DNA of 46,607 bases from a virus: the IMG/VR virus record IMGVR_UViG_3300042987_002731, positions 1-46,607 of that record. One strand, given 5' to 3'. The notes below the pieces were generated by a model that worked only from the letters and a program-made list of their open reading frames with translations, did no database searches and was not told where the DNA came from. Shown here piece after piece: positions 1-46,607 of this stretch; position 1 is the stretch's first letter; the number at the start of each line of letters is the position of its first letter. Position numbers and translations under genes: made by a program.

Positions 1-387
1 CGGGCGCATTTGCTGCCCTGCCCCGCTCGATTGTTCTGCGGCTGTATGTCGATGGCGATATCGACTCGGCAGCGACTGCGCGGTTCTGGTTCGCCCTACT
101 AAAATCGCGCCCTGACGTTTGCGCCTATGGCTATTCTAAGTCTCTCGACATACTCGACGCGCTCGCTGGCGATATCCCGCCCAACTATACGTTAAACCTA
201 TCATCGGGCGGGCGGTTCGACGGGGCGGAAGACCTGCGGCAGCGACTGCGGGCGCAGGATTTCACCCGGGGCGACTTTGTAGCGGTTAGAATCGAGGGCG
301 ACTTCGCGCGAGGTTTCGCCCGCTATTCCGATCCCGCCTATCATCGGGCAGTGAGGGCGGCAGCGGAGCGCGACGGCCTCGGGCGCG
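1..387. repeat. Left copy of imperfect 387-base terminal repeat
   Basis: These bases match the last 387 bases of the window. I count 16 mismatches, all within positions 1-260; positions 261-387 (127 bases) are identical to 46481-46607. In the frame starting at base 3, 14 of the 16 changes are synonymous, including a TTA/CTC leucine pair at 192-194. The other two turn Asp (GAT) into Gln (CAA) at 258-260. The repeat is therefore the same coding region seen twice, most simply because the molecule is circular and two haplotypes were joined at the seam. Confidence 0.93.
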
Positions 388-503
388 TGTTCAGCTGCCC
401 GGGGCAATGCGGCAGCTGTACTGCTCGCGGGCATGCCTGCGGCACGCGAACCGATAGCGGCGCGCATTTGGTGCCGCTTACAATTGCAATCGGTGTTCAC
501 TAG
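3..503 (+). CDS. GP88-like phage protein, C-terminal part (continues from window end)
   Basis: This is an open frame from the window edge to the TAG at 501-503, the C-terminal part of the gene that starts at 45791. Joined across the circle the protein is about 310 residues. It resembles the family named after mycobacteriophage gene product 88: a segment with RLYVDGDIDS, a YGYSKS motif and a NYTLNLSSGG motif. Near the C terminus lies a Cys cluster (C-x3-C-x2-C-x6-C within SCPGQCGSCTARGHAC) that could bind metal or an Fe-S cluster. The biochemical role of the family is not known to me. Synonymous differences between the two copies of this region confirm the frame. Confidence 0.78.
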   Translation, partial: GAFAALPRSIVLRLYVDGDIDSAATARFWFALLKSRPDVCAYGYSKSLDILDALAGDIPPNYTLNLSSGGRFDGAEDLRQRLRAQDFTRGDFVAVRIEGDFARGFARYSDPAYHRAVRAAAERDGLGRVFSCPGQCGSCTARGHACGTRTDSGAHLVPLTIAIGVH

Positions 504-511
504 CCCGCAGG

Positions 512-624
512 GCGGGCAGCAAACGGAGCGGGCAGCAAACGGGGCGCAAATCGCGCCCCGTTTTTATTTGCGCACCCAGGGCGCACCCAGGGCGCAGGCG
601 GGCGGGCGAATGCGAGCGAATGCG
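512..624. repeat. Short G+C-rich direct repeats after the GP88-like gene
   Basis: Three kinds of near-tandem repeats follow each other. A 15-base word beginning GCGGGCAGCAAACGG occurs at 512-526 and 528-542. GCGCACCCAGG occurs at 570-580 and 581-591. GCGAATGCG occurs at 606-614 and 616-624. The second copy of the first word runs into the terminator stem. I see no gene here; open frames in this block are by-products of high G+C. Confidence 0.75.
539..569 (+). terminator. Rho-independent terminator of the GP88-like gene
   Basis: A perfect 9-bp stem (ACGGGGCGC at 539-547 with GCGCCCCGT at 553-561) encloses a 5-base loop and is followed by a T-rich tail (TTTTTATTT). It lies 35 bases after the TAG of the GP88-like gene and so ends the transcript that starts upstream of 45604. 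Confidence 0.9.
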
Positions 625-635
625 GGCAGCAAATC

Positions 636-686
636 GGCAGCGACTGCGGGCGGGCAGCGACTGCGGGCGGGCAGCGACTGCGGGCG
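636..686. repeat. Three tandem copies of a 17-base repeat
   Basis: GGCAGCGACTGCGGGCG occurs three times without gaps (636-652, 653-669, 670-686). The same 17 bases occur inside the GP88-like coding region at 238-254 (and at 46458-46474). Each unit contains a small hairpin, GCAG-CGA-CTGC. The copies look like an amplified fragment of the neighbouring gene in the 3' spacer. Confidence 0.9.
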
Positions 687-717
687 GGGCGCAGGGCGCA
701 GGGCGGGCGGGCAGCTG

Positions 718-767
718 TACAATATTTGCCCGCCCTGCATTGTATTTGAGCGGGCAGAGTATACAAT
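718..767. promoter_or_regulatory. Three TACAAT/ATTGTA half-sites, operator-like
   Basis: TACAAT (718-723), ATTGTA (739-744) and TACAAT (762-767) are spaced by about two helical turns. The last two form a perfect 7-bp inverted repeat, ATTGTAT (739-745) and ATACAAT (761-767). They sit in the non-coding spacer between the GP88-like terminator and the gene at 1009. A protein-binding site is possible. No promoter with proper spacing could be assigned to these bases. Confidence 0.35.
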
Positions 768-834
768 AGCGGGCAGGGAATGCTTAAAATGCGGGCAAAC
801 CATGCGATTTTATCGTTAAAGTTTCGCGGGAAAC

Positions 835-849
835 GCCTAATTTTTAGGC
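835..849. other. Small A+T-rich hairpin before the G-quadruplex
   Basis: GCCTAA (835-840) and TTAGGC (844-849) form a 6-bp stem with a TTT loop. It lacks a following T-tract, so I do not call it a terminator. It lies 20 bases before the G-run cluster. Confidence 0.4.
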
Positions 850-869
850 ACCGATAACACCCCTCGCTA

Positions 870-898
870 GGGGGGAGGGGGGTGGGGGGTAGGGGGGG
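870..898 (+). other. G-quadruplex motif with four runs of six to seven G
   Basis: The + strand has G-runs at 870-875, 877-882, 884-889 and 892-898, separated by single A or T bases and one TA. This fits the strictest G-quadruplex rule (four runs, loops of one or two bases). It lies in the about 500-base non-coding stretch 504-1008, upstream of the gene at 1009. Its mirror on the - strand is a C-rich i-motif candidate. Confidence 0.85.
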
Positions 899-1008
899 TG
901 CGTAGACGCGCGATGCCCACCCCATACACCGCTCCCATTTTCAAACCATCATTTGAAAAATATCCCCCGCCCAATTTCCAAACTTTTATTTAATCTGAGG
1001 AGAAAGAT

Positions 1009-1302
1009 ATGAATATGGCAGACTTTGTTAATTACCTTTCCCGCAAGCTCAACGGAGTTGAATTTGTTCGCCTGACAACATTCGATGTTGGTTACTTGAT
1101 GGCGGTAGTATTATTTGGCCCTTGGAAATATAAAGTCATCGTGCCGACCGGAACTGATGAGTACGAAGTTCGTCGAATGAGCCCTGACACTAATCTGTGG
1201 GCAAAAGACAATCATTCTGCCTGGATTGAAGGTATTTTGCGGGGTAAAAAACGCAAAGACGATGGTACACTCGTCAGCGAGGATACCGACGATGGGAACT
1301 AA
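1009..1302 (+). CDS. Hypothetical protein, 97 aa
   Basis: The start is chosen for its Shine-Dalgarno sequence GAGGAG six bases before the ATG. It is the first gene after the G-quadruplex spacer. The product is small and soluble-looking, with basic residues near GKKRK and an acidic C terminus (SEDTDDGN). I recognise no domain. A hairpin at 1294-1310 spans its stop codon, just ahead of the ribosome-binding site of the next gene. Confidence 0.7.
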   Translation: MNMADFVNYLSRKLNGVEFVRLTTFDVGYLMAVVLFGPWKYKVIVPTGTDEYEVRRMSPDTNLWAKDNHSAWIEGILRGKKRKDDGTLVSEDTDDGN

Positions 1303-1310
1303 ATGTTCCC
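1294..1310 (+). promoter_or_regulatory. Hairpin at the stop codon, next to the following SD
   Basis: GGGAAC (1294-1299) and GTTCCC (1305-1310) pair over a 5-base loop that contains the TAA stop. The SD of the next gene (AAGGG, 1311-1315) follows immediately. Without a T-tract this is not a terminator. It could couple or limit translation of the downstream gene. Confidence 0.4.
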
Positions 1311-1322
1311 AAGGGTATAAAA

Positions 1323-2327
1323 GTGCCGAAAAAGTCTCCAATTCGGATAAACGCTGAAAAACTTTGTCAAAAATTTCCCGCCGCCCCATCCAGAACTCTT
1401 GCCAAAAGGATTGCTAAAGAGTGCAAAATAAGCCTCGAACAAGCCCGATCAATGATCAGGCGAATTCGCGGCAATGCTGGAAAAAATAATCGCTCTACAA
1501 GTTCAGATAAATCACTGTTTCGGCCAAACGGGAAGGCCGGGACAAAGCCGAAGTTACCTCCTAGCCTCTCAAAAAAATGGGAACCGTTTAAGCTCGATGG
1601 TGTGAGCAATGTCGCCATTCTTTGCGACTTGCATTTACCCTATCACGACGAGCGGGCTATCCTGGAAGCAGTTAGCTACTGCAAAAAGCGCCGGGTGGAC
1701 TGCGTTGTTCTTAACGGCGACTACTGCGATTTCTACGCAATCAGTCGGTTCGAGCGCGACCCGAAGAAACGCAACCTCAAACGCGAAGTCCGAATCCAAA
1801 GAGAAGGACTGAAATGGCTCCGCAGCAAATTCCCAAAAGCTCGCATCGTCTACAAATTCGGGAACCATTGCGAAAGGTGGACCAGCTACCTCTGGAATAG
1901 CTGCCCAGAAATATCCGACTTTCCGCAAACGCGCCTCCCAAACATCCTCGGATTCAAAAAGCTCGGGATCGAGGCTGTGGACAACAAACGTCCCATCATG
2001 GCTGGAAAATTGCCAATCTTTCATGGGCATGAGCTTTCTCATGGGATCTCATCGCCAGTCAATGTTGCGCGAGGGGTGTTCCTACAAACCGTCTCAACGG
2101 CGCTCGTCGGACACCATCATCGTACCTCATCCCACACGGAATCCAACTGGAACAAAGAACATGAGATCGTCACCTGGAGCGTAGGATGCCTCTGCGAGCT
2201 CCATCCCCACTACCGAGTCGTCAATAAGGTCAATCAAGGCTTCGCGATCTGCGAAGTCGAATCAGATGGTCAGTTCGAAGTCGATAACTATCGGCTCAGT
2301 CGCGATTACAAAATACGAAAGGGCTGA
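1323..2327 (+). CDS. Calcineurin-like metallophosphoesterase with N-terminal helix-turn-helix-like region
   Basis: The start is GTG, supported by AAGGG seven bases upstream. Residues about 95-300 carry the metallophosphoesterase motifs in order: DLH (CDLHLPYHD), GDxxD (NGDYCDF), GNH (FGNHCER), then HGH and GHHH near the end. These bind a two-metal centre that hydrolyses phosphoesters. The first about 55 residues are basic and helical (LAKRIAKECKISLEQARSMI) and look like a small DNA-binding domain. Such phage enzymes may act on DNA ends or nucleotides; the substrate is not shown by the sequence. Length 334 aa. Confidence 0.85.
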   Translation: MPKKSPIRINAEKLCQKFPAAPSRTLAKRIAKECKISLEQARSMIRRIRGNAGKNNRSTSSDKSLFRPNGKAGTKPKLPPSLSKKWEPFKLDGVSNVAILCDLHLPYHDERAILEAVSYCKKRRVDCVVLNGDYCDFYAISRFERDPKKRNLKREVRIQREGLKWLRSKFPKARIVYKFGNHCERWTSYLWNSCPEISDFPQTRLPNILGFKKLGIEAVDNKRPIMAGKLPIFHGHELSHGISSPVNVARGVFLQTVSTALVGHHHRTSSHTESNWNKEHEIVTWSVGCLCELHPHYRVVNKVNQGFAICEVESDGQFEVDNYRLSRDYKIRKG

Positions 2328-2434
2328 TGCCGAGCATAAGCCCAAAGCATGATCAAGAAGTCGTCATCATCGTCATCATCTAAATCACTCATAATATCGA
2401 TCCTACCCAAAACCATTGAATTTGGAATAATTTT

Positions 2435-2740
2435 ATGGCAGAACCATGTTCGTTTGATGAAGCCAATGTTATTTTAGATGTTCAGGATTCGCTTGATGAA
2501 CCTTTTGAGCTTGAACCGATAAATGCTAATTTGACTTACGTTGCAATTGAGAACCGGAATAACTCGATTCGCTCAATTTATTCGACTTGCTGGCGCATCA
2601 CTAAAGAGGACTTGGAGATAATTCAGAAAACGGGTAGGCTCTGGGTTGTTTCATACGGTTCGGTCCCTCCACCGACCGGTGTTACAGCCCAAAAGCCAAT
2701 TTGGCTCGACAAAGAATTTCAGGATATTGACGATGATTGA
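2435..2740 (+). CDS. Hypothetical protein, 101 aa
   Basis: An acidic small protein (N-terminal CSFDEANVILDVQDSLDEPF, C-terminal DKEFQDIDDD). The ATG has a weak GGA about eight bases upstream. Its end overlaps the next gene by 8 bases, which supports it as a real coding unit in a short accessory cluster (2435-3992). I recognise no family. Confidence 0.65.
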   Translation: MAEPCSFDEANVILDVQDSLDEPFELEPINANLTYVAIENRNNSIRSIYSTCWRITKEDLEIIQKTGRLWVVSYGSVPPPTGVTAQKPIWLDKEFQDIDDD

Positions 2741-2990
2741 CCTCAATAGTCCCGATTACGAGCCAAAACCGGCAGAATTTGCAACAGGATTCAAGTGCGG
2801 CTCGCTTGAAAAGGTTGAAATTATGCGAATTCGTCTGGAATTGGGCCAATGCCTCTACCATCCAGATGACAATCCTGTTAAAATCGACCTTACACAATAT
2901 GAAATCGCCAAAATGAACAAACTGACGATCAGAATGTTCAGAATCAAAAGCCCGAGACGGTCAGCAACTAAAATAAATAATGAATCCTGA
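2733..2990 (+). CDS. Hypothetical protein, 85 aa
   Basis: The start at 2733 (MIDLNSPDYEPKP) is preferred over longer versions of the frame because AGGA lies eight bases upstream and the gene then overlaps its neighbour by only 8 bases. The product ends with a basic tail (RIKSPRRSATKINNES). The stop overlaps the start of the nuclease gene by 11 bases, so the three genes are probably translated from one message. No known domain seen. Confidence 0.6.
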   Translation: MIDLNSPDYEPKPAEFATGFKCGSLEKVEIMRIRLELGQCLYHPDDNPVKIDLTQYEIAKMNKLTIRMFRIKSPRRSATKINNES

Positions 2991-3381
2991 ACTGATTGCC
3001 AAAGCCGGAACAGAACATGCTCACCAAGCTGCTCTGTTCTGCTGGGCGCAGCAGAATCAAGCTAAATGGCCCCAGCTTGCGATGATGTTCGCCATCCCAA
3101 ACGGAGGAGCCCGAGACGGTCGAACTGCTGCCAGGCTCAAAGTCGAAGGGGTCAAAGCCGGTGTCCCAGATATTTTCTTTCCCTACCCCTCGAAACAATA
3201 CCACGGATTGTTCATCGAACTGAAAAGACCAAAATCTGATGGTAAATCTGTGGGTAAAGTTGCCGATAATCAGAAATCTTGGCATGACTACTTGAATTCC
3301 AAGAATTATTTGACGATAACTTGCTACGGATACTTGCAAGCAATCGACGAGATTGTAAAATACTTGGACTGTTCGTTTTAA
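2980..3381 (+). CDS. VRR-NUC family endonuclease
   Basis: This 133-aa protein has the layout of stand-alone phage VRR-NUC domains, a branch of the PD-(D/E)xK nucleases. An N-terminal EHAHQAALFCWAQ helix is followed by IPNGGARDGRTAARLKVEG, the catalytic GVPDIF, and IELKRP with the E-x-K pair. A helix with a conserved Gln (NQKSWHDYL) follows. Such enzymes cleave branched or structured DNA and may resolve replication intermediates before packaging. The start overlaps the preceding gene by 11 bases, suggesting translational coupling. Confidence 0.9.
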   Translation: MNPELIAKAGTEHAHQAALFCWAQQNQAKWPQLAMMFAIPNGGARDGRTAARLKVEGVKAGVPDIFFPYPSKQYHGLFIELKRPKSDGKSVGKVADNQKSWHDYLNSKNYLTITCYGYLQAIDEIVKYLDCSF

Positions 3382-3398
3382 CTTTTGGAGAACTGACG

Positions 3399-3992
3399 AT
3401 GAATTTGACATTTGAACAACGGGCTCAACTTGAACGGTTTTTGTACGGAAATACGGTTTACGTCACCCAGCAGCAGGGTGCCGATTTGCTCCAACTGGGC
3501 TTGATCAGCGTTGACGGTTCGCGAGTTGACCCAAGCAATCCTCTGGCTTTTGCTGCCAGCCTCACAATCGACGGGATGAACGCTCTCAACAACCTGACCG
3601 CTCAAGCGCCGGTTAGTTCTGGCGGCTTCAACCTGCGAAACGACATTATCTTCGTTCCCAAAGAAAAGCCAAAAAAGGAAAAAGGTGTGGATCGTCGCAA
3701 CAAATACCCGTTCGAGCAGTTGGAAGTTGGCTACAGCTTTCATGTCCCCGTGACTGAACAAGATCAAGAGCCTTGGAAGAAGATCGCCAGCATCGTTTGC
3801 GCTGCTAACAAGCGATATTCCGAAGTCCTGGAAGGTCAATTCGAAACCAAGGCCGATGGCTCAATCAAGGTCAGCAAAAAGGGAATGCCGGTTCCCGCTC
3901 GCAAGCAACTTCGCAAGTTTGTCTGCAAGCGAGTCGATTCGACCGACCCCGAGGGTGCTGGAGTTCGTGTTTTTCGAGTTGCTGTTGAGTAA
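3399..3992 (+). CDS. Conserved phage protein of unknown function, 197 aa
   Basis: The start is MNLTFEQRAQ at 3399, with GGAG eight bases upstream; a longer frame exists but would overlap the nuclease gene. The second half (KYPFEQLEVGYSFHVP, IVCAANKRYS, KFVCKRVD, GVRVFRV) resembles a widespread phage family (DUF7303-like) that I know only as unknown function. A Lys-rich linker (KEKPKKEKGVDRR) joins it to the N-terminal part. It is the last gene before a strong terminator at 4023-4051. Confidence 0.75.
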   Translation: MNLTFEQRAQLERFLYGNTVYVTQQQGADLLQLGLISVDGSRVDPSNPLAFAASLTIDGMNALNNLTAQAPVSSGGFNLRNDIIFVPKEKPKKEKGVDRRNKYPFEQLEVGYSFHVPVTEQDQEPWKKIASIVCAANKRYSEVLEGQFETKADGSIKVSKKGMPVPARKQLRKFVCKRVDSTDPEGAGVRVFRVAVE

Positions 3993-4022
3993 AATCCCTA
4001 ATTAACCCGCTCGCAGCAATGG

Positions 4023-4051
4023 GCTACCGAAGCAATTCGGTAGCTTTTTTT
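4023..4051 (+). terminator. Rho-independent terminator
   Basis: A perfect 9-bp stem, GCTACCGAA (4023-4031) with TTCGGTAGC (4036-4044), is closed by a GCAA tetraloop and followed by seven T. It separates the accessory genes 1009-3992 from the structural genes. Confidence 0.95.
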
Positions 4052-4057
4052 ATTTAC

Positions 4058-4085
4058 TTGACAAAGAAACCCCTAAGTTTAAGAT
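4058..4085 (+). promoter_or_regulatory. Sigma70-like promoter for the structural genes
   Basis: A perfect TTGACA (4058-4063) is followed after 16 bases by TAAGAT (4080-4085). It sits directly after a terminator and 42 bases before the gene at 4127, so it is well placed to drive the long rightward structural block. Confidence 0.7.
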
Positions 4086-4126
4086 GCTCTCACGCTAATT
4101 TAGGTGTCTCTTACTGGGAGTTTGCA

Positions 4127-4492
4127 ATGGGAAAAATTACGCAATCTTTTGTAAACAACGTCCCTTTGCTGCCAGTTACGGCAACTATTCCAATCAACGG
4201 CTCAACTTCTGGAGTCATTGATTGCACGAAGTATCAGCTTGTGGCAATTTACATGCCCTCTGCTTTTACCGGAACAACGATAACTTTTACTTCGAGTTAC
4301 AACAACGAAGCCACTTTTAACCCCATTTGCCAGGTTGGTAATGCGACTACCTACAGCGTTACGGTAGCTGCAAGTAAGCATATTCCGGTTCTCGCTGACG
4401 TTTTTCTTGGTGCGTCATATATCAAGATCGTTAGCGGTTCGATTGAAGTTGCGGCTCGGGACATTATCTGCATCTTGCGACCGATAACCTAA
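4127..4492 (+). CDS. Putative virion protein, 121 aa beta-sandwich type
   Basis: The start is MGKITQSF with GGGAG six bases upstream; earlier Met codons lie in the terminator-promoter region. The pattern IDCTKYQLVAIYMPSAF...TITFTSSYNN...KHIPVLADVFLGASYIKIVSGS matches a family common beside phage structural genes, built of two sheets with a conserved lead-in on which mean position and strand of a quantity are compared. I infer an accessory capsid or appendage protein. TAATG overlap with the next gene. Confidence 0.65.
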   Translation: MGKITQSFVNNVPLLPVTATIPINGSTSGVIDCTKYQLVAIYMPSAFTGTTITFTSSYNNEATFNPICQVGNATTYSVTVAASKHIPVLADVFLGASYIKIVSGSIEVAARDIICILRPIT

Positions 4493-4980
4493 TGGCAATC
4501 CTCGCCTTTCCATCTAGTGCAATCGTCGGCAACCTTGACTGGACCGGCGCTTCATCAACGCTTACAGCGACTGATTCGATTACTGCAACTGCTGGGAATG
4601 TTTTCCAGCTCAATTGTACGGACGGGGTTGCATCTAGTACGTTGATGTTGGACACCGGAGACGGCGCATCTATAACTTCTAACCAGTATATCTATCTGGA
4701 AAGTACGAGTCCGAATCCAAATAGTGGAACACAAATTTTAGTAGACCCAGGTTTCATCCAACTCTTTGGTCAATCGACTACCAACATCACAATTCAAGTT
4801 GGAACGAATTATATTACATGCTTAGATAGTTATGTTGCACTTTCAGCAAATGATGAACAGGCGGTAATTCATGTCGATAATGACGGGACTGTTGGAATAG
4901 ATTGTGTTCAGGCACGATATAACAGCAAGCCAATTGCAACAGAACCTTTTGTTGCAGCAATGGCAATAGCACTAGGGTAA
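4492..4980 (+). CDS. Putative structural protein, 162 aa
   Basis: The ATG shares its A with the preceding TAA (TAATG), a sign of coupled translation. The protein is rich in Ser, Thr, Ala and Asn and predicted all-beta, as in phage decoration or fibre proteins. No catalytic motif or known domain is recognised. It belongs to a row of five similar beta-rich genes (4127-8352). Confidence 0.6.
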   Translation: MAILAFPSSAIVGNLDWTGASSTLTATDSITATAGNVFQLNCTDGVASSTLMLDTGDGASITSNQYIYLESTSPNPNSGTQILVDPGFIQLFGQSTTNITIQVGTNYITCLDSYVALSANDEQAVIHVDNDGTVGIDCVQARYNSKPIATEPFVAAMAIALG

Positions 4981-4985
4981 GCACA

Positions 4986-5516
4986 ATGAAAGCACAATTT
5001 GGTGTCGATACGCAAGGTGTTTACTCATTCAACAAAACCGCGAAAACAATTACGTTTTCCGGCATGAATTTTAACTTGTCGTTGAATAAAATTCTTTTGA
5101 TTAACAACGCAACCGCAAACACTCTTATTTATAACTTTGCGGATTCAAGCGCAGGTGCAACCAGCTTTGTAAATAATGTATTGACGCTTGACTACGACAC
5201 TACGTCAATGAACAACACAGATATACTCCAAATCTGGGTTGACATTCCTGAAGTGTTGCCGATGAACGTACAAGAGACTGGCGGTCCAATGTCGCTGTTG
5301 TCTCGTATTCTAAATGTTCTATTAGCGCCGGTTGGTTATGACCGCAACTTGGCAAGGCAGCGTGTCACCGCAGTTCTTGAAAGCGGAACTGTGACTACCG
5401 TATCCACTGTATCTACAATTACAACTTTCGGTGGAGCTGGCCGACAAGCTGAAATGTTGATACCGCAAACTAACTTGTCAGCATGGGCTGATTGCGTTCG
5501 CGCACGAATCACTTAA
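4986..5516 (+). CDS. Putative structural protein, 176 aa
   Basis: The first about 90 residues are beta-rich (KTITFSGMNFNLSLNKI and LIYNFADSS). The second part contains LLSRILNVLLAPVGYDRNLARQRV, which looks amphipathic, and a stretch of alternating Val/Thr/Ser. The function is unknown. Gene position between other virion-like genes suggests an appendage component. Confidence 0.6.
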   Translation: MKAQFGVDTQGVYSFNKTAKTITFSGMNFNLSLNKILLINNATANTLIYNFADSSAGATSFVNNVLTLDYDTTSMNNTDILQIWVDIPEVLPMNVQETGGPMSLLSRILNVLLAPVGYDRNLARQRVTAVLESGTVTTVSTVSTITTFGGAGRQAEMLIPQTNLSAWADCVRARIT

Positions 5517-5532
5517 CTAAGCAGGTTATAAA

Positions 5533-7137
5533 ATGGCAAATACATTCAAAAAAGTTATTGACAGAATGCTTTGGGCGCAAGTCGCTCCAGCACCAAATGC
5601 TCATGCGGCTGGCGTTTCAGTTTGCTGTGATATGAGAAGCGATGTAAGCCGTAATCCTTTTGTTTATGAATTAGCTTCAACTGCTATTCTGAATCGGTTT
5701 AACATTGTTACCAAAGGCTGGGGTCTTGCAGTCAACCCCGGTATTGCGGCAGTAGCGGCAAGTGCAGCAGTATGCTTTGTGCCCTCATTTTCTTCTGTCG
5801 GAACCATTGCGGCGGGGGCAACAACGACTTCGTTTACCCTTTCAACCGCACTTCCGACTGCCGTTGGTGTGAACATGCTTGCTAATCGCGGCGGTTCTGG
5901 AGACTACGGGTTCAAAATTCGATTGATTGACACAACTGCTGGGAAAACGGAAGAAAGGTTTATTGTTGCAAATACTGGCGGAACAACACCAACGATTGTT
6001 GTTGATAATGCTTTCACCTTCACACCGTCCAACGGTGCAAGGTATGAATTACTTTCCGGTCGCGTTATTATGCTTAGTTCGGGTGCGCCTGCCGTAAACT
6101 CTTGGCGTTCATTTGAAGTAGCTCACAATACTCTTGCAAACCTAAGCATCACAAACTTACCAACTATCGCAACCGATAGTGCAATTCTTGTAATGGATGA
6201 GCAATACACCCCATACAATTGCGAACCGGGCGAAGGGATGATTAAAGGTGCATTCACCTACGACACAAATGTCGTGGCTCGAAAAGCACTAACTGCTACT
6301 GCTACTGGTGTGTCTTCGCTTACAGGGCAAGCCACTTTAGGTGATGCGGTTGTAGCAGCGAATGAATACCGCAATTTTCAAATTCGGATTGTGCAGGACA
6401 CGACGACCCCGGCAGCGGTTGGTCAACGTAGAATTATCGCTTCGCATACAGCAGGCCCAAGTCCCGTTTACACACTCGGTTCAAACTGGACAACTACTCC
6501 AAGTTCAAGTGCTAAATATGTTATTGAGCAGCCTAACCTGATTGTTTTGCGTACAGCCGCAAGCACTACAACTTATACTTATAATTATACCGATGCGACT
6601 GTTAATAATGGAACAAACAACATTCTTACAAACGCTTGGTCCACAACTTATTTTGGTGTAGCTCCGGCTGCAAATGCCGCAGGAAACTTCTGGTGTCCAA
6701 GTTTTGGAATTGAAGTTGATTCGGCACGAAATGCTCGACACTCGTACAACTATTTCTTTCGTGGTAGCGCAGCTACGGCTGATATTTTAGATATTGCCGG
6801 AACTATTACAGGAACTTGGACAAGCAGCTTTGTTTATGACGGTGGTGTTGCTATTGGCACAGGTACTTGCGCTACCTATTCTCCGTATGGGCAAGAAGGT
6901 CGCATGAACTATATCAACGTATATACCGCTTCGGCAGTAAATCAAATTTTCAGATTTGATTCAAAAAATCGAGTTATGTCACCGTACACCCCAACTGATT
7001 TTCTTCAATCTGGAACTGCCGCTGTCGGATGCAGAATGGCAGCATACGCTGCAATTGATGGGACTGACAAATACGATGTAGTATTTCTTCTGTCTCACGC
7101 CACTACTGTTTCTCAAGAACTTATTCCGTTGGTGTAA
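5533..7137 (+). CDS. Large beta-rich structural protein, 534 aa
   Basis: The protein is long, low in charged residues, and Ala/Thr/Asn/Ser-rich, typical of fibre or capsid-decoration proteins. The C-terminal third has IFRFDSKNRVMSPYTP and GCRMAAYAAIDGTDKYDVVFLLSHA, a pattern I have seen in phage structural proteins with repeated blades. AGCAGG seven bases upstream supports the start. No enzymatic motif is visible. It could be a side fibre or head fibre used in host contact. Confidence 0.65.
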   Translation: MANTFKKVIDRMLWAQVAPAPNAHAAGVSVCCDMRSDVSRNPFVYELASTAILNRFNIVTKGWGLAVNPGIAAVAASAAVCFVPSFSSVGTIAAGATTTSFTLSTALPTAVGVNMLANRGGSGDYGFKIRLIDTTAGKTEERFIVANTGGTTPTIVVDNAFTFTPSNGARYELLSGRVIMLSSGAPAVNSWRSFEVAHNTLANLSITNLPTIATDSAILVMDEQYTPYNCEPGEGMIKGAFTYDTNVVARKALTATATGVSSLTGQATLGDAVVAANEYRNFQIRIVQDTTTPAAVGQRRIIASHTAGPSPVYTLGSNWTTTPSSSAKYVIEQPNLIVLRTAASTTTYTYNYTDATVNNGTNNILTNAWSTTYFGVAPAANAAGNFWCPSFGIEVDSARNARHSYNYFFRGSAATADILDIAGTITGTWTSSFVYDGGVAIGTGTCATYSPYGQEGRMNYINVYTASAVNQIFRFDSKNRVMSPYTPTDFLQSGTAAVGCRMAAYAAIDGTDKYDVVFLLSHATTVSQELIPLV

Positions 7138-7138
7138 C

Positions 7139-7300
7139 ATGACATTGGAAATGATTAAGCGAATTTTGCAAAACAAACTTCAAAACTTGAACGGACAGAA
7201 ATCAGACATGATTGCTGTTGGTAATCTTGAAGCGATTGCAAAACTTGATGCTGAAATTCTGGAAACTCAAACTACGCTTGACCAACTTGCAGGGCTGTAA
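7139..7300 (+). CDS. Small coiled-coil protein, 53 aa
   Basis: The ATG at 7139 lies one base after the stop of the large structural gene, and its TAA overlaps the next ATG (TAATG at 7298-7302). The translation MTLEMIKRILQNKLQNLNGQ... continues with a Leu/Ile/Ala heptad-like pattern to DQLAGL. A short helical protein squeezed between two structural genes may be a connector or chaperone. The function is unknown. Confidence 0.75.
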   Translation: MTLEMIKRILQNKLQNLNGQKSDMIAVGNLEAIAKLDAEILETQTTLDQLAGL

Positions 7301-8352
7301 TGGCAACTCAGCAGATTGAATTTGAAGCGCCAAGTGGGATGACGCTCGTTGCAAAACTTTATGCGGCGGGTTCGGATACTATTGCTTACACCGCTTCGGC
7401 AGTAACAGAACAGACAAACCGAAAAGGTGTATATCGCGCTACATTTTCAAACGTAGCTGCAAATACTTATCAATTGGTTGCAACCAGTGGTGCGATTGGG
7501 GTAGCTACTTGGTGGGGATATGCTGAGAATACAGCAACTACTTTTCAATTTGCTGCTGCCGTTGGCGATCTTAATCCAGGTGCGGCTGGAGAAATTGCCG
7601 ATGCTGTTTGGGATGAACCGTATAGCCAACATACAACTGCTGGCACTTTTGGAAAATTGATTGACCTTATTCGTAAGGCAAACACTACCGTTGAAGGTGT
7701 TGTAACTTCGGCAATAACTCCAACAACAACTCAATTTTCAACAAACGTCAATTATCCAACAGGTGCGCTTGAACATTGCGTATTGTTCTGGGTTAATGCA
7801 ACTTCAATTAACGAGCAGAACAGTCCAATTTTAACTTACACTAATATCAATGGTGTAATCGTTGTTGAGGAGGCTTTTACGTCAGCTCCATCTGTAGGCG
7901 ATGAATTTTTGATTATTGCTGGTTCGCATGTTCATGCGATCAGTGACATAACTGGACCAATTCTTAATGTCCTTAGCACAACTCCAGCAACTGTTCTTCA
8001 ACCGGTCAGTCAGTCCAATCAGCGAATCGACATTATTCGCGGCGACACTTACAACGACATTCGTAAGCCAAAACTTCGATTTACAGTCTCGAAAAATTAT
8101 GCTGGTTGCACAATCACTTTGACTATTCGCCATCGGGTTACTGACGAAATCCTTTTAACAAAAACTGGTGCGGTTGATAGCGCTACGATTCTTAGCGTAG
8201 AATTGACTGGGACCGATACCGCTTTCTCCACTTTGCCTTTGGATGAATACGGTTTACACGTTTTTGATTTGCAAGCCACTGACGGTTCGAATAATCGTGA
8301 GACGATTATCCTCGGGGGCTCTGCTGTGCTGTCTTTAGACCAAACCCGATAG
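7300..8352 (+). CDS. Putative tail/baseplate-type structural protein, 350 aa
   Basis: The N-terminal half contains beta domains (IEFEAPSGMTLVAKLYAAGSD, then GVYRATF and ANTYQLVA). A helix, DAVWDEPYSQHTTAGTFGKLI, follows, as seen in many phage appendage proteins. The C-terminal about 110 residues (IIRGDTYNDIRKPKLRFTVS...TLTIRHRVTDEILLTKTGAV) resemble the Ig-like domain of BppU-type baseplate proteins. I infer a structural adaptor for fibres. The start is fixed by TAATG overlap. Confidence 0.6.
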   Translation: MATQQIEFEAPSGMTLVAKLYAAGSDTIAYTASAVTEQTNRKGVYRATFSNVAANTYQLVATSGAIGVATWWGYAENTATTFQFAAAVGDLNPGAAGEIADAVWDEPYSQHTTAGTFGKLIDLIRKANTTVEGVVTSAITPTTTQFSTNVNYPTGALEHCVLFWVNATSINEQNSPILTYTNINGVIVVEEAFTSAPSVGDEFLIIAGSHVHAISDITGPILNVLSTTPATVLQPVSQSNQRIDIIRGDTYNDIRKPKLRFTVSKNYAGCTITLTIRHRVTDEILLTKTGAVDSATILSVELTGTDTAFSTLPLDEYGLHVFDLQATDGSNNRETIILGGSAVLSLDQTR

Positions 8353-8359
8353 GTGAACT

Positions 8360-8614
8360 ATGAATGGGAAGTTTCTTGAACTGGTCAAGTGGATTGTCGC
8401 CAACAAGGATGCAATCATCGAGTTGATCGAACTGTGGAAAGCCATCGTCGGAGCTTTTAATCCGACTTCCGAAGGCGATGTTATCACCATGACCGCTGAT
8501 CAGGTCGAAGCGCTTGCCGACACCCCCGAGAAGAAAGAACTGGTGGAATACCTCAACGGCAATCCCCAGGATGCTGAGGCTTTGGTCGAAGTAATGAAAA
8601 AACTTGCCGAGTAG
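8360..8614 (+). CDS. Hypothetical small protein, 84 aa
   Basis: Mostly helical. The N-terminal part is hydrophobic and amphipathic (FLELVKWIVANKDAIIELIELW), the C-terminal part acidic (ADTPEKKELVEYLNG). It is the last gene before the terminator at 8633-8663, so it closes the first part of the structural transcript. No family recognised. Confidence 0.65.
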   Translation: MNGKFLELVKWIVANKDAIIELIELWKAIVGAFNPTSEGDVITMTADQVEALADTPEKKELVEYLNGNPQDAEALVEVMKKLAE

Positions 8615-8632
8615 CTACCTGTGACCGGCATG

Positions 8633-8663
8633 GCTAGGGTGAGATGCTTCACCCTAGCTTTTT
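8633..8663 (+). terminator. Rho-independent terminator
   Basis: GCTAGGGTGA (8633-8642) pairs perfectly with TCACCCTAGC (8649-8658), followed by TTTTTATTC. It separates the beta-rich structural genes from the protease cluster. It also shows that the protease frame does not begin upstream of it. Confidence 0.93.
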
Positions 8664-8686
8664 ATTCTTTTTATTCAGGTGAGACG

Positions 8687-10372
8687 ATGGAATACCGGAT
8701 ACCCGATGATACACTGATTGATGAGTTTCGTCCTGATTCCCGAGCCAGCTTATTAAATCGTTGGCCTTACACCGAGTTTGCTCAACTCAATGCAGAAGGA
8801 ATTGACGGCGAAGGTATTGTTGTTGGAATTAGCGATACCGGGCTTACTAATCACCCAGCATTCAAATATGCCAAGATTAAATCAACCAAAAATTACATCA
8901 GTGGTGGCACTAATGTTACTGATGATAATTCTCATGGTACTCATGTCGCTTCTTTGATTGCGGGATGGGAGTATGGGCCTGCGCCCAAAGCGACTCTGCG
9001 AATCAACAAAGTCTTAAATGCTCGGGGCTCTGGCGGAAGTGACGGGATCTCTCAAGCTCTCGTCGATTCGGCCAAAGATGGCTGCGACTTTGTGAATGCT
9101 TCTCTGGGCTCAAGTCCCGGCTCGGAAATGGCTTCAGACCGGCAAGCAATTAAGGATGCGTACAACGCCGGTCTGAGTCTTTACATTTGCGCTGCTGGCA
9201 ATGCTGGCTACAACGGAGCGAACACGATTGGGCCTCCCGGCAGCTACGACGAAGTGTGGACAGTCGGTGCCATCGGGCAAGACGGCAAAGTCGCGAACTT
9301 CTCAAGTGGCGGCAAAACCATTGATTCGGCCTGTCCCGGTCATCAAATCCCTGGTGCAAGTTACAAAGGAACCGGCGAAATCGTCATGTCGGGAACCTCG
9401 ATGGCAACACCGATTCAGACCGGAATCAACTGCCTGATTCAGCAGCGACGACTGCAAATCGGCTTGCCGAAGCTGATCGGCTACACCGAATGGCTTCAGT
9501 TCTTCAAGCAAGCTGGTTTCCTCAAGGACGAAGGAACTCCCGGCTTCGACCCTCGTTACGGCTACGGTGTCCCAATGATCAAAGAAATCATTGCTTGGCT
9601 AAAGAATCCGGTCGGCTTCGTCCTCATGTTCAGCCTGTGGGCAACCGCTGCAATGGCGCAGGACACCGTGATTCAAACCGTTCCATCTGAAGGAATCGTT
9701 TATCTTCAAGCTGAAAGTGCTGAAGTTTACCAAAACGAATCTGGTGCAATAATTTTGGCAAAAGGTCTTGCTCCGCAGCAAAAGCGAGGGGTCAGGATTA
9801 AAGTTGAAACTGGTTCGCCTTATTTGATTTTCGCTACCGACCAAAACAAAGTCGGCTTTAATCCAATCCAGTTGACCCAGCTTGAAAAAGACGTTTGGCT
9901 TTTGCTTGGCGACCCCGGCCAAAAGTTCAAAGTTATCGTCATTCGAACAAATAAAGACGGCAACCAGGAAATGAGTGTTCGCGATGTTGTCATCGAGGGG
10001 ACTCCCGCTCCGATAGAGCCACCAGTTGACCCCAAACCGCCGATTGACCCCAATCTCAAGGCTTGGTATGACCTTGCCTACAAAAACGCGATAGCGATTG
10101 ACGACAAGCCCACAGCGAAGGCTTTGGGCGAAGCCTACATTGCGGTCGCGGCAACTTTGACTACGGTAGACTTGAACGAAGCCTACAAAAAAGTTCAAAA
10201 AGTAAGAAGCGATGTTTTAGCAAAGCGACCTATCGAATCCCAACGTAAAAATTGGAATTCGTTACTAATTTTACTAGAAACCGAATTATCTAAAGCAAAA
10301 ATAATTGACGTTAAAGTTTATTCTGAAATTGTAAATCAAGTCGGTTTAGCTTTAACGGATGCTGCAAAATGA
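8687..10372 (+). CDS. Subtilisin-like (S8) serine protease with internal signal-like segment
   Basis: The start MEYRIPDDTL at 8687 has AGGTGA just upstream. Residues about 45-300 form an S8 peptidase with all three catalytic motifs: Asp in GISDTGLTNH, His in NSHGTHVASL, and Ser in SGTSMATPI. The domain ends near residue 305. A hydrophobic stretch FVLMFSLWATAAMAQ follows and looks exactly like a lipoprotein or signal-peptide region ending in AMAQ. A secreted-type domain and a Pro-rich linker (PIEPPVDPKPPIDP) lead to a helical tail. It may be a virion or lysis-stage protease. It looks like a fusion of a protease gene with a separate secreted-protein gene. Confidence 0.88.
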   Translation: MEYRIPDDTLIDEFRPDSRASLLNRWPYTEFAQLNAEGIDGEGIVVGISDTGLTNHPAFKYAKIKSTKNYISGGTNVTDDNSHGTHVASLIAGWEYGPAPKATLRINKVLNARGSGGSDGISQALVDSAKDGCDFVNASLGSSPGSEMASDRQAIKDAYNAGLSLYICAAGNAGYNGANTIGPPGSYDEVWTVGAIGQDGKVANFSSGGKTIDSACPGHQIPGASYKGTGEIVMSGTSMATPIQTGINCLIQQRRLQIGLPKLIGYTEWLQFFKQAGFLKDEGTPGFDPRYGYGVPMIKEIIAWLKNPVGFVLMFSLWATAAMAQDTVIQTVPSEGIVYLQAESAEVYQNESGAIILAKGLAPQQKRGVRIKVETGSPYLIFATDQNKVGFNPIQLTQLEKDVWLLLGDPGQKFKVIVIRTNKDGNQEMSVRDVVIEGTPAPIEPPVDPKPPIDPNLKAWYDLAYKNAIAIDDKPTAKALGEAYIAVAATLTTVDLNEAYKKVQKVRSDVLAKRPIESQRKNWNSLLILLETELSKAKIIDVKVYSEIVNQVGLALTDAAK

Positions 10373-10629
10373 CAACTCCAGCTAAAGAGCGAACCTTTAT
10401 TGGGCAAAAAGTTGACGAAACTGAATTAGCTCAAAAAATGGGTTTCGGCTATATCGAAACTTATCGAGAATGGGTGGCTTTCAAGAATTCCAAAAATGCT
10501 GACGACCAAGTTGCAATTTTGGTAGTTGACAAATTCAAATTGCAAGAACAATTATCTGCGATCATTCAGCATGTTATTCATCTTGAGTCTGAAATTGAAA
10601 AATTGAAAGCCCCTACCAAAGGAGATTGA
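10369..10629 (+). CDS. Hypothetical protein, 86 aa, helical
   Basis: The ATG overlaps the protease stop (ATGA), indicating coupled translation. The C-terminal half is a coiled-coil-like helix (KFKLQEQLSAIIQHVIHLESEIEKL). No domain is recognised. It lies in the small cluster between protease and terminase that may serve lysis. Confidence 0.65.
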   Translation: MTTPAKERTFIGQKVDETELAQKMGFGYIETYREWVAFKNSKNADDQVAILVVDKFKLQEQLSAIIQHVIHLESEIEKLKAPTKGD

Positions 10630-10630
10630 C

Positions 10631-11152
10631 ATGGTTCGTTCGTATGGTCTTTGCTTATTGCTGATTCTTTGCAGTTCAATTGCTTCCGCGCAGGTGTGCG
10701 AAAACGGAGTGTGTTATCCGTCTGCTATTTACCAGACAAGTATTTTGTCCGAACCGATTACTTACTCGACCGTTGAGTCGGAAGTGGTCGAATACTCATC
10801 TCCTGTGGTCACTCAAGGCTCTCGACGACCGCTTCGCAATATCTTCAGCCGCTTGCGAGCAAGGGTGCGATCAGTTCGCCAAGTGATTTTGCCGAGGCTT
10901 GCTCCGACGACTTGCGCCATCCCATCGGTTACTTTTCAAAATGTTTGCGAGTCTGAAATTCAATGCTCTGACGTTCAGACCATCGTGTTCTCAAGTTCAT
11001 CCCGTCCTTTGGAGCGAGTAGCTACAAAGAGGGCTCTGCGAGTGCAGGGGAGAATGACAGCGATGAAGAATTTTGCCGCGACTGGCGTTAATACTCGAAT
11101 GCAAAATTTGCTTTCTAGTATTTTTCCTAGGGCTTGGTTTAATCTTCGATAA
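10631..11152 (+). CDS. Secreted small protein with N-terminal signal peptide, 173 aa
   Basis: The first about 20 residues are a classic signal peptide (VRSYGLCLLLILCSSIASA, cleavage before QVCENG). The mature part starts with a Cys pair (CENGVCYP) and has a strongly basic middle (RRPLRNIFSRLRARVRSVRQ). The CxxGxC pattern after the signal peptide reminds me of short secreted proteins in Planctomycetota genomes; this is inference. It may act in the host envelope, possibly at lysis. Confidence 0.7.
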   Translation: MVRSYGLCLLLILCSSIASAQVCENGVCYPSAIYQTSILSEPITYSTVESEVVEYSSPVVTQGSRRPLRNIFSRLRARVRSVRQVILPRLAPTTCAIPSVTFQNVCESEIQCSDVQTIVFSSSSRPLERVATKRALRVQGRMTAMKNFAATGVNTRMQNLLSSIFPRAWFNLR

Positions 11153-11163
11153 GGGCATTGTGG

Positions 11164-11481
11164 ATGGACCTTTTCTTTTCTCTATTCGCTTTGATTCAAG
11201 AAATAGCAACTACTGCAACTCCAGCAGTTCCCGTAAATCACGGTGATGTTCAAGGGTGGGTGCAAGCTGGAGCTAGTGCTGGATTTTGCGGTTTAGCTTG
11301 GTATTTGATTGTTTACGGTCTGCCGGACATTCAGCAAAAATTTGATGAAACAGTAAAACGTCAACTCGATACGTTTGAACGAAACTTAAAAGACATTCGC
11401 GAAACGTATCAAGAAGAAATGCAAAACACTTGCCAAATTTACGAAAAGCATATTGAAAGATTGCTTTCGGAACGTAAATGA
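11164..11481 (+). CDS. Membrane protein with C-terminal coiled coil, holin-like candidate
   Basis: The ATG at 11164 has AAGGG eight bases upstream, better than a TTG six bases earlier. The 105-residue protein has two hydrophobic stretches (LFFSLFALIQEIATT and about residues 37-55, AGFCGLAWYLIVYGL) and a long charged helix (ETVKRQLDTFERNLKDIRET). The size and layout fit a phage holin or spanin-type protein, and it neighbours the protease and a secreted protein. The assignment rests on topology and context only. Confidence 0.55.
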   Translation: MDLFFSLFALIQEIATTATPAVPVNHGDVQGWVQAGASAGFCGLAWYLIVYGLPDIQQKFDETVKRQLDTFERNLKDIRETYQEEMQNTCQIYEKHIERLLSERK

Positions 11482-11984
11482 ACGCTTTTACGCCACCTAC
11501 ATTTACTTTTGCGAACGAGCTAGAAGATAAGCGTAAATTCGCTGAATATCTGCTTTATCACCCAAAAGAAACATGGGCGGCGGCAAGTTCGATTTATCCT
11601 GGCGATGTTGGGAGATGCGCGTACATTTCCCAGCATTGGCCGGGAGACTCGAAAGTCCTTGAGATTCAAAAAGAGCTTGTGGCAGAGCATGGCGAAGATG
11701 CCTTTCTTCCCACAAAGGCCGATGCGGCTCGCTCGATCTGGGACAGGGCTCAGAATTCTCCAGACGATGAAAACTATGGAAAATTGATGCGGCTTTATGC
11801 CGAAGTCCGAGGCTTTATCGAGAAGCCTCAGATCGTCAACAACAATAGTCAGAATAACCTGATTCAACGAGTCATGGTTATTTCAGACAATGGCGATGAC
11901 GATGAATGGAGAAACAGACTCTTAAATCAACAAAAAGCAATCACCTCAATCGAATATGATTCAAAAGAAAAAGATTCCGATTGA
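11478..11984 (+). CDS. Terminase small subunit-like protein
   Basis: This 168-aa protein directly precedes and overlaps the large terminase gene. It starts on an ATGA overlap. The pattern YISQHWPGDSKVLEIQKELVAEHGEDAFLPTKADAARSIWDRA...LMRLYAEVRGFIEKP is typical of small terminase subunits that recognise viral DNA and hand it to the motor. The end is acidic and Asn/Gln-rich (VNNNSQNNL, DNGDDDEW), likely the part contacting the large subunit. Confidence 0.8.
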   Translation: MNAFTPPTFTFANELEDKRKFAEYLLYHPKETWAAASSIYPGDVGRCAYISQHWPGDSKVLEIQKELVAEHGEDAFLPTKADAARSIWDRAQNSPDDENYGKLMRLYAEVRGFIEKPQIVNNNSQNNLIQRVMVISDNGDDDEWRNRLLNQQKAITSIEYDSKEKDSD

Positions 11985-13509
11985 AGTTGTTTGGCAACCA
12001 ATCCCCAACAGTTCTCAGTCTTTCGCGATTGACACAAGAGCCCATCACACTCTGTTTCATGGCGCTCGCGGTCCTGGCAAGACGATCACCCAACTGATGC
12101 GATTCCGCAAGCGTGTGGGCATGGGGTACGGTTCATTCTGGCGCGGGGTTATCTTCGACCGCGAATTCAAAAACCTTTCCGACCTGGTTGCCCAAGGCAA
12201 TCGTTTCTTTCCCCGTTTCGATGATGGCTGCGAGTGGAAGAAGTCAGCAAACGATTACAAATGGGTTTGGCCGACCGGCGAAGAATTGCTACTGCGGCAC
12301 GTTAAAACCATCGACGATTATGACTCATTTCACGGTCACGAATACCCGTTTATTGGCTGGAACGAATTAACCAAGCAACCGACTGCCGATCTCTACGACA
12401 AGTTCATGTCGGTCAATCGTAGCTCATTCATTCCCCAACAACACACTCCCAAAACACTTATTGGGGGTAAGGTTCGCTATTTGACAAGTGACGGCAATCC
12501 TCTCCCTTCAATTCCGCTGGAAGTCTTTAGCACGACCAATCCCAATGGACCTGGACACAACTGGGTCAAGCGACGATTCATTGATCCTGCACCTGCCGGT
12601 CAGATTGTTGAGCGAAAAATCGTGATGCACGATAGCTTGCACAACAAAGACATTGAGGTTATCCGAACTCAAGTTGCCATCTTTGGTAACTTTTTTGAAA
12701 ACCCATATCTTGATTCGGTTTATCGTGCTGGTTTGATGGAATTGTGCGAAAACAACCCAAATCTTTACGCTGCCTGGATTAAAGGCGATTGGGCTGTAAA
12801 TTCCGGTGGAGCAATTGACGATCTTTGGTATAACAACGTGCATGTTGTTGATCGTTTCAAAGTTCCTTCAAACTGGCTAATTGACCGGTCTTTTGACTGG
12901 GGATCAAGCCAGCCTCACGCTTGTATTTGGTGGGCCGAGGCTAATGGCGAAGAAGTAATTTTACCTAACGGTTCCAAGTTCAATCCGGTGCGAGGCAGTT
13001 TGATCGCCATTCAGGAACTTTACGGGACTGAAGCGATTGGAACCAATCGTGGAAATCGAATGTCGGCTAAAGATACTGCTCGGGAAATCCTGCGAATTGA
13101 ATCTGCTTTGAAGTCAGAGCAATGGATCGCTAGAACTCCAATGCCTGGACCAGCCGATAACTCAATTCGCGATGTTCGGGAAAGTGAAGTCGATACGATT
13201 GAGAAGTTGATGGCAGACCAAGGAATTCGCTGGACTGAGTGCGACAAATCGCCAGGTTCGCGGCTCAACGGTTTGCAACTTTTTCGAGATCGCCTACAAG
13301 CCTCAAAGGTAAAAGAAAAGCCGGGTATTTATTTCATGCGAAACTGTAAGGCTTGCATTGAAACTTTACCTGCCTTACCGAGAGATCCAAAAGTTCCTGA
13401 CGATGTTGATACTGACAGCGAAGATCATCTTTACGATGCGGTTCGTTATCGAGTATTGAAGGCAAATAACCGTTTTGCTGAAAAAATCAAAGTGCAATTC
13501 GCAAGGTAG
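11956..13509 (+). CDS. terL: Terminase large subunit
   Basis: The motor that packages DNA into the head. Walker A is GARGPGKT (residues 36-43), with the Walker B-like segment YPFIGWNEL near residue 125. The C-terminal nuclease half has FDWGSSQPHACIWW (catalytic Asp) and a final acidic DTDSEDHLYDAVRY. The length, 517 aa, is normal. It overlaps the small subunit gene by 29 bases, as usual. The module order terminase-portal-scaffold-capsid follows. Confidence 0.95.
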   Translation: MIQKKKIPIEVVWQPIPNSSQSFAIDTRAHHTLFHGARGPGKTITQLMRFRKRVGMGYGSFWRGVIFDREFKNLSDLVAQGNRFFPRFDDGCEWKKSANDYKWVWPTGEELLLRHVKTIDDYDSFHGHEYPFIGWNELTKQPTADLYDKFMSVNRSSFIPQQHTPKTLIGGKVRYLTSDGNPLPSIPLEVFSTTNPNGPGHNWVKRRFIDPAPAGQIVERKIVMHDSLHNKDIEVIRTQVAIFGNFFENPYLDSVYRAGLMELCENNPNLYAAWIKGDWAVNSGGAIDDLWYNNVHVVDRFKVPSNWLIDRSFDWGSSQPHACIWWAEANGEEVILPNGSKFNPVRGSLIAIQELYGTEAIGTNRGNRMSAKDTAREILRIESALKSEQWIARTPMPGPADNSIRDVRESEVDTIEKLMADQGIRWTECDKSPGSRLNGLQLFRDRLQASKVKEKPGIYFMRNCKACIETLPALPRDPKVPDDVDTDSEDHLYDAVRYRVLKANNRFAEKIKVQFAR

Positions 13510-13514
13510 CAATC

Positions 13515-15011
13515 ATGGCTCTGTCTTATTCTGACGTAATCTCAGTTTACTCGGCAACCAATTTGGTTAGCGAGCCTCGCGAAGAATTAAGTTATTTTCT
13601 TCCCAAATACGAATTGATTCGGGACGTTCTTGCTGGCGAATACGCTGTGAAGCGCAAGACGACAAAGTATCTGCCGATGCCGAATCCGAGCGACAAAAGC
13701 GAGGATAACATTTCCAGGTACGAGACTTACTTGCAACGGGCGATGTTTTACAACGTCACCAATCGAACTGTTCAGGGTTTGGTCGGTCATATTTTCTTGC
13801 GAGCGCCTGTCATGGACTTGCCGGAAAATCTTCAGCCCCTTGAAAGCAATGCTGACGGCAAGGGACTGACCCTCTCACAGCTTGCTAAAACTTGCTGCTA
13901 TCACACGCTTGCTTACGGTCGCTGTGGGTTACTTAGCGATTATCCGCGAACAGAATCGGTTGTCAGCGTTGCTGATATTCGCAACGGAAATGTTCAGCCT
14001 ACGATTCGCTTCTTTGCTCCTTGGGACATTGTGAACTGGGAGACAAAGATCATCGGCGGCAAAGAAAAGCTCACGATGGTAATTCTTCGCGAATACTTCG
14101 AGCAGCGATTGTCAGACACATTCAAAGTCGAAGTTTATGAGCAGTTTCGCGTTATCGACTTGGACGAAGGTGTTTGCAGAATCCGGCTTTACAATGTTGC
14201 CGACAAAGAGAATGTCGCCGTTGAAGAATTCATCGTTCGAGACGTTGACGGCAATCCGCTAACTGAGATCCCGTTTGAATTTATTGGTTCGGAAAATAAC
14301 GATGCGAAAGTCGATTCGCCTCCGATTTATGACATTGCGATTCTGAACATCGCTCATTACCGGAACTCGGCTGACTACGAAGAATCTATTTTCATGCTTG
14401 GTCAACCAACTCCGGTCTTTATCGGATTGACCGAAAGCTGGGTGAGCGAGATTCTTGGCGGGACGGTTTACTTGGGGGCAAGAGGCTCGGTTCCACTCCC
14501 ACCAAATGCAGATGCAAAGCTCCTTCAAGTAGCTCCGAATACGCTTGCTTATGAAGCCCTTGCTCATAAAGAAAAGCAGATGGTGGCTTTGGGGGCAAAA
14601 CTTGTAGAACAACGAAAGGTTCAGCAGACCGCGACCGAGGCTGAGATTCAAAACGCTTCTGAAACTTCGGTGCTGACCAATATCGCAGATAACGTCGAGT
14701 TGGCAATCATTGCCAGCCTGGCGAATTGCCAATCCTTTGTGGGCAATTCTGGTGAGATTAAATTCTCGCTCAACAAGAACTTTGATTTGACTGCCCTGAC
14801 TGCCGAAGAAATTCGCTGGTTGCTAGAATGCTACAACGGCGCGGGAATCGCCTTCACCGAACTTCGCCAAACACTTCGTCGTTCTGGCATTGCAACTCTT
14901 AACGATGACGAGGCTCGGGCAGCAATCGTTGCCGACATGGAAATGAAAAATGCGGTTCAGATTCAGCCTGTTGCCACTTCGGCACCGGTAGATGAACCAG
15001 ATGTTGTTTAA
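13515..15011 (+). CDS. Portal protein (DUF4055 type)
   Basis: This protein forms the dodecameric ring at the capsid vertex where DNA enters and the tail attaches. Length 498 aa, five bases after terL. Recognisable segments are RYETYLQRAMFYNVTNRTV followed by GLVGHIF, the CCYHTLAYGRCGLLSDYP region, and a long C-terminal helix with many Gln/Glu. These match the DUF4055 portal family of siphoviruses. The context between terminase and scaffold supports it. Confidence 0.9.
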   Translation: MALSYSDVISVYSATNLVSEPREELSYFLPKYELIRDVLAGEYAVKRKTTKYLPMPNPSDKSEDNISRYETYLQRAMFYNVTNRTVQGLVGHIFLRAPVMDLPENLQPLESNADGKGLTLSQLAKTCCYHTLAYGRCGLLSDYPRTESVVSVADIRNGNVQPTIRFFAPWDIVNWETKIIGGKEKLTMVILREYFEQRLSDTFKVEVYEQFRVIDLDEGVCRIRLYNVADKENVAVEEFIVRDVDGNPLTEIPFEFIGSENNDAKVDSPPIYDIAILNIAHYRNSADYEESIFMLGQPTPVFIGLTESWVSEILGGTVYLGARGSVPLPPNADAKLLQVAPNTLAYEALAHKEKQMVALGAKLVEQRKVQQTATEAEIQNASETSVLTNIADNVELAIIASLANCQSFVGNSGEIKFSLNKNFDLTALTAEEIRWLLECYNGAGIAFTELRQTLRRSGIATLNDDEARAAIVADMEMKNAVQIQPVATSAPVDEPDVV

Positions 15012-15040
15012 TTGGTTAGTAACCACGAAAGGTAGTACCT

Positions 15041-15811
15041 ATGCCCCTGAAAGCTAAAATTTCCGATTCCGATTTTCAATCTCTTGATGAAAGTCTGAAG
15101 TCTTTGTACGTCAAAGAAGGAAACGACTACAAAATCGACATTGAAGGTTATGTTGTCGAAAAAGACCCTGCTGCTCTCCTGAATGCTAAGGAGCATGAAA
15201 AACGACTTCGCCAAGAAGCTGAGTCAATGTTGAAAAAGCTACAAGAGGAAATCAAAGGCCAGCAAGATGCTTTGAAAAAAGCTCAAGAAGAAGCAGAATT
15301 GGAAAAAGCCCGTAAGTCGGGTGATATTTCTTCTATTCAAAAATCGTTTGAAACAAAGATCGCTGAAATGCAAAAGCAGCAAAGCGATCAGCTTACTCGA
15401 TACCGCGAAGCTGTTGCCAAAGCTGAATTGGATCGAGTCGCGAATCAAATTGCAGGAAAAATTGGTGTTGATGCCAATGCTGCCACTTTACTTTTACCGC
15501 ATGTTAAAGCTCGACTCCAAGCTGACATGAATGAGGATTTGCCAAAAATCCGAGTATTAGATTCTAACGGTGAATTATCAATTGGTAGCGTTGACGATTT
15601 GCAAAAGGAGTTTATTGCAAATCCAGCCTTCGGTGCTATAATCGTCGGCAGCAAAGCGACAGGTGCCAGTGGTCACGGTAATGTCGGAGGCGCGAAAGTT
15701 TCGACGCAAGGCAAAAAATTCACCGATTTTTCTGCATCTGAATTGTCTCAGATTCGCAAGGAAAACCCCCAAGAATACGAGCGTCTAAAACGCGATACCC
15801 TCACTAAATAA
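15041..15811 (+). CDS. Capsid scaffolding protein
   Basis: Length 256 aa. The middle (residues about 45-140) is an unbroken charged coiled coil (EHEKRLRQEAESMLKKLQEE, then QQDALKKAQEEAELEKARKSG). The end is a small acidic and basic tail. This is the usual composition of phage scaffolds, and it sits directly before the major capsid gene. It should be lost on maturation. No protease motif is visible. Confidence 0.88.
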   Translation: MPLKAKISDSDFQSLDESLKSLYVKEGNDYKIDIEGYVVEKDPAALLNAKEHEKRLRQEAESMLKKLQEEIKGQQDALKKAQEEAELEKARKSGDISSIQKSFETKIAEMQKQQSDQLTRYREAVAKAELDRVANQIAGKIGVDANAATLLLPHVKARLQADMNEDLPKIRVLDSNGELSIGSVDDLQKEFIANPAFGAIIVGSKATGASGHGNVGGAKVSTQGKKFTDFSASELSQIRKENPQEYERLKRDTLTK

Positions 15812-15822
15812 GGATTTAGCTA

Positions 15823-16860
15823 ATGGCTACTGTGCAACTTGCTGACATTATGGACATTGTTGTCTATAACGATCTTCCAAACGAAAACACTCCTGAAAAA
15901 ACAGCTTTTGTTGAATCGGGTGCTGTTGTTCAAGCCACCCTTTTTAATCAAGTCGCTGCTGCGGCTGGTCGAAGCGGAGAACTGCCGTTCTGGCGCGACA
16001 TTACCATGTCGGACGAAGCAAATACCAGTTCGGATCAATCGACTTTGGCAAGCCCGAAGAAGATTGTTCAGGATGAACAGCTTTGCCGCAAGAATTATCT
16101 CAACCAAGGTTGGTCGGTAATGGATCTTGCTGCTGAATTGGCTTCGACCGATCCGATGACTCGAATTCGCTCACGAATCGAGGCATACTGGCTTCGCCAA
16201 TGGCAACGCCGGGTTATCGCGACCGCTCGCGGCGTTTACGCTGCCAATGTCGCCGGTAACTTTGCTGCTGGCGCTCCTGGCACCGCTGGGGACATGGTGA
16301 TCAGCATCGCTGCTGAATCCACCGGTGGTCAAAGTGCTTCTACTCGCTGGTCCCGCGCTGCATTTGTCAATGCAATGTTCACGATGGGTGATGCGGTCGA
16401 TTCGCTGTCAGCATTGGCTGTCCATTCATTCATTTACAAGCAAATGGTTGACTTGGACGACATTGACTTCATTCGCGATTCGCAAGGCACTTTGCTGATC
16501 CCGACTTTCATGGGCAAGAGAGTGATCGTTGACGATTCGCTGCCGGTCATTGCCGGTACGACCTCGGGCTTCAAATACCTGAGTGTTCTGTTCGGCCAAG
16601 GTGCAATTGGTTTCGGTGAAGCAACCCCGCCAGTTCCGACTGAAGTTGTTCGCGAAGCTACTGCCGGTCACGGTGGTGGTGAGGAGCAGATTTGGACTCG
16701 GAAAACTTGGTTGATTCATCCGTTCGGACATTCGAATCTGAATGCGACCGCAACCGGTAACTCAGGTCAGCAGACCATTGCCGATTTGCAGCTTGCTGCA
16801 AACTGGCGACGACAGTTGACCCGCAAGAATGTTCCGATGGCTTTCTTGCTAACTAACTAA
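15823..16860 (+). CDS. Major capsid protein
   Basis: Length 345 aa, with a good AAGGA ribosome site. Segments such as GAVVQATLFNQVAAAAGRSGELPFWRD, AELASTDPMTRIRSRIEAYW and FMGKRVIVDDSLPV are typical of HK97-fold coat proteins that follow a separate scaffold. The position after the scaffold and before connectors fits. No N-terminal delta domain or protease is fused. Confidence 0.93.
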   Translation: MATVQLADIMDIVVYNDLPNENTPEKTAFVESGAVVQATLFNQVAAAAGRSGELPFWRDITMSDEANTSSDQSTLASPKKIVQDEQLCRKNYLNQGWSVMDLAAELASTDPMTRIRSRIEAYWLRQWQRRVIATARGVYAANVAGNFAAGAPGTAGDMVISIAAESTGGQSASTRWSRAAFVNAMFTMGDAVDSLSALAVHSFIYKQMVDLDDIDFIRDSQGTLLIPTFMGKRVIVDDSLPVIAGTTSGFKYLSVLFGQGAIGFGEATPPVPTEVVREATAGHGGGEEQIWTRKTWLIHPFGHSNLNATATGNSGQQTIADLQLAANWRRQLTRKNVPMAFLLTN

Positions 16861-16897
16861 GTTTTATTCTCGACGATGGGTTTGTTTTAGGTGCAAT

Positions 16898-17287
16898 ATG
16901 TCAGAATTTGTGATTGGGCGGTATCAACTGCAATTGGTGGATTCTAAGGGATACGCAAAAGTCCTCGAAGAATCCGAAGTGATCGGTTCGCAAGACGAAC
17001 TGAATGCTTGGTTCGCAAATGTTTCGCCCAATCACAAAGACAAACTGAAAAAAGGACACCAGTTTCTTTGTTTTGTTGAAACAGATCCACGATTCATTGT
17101 TTCGGAAACGAAACTTGAAGAAGCTCCGCAACCAAAGGATTATCCTCAATCCCAAGAATCGCCGGAACTTCACGAATTGCTCGCGTATGAGAAGGAACGC
17201 TGGCTTGAACAGCATCGCGAACGGTTTGACCTGGAACAGCAATTCAAAAGCTATATGGCGGCATTTTCACCTAGCAAAAAGCGTTAG
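16898..17287 (+). CDS. Hypothetical protein, 129 aa
   Basis: A soluble protein between capsid and connector genes. The C-terminal half is helical and charged (LAYEKERWLEQHRERFDLEQ). A head accessory or assembly role is possible from position only. A terminator follows at 17305-17349, so it is the last gene of the capsid transcript. Confidence 0.65.
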   Translation: MSEFVIGRYQLQLVDSKGYAKVLEESEVIGSQDELNAWFANVSPNHKDKLKKGHQFLCFVETDPRFIVSETKLEEAPQPKDYPQSQESPELHELLAYEKERWLEQHRERFDLEQQFKSYMAAFSPSKKR

Positions 17288-17304
17288 GATACCCATCGTC
17301 GGGG

Positions 17305-17349
17305 CCGATCCGGTCGTAAGGGTTAAGACCCTGCCGGATCGGTTTTTAT
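17305..17349 (+). terminator. Terminator after the capsid genes
   Basis: CCGATCCGG (17305-17313) pairs with CCGGATCGG (17334-17342). The 20-base loop contains an inner AGGGT/ACCCT stem, and TTTTTATT follows. A terminator within the head-tail module is expected to give capsid proteins a higher dose than tail genes. Confidence 0.85.
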
Positions 17350-17361
17350 TAGAGATTCGCT

Positions 17362-17901
17362 ATGCCACTAATTGTTGAAGATGGAACCGGAGTAGCGAAT
17401 GCAAATTCTTATGTTGATACGATCTATGCCAGAGCTTACGCGCTAGAGCGCAATTACACGCTTCCGGCATCGGATACGACTCTTGAGCAGTATTTGATTC
17501 GAGCTATGGATTGGCTCGAAGCCAAACGAGCCAGCTTTCAAGGCTCGAAAACTCTTGCCACGCAAGCTCTCCAGTGGCCTCGCCAGGATGTTTACATTGA
17601 CTGCGAGGAGTTTGCCAGTGATGAGATTCCTGTTGAGTTAAAAAAGGCTCAAGTTGAACTGGCAATTGCTATAAATTCAGGCTCGGCTTTATTCCCGCCT
17701 TCTCCGACAAGTTCGATGAATGCAGGCCCAGTTACCCGCAAGATTGTTGGGCCAATCGAAATGCACTACTCCGATAAAGCCGCTTATACAACTGGCATTA
17801 CCAGTGATGGCACTTACCGAATACCCACTGTGGAAAACCTGTTGAAACCGCTTTTCTCAGCCTGTGGGAATGGGGCATTCGTTAAAACTGTCAGGATTTA
17901 A
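17362..17901 (+). CDS. Head-tail adaptor (DnaT-like ssDNA-binding annotation family)
   Basis: Length 179 aa. The start, VEDGTGVANANSYVD, and the helix-rich body (TTLEQYLIRAMDWLEAKR, LKKAQVELAIAINSG) match a phage family often named DnaT-like, which by position is a head-tail adaptor rather than a replication protein. It is the first gene after the terminator and the connector cluster follows. I infer a ring protein attached to the portal. Confidence 0.75.
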   Translation: MPLIVEDGTGVANANSYVDTIYARAYALERNYTLPASDTTLEQYLIRAMDWLEAKRASFQGSKTLATQALQWPRQDVYIDCEEFASDEIPVELKKAQVELAIAINSGSALFPPSPTSSMNAGPVTRKIVGPIEMHYSDKAAYTTGITSDGTYRIPTVENLLKPLFSACGNGAFVKTVRI

Positions 17902-17903
17902 GC

Positions 17904-18296
17904 ATGGCAGACCTTTACGATGATCTCCAAGCAACTGTCATTGCTCTCATCGAGGAGTTTACTCCCGATGGGCCGAATGCCGTTTGGAAAAGTCGCGGCA
18001 ATAACAATACATTTCCCAATCAACCTTGGCTTGGAACAGCAGGCACCGTAGTTGAATATCCGGTGCGAATGCTGCTTTTACCTTACGATTTGAAAGATTG
18101 GGCTTATTTGAAATATCGCAAAGAAACTGGAGTTAGCGAAGGATACCAACAAGCCTATATGGCAAAGCAGACTTTTGAGCCAACTTTGCGAGATTCGGTT
18201 GTAGTAAATGGACAAGAGTTTTCCATTTTCGCAATCCATGATAAGATTATGCCCGCAACAAAAACCCTTGTTTACCTGATAGAACTTGCCCAATGA
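17904..18296 (+). CDS. Head-closure/stopper-like protein, 130 aa
   Basis: The gene lies two bases after the adaptor and overlaps the next gene by 4 bases. Its size and beta-rich second half (TLRDSVVVNGQEFSIFAIHD) fit a head-completion protein that plugs the portal channel. The homology is not obvious by eye, so the name rests largely on gene order. Confidence 0.6.
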   Translation: MADLYDDLQATVIALIEEFTPDGPNAVWKSRGNNNTFPNQPWLGTAGTVVEYPVRMLLLPYDLKDWAYLKYRKETGVSEGYQQAYMAKQTFEPTLRDSVVVNGQEFSIFAIHDKIMPATKTLVYLIELAQ

Positions 18297-18742
18297 ACAT
18301 TGGCGATGCTCGAAACGCGATTTGCTCGCATTTTTACGAGCATTGGCGACTCAAAGCCCCTACTATTGTGGGTTATGAGCCGGAAGTTCGATGGTGGAAC
18401 AGGGAGGTTAAAGAGCCCCCACCTAAGACGCAGCATTGGGTACGGTTTTCAATGGAAACCGTTTCCAATGAACAAACTTCGATGCGGGGTCCGGTCGTCG
18501 AGCAATATGGAAAAAGGCATACGAACATCGGACTGGTGTTCATTCAGCTTTTTTTCTCAAAGTCGTCTTTAGTCAAAGACGATGACATTGCGCTGTCAGT
18601 GATAGCCTCAGAACCGTTTTACAAAGCCATTCCGAATAAGATTTGGTTTCGCAATCCGCGAATCCAAGAATTGCCGGAAGAACAAAATTACTTTCGCGCC
18701 AACGTACTCGCGGAATACGAATTTGATCACGTTGTATTCTAG
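18293..18742 (+). CDS. Tail terminator/completion-like protein, 149 aa
   Basis: The ATGA overlap with the stopper gene is clear. The sequence has VRFSMETVSNEQTSMRG and a later TNIGLVFIQLFFSKSSL, resembling tail terminator proteins that cap the tail tube and join it to the head. Position just before the tail tube gene is normal for this role. Confidence 0.7.
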   Translation: MNIGDARNAICSHFYEHWRLKAPTIVGYEPEVRWWNREVKEPPPKTQHWVRFSMETVSNEQTSMRGPVVEQYGKRHTNIGLVFIQLFFSKSSLVKDDDIALSVIASEPFYKAIPNKIWFRNPRIQELPEEQNYFRANVLAEYEFDHVVF

Positions 18743-18751
18743 GAATCAAAC

Positions 18752-20716
18752 ATGACAGCATTTAGCAAAAAAATTGATAGTAACGTCACTGGTTTGGCCT
18801 TTGCCGAAGAAGTCTCTTTGGGTAATCTGCCCACGGGGACCGCACAAATGGTCAACATCGTTTACAACGAAGATGGCTTCGGCACTTCGTTCGCTCCAGG
18901 TAGCGGTCCTCCCCTTTCTGGCATCGGTCTGAGCTACGTTGTGAGTACGAGTGCTTTAGCGATCACGATGGTGACTCGCGAAGTGCTTACCGAGTTCTAC
19001 GTTCGAATCAACCATATTCGCGGTGGTGTGACGATTGCAACCAATGTCGGCACCTACGTCAGCGACACTCCCGGCTTGTTTACTTCGGCAGTTTCGGCTG
19101 GTCACGCTCGTCGTTTCAGCGGTGGTCCAATCAACGTGGTCCAGACCGTTGTTCTCAACATGAGCTTGAGCGCCGTTACTTTCCAATCGGGCGATCAGAT
19201 TATCGTCGAAGTTTCCCGAGTCACCGGTTACACCAATCGCTCGTTCCGCTCGGCCTATTACATCGGAAACGAACTCGCAACCTGGCGATCTCTCGAACCG
19301 AACTCCTACGAGGACTTCGGTGGTGAATTGACTTTGCTTGCTCGCAATCCAATTAACTCGTCTCGTCAACGCAAGAAGGGCGTTATTTCCGATTTGGATG
19401 CTTCAGGTGGCTTCAATACCGACCTGACCCAAAACGGTTTGACTCGCCTCATGCAAGGCTTTTTCTTCGCGAATGCTCGCGAAAAGACTTCCAGCCTCAA
19501 CTTGCAAGGCAGTCGATTGACCGTCACCAGTTTTGCCGCCGCAACCGGTATTACCCTCGGTGATAGCGGTCACTTGGCCTTTAGTGTGGGCAACATTGTT
19601 CGAATGACTGGGATGGCAGTTGCCGCCAACAACGGCAACTTTGTGGTCAGTTCGATTACAAGCCCGAACGTAGTTTTGACTCCTGCGCTTTCGACTGAAG
19701 GCAGCTTTGCATCGGGCGCTCGAATCGAAGTCATCGGACACCAGTTCGGTTCTGGGATTTGTAGTATTGCTGCCGCTACCGGTGCCGCTCGTCTAACCAT
19801 TTCAGCCGGTTCGTTCGCGACTCTCGGCTTGAATGTTGGCGAATGGATTTACCTCGGTGCTGACACGCTGGCGAATCGGTTTGCAAGCAACTACGGTTAT
19901 GCTAGGGTCAAGGCAATCGGAACCACTACCCTCGACCTTGATGAATGCACTTGGACCGTCACAACCGATGCTGGAAGTGGCAAGTCGATTAACCTTTATT
20001 TTGGTACTTTTTTGCGAAACGAAAAAGACCCAACTTTGATTCGCCTTCGCAGCTATCAACTTGAACGAAGTCTTGGCTACGATGACAACGGTTTGATGAG
20101 CGAATACCTCGTCGGTGCCGTTGCCAACGAATTCACAATGAATTTCGATTCGGCTGATAAGATTAACTGCGATCTCACTTTTGTGGGTAAAGATGTTCAG
20201 CAGCGCCGGGGTGTCGATGGTGTTAAGGGTGGAACTCGGGTTGCAGCAGCACTTGAAGACGCTTTTAATACTTCAAGTGATGTTTACCAAATGCGATTGT
20301 ACGTTGTTGATTCAACGACAATTACTCCAACTTCGTTGTTTGGTTACGTCATGGATGGCAATATCACAATCAACAACAATGTTGCTGGTTTGAAAGCAAT
20401 TGGCGAACTTGGTAACTTTGACGTAAAAGTTGGTGACTTTGAAGTTGGTGGAGAACTAAATTGCTACTTCGACACAATCGAAGCTGTCAGCGCGGTTCGA
20501 AGCAATTCCAATGTTGCTTTCAATGCAATTCTTGCAGCAGATAATGCTGGAATGACTTTTGACATTCCTTTGCTCGCTCTCGGAAACGGTCGTGCGACTG
20601 TAGAAAAAGACGAGCCGATTATGTTGCCTTTGGAAAGTTCGGCTGCTGAAAATGCAAACGGCTATACCTTATCGGCAACTTTGTTTACTTGGTTGCCAAC
20701 TTTGGCAATGACCTAA
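18752..20716 (+). CDS. Major tail tube protein with inserted domain, 654 aa
   Basis: Tail tube family signatures are split: SNVTGLAFAEEVSLGNLP near residue 10-27, then only after about 135 residues WRSLEPNSYEDFGGEL. Next come ARNPINSSRQRKKGVISDLD and ASGGFNTDLTQNGLTRLMQG. In relatives I know, these parts are nearly contiguous, so residues about 29-165 look like an inserted Ig-like or beta domain. A further beta domain (residues about 245-430) breaks the C-terminal half. The protein forms the tail tube; the insertions would decorate its outside. Confidence 0.83.
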   Translation: MTAFSKKIDSNVTGLAFAEEVSLGNLPTGTAQMVNIVYNEDGFGTSFAPGSGPPLSGIGLSYVVSTSALAITMVTREVLTEFYVRINHIRGGVTIATNVGTYVSDTPGLFTSAVSAGHARRFSGGPINVVQTVVLNMSLSAVTFQSGDQIIVEVSRVTGYTNRSFRSAYYIGNELATWRSLEPNSYEDFGGELTLLARNPINSSRQRKKGVISDLDASGGFNTDLTQNGLTRLMQGFFFANAREKTSSLNLQGSRLTVTSFAAATGITLGDSGHLAFSVGNIVRMTGMAVAANNGNFVVSSITSPNVVLTPALSTEGSFASGARIEVIGHQFGSGICSIAAATGAARLTISAGSFATLGLNVGEWIYLGADTLANRFASNYGYARVKAIGTTTLDLDECTWTVTTDAGSGKSINLYFGTFLRNEKDPTLIRLRSYQLERSLGYDDNGLMSEYLVGAVANEFTMNFDSADKINCDLTFVGKDVQQRRGVDGVKGGTRVAAALEDAFNTSSDVYQMRLYVVDSTTITPTSLFGYVMDGNITINNNVAGLKAIGELGNFDVKVGDFEVGGELNCYFDTIEAVSAVRSNSNVAFNAILAADNAGMTFDIPLLALGNGRATVEKDEPIMLPLESSAAENANGYTLSATLFTWLPTLAMT

Positions 20717-20735
20717 TTTTGAAAGGAACCTGACG

Positions 20736-21143
20736 ATGGCTTTGAAGGATTTGTTTGGTACGAGCAAGGAACTGGAGACTCAAGGAGCCTGGTGCGTTGT
20801 TGACAAAACCGATGATGGGGAAATGAAGTTTCTGCTTGCCTACGCTGGCAGCAGCAACAAGCAATTCCTCAAGGAATCTGCTCGGCTTGCTCGGGGCAAG
20901 CGAGTTGGTGCCAACAACGTCGAAATGACTCAAGAGTTGACCAAGGAAGTTTTTGTCAACAGCATCATTCTCGGTTGGGAAAATGTTGTGGTGAAGAAGG
21001 GTGAAAAACCGCTTGCCTACAACAAAGAGAATGCCAAGATGCTGCTTGATGAATTTCCGGCGCTCTTTGATCTCCTCTCCTTGTTCGCTACCGATATTTC
21101 CAACTACCAGATTGACGACCGGGAGGAAGTCGCAAAAAACTAA
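20736..21143 (+). CDS. Tail assembly chaperone, zero-frame product
   Basis: This 135-aa protein lies between tail tube and tape measure, the place of lambda gpG-type chaperones. It has a good AAAGGA SD. The frame ends in GCA-AAA-AAC-TAA, that is, a slippery A-AAA-AAC heptamer immediately before the stop. A -1 shift there produces a longer G-T type fusion with the following frame. The chaperone binds the tape measure protein during tail assembly. Confidence 0.88.
   Translation: MALKDLFGTSKELETQGAWCVVDKTDDGEMKFLLAYAGSSNKQFLKESARLARGKRVGANNVEMTQELTKEVFVNSIILGWENVVVKKGEKPLAYNKENAKMLLDEFPALFDLLSLFATDISNYQIDDREEVAKN
21134..21140 (+). other. Programmed -1 frameshift site A-AAA-AAC
   Basis: In the zero frame the bases read A AAA AAC, a canonical -1 slippery heptamer, followed directly by TAA. 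The -1 frame is open from here to 21505. A Shine-Dalgarno-like stretch GGGAGGAAG (21121-21129) lies just upstream, a known stimulator of -1 shifting. Confidence 0.88.
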
Positions 21144-21505
21144 CCGAATTCCTCGATTACGAACTGTCAATCGGGGAATTGGACGACATGATTGCAAAGC
21201 AAGCACGACGAGCCGGAAGAGATATTCCTGACCGGCTCAAAAATGCTCCTGAGCTACCGCTTGATTTGCAATTCTACTTCGAGGCTTTTTGCGAACTTAA
21301 TTCTTGTCGCTCAGTTGGTTTTGCACCTGGGCCGATTCCGATAACAGCAATTTTTGCTTATGCAGAACACTACGGTGTAACTGGATTTGAGGAACAAGAC
21401 CTGATTTACTACGTTCAGGTTTTGGACCGCAAGTTCTTGGAGTTTGCCGACAAGAAAAGTAAGCAGCAAAGTAAAAGCAGCAAGCCAGCGAAAAAGGGTA
21501 AATGA
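21140..21505 (+). CDS. Tail assembly chaperone, frameshift extension
   Basis: After the slip the reading continues LTEFLDYELSIGELDDMIAKQ... to KKSKQQSKSSKPAKKGK, giving a fusion of about 256 residues. A separate start (TTG at 21179 or ATG at 21188) is possible but lacks a clear ribosome site. The C-terminal Lys/Ser-rich tail is a common ending. As in lambda gpGT, this longer form is expected at a low ratio and recruits tail tube subunits. Confidence 0.85.
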   Translation, partial: LTEFLDYELSIGELDDMIAKQARRAGRDIPDRLKNAPELPLDLQFYFEAFCELNSCRSVGFAPGPIPITAIFAYAEHYGVTGFEEQDLIYYVQVLDRKFLEFADKKSKQQSKSSKPAKKGK

Positions 21506-21939
21506 TGGCAGAACCGACTCTCTATCATTTATCGTTATACGTTAAGCGGATTGGTCGGCAAATTTCCGATCAATCCGCTAAGTACGTTAAAGCTGCCGCT
21601 CGGGCAGTCCTAATCGATCTGGCAAAAAATAATCCTGTCGATACTTCTCTTTCTGTATCGAACTGGACTGTGGGTATCGGCTACAGCCCTGTAAATCTGA
21701 TTCCGCCTCACTTTCCAGGCGTAAAAGGCTCAACTGAAGCAGCGAGCCGAGCCCAGACCATTGCTTATGGTCGCAAGATAATCAATATGTATAAATCTCG
21801 CCAAGTTTTGCATATTTCCAACAATGTCGATTACATTACTTATTTGGAAAGTAGCCACAAACCAAAAGCTGGCTTTGTTGCAAGAGCCGTGATTAAGGGC
21901 AACTTGGCGACCAAAAAAGTTAAACTAATCCTGAAGTGA
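21502..21939 (+). CDS. HK97 gp10-like tail completion protein, 145 aa
   Basis: The ATG overlaps the chaperone stop (ATGA), with a second in-frame ATG at 21505. The body (AARAVLIDLAKNNPVDTSLSVSNW and HISNNVDYITYLESSHKPKAGFVARAV) matches the HK97 gp10 group that completes the head-tail or tail junction. Its place after the chaperones rather than before the tail tube is unusual. Confidence 0.7.
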   Translation: MMAEPTLYHLSLYVKRIGRQISDQSAKYVKAAARAVLIDLAKNNPVDTSLSVSNWTVGIGYSPVNLIPPHFPGVKGSTEAASRAQTIAYGRKIINMYKSRQVLHISNNVDYITYLESSHKPKAGFVARAVIKGNLATKKVKLILK

Positions 21940-21946
21940 GATCCCA

Positions 21947-24900
21947 ATGAGTAATCGGATTGACATTGAGATTCGCGATAGGATTGACGACTCCATCGCC
22001 AAAAAGCTGGCGCAAATTGCTGCTGCTGCTAAAGCTGCACATATCCAAATCACAGCATTAAAACAGAGTCTTACTGGCACAACGACCAATGTAAATAGAT
22101 TGGCAAGGGCTCTTACCGCTAGTGCTATTGCGGCTAGGGCATCTAGTAATCAAGTTTCTCAAAAAGTTACTGCGTTGGGCCGATTACGAGCGGCTTATAA
22201 TAGTGTAATCACTGGCGCAGGGAATCTTACTCGAAGATGGTTAGGCTTGCGAAGTTCAGCAATGCTGCTTAACAGCGATATGCTTTCGCTAATTCGGACT
22301 TTGCGAACAGTTTCGGGTATCGTTGTTATCGCTGGTGTTGGTAAGGGTATTCTGGATTCGGCTGATGCTTTCCAGGTAATGCGAAATCAGTTGTCTGGAG
22401 TGACAGCTAACAGTCAACAACTCACAACTGTTCAAAACGAACTTTTCAAAGTTTCTAATCGAGCCCGAGTGCCAGTCGGGGACATGACTAAAGCATATCG
22501 TCGCTTCGATATGGCTTTGGCTGCGGTCGGTGCGTCTCAACGCGAATCCCTCGACGTTACTGAAACTGTGGGCAAACTGCTCACAATGAACGGTGCCTCG
22601 GCTCAAGAAGCCGGTGCAGTTCTCTTGCAATTGTCGCAAGCATTCAATAAGGGCAAGCTCGATGGTGACGAATTCCGTTCGGTCGCAGAGCTTATGCCTC
22701 AGATCCTTGACGCTGTTGCCAAAGCCGCTGGTAAGAGTCGAAAAGACATTTATGAAATGTCTCGCGATGGTAAGATCAATATCGAAATGCTGCAAAAAGC
22801 ATTTAGAGCTATCAAACCTTCGGTTGATGCTGCGTTCAAAGATTTACCAGTGACTATTGGGCAATCTTTGACAATTTTACAAAATAATCTAGTTGCTTTT
22901 TTTGGAAAGTTAGATAAGCAATGGGGATTTAGCAAAAGTGTCATTGAGATGATTGATTACGTCTCAAATAATTTGCCTCAAGTTTTAAGAATGATCGAAG
23001 GTGTGCTTCTTGGGAGTTTTGTTGCTGGAATTGCAACAATTTACACCGCTCTTACTGTTTTTACAGGAGGATTGTTTACTGTTTATTCGATGCTTGGTCT
23101 TATAGTCGCTTACATGACAGCTTTTGGCGACAAAATTTACGTTGCTGGACAGAACTTTTACACTCTCAGAGACGTTGTATATGGTATTTATAGGCTTATT
23201 TCTGAATTTTTATCAGATGTTTTCAATGTCAATGTGACTAAAGGTTTCGGTCAAAACATTGTTGATTATGTTCTTTTGCCAGCTTACAAGTTTTTAAGAG
23301 AAATAATTCAGAACATTACTACTCTGATTATTACGGTTTACCAAACATTACGCGATGTGTTTTCAGCATATAGTGCTGCTAGAAAATTGATTACTGGTGA
23401 ACCAAACATTGATCCTGAAAGAAGAAGTATACTTTTTCAACAAAGTAAGCTAAACGGACAAGAACTACCTGATGATTTTCGAAGAAGAAATCCAGCGGAA
23501 TTATTTGTTGCAATTCTTGCCGAAGGCTCTCGTCTAGCAGCAGAGCAGTTTGCAAGAGGAATTGTTTGGGCAGCATCAGAATTTGTAAAAATTATTTCTA
23601 GTCATATCAGTCCGATATTTGTTGAAATTTACAACAAATTTATCAACGCAATAAATAATATACCTTTTCTAAACGCCAACATTCCAACAGCTACTTATGA
23701 TGCTGATTCAATGAATGCTGAAATAACAGCTATTCAGCAAAAAATTGATTCTTTTTTAACAATAACTCCTGAAAAATACCCAACTCTTTTAACTTTTGGA
23801 GAGCAGTTCTTAAAAAATTGGCAAGAAAATTTACCTAAAATTTCTGCTGTATTTGACCAAATCGAAAATAGAGTTATTGAATTTAGCAAACAAAATGCTT
23901 ATCAAAGATATTTAGGGGAATTGACATTAGTTAATCAACTTTCAGGTATTTATGATGTTCTTAACGAAAAAGCTCAAAGCGCACTTAATTATTTTTCTAA
24001 CCTTTGGGATGTTACAATCACTTATATTAAAGGTTTGTTAGACCAACTTCTATCTGCAATCAATACTGTTTTGGGAGCTTTAAGTGGTCTTGGTGGAGCG
24101 GCAAGTGCAATTTTGGGTTTGTCTGGAAAACAATCGGCGGCTGGTCTTGGTCAAATTGGAACAGCTATGTTCCCAATGGGTGCGCTTGGAATGCAAGGCC
24201 TGGGTTCAATCGGGCAAGGCATTTACGATTATCTCGGAAGCGGTTTGCGTACACAAAACGAATTGTTGGCAAAAATGGCTACTTTGTATGGCAACGCTGG
24301 GAATGCTGCCGCAGACTTTGGAAATAAAGCCACAAATAGCATGAATGGGCTCAACAACGCGACTGGTGACGCGATGGGTACTTTCATGCAGCTTGCCCAG
24401 CAAGCCTTCGGTCACGTTACTGACGCGATTATCGAATTCACGAATACTGGCAAGTTCGAGTTCAAAAAGATGCTCAAAGCAATCGTCGATGATTTGCTTC
24501 GTTTCTTCTTGAATCGCTTTTTCCAAAAGATGCTGTTCTCCATTTTCGGTGGTGGATTTGGCGGTATGGGTGGTATGATGGGCGGCATGATGGGCGGCAT
24601 GGGCGGCTTTGGATTTGCTGCTGGCGGTTACACTGGTAATCTGCCTACAGGTCAAGTTGCAGGCTTTGTCCACGGTCAAGAATTTGTCATGCCAGCCGGT
24701 GCGACCAAACGCAATCGGCCTGTCCTCGAAGCAATGAAGCGAGGGGCAAATGTTACAACCACTTCGACCGGTCGAAGCAACGTCCAGATGAATGTCTCGG
24801 TCAAGAATTACACCGATGGTAATATCCAGGTTCGTCGAATCAACCAAACCGATGTTGAAATCATTGCTACTCAGGTTGCCGAGCGAACTGTGCAAGAACG

Positions 24901-24994
24901 CACACCTCGTCTCGTAGCTAATGAAATTCGCAACGCTAACAGTCGAATCAGCAAATCGCTTAATGACTCAACCCAAACTCGTCGTCGCCGCTAA
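21947..24994 (+). CDS. Tape measure protein, 1015 aa
   Basis: The tape measure sets tail length and is ejected during infection. Residues about 145-285 carry the tape measure N-terminal domain (FQVMRNQLSGVTANSQQLTT, then LLQLSQAFNKGKLDGDEFRS, LMPQILDAVAKAAG). Hydrophobic segments and helices follow. Near residue 865 a Gly/Met-rich run (GGMGGMMGGMMGG) and the C-terminal motif GGYTG...FVHGQEFVMPAGATKRNRPVLEAM are typical. The size suggests a tail of about 150 nm by the usual rule of thumb. Confidence 0.95.
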   Translation: MSNRIDIEIRDRIDDSIAKKLAQIAAAAKAAHIQITALKQSLTGTTTNVNRLARALTASAIAARASSNQVSQKVTALGRLRAAYNSVITGAGNLTRRWLGLRSSAMLLNSDMLSLIRTLRTVSGIVVIAGVGKGILDSADAFQVMRNQLSGVTANSQQLTTVQNELFKVSNRARVPVGDMTKAYRRFDMALAAVGASQRESLDVTETVGKLLTMNGASAQEAGAVLLQLSQAFNKGKLDGDEFRSVAELMPQILDAVAKAAGKSRKDIYEMSRDGKINIEMLQKAFRAIKPSVDAAFKDLPVTIGQSLTILQNNLVAFFGKLDKQWGFSKSVIEMIDYVSNNLPQVLRMIEGVLLGSFVAGIATIYTALTVFTGGLFTVYSMLGLIVAYMTAFGDKIYVAGQNFYTLRDVVYGIYRLISEFLSDVFNVNVTKGFGQNIVDYVLLPAYKFLREIIQNITTLIITVYQTLRDVFSAYSAARKLITGEPNIDPERRSILFQQSKLNGQELPDDFRRRNPAELFVAILAEGSRLAAEQFARGIVWAASEFVKIISSHISPIFVEIYNKFINAINNIPFLNANIPTATYDADSMNAEITAIQQKIDSFLTITPEKYPTLLTFGEQFLKNWQENLPKISAVFDQIENRVIEFSKQNAYQRYLGELTLVNQLSGIYDVLNEKAQSALNYFSNLWDVTITYIKGLLDQLLSAINTVLGALSGLGGAASAILGLSGKQSAAGLGQIGTAMFPMGALGMQGLGSIGQGIYDYLGSGLRTQNELLAKMATLYGNAGNAAADFGNKATNSMNGLNNATGDAMGTFMQLAQQAFGHVTDAIIEFTNTGKFEFKKMLKAIVDDLLRFFLNRFFQKMLFSIFGGGFGGMGGMMGGMMGGMGGFGFAAGGYTGNLPTGQVAGFVHGQEFVMPAGATKRNRPVLEAMKRGANVTTTSTGRSNVQMNVSVKNYTDGNIQVRRINQTDVEIIATQVAERTVQERTPRLVANEIRNANSRISKSLNDSTQTRRRR

Positions 24995-25698
24995 TGCAAA
25001 AGTTCGCCATTCCACCAGAATCGGAAAGCTATAGCGTCAAGGATGGCGTTAGCTTCGTGTCAGTCGCCTTGGAAGGCGGCTTATCGCGCCGTCGAGCAGA
25101 CGTTATCAATACTGCCTCGAAAGCTCAGGTAACTTGGTCATTCGACCGAAACGAATACGATTACTTCCGAGCTTTTTTCGATACCGCGACAATGAAGGGC
25201 TCTTTGCCTTTCATCCTGGAGTTGGTTGTCGATAAGCATTATCGTCAAGAATATGTCTGCGCATTTATCGAAGATACACTTGAACTATCTGAAGTTAGTG
25301 GTCATTCATATCGCGTCAAAGCTGATCTTGAAGTTATTCCAAAACGTCCAGATCATGTCGGAAATCAATCTCTGATTGACAGCTATTCAACGACTCCCGC
25401 TGTGGGCTACCCGCTTGCTGTTTTGATCGCGACCGAGGACGACGATACTTTAAGTTCTGACGGAACATTTATTTTCCCATTTGGAATTCTCGCTTCGTTC
25501 AATGTCAACGAAGACGACGATTCGTTTACAATTACCGGCAACTCTCAAGTGCCAGAACTTCTCGCAGTCGCTTCGATTACAGAAGATACCGATACAATCA
25601 CTTCAGATGGAACTGCTGCTGGCGTTGCTAACTATGCAATTCTAACGGCAACTGAAGATGCAGATTCTTTAACGGCAACTGGTACTGGAATTGAATAG
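24994..25698 (+). CDS. Minor tail protein with C-terminal acidic repeats
   Basis: The first about 125 residues resemble minor tail proteins of the lambda M class (SFVSVALEGGLSRRRADVIN, VTWSFDRNEYDYFRAFFD). The rest consists of four imperfect repeats of about 25 residues centred on a TEDDDTLSSDGT-like core (EDDDT, EDDDSFT, EDTDTIT, EDADSLT). Similar repeats are known in other phage tail proteins; they may bind calcium or project from the tip. It overlaps the tape measure stop. Confidence 0.75.
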   Translation: MQKFAIPPESESYSVKDGVSFVSVALEGGLSRRRADVINTASKAQVTWSFDRNEYDYFRAFFDTATMKGSLPFILELVVDKHYRQEYVCAFIEDTLELSEVSGHSYRVKADLEVIPKRPDHVGNQSLIDSYSTTPAVGYPLAVLIATEDDDTLSSDGTFIFPFGILASFNVNEDDDSFTITGNSQVPELLAVASITEDTDTITSDGTAAGVANYAILTATEDADSLTATGTGIE

Positions 25699-25706
25699 GA
25701 GCAATC

Positions 25707-26114
25707 ATGGCAATCAATTACTCAACAACTGTTCGTAACGCAAAACTTGATGCGGTTGAAACCGCAATCGGAACCAGTCCAATTCTTCGAATTCGCAGCG
25801 GCTCAAAACCGGCCACCTGTGCTTCGGCAGATACGGGGACTGTTCTTGTTACAATGACTTTGCCTTCCGACTGGATGGCAGCAGCGGCTTCGGCAAGCAA
25901 GGCTAAGTCTGGCACTTGGTCTGATACATCGGCTGATGCTACCGGAACAGCAGGTCATTTTCGCGTATATGATTCGACTGGCACAACCTGTCATATCCAA
26001 GGTTCTGTAACCGCAACTGGTGGTGGTGGGGACATGACATTGGACACAACTTCGATTACTTCAGGTGGTACAGTTACGGTAAGCACCTTTACTCTCAATG
26101 CCGGTAATGCCTAA
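25707..26114 (+). CDS. Conserved phage structural protein, 135 aa
   Basis: The pattern NYSTTVRNAKLDAVETAIGTSPILRIR...TGTAGHFRVYDSTGTTCHIQGSV...GDMTLDTTSI is a common phage structural protein of unknown precise role, often in tail modules. Its stop overlaps the next ATG. A surface-exposed tail or decoration protein is likely. Confidence 0.75.
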   Translation: MAINYSTTVRNAKLDAVETAIGTSPILRIRSGSKPATCASADTGTVLVTMTLPSDWMAAAASASKAKSGTWSDTSADATGTAGHFRVYDSTGTTCHIQGSVTATGGGGDMTLDTTSITSGGTVTVSTFTLNAGNA

Positions 26115-26614
26115 TGTCTCGGCTTTCAGAATTCTTTCTGAATTCAAACTCAAATGTTGTCTTGCTGGAATTGGTTGAGTTCAAACATCCCAATTTCAGC
26201 CAGACTCATCGTGTCGTGCGCAATAAGACCGATGGTGTAACAGTCAGACTCGAAGATGGCACCTACGCTGTTTTCGATTACTATCCACTGAAGATTACTC
26301 CATCTGGCAGCAGTCTTGACCTCGACTTTGGATTCAAAATTGAATTTGGCGATTTGGGCGAGGCTTTGCCGCAAGAGTTGGATTTGGTTGCAGCGAACAA
26401 CGGATTTAGCATTCGGCCTGAGATCATTTTCCGAACCTACCGCTCGGATGATTTGGAATCGATCTTGCAGGGTCCGCTTTACCTAGAATGTTCCGAATTT
26501 ACCTTTACCAAAACAGGAGCAGCATTCGAAGCTAAAGCCCCGAACTTAAATATAAGTCGAACTGGAGAGATTTACACGTTTCAAAGATTCCCAATGCTCC
26601 GTGGGTTTCTATGA
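26114..26614 (+). CDS. Minor tail protein (DUF1833 type, lambda L-like role)
   Basis: Length 166 aa. The beginning, LVELVEFKHPNF-like (VLLELVEFKHPNFSQTHRVV), with DFGFKIEFGDLGEALPQELD and EIIFRTYRSDDLESILQGPL, is the DUF1833 pattern. The protein joins the tape measure end to the tip. TAATG and ATGA overlaps link it with both neighbours, giving a tight tail-tip operon. Confidence 0.88.
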   Translation: MSRLSEFFLNSNSNVVLLELVEFKHPNFSQTHRVVRNKTDGVTVRLEDGTYAVFDYYPLKITPSGSSLDLDFGFKIEFGDLGEALPQELDLVAANNGFSIRPEIIFRTYRSDDLESILQGPLYLECSEFTFTKTGAAFEAKAPNLNISRTGEIYTFQRFPMLRGFL

Positions 26615-26961
26615 TCAATCTCGACAAGTTCTTTTCCAAGCAATACGATTCCCGCGACTACAACTGTTCGCACTTCGTTCGAGACGTTTGGCTCGAACTT
26701 GCCGGGACAGATTTAGCTGGAATGCTCTGTGCCTGGAATAGCGGCAAGCTCGATGAGGCAATGCGTCATCGCAAAGATTTGATCAAGCTGGACAAGCCGG
26801 TCGAACCTTGCATTGTGCTTTTCCAAAAGCCAAACACTCCTCCCCACGCTGCTATCTGGACAGATGGCAATGTCTTTCATCTGACCGATGGCGGCGCTAG
26901 GCTTGACGATTTTGATTGCGTCTCTCAGTGTTACTCCAAGTGGAATTTTTACCTATGCTGA
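26611..26961 (+). CDS. NlpC/P60-like tail peptidase
   Basis: This small papain-like enzyme (116 aa) is placed where lambda gpK sits. Catalytic Cys is in NCSHFVRDVW (near residue 18) and His in PHAAIW (near residue 75), followed by the strand DGNVFHLTDGGARL. It likely cuts peptidoglycan peptides locally when the tail tip penetrates the envelope. It is shorter than typical NlpC/P60 proteins and lacks the second (JAB) domain. Confidence 0.83.
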   Translation: MINLDKFFSKQYDSRDYNCSHFVRDVWLELAGTDLAGMLCAWNSGKLDEAMRHRKDLIKLDKPVEPCIVLFQKPNTPPHAAIWTDGNVFHLTDGGARLDDFDCVSQCYSKWNFYLC

Positions 26962-29900
26962 AAAAAGTAATCATTGGCGAAAATTCACTTGACTCGCAGA
27001 CTTGGCAAGAGTTTGAGACTGAGAACGTCATCGAATTTATAATGTCCAGGTGGAGTAAATTTCCTGACAACACTCGGATTTATCACAATGTCGTAACCCA
27101 AGAATCCGACATTACTCCGACAAACGAGGAACAGATTCTTGCTTTGAATAAACTTGAGGGAACGATTTACATCGTCACCTATCCAAGTTTCTTTTTCATC
27201 GGCTTGTTTACGGCTTTCAATGGGCTATTTGGAATTCTGCTGCTCGGGCTGATCAGCTATTTGCTGCGACCCAAGCCGCCTGTTCCAAAGAACACTCAGG
27301 AGAATAGTCCGAACAACGGTCTGAGCAATCGAATCAACGAGGCTCGACCGCTTCAGCGAATTCCAGATATTTTCGGCAAGGTTCGCTCAACTCCTGACTT
27401 GATCGCCAAGCCTTTCATGGTGTTTGAGAATCACCGCGAAGTCGAATATGCCTACTTCTGTGTGGGCAGAGGCAGCTATTTGATCGAGGATGTTCTGGAT
27501 GACGTTACTCCGATTGAGGATATTGCTGGCACAAGCGTGATGGTCTATGGGCCGGGAACAAGCCCACACACTCTTGCTGGACCGGAATTGACTATCGGCA
27601 CTCCGTTTACAGAACGAGTCTGGACTGCTAGCAAAAGCAACTCGGTCAATGGTCAAGTTCTTCGAGCGCCTAACGCCAGTGAAATTGAAGGCGAAAACGA
27701 CTTAGCCTTTGTTTGGCCGGATCAGATTGTCAACACCGGCGAACTGAACTTCGAAGAATACTTTGCCGTCGATGATGACCTGACAATCAAGGATTCTACC
27801 TACACCAAGAATGAAATCACGGTTAACCTGGATGGCACTTACAAAGTCCTCGCCGTCACTGGACAAAGCATTAGCTTGGTGAATCCGGCTTTAGTCAATC
27901 CAAAATGGGCCGACCTGACCAACTTCCCAAACAGCCAAACCGAATTCTATAGCCCGACAATTTACTCGACTGCTGAGAAGTGGGTTGGGCCTTTCACGGT
28001 CGAAGATCCATACGCCTTGTATTGCAATTTTGTTGCAGTCAACGGTCTTTACAAAGACAACGGTAAGAAGCAAACTCAGTTTGATGTTGAGATTGAAGTT
28101 CAATTTACTCCAGTAGATGCAAATGGAAATGTAATTGGGCCAATGCAGGATGGCGAAGTTACCGTTATCGGTTCTTCTGCACTTCGCAATAGTCGAGCGG
28201 CAACGCTTAAATACACAGTTGCGCCTAATGCCAATACAAAGGGAACTTATTGGGAAGTCAGAGCAAGACGACTTACTCCAATGGACAAAAAGTTCCAAGG
28301 GCGAATCATCGACGAGATCCAATGGCGGGATCTTTATATCATGGAATACGTCACTAAATCTGACTTTGGGAATGTGACGACAATTTATGCCAAGACTTAC
28401 GCAACCAGCGGGGCGCTCTCGATTAAAGAACGCAAGCTGAACTGCCATGCAACTCGCAAGATTCCGGCTCTTGTGACGGGAACAATCGATCAGCTAACAA
28501 CCGAGCTTTATCCCACAAGTGATGCTCGGCTTATTCTGATTGCCGCTTGCCTTGATCCTTACATCGGAAGGAGAAATGTAAGCCAAGTTGATTTTGACAA
28601 CATTGACCGTCAAGTCGCAAGAATAATTGATTACTTCGGAACGGATCAAATCTTGCGATTTAATCACACTTTCGATGACGCAAATCTTTCGTTTGAAGAA
28701 ACAGTCAGTTCGATTGCCGAAGCTATTTTCTGCAAAGCCTATCGTTTTGGTAGCAAGATTCGACTCAAGTTTGAACAGCGAAGCACCGTCAACCGAATGC
28801 TGTTCAATCATAGAAACAAAATCCCTCGCAGCGAGCAGCGAACTATTCAGTTTGGCACCTTTGAAGACAATGACGGTGTTGATTTTGAATACATCGATCA
28901 AGAGGATGGCGCGACTCTCAATTTCCTGATCCCCGAGGATGGATCAGCGGTCAATCCAAAGAAGGTCCAATCTGTAGGCATTCAGAGCGAACTACAGGCT
29001 CATTTTCATGCCTGGCGAACGTACCAGAAGATCCTTTATCAAAATGTCGGGGTTGAGTTTGAAGCGACTGCCGAGGCTTCGCTGCTGGTAATCAACGACC
29101 GAATTCTAGTTGCTGACAACACTCGCCCTGACACTGTTGACGGGCAAATCATGTCGCAGAACGGACTCAACATCGGCTTGAGCCAGCCTTTTGTGCCGGT
29201 CGCCGGTAAGTCTTACACGATGGCAATTCAGCACTTTGATCAGACCGTCGAGTTGCTGCCGATTGTCTCAGTTCCGAACGAATACGAAGTTGTTCTATCC
29301 AAGCCGCCAAAATTGCCTTTGGTCATGGAACTTGAGCGATATGCTCAGACCACTTACATCATCACGGCAAACGATTCACCAAGGGAAAAAGCGTTTTTGG
29401 TTCAAGAAAAAGAGCCAAAAGACAATTTCACGATTAAGATGAATGCGATCAATTATGATGATCGATATTACAGTCACGACACAGATTACATTAACGGACT
29501 CATCGACGGCGAGCTTGAACCCATCTTCACGGCTGACTTCGAAGAACATAACGTGCCTGCTGGCGGTTTCTTGTTAGTACCTAATCCTGGCGGATTCACA
29601 ACCAGCGCCATCGACGGTGTGGAAATTCAGAACAATGTCGCTGGAATTGGACCGGCAGCGCAAGGCGACAAGCATTGCGAACTGGATGGTCAAAAGGTCA
29701 TGTGGCGAGATTTTACCACTACCGTCAATAGACGTTACCGACTTCAGCTTAACTACTCAGGTCGCCCCGGCTTAAACGAAGTCGATAACGCTATCGCACT
29801 TTACTGGAACGGTCTTTACGTTCAAACATTTACTGTTGATTCGCGTCAAGTTACTGAAACAGACTGGCAGTATTTTGAAATTAATCTCGCCAAAGCCACC

Positions 29901-29996
29901 AGTACGACAACTCGATTAGAATTCAGAGCCTTGAATCCAAATCCTAGTTTTGGACAAGGCGGCTTGCTAGATAACATTCGGCTCTACGGAGTTTAA
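26955..29996 (+). CDS. Tail tip/host specificity protein J-like with lectin-like C terminus
   Basis: The start at 26955 (MLKKVIIGENSLD) overlaps the peptidase by 7 bases. Residues about 65-110 contain a hydrophobic double segment (FFFIGLFTAFNGLFGILLLG) followed by Pro-rich KPPVPKNT and the J-like core NRINEARPLQRIPDIFGKV. The middle carries baseplate-hub segments. The last about 150 residues (FTADFEEHNVPAGGF...HCELDGQKVMWRD...YRLQLNYSGRPGL...LLDNIRLYGV) form a jelly-roll resembling DUF642/galactose-binding domains. I infer a receptor-binding tip ending in a sugar-binding module. Confidence 0.88.
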   Translation: MLKKVIIGENSLDSQTWQEFETENVIEFIMSRWSKFPDNTRIYHNVVTQESDITPTNEEQILALNKLEGTIYIVTYPSFFFIGLFTAFNGLFGILLLGLISYLLRPKPPVPKNTQENSPNNGLSNRINEARPLQRIPDIFGKVRSTPDLIAKPFMVFENHREVEYAYFCVGRGSYLIEDVLDDVTPIEDIAGTSVMVYGPGTSPHTLAGPELTIGTPFTERVWTASKSNSVNGQVLRAPNASEIEGENDLAFVWPDQIVNTGELNFEEYFAVDDDLTIKDSTYTKNEITVNLDGTYKVLAVTGQSISLVNPALVNPKWADLTNFPNSQTEFYSPTIYSTAEKWVGPFTVEDPYALYCNFVAVNGLYKDNGKKQTQFDVEIEVQFTPVDANGNVIGPMQDGEVTVIGSSALRNSRAATLKYTVAPNANTKGTYWEVRARRLTPMDKKFQGRIIDEIQWRDLYIMEYVTKSDFGNVTTIYAKTYATSGALSIKERKLNCHATRKIPALVTGTIDQLTTELYPTSDARLILIAACLDPYIGRRNVSQVDFDNIDRQVARIIDYFGTDQILRFNHTFDDANLSFEETVSSIAEAIFCKAYRFGSKIRLKFEQRSTVNRMLFNHRNKIPRSEQRTIQFGTFEDNDGVDFEYIDQEDGATLNFLIPEDGSAVNPKKVQSVGIQSELQAHFHAWRTYQKILYQNVGVEFEATAEASLLVINDRILVADNTRPDTVDGQIMSQNGLNIGLSQPFVPVAGKSYTMAIQHFDQTVELLPIVSVPNEYEVVLSKPPKLPLVMELERYAQTTYIITANDSPREKAFLVQEKEPKDNFTIKMNAINYDDRYYSHDTDYINGLIDGELEPIFTADFEEHNVPAGGFLLVPNPGGFTTSAIDGVEIQNNVAGIGPAAQGDKHCELDGQKVMWRDFTTTVNRRYRLQLNYSGRPGLNEVDNAIALYWNGLYVQTFTVDSRQVTETDWQYFEINLAKATSTTTRLEFRALNPNPSFGQGGLLDNIRLYGV

Positions 29997-30229
29997 TTGC
30001 TGTTGAGCCACCATCGCCAGGAATCGTCGGGTTTCCAGCGAGAATCGGCAACTTCAAGCATTAAAGGGGCAACTTTTTGAATCGCAGGAAAATCGTCATG
30101 CTCCCGTAGGCTTTCGCACCATCCCATAATGAAAATGCGAACGATATCACTAAGCTGATGATCTGGAATTGGATTAAAACCGTAGACCAATTCCATGCAC
30201 TCGAAAAATGCCTTGCGCATTTCTTTCAT
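29993..30229 (-). CDS. Hypothetical protein, 78 aa
   Basis: Last gene of the leftward replication operon. Its ATG overlaps the polymerase stop (ATGA). Its stop TAA overlaps the convergent stop of the tail tip gene, so the two transcription units end head-on with no visible terminator between them. The sequence is rich in Trp near the end (SRWKPDDSWRWWL). No family recognised. Confidence 0.65.
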   Translation of the reverse strand: MKEMRKAFFECMELVYGFNPIPDHQLSDIVRIFIMGWCESLREHDDFPAIQKVAPLMLEVADSRWKPDDSWRWWLNSN

Positions 30230-32100
30230 ACGAATAACTCCATTTGCTTAAACTTGTTTCCGTAACCCATGTCTGACAGCATCTTTTTCGCCCGAGCGAT
30301 ATACCAGCCGTAATCAATATCCTTCGGCATTTTGTCGGGCATTTCCATTACTGGATACCCGCCGCAAGAATCGGGGACCATCGCGCCATTGCTGACGTAA
30401 CGAATCGGCCTGAAGTCATTGGTTCGCATGTACCAGCGAATGACTTTGCCAATGTATTCTCGGTCTTTCTCAGCGCCACCTTTAACTTTTCTGACAATCA
30501 CGAATTTGCTGAATTCGCGACTGTTGCGAATTGTTGCTTCAATCGGGATCTCGTCGCGAAGGAAAAGCATGACTGCCTCGGAGCAAATGTTCGCGTCAGG
30601 ATTCTTCATCAGCATTTCACGGTTCGGCTCTTTCATCGAAAGCAGATTGACAAACTCGCCTTTCGCCTTGATCGAATCGTCTCGGCCAATGGCAATGTAG
30701 TTGTTTACATCGCGAGCGTAGTAGGCTTTGTAGCTGCTTTCCTCAGTCTTAAAACCGGTAATCTGCTCCCATTGAGCAAAGATTGTTCGAGCCTCGTCAA
30801 TCTTCCAGTGTGAGCAGTAGATGACGATACCATCGGTATTGGCCGAGCGAACACTAATCCCGCACCATTCGAGCATTTCGATCAGCATGAGCAAAGAAAG
30901 CTGTCCGGTAATCGTCACCTGGATTAGCAAGTTCGGAGCGTAAATCGCAGAATACTTGTTGCCAAACTTTCCGAAGGCTCCGTTGATTGTAATCTTCAGG
31001 GAGTCGGCAGTCGTCTTGTCCTTATCTCGCTTGGCTTGCAATCGACGGCGAACAATGTCACCGTAGGTGTCAAGAAAAGCCGGTCCAATATGCTCAGGGA
31101 AAAGTTTTTCCCGCAAGATAATTGCAGGGTAATAGGATTCAACGTCTCGGTCGATGATTACCATTTCCTCGTCGGCAATCAGAATCATTGCCTTCTCGCA
31201 AGAATGTAAGCCGCCAATGCCGAGTTGGTACTTGCTCTTACCAATCTTCACCTGAGTCTCAGCGAATTCAGGCGGCATAATGAGTTTGCCATTCTCGTCA
31301 ATCTTGAATTCAGCAGCGCGAATCTTCGCAAGCACTTCTTGCAAATCCTCCGTGTAAAACCGAATGAAGTCAGGTACTTGATACGAAAAAATACTGCTTT
31401 TTGTTACAGTCGGCTTGGTCGGAATCTTTCCAGTCAATTCGCTAATTTCTTTCTTGATTACCGCTTCGGCAATTTGAGCATCGGACTTGCTCCGCAAATC
31501 GAGTCCGTATTGCTCGCCAATTCGCTTTCGTAGTTCAATTGCCTTTTCCAGCTTGCGGTACAATTCTTCAGTCTGAGCCAAGTCGTTGATGCAGTATTCT
31601 CGCACGATTGCCGCTTCCTGGCGATTCAACTCTTTATTGGGATCGAACGGCAAATCCTGCATTCGCTTAGTGTGCATTCTTCCACCGTACTGCTTGAGCG
31701 AGGATAGACCGGCAGAAGGAGCGACTTCGATCAAGTCAATGGAGTTGGCTACTCCGCAGCGAAAATTGTAAGAGGCTTCAATTTCGCTAGGCTTCATTTC
31801 GCTGAAGATGATGGCATCGGAAATGCCTTTCAGTTGCTCAGTCCAAATGCCGTCGATTGCTGCCCACAGCAGAAGCTCGTCATAGGCTTTGCAGTTGAAG
31901 CCGATGATCTCGAACGTCTCGATAAACCATCTGAGAATCGAGGGGTTAAGCTCGGCATCTGGCGACCGCTCGAATACGATCAGATTGCCGGTCTTGAGCG
32001 ACTTAAATGCGGCGAAAAAGAAGTTGCTGAAACACTCTACGTCAAAAATAAAAGCGTTTCCGTACTCACTTTGCAAATCAATCGGCGTTAGATACTTCAT
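30226..32100 (-). CDS. Family B DNA polymerase with 3'-5' exonuclease, 624 aa
   Basis: The start at 32100 (MKYLTPID) is fixed by GGAGGA seven bases upstream; a longer frame adds 17 residues without support. Exonuclease motifs: FDVE (residues 20-22), NCKAYD (69-74), YCINDLAQTEELY near 170. Polymerase motifs: A as DVESYYPAI, B as KITINGAFGKFG, C as ANTDGIV, where the usual two Asp are Asn-Thr-Asp-Gly. It is compact and close to a minimal phage polymerase, without an obvious uracil-recognition domain. It should replicate the genome. Confidence 0.93.
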   Translation of the reverse strand: MKYLTPIDLQSEYGNAFIFDVECFSNFFFAAFKSLKTGNLIVFERSPDAELNPSILRWFIETFEIIGFNCKAYDELLLWAAIDGIWTEQLKGISDAIIFSEMKPSEIEASYNFRCGVANSIDLIEVAPSAGLSSLKQYGGRMHTKRMQDLPFDPNKELNRQEAAIVREYCINDLAQTEELYRKLEKAIELRKRIGEQYGLDLRSKSDAQIAEAVIKKEISELTGKIPTKPTVTKSSIFSYQVPDFIRFYTEDLQEVLAKIRAAEFKIDENGKLIMPPEFAETQVKIGKSKYQLGIGGLHSCEKAMILIADEEMVIIDRDVESYYPAIILREKLFPEHIGPAFLDTYGDIVRRRLQAKRDKDKTTADSLKITINGAFGKFGNKYSAIYAPNLLIQVTITGQLSLLMLIEMLEWCGISVRSANTDGIVIYCSHWKIDEARTIFAQWEQITGFKTEESSYKAYYARDVNNYIAIGRDDSIKAKGEFVNLLSMKEPNREMLMKNPDANICSEAVMLFLRDEIPIEATIRNSREFSKFVIVRKVKGGAEKDREYIGKVIRWYMRTNDFRPIRYVSNGAMVPDSCGGYPVMEMPDKMPKDIDYGWYIARAKKMLSDMGYGNKFKQMELFV

Positions 32101-32188
32101 CCTCGTCTCCTCCAATGAGCCAAGCCCAGAATAGTAAACAAAAACTAACAATCGATCCGGCTATCAAATCTCCAGGTAAATCGAACAT
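32078..32188 (-). CDS. Tiny membrane protein, 36 aa, between helicase and polymerase
   Basis: The ATG begins inside the helicase stop (TGATG at 32190-32186) and the frame ends 23 bases inside the polymerase gene, in another frame. The peptide MFDLPGDLIAG... has one hydrophobic helix (GSIVSFCLLFWAWLIGG) and an acidic tail (DEDEVSNAD). The hydrophobic core and translational coupling support a real gene, but a chance frame cannot be excluded. A role in the membrane is unknown. Confidence 0.5.
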   Translation of the reverse strand: MFDLPGDLIAGSIVSFCLLFWAWLIGGDEDEVSNAD

Positions 32189-33834
32189 CAGAAAACGTAC
32201 TCCAAAACTTTAGGATATTTGCCTCCAGAATCCACACGAATCTTTCTTGGAAGTCGGCAAGCTGGAAATTGATCGTAGGCTTCTTGAGTCGATTGCGGAA
32301 TTTGATCGCCAAAGTGTTGCCGCCACCAATCAGCCGCGACTTTCTTGGGGTAGCCTGTTCCTTCGAAGCAAAGCCAAACATTAAAGATTCGGTATCCCGA
32401 GAGATAGCTGACCTTAAGGCTTGGTGGCTTGTCGGCTTTGCGATGAATCGAGCGAGTCACCATATCCACTTGGAGAATTTCAATTTCCGAATCTGAATTT
32501 GCGACAATGTTTTCGGTAGAAGCAGACTTGCGAATCTTGACTTTGAACAAGAATTCTTTTCCGCAACCACAGCAAATCCTGGCAGTCGTGTGATTGTAGG
32601 CATTACAGGCCGGGCAGAGTTTCATTGGGACTTCGCCAGTTCCCTTACCTCGCTTCTTTGGAACGCGAGGATCGTTGATTGGACCGAGCCGCGAAACATT
32701 CCCGGCAAAGTCCAGCACTAGGCAATTTTTCTTTCCTCCAGCTTCGATTGCTGCTTTTCTGTTTACTAGCGATTGAAGTTGTTCAATCGTCCAAGCAGGA
32801 TGGTAGTACGGTCGAGTCCCGCGACCGTACTTTTGAACGTGCAAAACAATGCTCGTTGTTGGTCGCAAGTCCACAATGCAATCGACTTTCGGATGATCGA
32901 AGCCGGTCGTCAGCAAGTTGTTGGAAACGATTGCTCGAAAGCGACCTTGTTTAAAAGCCTCGATTCGGTCGTCGCGAGTTTGATCGTCGAGCTTAGAATG
33001 GACTACCGTAGCTGCCACTCCCACAGCATTGAGCATATCCGTCAGATGCTCGCAGTTCTCAAGTCCAGCACCAAATACCATCCAGCTTTGCCTGTCGTGG
33101 GCAAGAGCCAATGTTTCCTCGATGGCAGACCGCATAATTGGGATCTTATCGACCGCAGCCGCCAGTTCTTTTTGGTTGTAGTCGTTCGCCAGGATTGAGA
33201 CTGAGCTAATATCAATCGCAGTCGAAGTTGACTTCGGAACCAGTGTGGTCAGATAGCAATCTTCAATCAGCTTGTTGAATTCGTTGAGGCCTGTAATGTC
33301 GTAGCAAATATCGGTAAAGATTCCGCCATCGGTCAAATATCCCTGTCCCATCCGAAAGGGAGTCGCGGTCAAACCGATTACCTTCAGATAAGGGTTAATC
33401 GCCTTCAGTTCAGCAATCGTTTGCTGGTACATCGATTCCTCGTTCGGGCTAATCAAATGAGCCTCGTCAACGAATAGAATGTCCCGATGACCGATCTCAG
33501 CAATTTTGTTTCGAGCCGATGCAATTCCTCCAAAGACAATCGGCGCAAATGCTTCTTTGCGACCAAGGCCAGCCGAGTAGATACCGAGCGGCGCAGTCGG
33601 CCAAACCTCAAGCATCTTTTGAGCATTCTGCCGAATCAATTCCTTGACATGAGTGAGCAGCAGGAATCGCGAATTAGGCCACTGACGCATCGCCTGAGCA
33701 ATGAACAGTGGTGGAATCAGAGACTTGCCCGTTCCCATCGGCATCGCGATTAGCGGATTGCCGCTATTCCCTCGGGCAAAGTAATCGACCGTCGAATCGA
33801 CAGCTTCGATCTGGTAAGGGCGAGGGACAATCAT
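32188..33834 (-). CDS. SF2 DNA/RNA helicase (DEAH) with Zn-ribbon
   Basis: Length 548 aa. Q-like PYQ motif at the start, Walker A PMGTGKS (residues 32-38), DEAH (123-126), TATPF (156-160), and motif V/VI near NNLLTTGFDHPKVD and QKYGRGTRPY. A four-Cys ribbon (CPACNAYNHTTARICCGCGKEF) follows the helicase core. The family covers phage replicative and recombination helicases of the UvsW/RadD-like kind. The end is coupled to a tiny ORF and the polymerase. Confidence 0.92.
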   Translation of the reverse strand: MIVPRPYQIEAVDSTVDYFARGNSGNPLIAMPMGTGKSLIPPLFIAQAMRQWPNSRFLLLTHVKELIRQNAQKMLEVWPTAPLGIYSAGLGRKEAFAPIVFGGIASARNKIAEIGHRDILFVDEAHLISPNEESMYQQTIAELKAINPYLKVIGLTATPFRMGQGYLTDGGIFTDICYDITGLNEFNKLIEDCYLTTLVPKSTSTAIDISSVSILANDYNQKELAAAVDKIPIMRSAIEETLALAHDRQSWMVFGAGLENCEHLTDMLNAVGVAATVVHSKLDDQTRDDRIEAFKQGRFRAIVSNNLLTTGFDHPKVDCIVDLRPTTSIVLHVQKYGRGTRPYYHPAWTIEQLQSLVNRKAAIEAGGKKNCLVLDFAGNVSRLGPINDPRVPKKRGKGTGEVPMKLCPACNAYNHTTARICCGCGKEFLFKVKIRKSASTENIVANSDSEIEILQVDMVTRSIHRKADKPPSLKVSYLSGYRIFNVWLCFEGTGYPKKVAADWWRQHFGDQIPQSTQEAYDQFPACRLPRKIRVDSGGKYPKVLEYVF

Positions 33835-34700
33835 CAGCCGATTCCCTTGTGGTTATCACATCCGATTTGAATGAATTCAGCAGGAATCTCTACATTTCCG
33901 TGAAGACCGCATAACCAACTTCCATCCTGTCCTGGAGAAGCGTATTTGCAAGAACGGCAGTTCTTTTCCACTGCTTGATCGTAATGGCAAATAGATTTAA
34001 ATGTGCAAAATTTACAGATAAAATTGGCGGGGCTGAATGCAACCTTTGTGGGAGGCTCTTGAGCCAACACAATGTCTCGGGCTTTTTCGATGTAGTCGAT
34101 TGCGATGGCTTCGTCGAGCTTGAGCAGTTCAAAATGGATCGAATCGTTGTTTTTGTTCACAGCGATGAACAGGGCATATCTCATTTTTGGTTCGGAAAGA
34201 TGCCCGTAGATATTCATCTGAGCCCAATACTCGGGCTTGTTAATTTTGACTTTTTCTTTAACCATCCGATTCCAGTTCGTGTCGGACATGGTTTTGACTT
34301 CGGCCAAAATCCATTCGTCGATTCCAAACTTTGCAGGCAATTTTATTCGAGCATCCATCGATCCGCCAAAATGACCATCGTGGATTGAGACTCGCCATTG
34401 CTTCTGAGTCTCGGGGTCAAGATCGTGTACCTCGCAGCCGATCCCCCGCAGGTATGTCCAAATAAGTTCTTCTTCGCGCCGCCCACGCTCAAAGATTCGG
34501 TGAGTCCTGCCGTCAATCTTTTCAGCTTGAGCCCAACGGAAGGCATACCATAGCTGCCTGGAACAAGGTTTACCAATCACCGAAGCTCCGAGGTGCTTGC
34601 GAAAACCATCGCTGTAATGCGTTTGGCAAAAATCATCAATCTCGCAAGAGATTGTTTCCGCCAAATCGGATCTGACCGTCGAATTTTCTAAATCAATCAT
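33834..34700 (-). CDS. PD-(D/E)xK nuclease, Cas4/RecB-like
   Basis: Length 288 aa. Nuclease motifs are GGSMDARI (Asp) and LAEVKTM (Glu-x-Lys), then a helix with Gln (PEYWAQMNIYG). The Cys in GKPCSRQLWYAF and the C-terminal C-x2-C-x5-C in CKFCTFKSIC fit the Fe-S cluster layout of Cas4/AddB nucleases. A second Cys set follows (NCRSCKYASPG, LCGLHG, GCDNH), possibly a Zn site. It probably resects double-strand ends for the annealing proteins encoded nearby. Its stop overlaps the helicase start. Confidence 0.86.
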   Translation of the reverse strand: MIDLENSTVRSDLAETISCEIDDFCQTHYSDGFRKHLGASVIGKPCSRQLWYAFRWAQAEKIDGRTHRIFERGRREEELIWTYLRGIGCEVHDLDPETQKQWRVSIHDGHFGGSMDARIKLPAKFGIDEWILAEVKTMSDTNWNRMVKEKVKINKPEYWAQMNIYGHLSEPKMRYALFIAVNKNNDSIHFELLKLDEAIAIDYIEKARDIVLAQEPPTKVAFSPANFICKFCTFKSICHYDQAVEKNCRSCKYASPGQDGSWLCGLHGNVEIPAEFIQIGCDNHKGIG

Positions 34701-34701
34701 A

Positions 34702-35457
34702 TTAACCCCACTGCTTTGCCATTGCGTTTGCGATACCCGAATAAGTTATGCTTCTCAATTTCCATCTATCTTCAGATGGTCCGAGTTTGTTTTGTCCGCT
34801 GTCGGTTTGATTAGCCCATCTTTTTTTGCCATTCACTATTCTTGGCTTAATAACTTCAGTTGATTCCAGAAGAGTTAAATTTTTTAACCACAAAGCTGTT
34901 TGTTTGCTGGCATCGTGACCGAATTGCCAAGGTTGAATAATTTGATCGGCAGGGCGAATCGCGGTTCCAATTCGACCAATCGGATTTTCAATTGCAATTC
35001 GTTCAATCGGTGCATTCATAAGCGATTGAACAAAATCCAAGGCTTCTTGGGTCTTTGCCTCTCGGCCTTCAACTCGTTTGTTCCAATGCAGACCAGAACT
35101 GCAAAGATAGGTGCAAGGCGGATGCGCGATCATCAAATCCCAACCTTGATTGATAGGTTTTCCAAACAGTTCGCCTTCGATGACTTTGTATTCAATACCT
35201 TCCATTGTTGGACCAATGCAGGGACATTCATCATCTGGCATTTGAGAAACATCGCAAAAACCATTTCCATTGGGATCGCAATCGGCACTAAATCGAACAG
35301 GAACCCAACCTTCCAAAATCTTCAAAACATCGATCTGAATGTGCCAAGCAGGGTCAGATTCGCACGGTAAAATGTCGCAACTCCAAGCTTCATGTCCTCT
35401 CGCAATGAAAGCATCTCGGACAGTTCCGCTGAATTCACAGGCAACAAGCACTCTCAT
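34702..35457 (-). CDS. DNA methyltransferase-like protein with PPC motif (C5-type candidate)
   Basis: The start at 35457 (MRVLVACEFSG) overlaps the previous stop (ATGA). Residues 1-25 are the SAM-binding strand-loop (ACEFSGTVRDAFIARGHEAW), with CD following. Motif IV is AHPPCTYL near residue 110, and ENP comes later. The end WKLRSITYSGIANAMAKQWG is typical of a phage family annotated as cytosine methylase or unclassified methylase. A Cys/Asp-rich insertion (DCDPNGNGFCDVSQ... DDECPC) of about 40 residues lies before motif IV and may bind metal. The 251-aa length is short for a C5 enzyme. Confidence 0.78.
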   Translation of the reverse strand: MRVLVACEFSGTVRDAFIARGHEAWSCDILPCESDPAWHIQIDVLKILEGWVPVRFSADCDPNGNGFCDVSQMPDDECPCIGPTMEGIEYKVIEGELFGKPINQGWDLMIAHPPCTYLCSSGLHWNKRVEGREAKTQEALDFVQSLMNAPIERIAIENPIGRIGTAIRPADQIIQPWQFGHDASKQTALWLKNLTLLESTEVIKPRIVNGKKRWANQTDSGQNKLGPSEDRWKLRSITYSGIANAMAKQWG

Positions 35458-36254
35458 ATTTTGATTCCAATCTGAATTCGTTCTTTGATTGATTCGCAAT
35501 TCGAGGCTGAAATATCGGTCGTGATTGAATGCCTGGAAAGAGAATGAGCGACCGTAGAAGTCGTTCCAGAGCCACCGAACGGATCGAAAACCAAGTCGCC
35601 CGGCTGAGTGTAGGCACCGATGGCTCGAATTAGATACCGTTCTGGCAATTGGTTCGGATGAGCTTTGCGCCGCTCCGCATTATTGCCCTGTACGCGACCC
35701 CATCGCTCTTGAGGCTCCGTGGGCTCAATGACAAGCTGATCATCGTTTGTAGCGAGCCCCCAGACCGTTCCTGGCGGAACCATGCCCTTGTAACGGCTCG
35801 ATTCGACTCGCTTGTCGCCCATTCGCAGCCGCTTAGACTCTATCAACACGTTTTCCACAAACCATTTTCGCTCTCCTGGTTTGCGAAGAACGGTCGCTCG
35901 GCAATGACTTTGAATCCAGTTGTTGAAATTACATTGGCCGAAGTTGTAGGCCCAAATTATTTCAGTTTCGATGAAATCGAAAAGATTTAATTCAAGCATT
36001 GCCGCATAAAAAGATTGATTAACTTTCGGACTGCCGTGAATCATCATTGCGCAGCCGGGTTTCAGCTTTCGCCAGCAAAGATCAATCCAGTCCTCGGTAA
36101 ATCGAGCGTAAGCAAGATCGCTCATTTTATCTTCGTAACCATCGTATTCTTCGCCAATGTTAAATGGCGGATCAGCAAAGATAAAATCGAATGAAGCCCA
36201 GCATTCGCTCAAATAAACCCGGCAATCGGAATTGATCACTTCAGCCGTAATCAT
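35454..36254 (-). CDS. Site-specific DNA methyltransferase, beta class (N4-C or N6-A)
   Basis: Length 266 aa. Motif order DPPF (residues 28-31) early and FDPFGGSGTT (about 223-232) late, with HPNQLPERYLIRA between them, is the beta-class architecture of N6-adenine or N4-cytosine enzymes. No cognate restriction gene lies nearby, so it is probably a solitary phage methylase that protects or marks phage DNA. Both ends overlap neighbours (ATGA). Confidence 0.92.
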   Translation of the reverse strand: MITAEVINSDCRVYLSECWASFDFIFADPPFNIGEEYDGYEDKMSDLAYARFTEDWIDLCWRKLKPGCAMMIHGSPKVNQSFYAAMLELNLFDFIETEIIWAYNFGQCNFNNWIQSHCRATVLRKPGERKWFVENVLIESKRLRMGDKRVESSRYKGMVPPGTVWGLATNDDQLVIEPTEPQERWGRVQGNNAERRKAHPNQLPERYLIRAIGAYTQPGDLVFDPFGGSGTTSTVAHSLSRHSITTDISASNCESIKERIQIGIKI

Positions 36255-36343
36255 CGGAATCCCTCAATCAATGACCAAATTCCTAAGCAGAGCATAATCC
36301 AAATGCAGCAGTAAATCAGAAACAAAAGAATTTCACTTCCCAC
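36251..36343 (-). CDS. Tiny membrane protein, 30 aa, GTG start
   Basis: GTG at 36343, with GGAAGG five bases upstream, lies in the last 11 bases of the 69-aa gene. The TGA overlaps the methyltransferase ATG (ATGA). The peptide (GSEILLFLIYCCIWIMLCLG...IEGFR) is almost entirely one hydrophobic helix. Both couplings and the SD support translation. The role is unknown. Confidence 0.5.
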   Translation of the reverse strand: MGSEILLFLIYCCIWIMLCLGIWSLIEGFR

Positions 36344-36542
36344 TTTTGCCTTCCAAAATGAGAATCTTTTGCGCTGCTTCGTAAATGAGATTTTGCTTTT
36401 CTTCAAGCAACTTCTGCAATCTTTCGATTTCCTCAACCAACTTCGTCGCAGTTTTAATTGAGACAATGAATGAGGCTTTCTCCTGACTTGTTTTAACAAT
36501 TCGGATTGCTTCTTTTGCTGTTGCTATTTCAGTCTTAGGCAT
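36333..36542 (-). CDS. Small helical protein, 69 aa
   Basis: AGGGAG eight bases upstream supports the ATG. The product is a charged coiled coil throughout (SIKTATKLVEEIERLQKLLE and EAAQKILILEGKSGK). Unknown function. It is the first protein gene downstream of the tRNA-like gene in the leftward direction and precedes the methyltransferases. Confidence 0.68.
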   Translation of the reverse strand: MPKTEIATAKEAIRIVKTSQEKASFIVSIKTATKLVEEIERLQKLLEEKQNLIYEAAQKILILEGKSGK

Positions 36543-36600
36543 TTACTTTTCTCCCTTTAACTACCAAAATGTCCACGAACTTAATTTCGTGAACATCGAA

Positions 36601-36671
36601 TCGTCCCGGCTGGATTCGAACCAGCAACTTCAGGCTTGTCGCCTCGCGTCTACCAATTCCGCCACAGGACA
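36601..36671 (-). tRNA. tRNA-like gene, Leu-type D arm, atypical anticodon arm
   Basis: On the minus strand the acceptor stem TGTCCTG/CGGGACG closes with two wobbles. The D arm (GGCGGAATTGGTAGACGC) is the form typical of tRNA-Leu, and the T arm (GCTGG TTCGAAT CCAGC) is perfect. Between them lie only about 19 bases after position 26, and the best hairpin there (AGGC-GACAA-GCCT) is too short for a normal 5-bp/7-base anticodon arm with U33. I cannot name the anticodon; CAA is possible. It may be degenerate or edited. No CCA is encoded. Confidence 0.6.
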
Positions 36672-36678
36672 GGTCGAA

Positions 36679-36993
36679 TTACCGACCAAACCATCGTCGT
36701 CGAGGAGTCTGCACGAAAGCGCCGCGACCGACACAGTAGTTGCCCACGCAGGCAATCTCGGTAATCGAGCCGCTGACGAGCAGAGCCCGATGACCTGGCG
36801 AGCGCATCCACCACTGGCGAGCCTGAGCCTCAGTGGCAATTCCGCTGCTCATGTAAATCACTTCAGCGCCTCTCCATGTCGAATCATGGCGAAACACCCG
36901 AGTTCGATTCATTTGAGACGCATAATCGTAGGCAGACTGAGCAAAACACTCCGTTGCCAATAGTCCAAGCACAAATGCAATGAACAACTTCAT
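36679..36993 (-). CDS. Secreted CAP-like protein, 104 aa
   Basis: The start at 36993 has AAAGGA six bases upstream and opens a signal peptide (KLFIAFVLGLLATECFA, cleavage before QSAY). The mature part (GAEVIYMSSG, WWMRSPGHRALLVSG, GNYCVGRGAF) is a shortened CAP/SCP-like domain with the conserved SPGHR motif. It ends in an Arg/Trp-rich tail. Secreted CAP proteins are common in some bacteria, and the phage may have taken this from its host. A terminator lies just upstream, so its expression may depend on read-through or a local promoter. Confidence 0.75.
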   Translation of the reverse strand: MKLFIAFVLGLLATECFAQSAYDYASQMNRTRVFRHDSTWRGAEVIYMSSGIATEAQARQWWMRSPGHRALLVSGSITEIACVGNYCVGRGAFVQTPRRRWFGR

Positions 36994-37014
36994 CGCGAAT
37001 CCTTTCAAAAGGGG

Positions 37015-37043
37015 AAAGAAAAAGGGCAGGGTTGCCCCTGCCC
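37015..37043 (-). terminator. Rho-independent terminator in the leftward operon
   Basis: On the minus strand GGGCAGGG pairs with CCCTGCCC over a GCAA tetraloop, followed by TTTTTCTTT. It lies just after the DUF669-type gene and before the CAP-like gene, so it divides the recombination genes from the downstream replication genes. Partial read-through or antitermination must feed the later genes unless another promoter exists. Confidence 0.88.
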
Positions 37044-37050
37044 CAGAAAA

Positions 37051-37641
37051 CTAGCGAGCCCAAGGTGCCGATGCCGCATTCCCAGCCGGGGTAGGAACCG
37101 TAAAGCCAGCAGGCGCAGGTGCCGCAGGAACCGGAGCAGCAGCGACCGGAGCAGCAGGCACAACCGGAGCGGCTGGAACCATCGTCGGAGCAGCAGTTGC
37201 TTGCCGCTGAGCGCCCGGACGATTACCGGCAACGTCGAGGACTCGGGCAATCTCGGTGTAACCCTTGTTTCCGCCCTCTCCGCTTTGCAGCTTAACAATG
37301 ACCCTGAATGGTCGATTGTAGAGCGTAGAACAATCTTGGAATGCTTGGGTCTGACCGACAACCCAGCAGATTGCTGAGAGTTGGCTGAGAGCGATTTGAA
37401 CAGCGACCGCTTCGCGGTGGCCGATATTCAGCCGGTAAACACCCTCTGCCCCTCGGTGTGAGCCTTCGGTGATCTGAAGATGCAGAACCAGCATTGTGCC
37501 GGTGCCGTCCTTCGTTTGCTGCATTTCCGAGCCAGTAATCACAACAACGTGACCCTTATCGTCGGAAACTGGCAAATTGTTGCCCCCGCCAGTGGTAGGA
37601 GCAATTTGGTTCGGATCAAAAAACATAGGTAGCGTAGTCAT
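37051..37641 (-). CDS. ssDNA-binding-like protein (DUF669 family)
   Basis: Length 196 aa. The N-terminal about 125 residues (PVSDDKGHVVVITGSEMQQT, LHLQITEGSHRGAEGVYRLN, LSQLSAICWVVGQ) match DUF669, a phage family that usually sits beside a Sak4-like ATPase and acts like a single-stranded DNA-binding protein. The C-terminal third is a Pro/Ala-rich repeat tail (PAAPVVPAAPVAAAP). The neighbour Sak4-like gene supports a recombination role. Confidence 0.83.
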   Translation of the reverse strand: MTTLPMFFDPNQIAPTTGGGNNLPVSDDKGHVVVITGSEMQQTKDGTGTMLVLHLQITEGSHRGAEGVYRLNIGHREAVAVQIALSQLSAICWVVGQTQAFQDCSTLYNRPFRVIVKLQSGEGGNKGYTEIARVLDVAGNRPGAQRQATAAPTMVPAAPVVPAAPVAAAPVPAAPAPAGFTVPTPAGNAASAPWAR

Positions 37642-37662
37642 AGTGACTCCTCAAGAAAAAAA

Positions 37663-38325
37663 CTAACCGCGAAGTTTGGAAAAAACGTGATTCAAATCGG
37701 GGAATTCAAATGGGGCAATTGCTTGACACCGTGACTTCCCACAATACTGATTGTCCTGAAACGTGCGAAGCGCTCGCTTCACTTGGTTGTCTGCCGCATC
37801 GGTCCACACCTGGTAGTAGTAGACTTCATCCACCAGATGAGGCAAAAGCTGCGAAAGATTCTGTCCTGGCATATTTGGACCGTAAATCAATCCGCCAGAA
37901 AAATCCTTGATCCGATCTTGCTTTGCGATGATGTAGACATTGTGACCTGACTTGAGATCACGCAGTCTACGAACATGAGCGAGAATTCGATCCTGCATTT
38001 CACCGTAGGCTTGCCGAGCGTCCTTGTGTACTGGCTTCTGCTCTCGCAGAATCATTTCGGCAAGCTCGGTAATGTCATCGACACAGAGCGTCAAAAACTG
38101 CTGCCCGCTTTTCTCAACCGCATCCAAAGCAGCTACGAATTCCTTTTCGCTTTTGCAAGCGATGAATGGAACATCATGTTGCCTCAGACTCGCCAGTCCT
38201 TGATCCATGCTCAGGACAATCGGTGCTGGTGCCGTTGCGATCATTCTCGTCTTGCCGCAGCCAGTTGGGCCGTAGCAAAGTATCGTAGTCCCATTTCGAA
38301 GACTGTTGGTAGACTCGATTTTCAT
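37663..38325 (-). CDS. Sak4-like RecA-fold ATPase (single-strand annealing/recombination)
   Basis: The start MKIESTNSL at 38325, with GAGAG upstream, is preferred over a TTG start twelve bases earlier. Walker A is GPTGCGKTRM near residue 20, and a Walker B-like strand is TLCVDDITEL near residue 80. The size, 220 aa, and AAA/RecA core fit phage nucleotide-binding proteins of the Sak4 group. Together with the DUF669 protein and the PD-(D/E)xK nuclease this forms a phage recombination system. The first 150 bases are overlapped out of frame by the CsrA-like gene. Confidence 0.85.
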   Translation of the reverse strand: MKIESTNSLRNGTTILCYGPTGCGKTRMIATAPAPIVLSMDQGLASLRQHDVPFIACKSEKEFVAALDAVEKSGQQFLTLCVDDITELAEMILREQKPVHKDARQAYGEMQDRILAHVRRLRDLKSGHNVYIIAKQDRIKDFSGGLIYGPNMPGQNLSQLLPHLVDEVYYYQVWTDAADNQVKRALRTFQDNQYCGKSRCQAIAPFEFPDLNHVFSKLRG

Positions 38326-38485
38326 TTGTTCTCTCAATGCGATGAATTTTGAATTTGCGGTCTGCGATTATTGCGAGCTTGACATAATTTTTTTGAATTT
38401 TGTCAACGTCGATAATCAGTTGGTCGCCTTCCGGCGTAAGAATAAGGATTCCTTCCTGTTTGGCCCTTCCAATGATCAGTGGCAT
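38174..38485 (-). CDS. CsrA-like RNA-binding regulator, with long out-of-frame tail
   Basis: The ATG shares the A of the preceding TAA (TAATG), a good coupled start. Residues about 1-55 align with CsrA: LIIGRAKQEGILI, then GDQLIIDVDKIQKNYVKLAI, and KFKIHRIE, where the critical Arg of the VHRE motif is kept but Glu is Ile. CsrA dimers bind GGA motifs in mRNA leaders and control translation. The last about 49 residues lie out of frame inside the Sak4-like gene. The protein would be 103 aa, longer than the usual about 60, and the tail may be the by-product of a lost stop codon. Confidence 0.68.
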   Translation of the reverse strand: MPLIIGRAKQEGILILTPEGDQLIIDVDKIQKNYVKLAIIADRKFKIHRIERTNENRVYQQSSKWDYDTLLRPNWLRQDENDRNGTSTDCPEHGSRTGESEAT

Positions 38486-38979
38486 TACGCTTTCTCCTTC
38501 GGCGGTTGCAAAACCAATTGAGGCGAACCCGGCTTGACTTCGATCAAGCTGTCAATTTTCTTCAGCAACTCAGCCGATTGCTGATCGTCTGGATTGCCGT
38601 TAACGGTCGAGACAAGCTGCTTGTACTTGGAAATGCTGATCTCAGACTTCCATCGAAACAATTCTTCGAGCCAATTTGGCAATTCGCATTCCACCGACAT
38701 AACGTCATCGTTTTTGCCAGTGACCTTGTAGGTCTGCGATTTGGTGGCTTTTAACGACCAGCCAGCGCCAAGCTGAACAGTTTCGGTGCCATCAACTCGC
38801 TCGGAATCGAAATTGTCGGCAATGATCTTCTTGCGAAGATCTGATTCAATGTCACCCAATTGTTTGGTGACCTGGCGAAGTCGATCCCAGAGAAGAATTT
38901 GCTCATCGCGGCTCAGATTGCTCGCGTGTTCCTTCGCAGCCTCAGATTCCATTTTCAAAATGTCACACACATCCAACAT
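38485..38979 (-). CDS. Conserved phage protein of unknown function, 164 aa
   Basis: First gene of the leftward operon, with GGAGGT six bases before the ATG. A helical N-terminal half (ILLWDRLRQVTKQLGDIESDLRKK) is followed by a beta segment (LGAGWSLKATKSQTYKV) and a charged end. I have seen this layout beside phage ssDNA-binding and recombination genes (DUF7173-like), but the role is unknown. Its stop is coupled to the CsrA-like gene. Confidence 0.72.
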   Translation of the reverse strand: MLDVCDILKMESEAAKEHASNLSRDEQILLWDRLRQVTKQLGDIESDLRKKIIADNFDSERVDGTETVQLGAGWSLKATKSQTYKVTGKNDDVMSVECELPNWLEELFRWKSEISISKYKQLVSTVNGNPDDQQSAELLKKIDSLIEVKPGSPQLVLQPPKEKA

Positions 38980-39026
38980 CGTCGTACCTCCAATGAAAAA
39001 AGCAGAAAACTCTCAAAGTTTCAACA

Positions 39027-39055
39027 AGATTAAGGACTAAATTGTGTATCGTCAA
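39027..39055 (-). promoter_or_regulatory. Leftward sigma70-like promoter for the replication operon
   Basis: On the minus strand TTGACG (39055-39050) is followed after exactly 17 bases by TAATCT (39032-39027). The first gene starts 48 bases further on. It is divergent from the promoter at 39090-39118, so the about 160-base space is a control region between two operons. Confidence 0.72.
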
Positions 39056-39089
39056 GGGGATCTTGGAACTTTACCAAAAAATTTTTGGC

Positions 39090-39118
39090 TTGCAACCTAG
39101 AAGTTTTGGGCTTAAGAT
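39090..39118 (+). promoter_or_regulatory. Rightward promoter for the HTH-primase operon
   Basis: TTGCAA (39090-39095) and TAAGAT (39113-39118) are separated by 17 bases and lie 21 bases before the HTH gene's ATG. The -10 box is the same TAAGAT as at 4080-4085, which suggests a shared sigma factor preference. Confidence 0.65.
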
Positions 39119-39138
39119 TCCCGCGAAAGGAGACTTTT

Positions 39139-39357
39139 ATGGTCAAAAAATTCAATCGAAGGCCGACTTTGGCCGAAAAAACGAGAGAACTGCTGCAAAA
39201 CCGCCGCAGAACTCTCACAATTGCGGAAATTTCTTATCGGCTCGGTGTCAGCGAAAACTGGGTATCGCTTTTTGCGACTGGCAAAATCAGCGATCCTTCA
39301 GTGAACACGATTCAGGATCTTTACGAGCTTTTGACAGGTCAGCATTTGGAATATTGA
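39139..39357 (+). CDS. Small helix-turn-helix regulator (Cro/CI-like), 72 aa
   Basis: The start at 39139 has AAAGGAG six bases upstream. The second half carries a helix-turn-helix of the lambda-repressor type (TIAEISYRLGVSENWVSLFATGK, shown in parts: IAEISYRLGVSENWVSLF). The N terminus is basic. It lies at the divergent control region and probably regulates one or both promoters. Small size points to Cro-like action rather than a full repressor. Confidence 0.8.
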   Translation: MVKKFNRRPTLAEKTRELLQNRRRTLTIAEISYRLGVSENWVSLFATGKISDPSVNTIQDLYELLTGQHLEY

Positions 39358-39364
39358 GACACGG

Positions 39365-41734
39365 ATGGAAATCACAAACAAAATCCCGATGGAAATGCGC
39401 GCCGTGGATCAGTGGGTCTGCTGGAGATTTGAGCAGCGAGGCAACTCGCGACCTACAAAGATTCCGATTGATGCCAAGAGCGGCAGACTGGCAAATGTCA
39501 ATGATCCCGGCACTTGGTCTAGTTATCAGCAAGTCGTGGACACCTTTGGTCACGGGGGTGTCAGCGGAATCGGATTTGTCTTGACGCAAGCAGATCCGTT
39601 TTGCTTTATCGATTTGGATTCAACCGATAATCCAGAAGAAATTGCTGCTCAGGTAGAGATCAGCAATTCGATTCATTCTTACCAAGAGATCAGTCCTGGC
39701 GGTGGTTTGCACATCATTTGCAAAGGGACTGTTCCCTGCGGTCGTCGCAAGGGAAAGATTGAAATTTATTCTTCGCAACGATATCTCACGATGACTGGCA
39801 TCGCGTGGAAGGAATGCGAGATAACTTTTCAGCAGGGTAAGATTTCGCAGATCTGGGAAAGCCTCGGATCAGAAGAAATTCAAAAGGCTCGGTACGATGG
39901 CAATTCCCCACAGATAGCTGACGATCAGCAAGTGATCAACATGGCGAGCGCCGCTCAAAATGCTGAGAAGTTCCTGAATTTGTGGCACGGAAATTTCGGC
40001 AAGTATTACGCGAGTCAATCCGAAGCCGACCTGGCGTTGATCAATATCTTGGCATATTACACTCAAAACCGGGAACAGGTCGCGAGACTGTTTCGGTTTT
40101 CTGCTCTTGGTCAGCGTCAGAAAGCTTCGCGGGATTCTTACGTTAACGTGATGATCGAGAAGGCATTTGATCAGCTTGTTCCACCGATTGATCTGAGCGC
40201 TATTCAAAACCAGATCAGATTGTTTCGGTCTGAAAACAAGCAGAATCCGATTGTGGTCGAGGAGAGGAATTTTCCGAACATGATTGAACGCAGGCCGATA
40301 AAGATTGAGGAAACCCAAAAGAGGGATTCCGACATTTATTCGGTTCCTCCGGGATTGCTCGGTGACATTGCTCAGTGGATTTACCAGTCGGCACCTCGGC
40401 CTGTTCCGCAAATCGCCCTGGCGGGCGCTATTGGCCTTATGGCAGGGATTTGTGGCAGATCCTACAACGTCAGTTCTACCGGACTCAATCAGTATGTCAT
40501 GCTCCTCGGAAATACCGGTGTTGGCAAAGAAGCGATCAGCAGTGGCATCAGCCGGTTGATTGACATCATCCGCTTTCAAATGCCGCAGATTGTGGATTTT
40601 ATTGGACCTTCGGATCTGGCTTCAGGTCAAGGTCTGATCAAATGCCTATCCGATCATCCCACCAAAAGCCTTGTTTCGATTATGGGTGAGTTTGGGATTC
40701 GACTTCAGCAAATCAGTTCGCCAAAAGCAATCGGGGCAGACTCGATGTTGAAAAGAGTTCTCTTGGACCTGTTCAATAAATCAGGTCGAGGGAATGTTGT
40801 TCGGTCAACTGCCTACAGCGACTCGGAGAAAAATACGAAGTCGATTGAATCGCCAGCTTACTCGATCATCGGTGAGAGTGTTCCCGAGAAATTTTACGAG
40901 GCAATCGACGAGGATATGATCAGCAGCGGGTTGCTGCCCAGATTCCTGGTGATTGAATATCTCGGCAATCGCCCGCCTTTGAACGAGAACCATAACGGAG
41001 TCTATCCCTCGCAGCAATTGGTTCAGGGCATCTGCAATCTGGCGACTCAGAGTTTGCAGCTGATCAATACTCGGCAAGTGATCGATATCAAGTTCTCGAA
41101 AGAGGCTTTGGAATTTTTGCGCAAGCTGAATGACGAATGTGACTCGCGGATTAACGGCAGCAAGGCAGACATCATCAGAAACCTTTGGAACAGGTGCCAC
41201 ATCAAGACGATGAAGCTTGCGGCTTTGGTCGCAGTTGGCATCAATCCTTACGATCCGTGCATCGACCTGGATGCAGCGCAGTGGGCAGAAAAGATTGTGC
41301 GAGACGATATCGAAAGGATTTCTGAGCGGTTCCATGCAGGGCGAATTGGCGAGTCTGGCAGCGAAGGTGAGCAGATGCGTGAGGTAATGCGAGTGGTGAT
41401 TGATTACGTCACCCAAGACTTTGAGGAACTTGCTCAGTATGGCAGCAAAATCTCGATGGCAATGCACGACAGCTTCATCGTGCCTTACTTTTATCTCAGC
41501 CGCCGGTTGATCAACACGAAGCTGTTTCGCAAAGATCCAATTGGCAGCACCCGCGCAATAAAAAGGGCAGTTCAAAACCTCGTCGATAATGCCGACTTGG
41601 CTAGACTGCCCGCGCCACAAGTGATGACGAATTTTGGCTTTTCTGGGGAATGCTACATCCTATCGAACATGGAAACTCTCGAAGCAGCGAAACGGACCAG
41701 AATCAATCGGCTCGGTGTCAATAGATTGACTTGA
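39365..41734 (+). CDS. Phage primase-helicase (AEP primase-like plus DUF3987-type ATPase), 789 aa
   Basis: Residues about 1-180: primase-polymerase-like domain with DQWVCWRFEQRG, NDPGTWSSY, catalytic FIDLD (D83, D85) and ISPGGGLHIICKG with His near 116. A helical middle follows. Residues about 340-600 are an ATPase of the DUF3987 sort, with LLGNTGVGKEA as Walker A and IMGEFGIRL and IIGESVPEKF later. It should open and prime the origin and form the core of the replisome with the polymerase of the opposite operon. It starts seven bases after the HTH gene. Confidence 0.86.
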   Translation: MEITNKIPMEMRAVDQWVCWRFEQRGNSRPTKIPIDAKSGRLANVNDPGTWSSYQQVVDTFGHGGVSGIGFVLTQADPFCFIDLDSTDNPEEIAAQVEISNSIHSYQEISPGGGLHIICKGTVPCGRRKGKIEIYSSQRYLTMTGIAWKECEITFQQGKISQIWESLGSEEIQKARYDGNSPQIADDQQVINMASAAQNAEKFLNLWHGNFGKYYASQSEADLALINILAYYTQNREQVARLFRFSALGQRQKASRDSYVNVMIEKAFDQLVPPIDLSAIQNQIRLFRSENKQNPIVVEERNFPNMIERRPIKIEETQKRDSDIYSVPPGLLGDIAQWIYQSAPRPVPQIALAGAIGLMAGICGRSYNVSSTGLNQYVMLLGNTGVGKEAISSGISRLIDIIRFQMPQIVDFIGPSDLASGQGLIKCLSDHPTKSLVSIMGEFGIRLQQISSPKAIGADSMLKRVLLDLFNKSGRGNVVRSTAYSDSEKNTKSIESPAYSIIGESVPEKFYEAIDEDMISSGLLPRFLVIEYLGNRPPLNENHNGVYPSQQLVQGICNLATQSLQLINTRQVIDIKFSKEALEFLRKLNDECDSRINGSKADIIRNLWNRCHIKTMKLAALVAVGINPYDPCIDLDAAQWAEKIVRDDIERISERFHAGRIGESGSEGEQMREVMRVVIDYVTQDFEELAQYGSKISMAMHDSFIVPYFYLSRRLINTKLFRKDPIGSTRAIKRAVQNLVDNADLARLPAPQVMTNFGFSGECYILSNMETLEAAKRTRINRLGVNRLT

Positions 41735-41822
41735 TGAAAATCGCGATGGCAATTACAAGGTAGGCTATCGCCCCGAGAAAATATCCGAAGTTTTGTTCGT
41801 TCTTATTGGTTCGTCGTGCCAT
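41718..41822 (-). CDS. Tiny membrane protein, 34 aa
   Basis: ATG at 41822 with AAAGGA ten bases upstream; TGA at 41720-41718. The peptide MARRTNKNEQN... ends in a hydrophobic helix (FGYFLGAIAYLVIAIAIFI). The basic N terminus and single helix fit a small inner-membrane protein. It overlaps the previous leftward gene by 20 bases and the convergent primase gene by 17. Unknown function, but coding support is better than for a random frame. Confidence 0.55.
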   Translation of the reverse strand: MARRTNKNEQNFGYFLGAIAYLVIAIAIFIKSIY

Positions 41823-42018
41823 AAATTTCAAATCCTTTCACGTTGATGGAGTTCAAAACGGACTCGAATGCTCGGTGGTATTCACCGACACCGCAGCGCA
41901 GACCTTTGGTCGGAGTACACTGCTTCAGACATTCCCGGCTTGCGCCGACCGTGCCTGACTTTTGCATTTCGCGAATCGTCGCGAGGATGTTGGTTCTTAA
42001 AATCTCTTCGCTAGTCAT
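41803..42018 (-). CDS. Hypothetical protein, 71 aa
   Basis: The ATG overlaps the preceding stop (ATGA) and has GGGAG ten bases upstream. Several Cys residues (SRECLKQCTPTKGLRCG) may form a small metal-binding or disulfide motif. No family recognised. It belongs to a leftward row of small genes 41718-44632. Confidence 0.62.
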   Translation of the reverse strand: MTSEEILRTNILATIREMQKSGTVGASRECLKQCTPTKGLRCGVGEYHRAFESVLNSINVKGFEIYGTTNQ

Positions 42019-42260
42019 CGAATAATTTCTCCCGGTAATGAGTCAAAGAATCTGCGCGCGGCAGAAAGGGAATCGTAGCTATTTTGGTATATCGGGCTCT
42101 TTGCCTGCTCAGTGGTGTCGATCACGCGCACCACGAACACGCCTCCCGAGAACATCAGCACGGAATACACATCGCAGTCGATTGGTCGCGATGAATCTGT
42201 GGACTTGTGTTCGGTTTGACCGGCAAGGAATGCGGTCAGGTTTGGTCGAAGATTTGCCAT
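42015..42260 (-). CDS. Hypothetical protein, 81 aa
   Basis: Starts proposed at 42260 (MANLRPNLTAFLAGQ), though an ATG at 42305 (AGG upstream) is also possible; no strong ribosome site decides it. The product has a beta-rich middle (CDVYSVLMFSGGVFVVRVID) and an end (SLSAARRFFDSLPGEIIR) that resembles small phage proteins of unknown function. ATGA overlap with the next gene. Confidence 0.55.
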   Translation of the reverse strand: MANLRPNLTAFLAGQTEHKSTDSSRPIDCDVYSVLMFSGGVFVVRVIDTTEQAKSPIYQNSYDSLSAARRFFDSLPGEIIR

Positions 42261-42457
42261 AAAATGCCATTTCTGCCCGACTGGGCTGAAAATTGACCTC
42301 CGCATTTGACCTATAACGAGCGATCTCGGGTCGGCTCGATGTTTGACCCGCCCGAAATTATCGTGCGTCAGACGGTCAACCCAACTCCACAACTTTAATC
42401 ACTACTGCAAAGCTACAGACCGTCGAGCCCGCATTCGCAGGCTCTCAGGTCAGTACC

Positions 42458-43153
42458 CTAAACCGTGTATTCGTTTTCAATTGCGAAACGGTACAGGTAA
42501 CGTTCTAACTCTTCGAGATTGTCGCTGCGATATTCATCTCGACCGATCAGCAAATACCAACGACCTTCTTCAAGGTTCGTTGAATTGCTTTTCCATGACT
42601 GCGTGTCTTCAATGCTAAGATCATCGCAATACAATCGCCCTGAAACGCCCAAAAGTGTTTCTTCGCCAATCGCCTCCCCGATGTTTTGGCAATCACGACC
42701 AGTCTGGCGGAATTGCGCAAACGTCATGACTTCAACCTCGCGCCAATTCAGGTGGGCATAATCCCAGAGATCATCGTCTTCGTTAACACCTGATGCCCAC
42801 ACTGATGCCAACAACAGCAGCATATTGGAATCGCAGAAATCGTCGGGATAAGCTTCGCCAGATAGCAATTTTGCCATCTGCTCTGCGGTCACGGTCGATT
42901 CCAGCAATCGCCGGTAATGTCTTGCAGCTTCAATTCGCATTTGCTTGCGATTAGAATTGCCAGCTTGAGCAATCGTCACGGATTCAGGAGCAGCCTTGCA
43001 CAGCGCGTCGAAGAAATCCAATCCAAGTCGAACATCAGACTTTGATATGTTTTCGTTCTGGTCGATGCAGAGCAGGTTGTCCATCAGATTTGCAATCGTC
43101 TTGGAACCGCAGGTCTTGCGCAAAAGTTCGGCTAGTTCGTTCAATTTGTTCAT
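42458..43153 (-). CDS. Hypothetical protein, 231 aa
   Basis: The start at 43153 (MNKLNELAELLRK) shares its A with the upstream stop (TAATG) and has AAGGA upstream. Mostly helical and acidic. The C-terminal segment (WYLLIGRDEYRSDNLEELERYLYRF) looks like a folded alpha-beta module. No domain recognised. The 197 bases after it hold a 20-base hairpin (42425-42444) but no gene. Confidence 0.65.
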   Translation of the reverse strand: MNKLNELAELLRKTCGSKTIANLMDNLLCIDQNENISKSDVRLGLDFFDALCKAAPESVTIAQAGNSNRKQMRIEAARHYRRLLESTVTAEQMAKLLSGEAYPDDFCDSNMLLLLASVWASGVNEDDDLWDYAHLNWREVEVMTFAQFRQTGRDCQNIGEAIGEETLLGVSGRLYCDDLSIEDTQSWKSNSTNLEEGRWYLLIGRDEYRSDNLEELERYLYRFAIENEYTV

Positions 43154-43734
43154 TACAGTGTTTCCTTTTTCCAGAGATCCCAAGCAGCATTCCACTCAGC
43201 GTTTTGCTTGTCGTCGTTCACATCGCAGTGGCCGTCGAGATCTTCGAAGACCTCAAGCATTACCTCGTTCGCGTCGAGAAAGTCGTGCGAATGGCAGACG
43301 TTTGAATTCTGCTCTTCGCGATTCAATTTCAGGACTTGGTTGTACTTCACAGATCCCAAATCGCATCGCAGTTTGTAGTCAAACAACCACGCGATAATTT
43401 TGGCTCGTTCATTCAAGTCGCGGAATGCCCATTTGCGCCACATCTCAACGTGTTCGATAACGTCTTGTGGTTTGTTGGTCGAGAAAATCGGGTTCAGTTC
43501 CCCTTCTTGGTTTCGATTGAACAGGCCGAATACATTTTGACTTTGGCAGTTAAGTTCGCGACTATCGGGATCTGCGTAGTCAACGAAGAGGATAAATGCG
43601 CCGTTTGACAATTTCGGGCAGCAGTCGCCACCGTAGCTGTCGTCGATGAAACCAAATCGTTTCAAGTCGCGCTCCATTTGCCGGAACAATTCCAGATTGT
43701 CGAACCCTCCGAATTGATTAGTTACAGTCTGCAT
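43153..43734 (-). CDS. Hypothetical protein, 193 aa
   Basis: AGGAGAACAACG precedes the ATG, a strong ribosome site. An acidic, aromatic-rich protein (ILFVDYADPDSREL, EMWRKWAFRDLNERAKI). The C-terminal half is rich in Asp/Asn (GHCDVNDDKQNAEW). It is coupled to the next gene by TAATG. No family recognised. Confidence 0.67.
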   Translation of the reverse strand: MQTVTNQFGGFDNLELFRQMERDLKRFGFIDDSYGGDCCPKLSNGAFILFVDYADPDSRELNCQSQNVFGLFNRNQEGELNPIFSTNKPQDVIEHVEMWRKWAFRDLNERAKIIAWLFDYKLRCDLGSVKYNQVLKLNREEQNSNVCHSHDFLDANEVMLEVFEDLDGHCDVNDDKQNAEWNAAWDLWKKETL

Positions 43735-43748
43735 CGTTGTTCTCCTGA

Positions 43749-43994
43749 TTAGTAGCTGGTTGGAAAGAATGCCTTGGTTTCGCGTTTGATGCCTGTCTTG
43801 TGATATGCGACGACTTCATCGTGGGCAATTTCACAAAGTTCTTTGATGGTCGCTGCCGACTTCCAGCCGGTCTTGGTCAGAACGTCAAAATGCGCATCGT
43901 CTGCGACATCAATCTCACAACCGAGGAGCGTGAGAGTTGTGCAGGCCCAAGTAAAATTTCGGCGTTGGATGACTTTCTTTCGATTTGGTTTCAT
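43749..43994 (-). CDS. Hypothetical protein, 81 aa
   Basis: The start at 43994 (MKPNRKKVIQRRN) has AGAGG seven bases upstream; a longer frame exists without support. The N terminus is very basic, and the rest resembles a small alpha-beta fold (VLTKTGWKSAATIKELCEIA). Function unknown. Confidence 0.62.
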   Translation of the reverse strand: MKPNRKKVIQRRNFTWACTTLTLLGCEIDVADDAHFDVLTKTGWKSAATIKELCEIAHDEVVAYHKTGIKRETKAFFPTSY

Positions 43995-44080
43995 GTTGGA
44001 ACCTCTGAAAAGTAGAAGGTAGCTGCCATCGTCAGACCGCCCGCACAACCGGGCGATGACACCCCGAGGGGTGTTTCGGC

Positions 44081-44632
44081 TTAAGTTCCGAGAATTGCTT
44101 TTCGCCACTGGTCACCGGCAACCGAGGAGGTTTTGCCTTTGGACTGGTTAAAAACCAGCACTTGGCAGAAGGTGTCGCAGTGGTCAGCGAACCGGCGGGC
44201 AACCTCGCGATTTGCCTGCTGCTGGTCTTTGGCGATTCGGTACAGATTGTCGGACTCTTGAAATTTCCAGTAGTCCGGCGCGTCAGGGTACGGCACCAGA
44301 GCGAACGATTCCGCGAGCATCTCCAGCTGCATCGTCGCGTTGATGATTGTGCCGAGGTAGCTGCTGGACTTGCCCATGTGGTAATGGAGCAGCTTGCAGA
44401 AGGTAGCTTTGAGGCATCTTTCGCGGGCGGCTTCGTCGATGGCTCCCTTGTCAACGTAGCCGGTCCAAGACAGCGGTCTGGCGCGGGTCTTGGTTTGGGC
44501 TTCATTGAAGCAACCGGCGAAACCTCGTCGCATCAAATCGACTTCGGCATCGGTCGGCACAAAACCGTTGACCCGGCGGCAGAGAACGAGGATTTGGTCG
44601 AACAACTCATTAACCGGCAATTTGGCTTGCAT
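44081..44632 (-). CDS. Hypothetical protein, 183 aa
   Basis: The ATG at 44632 (MQAKLPVNELF) has GGAG eight bases upstream. The longer open frame (to 44854) runs through the leader and is not supported. Helical with several Arg/Lys (CRRVNGFVPTDAEVDLMRRG, TKTRARPLSWTGYV). It is the first gene of the leftward accessory row, 18 bases after a long inverted repeat. Confidence 0.66.
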   Translation of the reverse strand: MQAKLPVNELFDQILVLCRRVNGFVPTDAEVDLMRRGFAGCFNEAQTKTRARPLSWTGYVDKGAIDEAARERCLKATFCKLLHYHMGKSSSYLGTIINATMQLEMLAESFALVPYPDAPDYWKFQESDNLYRIAKDQQQANREVARRFADHCDTFCQVLVFNQSKGKTSSVAGDQWRKAILGT

Positions 44633-44649
44633 CGAAAGATCTCCGTGTT

Positions 44650-44698
44650 CCCGAGCGGGCAAAGATTGTGGTTTTCGTCTGAAAATGTCCCGCTCGGG
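44650..44698. promoter_or_regulatory. Perfect 10-bp inverted repeat in the leader of 44632
   Basis: CCCGAGCGGG (44650-44659) and CCCGCTCGGG (44689-44698) can pair around 29 bases. The transcript made leftward would carry this hairpin just before the ribosome site of the gene at 44632. It lacks a T-tract. A role in translation control or an operator for a dimeric regulator is possible. Confidence 0.5.
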
Positions 44699-44891
44699 CA
44701 TTTCTCGACGTTTTGACAGATTTTGAGATTCTGCCAGATCTCCAGATCTTGGGGTTTCCCGAGGATCTCCGGTTTCCCCACAAGTCTCGGTTTGCCGGTG
44801 TTTTGCCGTCAAATCCTGAGATTCCTGGGTCTTTGCAGATCTCACAAATCGCACGTTTGCAGCGAAATGCGAGAAGTCTCAAAACATTAAA

Positions 44892-44919
44892 AGTCTAATC
44901 GGTAATTTGATCGAGTCAA
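44892..44919 (-). promoter_or_regulatory. Leftward promoter for 44632-41718
   Basis: On the minus strand TTGACT (44919-44914), 16 bases, then TAGACT (44897-44892). It lies about 260 bases before the first gene of the leftward accessory row. The long leader between contains repeated GATCTC-like words and the inverted repeat at 44650-44698. Confidence 0.5.
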
Positions 44920-45192
44920 CTGGAGTTTATCCAAAAATTGTGTTTCAATTTTTGGAAAGTCTTAAATTCAAAAGGGGAATCGTTTGAATCGGCTCCTCGG
45001 AGAGGGTCGATTTTCCCTTGCCGCACGGGAAATGCGGCGGTTTCTCCTGACGGCAGGGGTGATACAAAACATACAAAATATGTTGAGGTCGAAATCGCTC
45101 TTGCCGTCAAAAGGAAATGCGGGGTTTTTTGTGGCAAAACATACGGTTATAAAGAATATGGTGAATTTTTGCCTGTTCTGCTGGCAGGAAAA

Positions 45193-45345
45193 GGGATTTT
45201 GCCCTAGGGGGATTTTGCCCTATTACCGTAGAGCGCTTTTTAAGCGCTTTTTAGCGCTTTTTAAGCGCTTTGAAGCGCTTTTTACTAGTATAGCGCTAGT
45301 AAAATAAGGGGATTTTTATATCTATATATAGGTTATATTTGCCAT
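45193..45345 (+). other. Candidate replication origin: phased AGCGCT array beside A+T-rich DNA
   Basis: AGCGCT palindromes lie at 45232, 45243, 45253, 45264, 45274 and 45292, with steps of 11, 10, 11, 10 and 18 bases. The first five thus sit on one face of the helix. Upstream is a duplicated GGGATTTTGCCCTA (about 45194-45222). Downstream is an A+T-rich stretch with TATATCTATATATAGG (45317-45332). This is the layout of iterons next to a DNA unwinding element. No gene is present. Confidence 0.55.
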
Positions 45346-45498
45346 ATTTTCGTTAAAAACAGGCCATTTTCCCTTGTAGGCATAATCGATACGACCCGTA
45401 TTCGCCCCCTAACCGGCAGATATCCCCCTGACGGCAGGATCTGCCCGTTTGATACGCACGCCCTAACCGTTAAAATCGGCCTTTTATTGGCACGCGAT

Positions 45499-45528
45499 TT
45501 GCATTGTAAAATTTTCGGGAAATATATT
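45499..45528 (+). promoter_or_regulatory. Possible promoter for 45604
   Basis: TTGCAT (45499-45504) and TATATT (45523-45528) are spaced by 18 bases; the spacing is at the upper limit. An inverted ACCGTT/AACGGT pair (about 45541-45561) lies between this and the gene and could bind a regulator. Confidence 0.35.
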
Positions 45529-45603
45529 TAATTTTCCGTTACCGTTTGACGATCTAACGGTTATAGTTGATGCAGTTCGAAACAATTACACGGAGTAAAA
45601 ACG

Positions 45604-45789
45604 ATGAATAGCTTACTTGAATCGATTGATCACGTTCTGATTTCGGTTTACCAGCACAATTCCGAGGCGGATTTGCTGCGATCCTGTTTGCTGCGACTGC
45701 GGGCAAACGTGCAGGGCGACGATCGCGAGTTTGATGATTTGCTTGCCGAATTGCAAGCAAATGCGACCAGAGTAGGAAAGGGCGAATAG
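45604..45789 (+). CDS. Small helical protein, 61 aa
   Basis: CGGAG eight bases upstream supports the ATG. The product is a Leu/Asp/Glu-rich helix (LLRSCLLRLRANVQGDDREF, DDLLAELQANATR). It ends one base before the GP88-like gene, so the two are cotranscribed. Unknown function. Confidence 0.68.
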   Translation: MNSLLESIDHVLISVYQHNSEADLLRSCLLRLRANVQGDDREFDDLLAELQANATRVGKGE

Positions 45790-45790
45790 C

Positions 45791-46607
45791 ATGAAATACA
45801 CCCCAAAGTTTACCAAAGCGCAGGCGCTTGAATTTGCTCGATTGTGTGGCTCTGCTGATTTGCCTACTATCATCGCCCGGGCGCGGGCAATTGCCGCCAA
45901 ACTGCCCAAGGGCCGGGGCAAACGCGCCGCTAATAACTGGCGCGGTTATTTCCTGCGGTTCGCGGATGCCCTATCGGTTGGCGCGATTCCGTTTGCTATT
46001 TTTGCGCTCGACGGGAATAGCAAATTGCCATTTGCTGCATTTTCGACCCTGCCGATTGTGACCTGCCCCGGCGCGGGTGAATGCGCGGGAATCGGGGCGG
46101 ACGGTTTGCCCGATTTGGCGCGGGCGTGGTGCTATTCGCTCCGGGCGTGGCGATATCCTGCCGCATTCCTGCGGCAGTGCCAAAATACGATTTTAATCCG
46201 GTTTCGCCCCGATGCAGTCGCGGGCGCATTTGCTGCCCTGCCCCGCTCGATTGTCCTGCGGCTGTACGTCGACGGCGATATCGACTCGGCAGCGACTGCT
46301 CGATTTTGGTTCGCCCTACTCAAATCGCGCCCGGACGTTTGCGCCTATGGCTATTCCAAGTCGCTCGACATACTCGACGCGCTCGCGGGCGATATCCCGC
46401 CCAACTATACGCTCAACCTATCATCGGGCGGGCGGTTCGACGGGGCGGAAGATCTGCGGCAGCGACTGCGGGCGCAGCAATTCACCCGGGGCGACTTTGT
46501 AGCGGTTAGAATCGAGGGCGACTTCGCGCGAGGTTTCGCCCGCTATTCCGATCCCGCCTATCATCGGGCAGTGAGGGCGGCAGCGGAGCGCGACGGCCTC
46601 GGGCGCG
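45791..46607 (+). CDS. GP88-like phage protein, N-terminal part (runs off the window end)
   Basis: The frame starts MKYTPKFTKAQALEFARL. Residues about 70-115 hold the family core FAIFALDGNSKLPFAAFSTLP, then TCPGAGECAG and the CYSLRAWRYP segment, matching the GP88 family of mycobacteriophage and other phages. The frame stays open to the last base and joins 3-503, for about 310 residues in all. The gene is much richer in G+C than most of the genome, which suggests it came from elsewhere or is under different codon pressure. Confidence 0.8.
   Translation, partial: MKYTPKFTKAQALEFARLCGSADLPTIIARARAIAAKLPKGRGKRAANNWRGYFLRFADALSVGAIPFAIFALDGNSKLPFAAFSTLPIVTCPGAGECAGIGADGLPDLARAWCYSLRAWRYPAAFLRQCQNTILIRFRPDAVAGAFAALPRSIVLRLYVDGDIDSAATARFWFALLKSRPDVCAYGYSKSLDILDALAGDIPPNYTLNLSSGGRFDGAEDLRQRLRAQQFTRGDFVAVRIEGDFARGFARYSDPAYHRAVRAAAERDGLGR
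46221..46607. repeat. Right copy of imperfect 387-base terminal repeat
   Basis: This copy matches bases 1-387, with 16 mismatches in the first 260 bases and none in the last 127. The changes are synonymous in the GP88-like frame except one Asp-to-Gln codon. See the left copy. The genome length without the repeat is about 46,220 bases. Confidence 0.93.

Follow-up and report, generated by a model that had tools for sequence, protein, structure and literature searches.

The window analysed here, 46,607 bp of viral DNA (IMG/VR record IMGVR_UViG_3300042987_002731), is a siphophage genome. Its two ends share 387 bp of sequence (95.9% identity), and the seam is spanned by a second contig; hence the genome, ~46.2 kb long, is either circular or terminally redundant. 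The overlap (1-387 against 46221-46607) contains 16 mismatches, as if two slightly different variants had been joined at the seam. The structural genes, including those for large terminase, portal, scaffold, major head protein, tape measure, and tail proteins, run rightward, with the large terminase at 11956-13509 and a probable small terminase just before it. Leftward genes at 30-38 kb encode a DNA polymerase, a helicase, a Cas4-type exonuclease, a single-strand binding protein, and Sak4. Small leftward genes separate the primase/helicase gene from the non-coding region examined in this study, and GP88 lies on the rightward side of that region (Table 1). Just past GP88, a GC-rich low-complexity block at 500-900 contains short tandem repeats (GGCAGCGACTGCGGGCG x3 and others), and in the sister contig this block differs by small indels.

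The sequence-only reading had placed a set of phased repeats in a gene-free region, and ORF and gap analysis bears this out: positions 44633-45603 carry no family-supported ORF and form the biggest gap in the genome. An upstream GTG could lengthen the leftward 183-aa ORF to 44854; a single-sequence AlphaFold model of this neighbour has a mean pLDDT of 46, too poor to interpret. No initiator of a known family was recognised next to the array, the region of the array contains no strict DnaA box and no IHF-type site, and an Rfam search returned nothing above a gathering score. An intrinsic terminator on the + strand was rejected: despite the good folding of the array (z -3), there is no rightward gene that ends at this place. 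GGTTATA was also considered as a primase start motif and set aside: three of its four copies in the window lie in the gap, but the gaps of most relatives lack it.

Other repeats occur in the same region. The GGGATTTTGCCCTA pair and GGGATTTTGCCC are both absent from the rest of the window. The pair loosely resembles GGTCTTGACCCC dyads in a gap of IMGVR_UViG_3300012005_000015 (G011), which is the best full-length environmental relative and has a comparable divergent gap. The G011 gap also holds, at L103:5123-5401, a 99-nt imperfect inverted repeat, 76% complementary, with arms 81 nt apart. The non-coding region of the window contains four of the genome's eight TGCCGTCA boxes, which alternate in orientation; two of them lie at 44804 (+) and 45048 (-) and the inner two (45102, 45429) are placed nearly symmetrically about the array, an enrichment that is suggestive only.

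Table 1. Features of the non-coding region and genes referred to in the text, by position in the window
Feature	Positions	Strand	Remarks
Small HTH protein gene	39085..39357	+	directly upstream of primase; weak candidate array binder
Primase/helicase gene	39365..41734	+	NrS-1-type helix bundle domain; synteny anchor
Leftward neighbour gene, 183 aa	44081..44632	-	without known family
Largest non-coding region, 971 bp	44633..45603		between leftward 183-aa ORF and rightward 61-aa ORF
TGCCGTCA box	45102..45109	+	pairs with inverted copy at 45429
Two direct GGGATTTTGCCCTA copies	45193..45222		spacing 16 bp; putative operator or second iteron
Five in-phase AGCGCT palindromes	45232..45279		21-bp unit x2.5; steps 11, 10, 11, 10
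Phased T-tracts (T5, T5, T5, T3, T5)	45237..45283	+	at 10-11 bp; predicted intrinsically curved
18-bp dyad AAGCGCT-TTTT-AGCGCTT	45242..45259		iteron-like; perfect 7-bp arms, T4 core
Second 18-bp dyad AAGCGCTTTGAAGCGCTT	45263..45280		21 bp (two turns) from first dyad
Perfect 9-bp inverted repeat TTTTACTAG-N7-CTAGTAAAA	45280..45304		holds out-of-phase sixth AGCGCT
Candidate DNA unwinding element	45297..45360		least stable 30-mer and 60-mer of genome
Inverted TGCCGTCA box	45429..45436	-	
Sigma-70-like promoter match, rightward operon	45449..45476	+	matches about as many as chance expects
61-aa ORF, first rightward gene	45604..45789	+	without known family
GP88 (PF17338) gene	45791..46606	+	crosses circular seam into window start

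The array consists of six AGCGCT palindromes, which a recount in the window found starting where they had been reported (45232, 45243, 45253, 45264, 45274, and 45292); only four further copies occur elsewhere in the window. Successive steps are 11, 10, 11, 10, and 18 bp. At 10.5 bp per turn, the first five copies lie at 0, 17, 0, 17, and 0 degrees, in agreement with the claim that they share one face of the helix, and the sixth lies out of phase at 257 degrees, so we leave it outside the phased set. The array exceeds chance: no complex 6-mer reached six copies in a 60-bp stretch in any of 60 whole-window or 2000 intergenic shuffles, where the maximum was 4. In the best fit by Tandem Repeats Finder (TRF), a 21-bp unit occurs 2.5 times with 93% matching, so the 10/11 alternation may stem from few duplication events. 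The same sequence can also be parsed as two 18-bp dyads, 21 bp or two turns apart. An identical array is present in IMGVR_UViG_3300047550_004999 and thus is not a single-contig error; since this contig matches the window at 100% over 10.8 kb, it is evolutionarily uninformative.

T-tracts sit between the palindromes, and under a dinucleotide wedge model the array is the strongest predicted bend of the window (83 degrees over 42 bp and 111 over 63 bp). Under an AA-only model, its curvature ranks second in the window over 42 bp and third over 63 bp. The A4T4/T4A4 controls behaved correctly, the wedge model passing. A further strong predicted bend, at the start of HTH/primase (39162-39188), lies near the GC-skew minimum of the window and is an alternative origin candidate. 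The A+T-rich flank claimed for the array is present, with 78% A+T at 45298-45360, and the least stable duplexes of the window lie directly right of the array (30-mer at 45311, 60-mer at 45297). Two features of iteron origins are therefore found here, namely, clustered repeats beyond chance (TRF and shuffles) and neighbouring low duplex stability. A strand-composition switch, which is a supporting rather than a strictly defining feature, is located elsewhere: the GC-skew minimum, which the sequence-only reading had proposed as a check on the site, instead lies next to HTH/primase, at 39027, and around 43750 there is only a lesser local minimum.

Comparison with other phages was anchored on the primase, which has matches in 438 records of the phage collection, the top match having 47% identity. 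The metagenome of sample 3300034061 contains relatives with protein-level identity of up to 91-97%. The window, KL1, Septimatrevirus, Halfdan, XAJ2, FtMidnight, PaMx42, and UF_RH5 have a common gene order with a non-coding gap downstream of the primase, and XAJ2, like the window, has small leftward genes before the gap. In each of the nine relatives, this gap contains the 60-mer with the highest AT content in the genome. The GC-skew minimum lies at most 1.1 kb from the gap centre in seven of the nine. With gap DNA excluded, the minimum still falls within about 400 bp in six of the nine, a coincidence whose binomial figure assumes independence and is overstated, since several relatives are mutually close; the UF_RH5 coincidence is then gone, and in PaMx42 and shaaii the minimum lies elsewhere. 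Genes on either side of the gap are co-directional in KL1, FtMidnight, Halfdan, UF_RH5, and LPPA15, so a switch in gene direction does not explain the skew minimum. Unlike most of its syntenic relatives, the window has its minimum off the gap. In a genome of this small size, gene direction and recent rearrangement can shape the skew, which is a possible reason and not evidence.

The repeats show a different pattern from that of gap position. The expectation that relatives would carry a conserved phased array failed, since among the viral contigs and 20 related records searched the AGCGCT array was found only in the near-identical contig, along with two unrelated simple repeats; XAJ2, Halfdan, and shaaii carry different repeats in the gap. 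In 4 of the 12 phages compared (window, XAJ2, Halfdan, and shaaii), repeats to the left of the AT tract, on its primase side, exceed all 500 shuffles; these repeats are mutually unrelated, and no common sequence was seen among them. By the same 500 shuffles, the repeats left of the AT tract are borderline in Guyu and LPPA15, and the remaining phages, among them FtMidnight, PaMx42, UF_RH5, and G011, have no significant repeats there. The gaps of KL1, Septimatrevirus, Halfdan, XAJ2, and FtMidnight are thus like that of the window in gene order, large size, extreme AT tract, and, in some, primase-side repeats, whereas the repeat sequences are unrelated to those of the window. The AGCGCTTT arrays turned up by a genome-wide scan were 32 scattered tandem repeats, for the most part of uniform period, and no context common to them was seen. 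Alternating 11/10 steps occur in none of the 34 other AGCGCT arrays inspected in genomes and viruses, nearly all of which have one uniform period of 9-12.

An explanation by arrays linked to GP88 was also considered, and primase synteny was preferred given the absences of GP88. A tblastn search with GP88 against the phage collection gave no match, and GP88 was not found in 13 structural-gene or polymerase relatives, a weak result since the control matched nowhere. Some GP88-bearing contigs have short-repeat arrays of their own, unrelated in sequence (L016:4129-4310, L019:4495-4600, L023:2519-2670, and L014:6084-6220), with the units TTACAT/ATGTAA, GTATAA every 11-12 bp, GTTAAC, and GCTCTACCTG among them. 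In the GP88 relatives L016 and L019, the array lies upstream of GP88, and no other repeat block of the locus is as dense.

An arrangement of phased repeats next to an unwinding element is of an already known kind. In lambda-type origins, the iterons show intrinsic bending and have an AT-rich tract as their neighbour (PMC7466680). The array shares with ori-lambda the A/T-tract repeats, intrinsic curvature across the repeats, and an adjoining AT-rich unwinding tract (PMC7466680), but a lambda-type origin lies within an O-type initiator gene, whereas the array is non-coding and outside any initiator gene, with a core that is a 6-bp palindrome at one-turn pitch. RepA_N iterons, as in the Vibrio PLE satellite, pSK41, and pTZ2162, are non-coding inverted repeats converging on a poly-A tract (PMC7145576), a form matched by AAGCGCT-TTTT-AGCGCTT, which is also non-coding (PMC7145576). 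Because no O or P homologue was found among the window proteins scanned, and no RepA_N protein among the subset of window ORFs scanned, we assign the array to neither type. In phi29, the p4 sites lie in curved DNA, with phased A-tracts between early and late promoters. The array resembles p4-type operators in having phased A-tracts between divergent promoters but differs in repeat form, and no p4 homologue was found.

The combination of bent repeats with an adjoining unwinding tract, the same polarity in several lineages, and the strand composition of the group leads us to conclude that the array is, on balance, probably the iteron block of a phage replication origin, with iterons beside an unwinding element, in a region shared with divergent promoters. 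The origin suggested by the sequence-only reading is therefore upheld in part. The adjoining stability minimum, predicted curvature, and syntenic position speak for it; the skew minimum at 39027, the lack of the array in relatives, and the several relatives without significant repeats count against it, and AT-rich, curved DNA is typical of promoters too.

From these computed features we infer how protein binding, unwinding, loading, and origin activity at the array might proceed. A dimeric phage-encoded DNA-binding protein would bind the close-packed palindromes or, in the alternative parse, the 18-bp dyads with T4 core, and the small HTH protein upstream of the primase is a candidate for this binder. 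Binding would be cooperative, on one face of pre-bent DNA, and the wrapped complex would strain the low-stability A+T-rich tract at 45297-45360 until it opened. The phage primase/helicase would then load onto the opened tract. Divergent promoters would be housed in the same non-coding region. An HTH gene upstream of the primase is found in all relatives aligned, with 13-61% identity to that of the window and no invariant column, and such strong divergence, judged from sequence, would fit a protein that reads fast-changing repeats.

The main rival is that the array is a cooperative operator or a curved upstream-activating element for divergent promoters and has no part in replication initiation. 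The region parts a leftward from a rightward operon, activation from phased A/T-tracts placed upstream of a promoter is a known design, other operator-like repeats are present (GGGATTTTGCCCTA x2, TGCCGTCA x4), and in G011 an HTH repressor-like gene flanks the counterpart, which contains GGTCTTGACCCC dyads. However, promoter matches occur only at chance level, and promoter control alone leaves unexplained both the stability minimum beside the repeats and the coincidence of gap and GC-skew minimum in relatives, co-directional contexts included. We regard promoter control as unlikely to be the whole function of the array, and it may coexist with origin function.

Alternatively, the array could be a tandem duplication of a 21-bp unit without selected function, its phasing a mere by-product, as the TRF fit of 2.5 copies and the absence of the array from every relative examined would allow. 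Yet the 11/10 alternation is seen in none of the 34 other AGCGCT arrays, and a neutral array would be unexpected beside a stability minimum, in a conserved gap that holds other repeats in some relatives, so we find this history improbable. The array might also be of partition type (centromere-like), with ribbon-helix-helix dimers binding at one-turn pitch. It would then recall the short repeats at that pitch in ParR/parC and Omega sites, but the genes scanned yielded neither a ParA/ParM-type partition NTPase nor a ribbon-helix-helix protein, and gene content is mainly virion, terminase, and phage replication, making this reading very unlikely. That the small terminase binds the array as a pac-type packaging site is hardly credible: the record ends are redundant and TerS proteins in some phages bind short phased repeats, but the terminase genes are about 13 kb off on the circle and pac sites usually lie in or near terS.

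Extending the origin reading to the whole group is speculative and, in our view, doubtful at present. The primase-downstream gap could be the common origin of siphophages with this primase type (KL1, Septimatrevirus, Lokivirus, XAJ2, and the lineage of the window), in which position and unwinding tract would be kept while the iterons turn over completely between lineages, read by the small fast-diverging HTH protein just upstream of the primase. The version in the window would then be a minimal one-turn-pitch palindrome array on bent DNA. The passages found in the KL1 paper name no origin (PMC3483164), and no mapped origin for this phage group was found in the literature searched. What is new here is a candidate origin position for the group, together with unusually short palindromes at one-turn pitch. 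Several of the phages can be grown on laboratory hosts (Halfdan and FtMidnight on E. coli), and in these the gap provides a specific, testable origin candidate. If it is the origin throughout the group, the joint change of origin repeats and the protein that reads them would become open to study.
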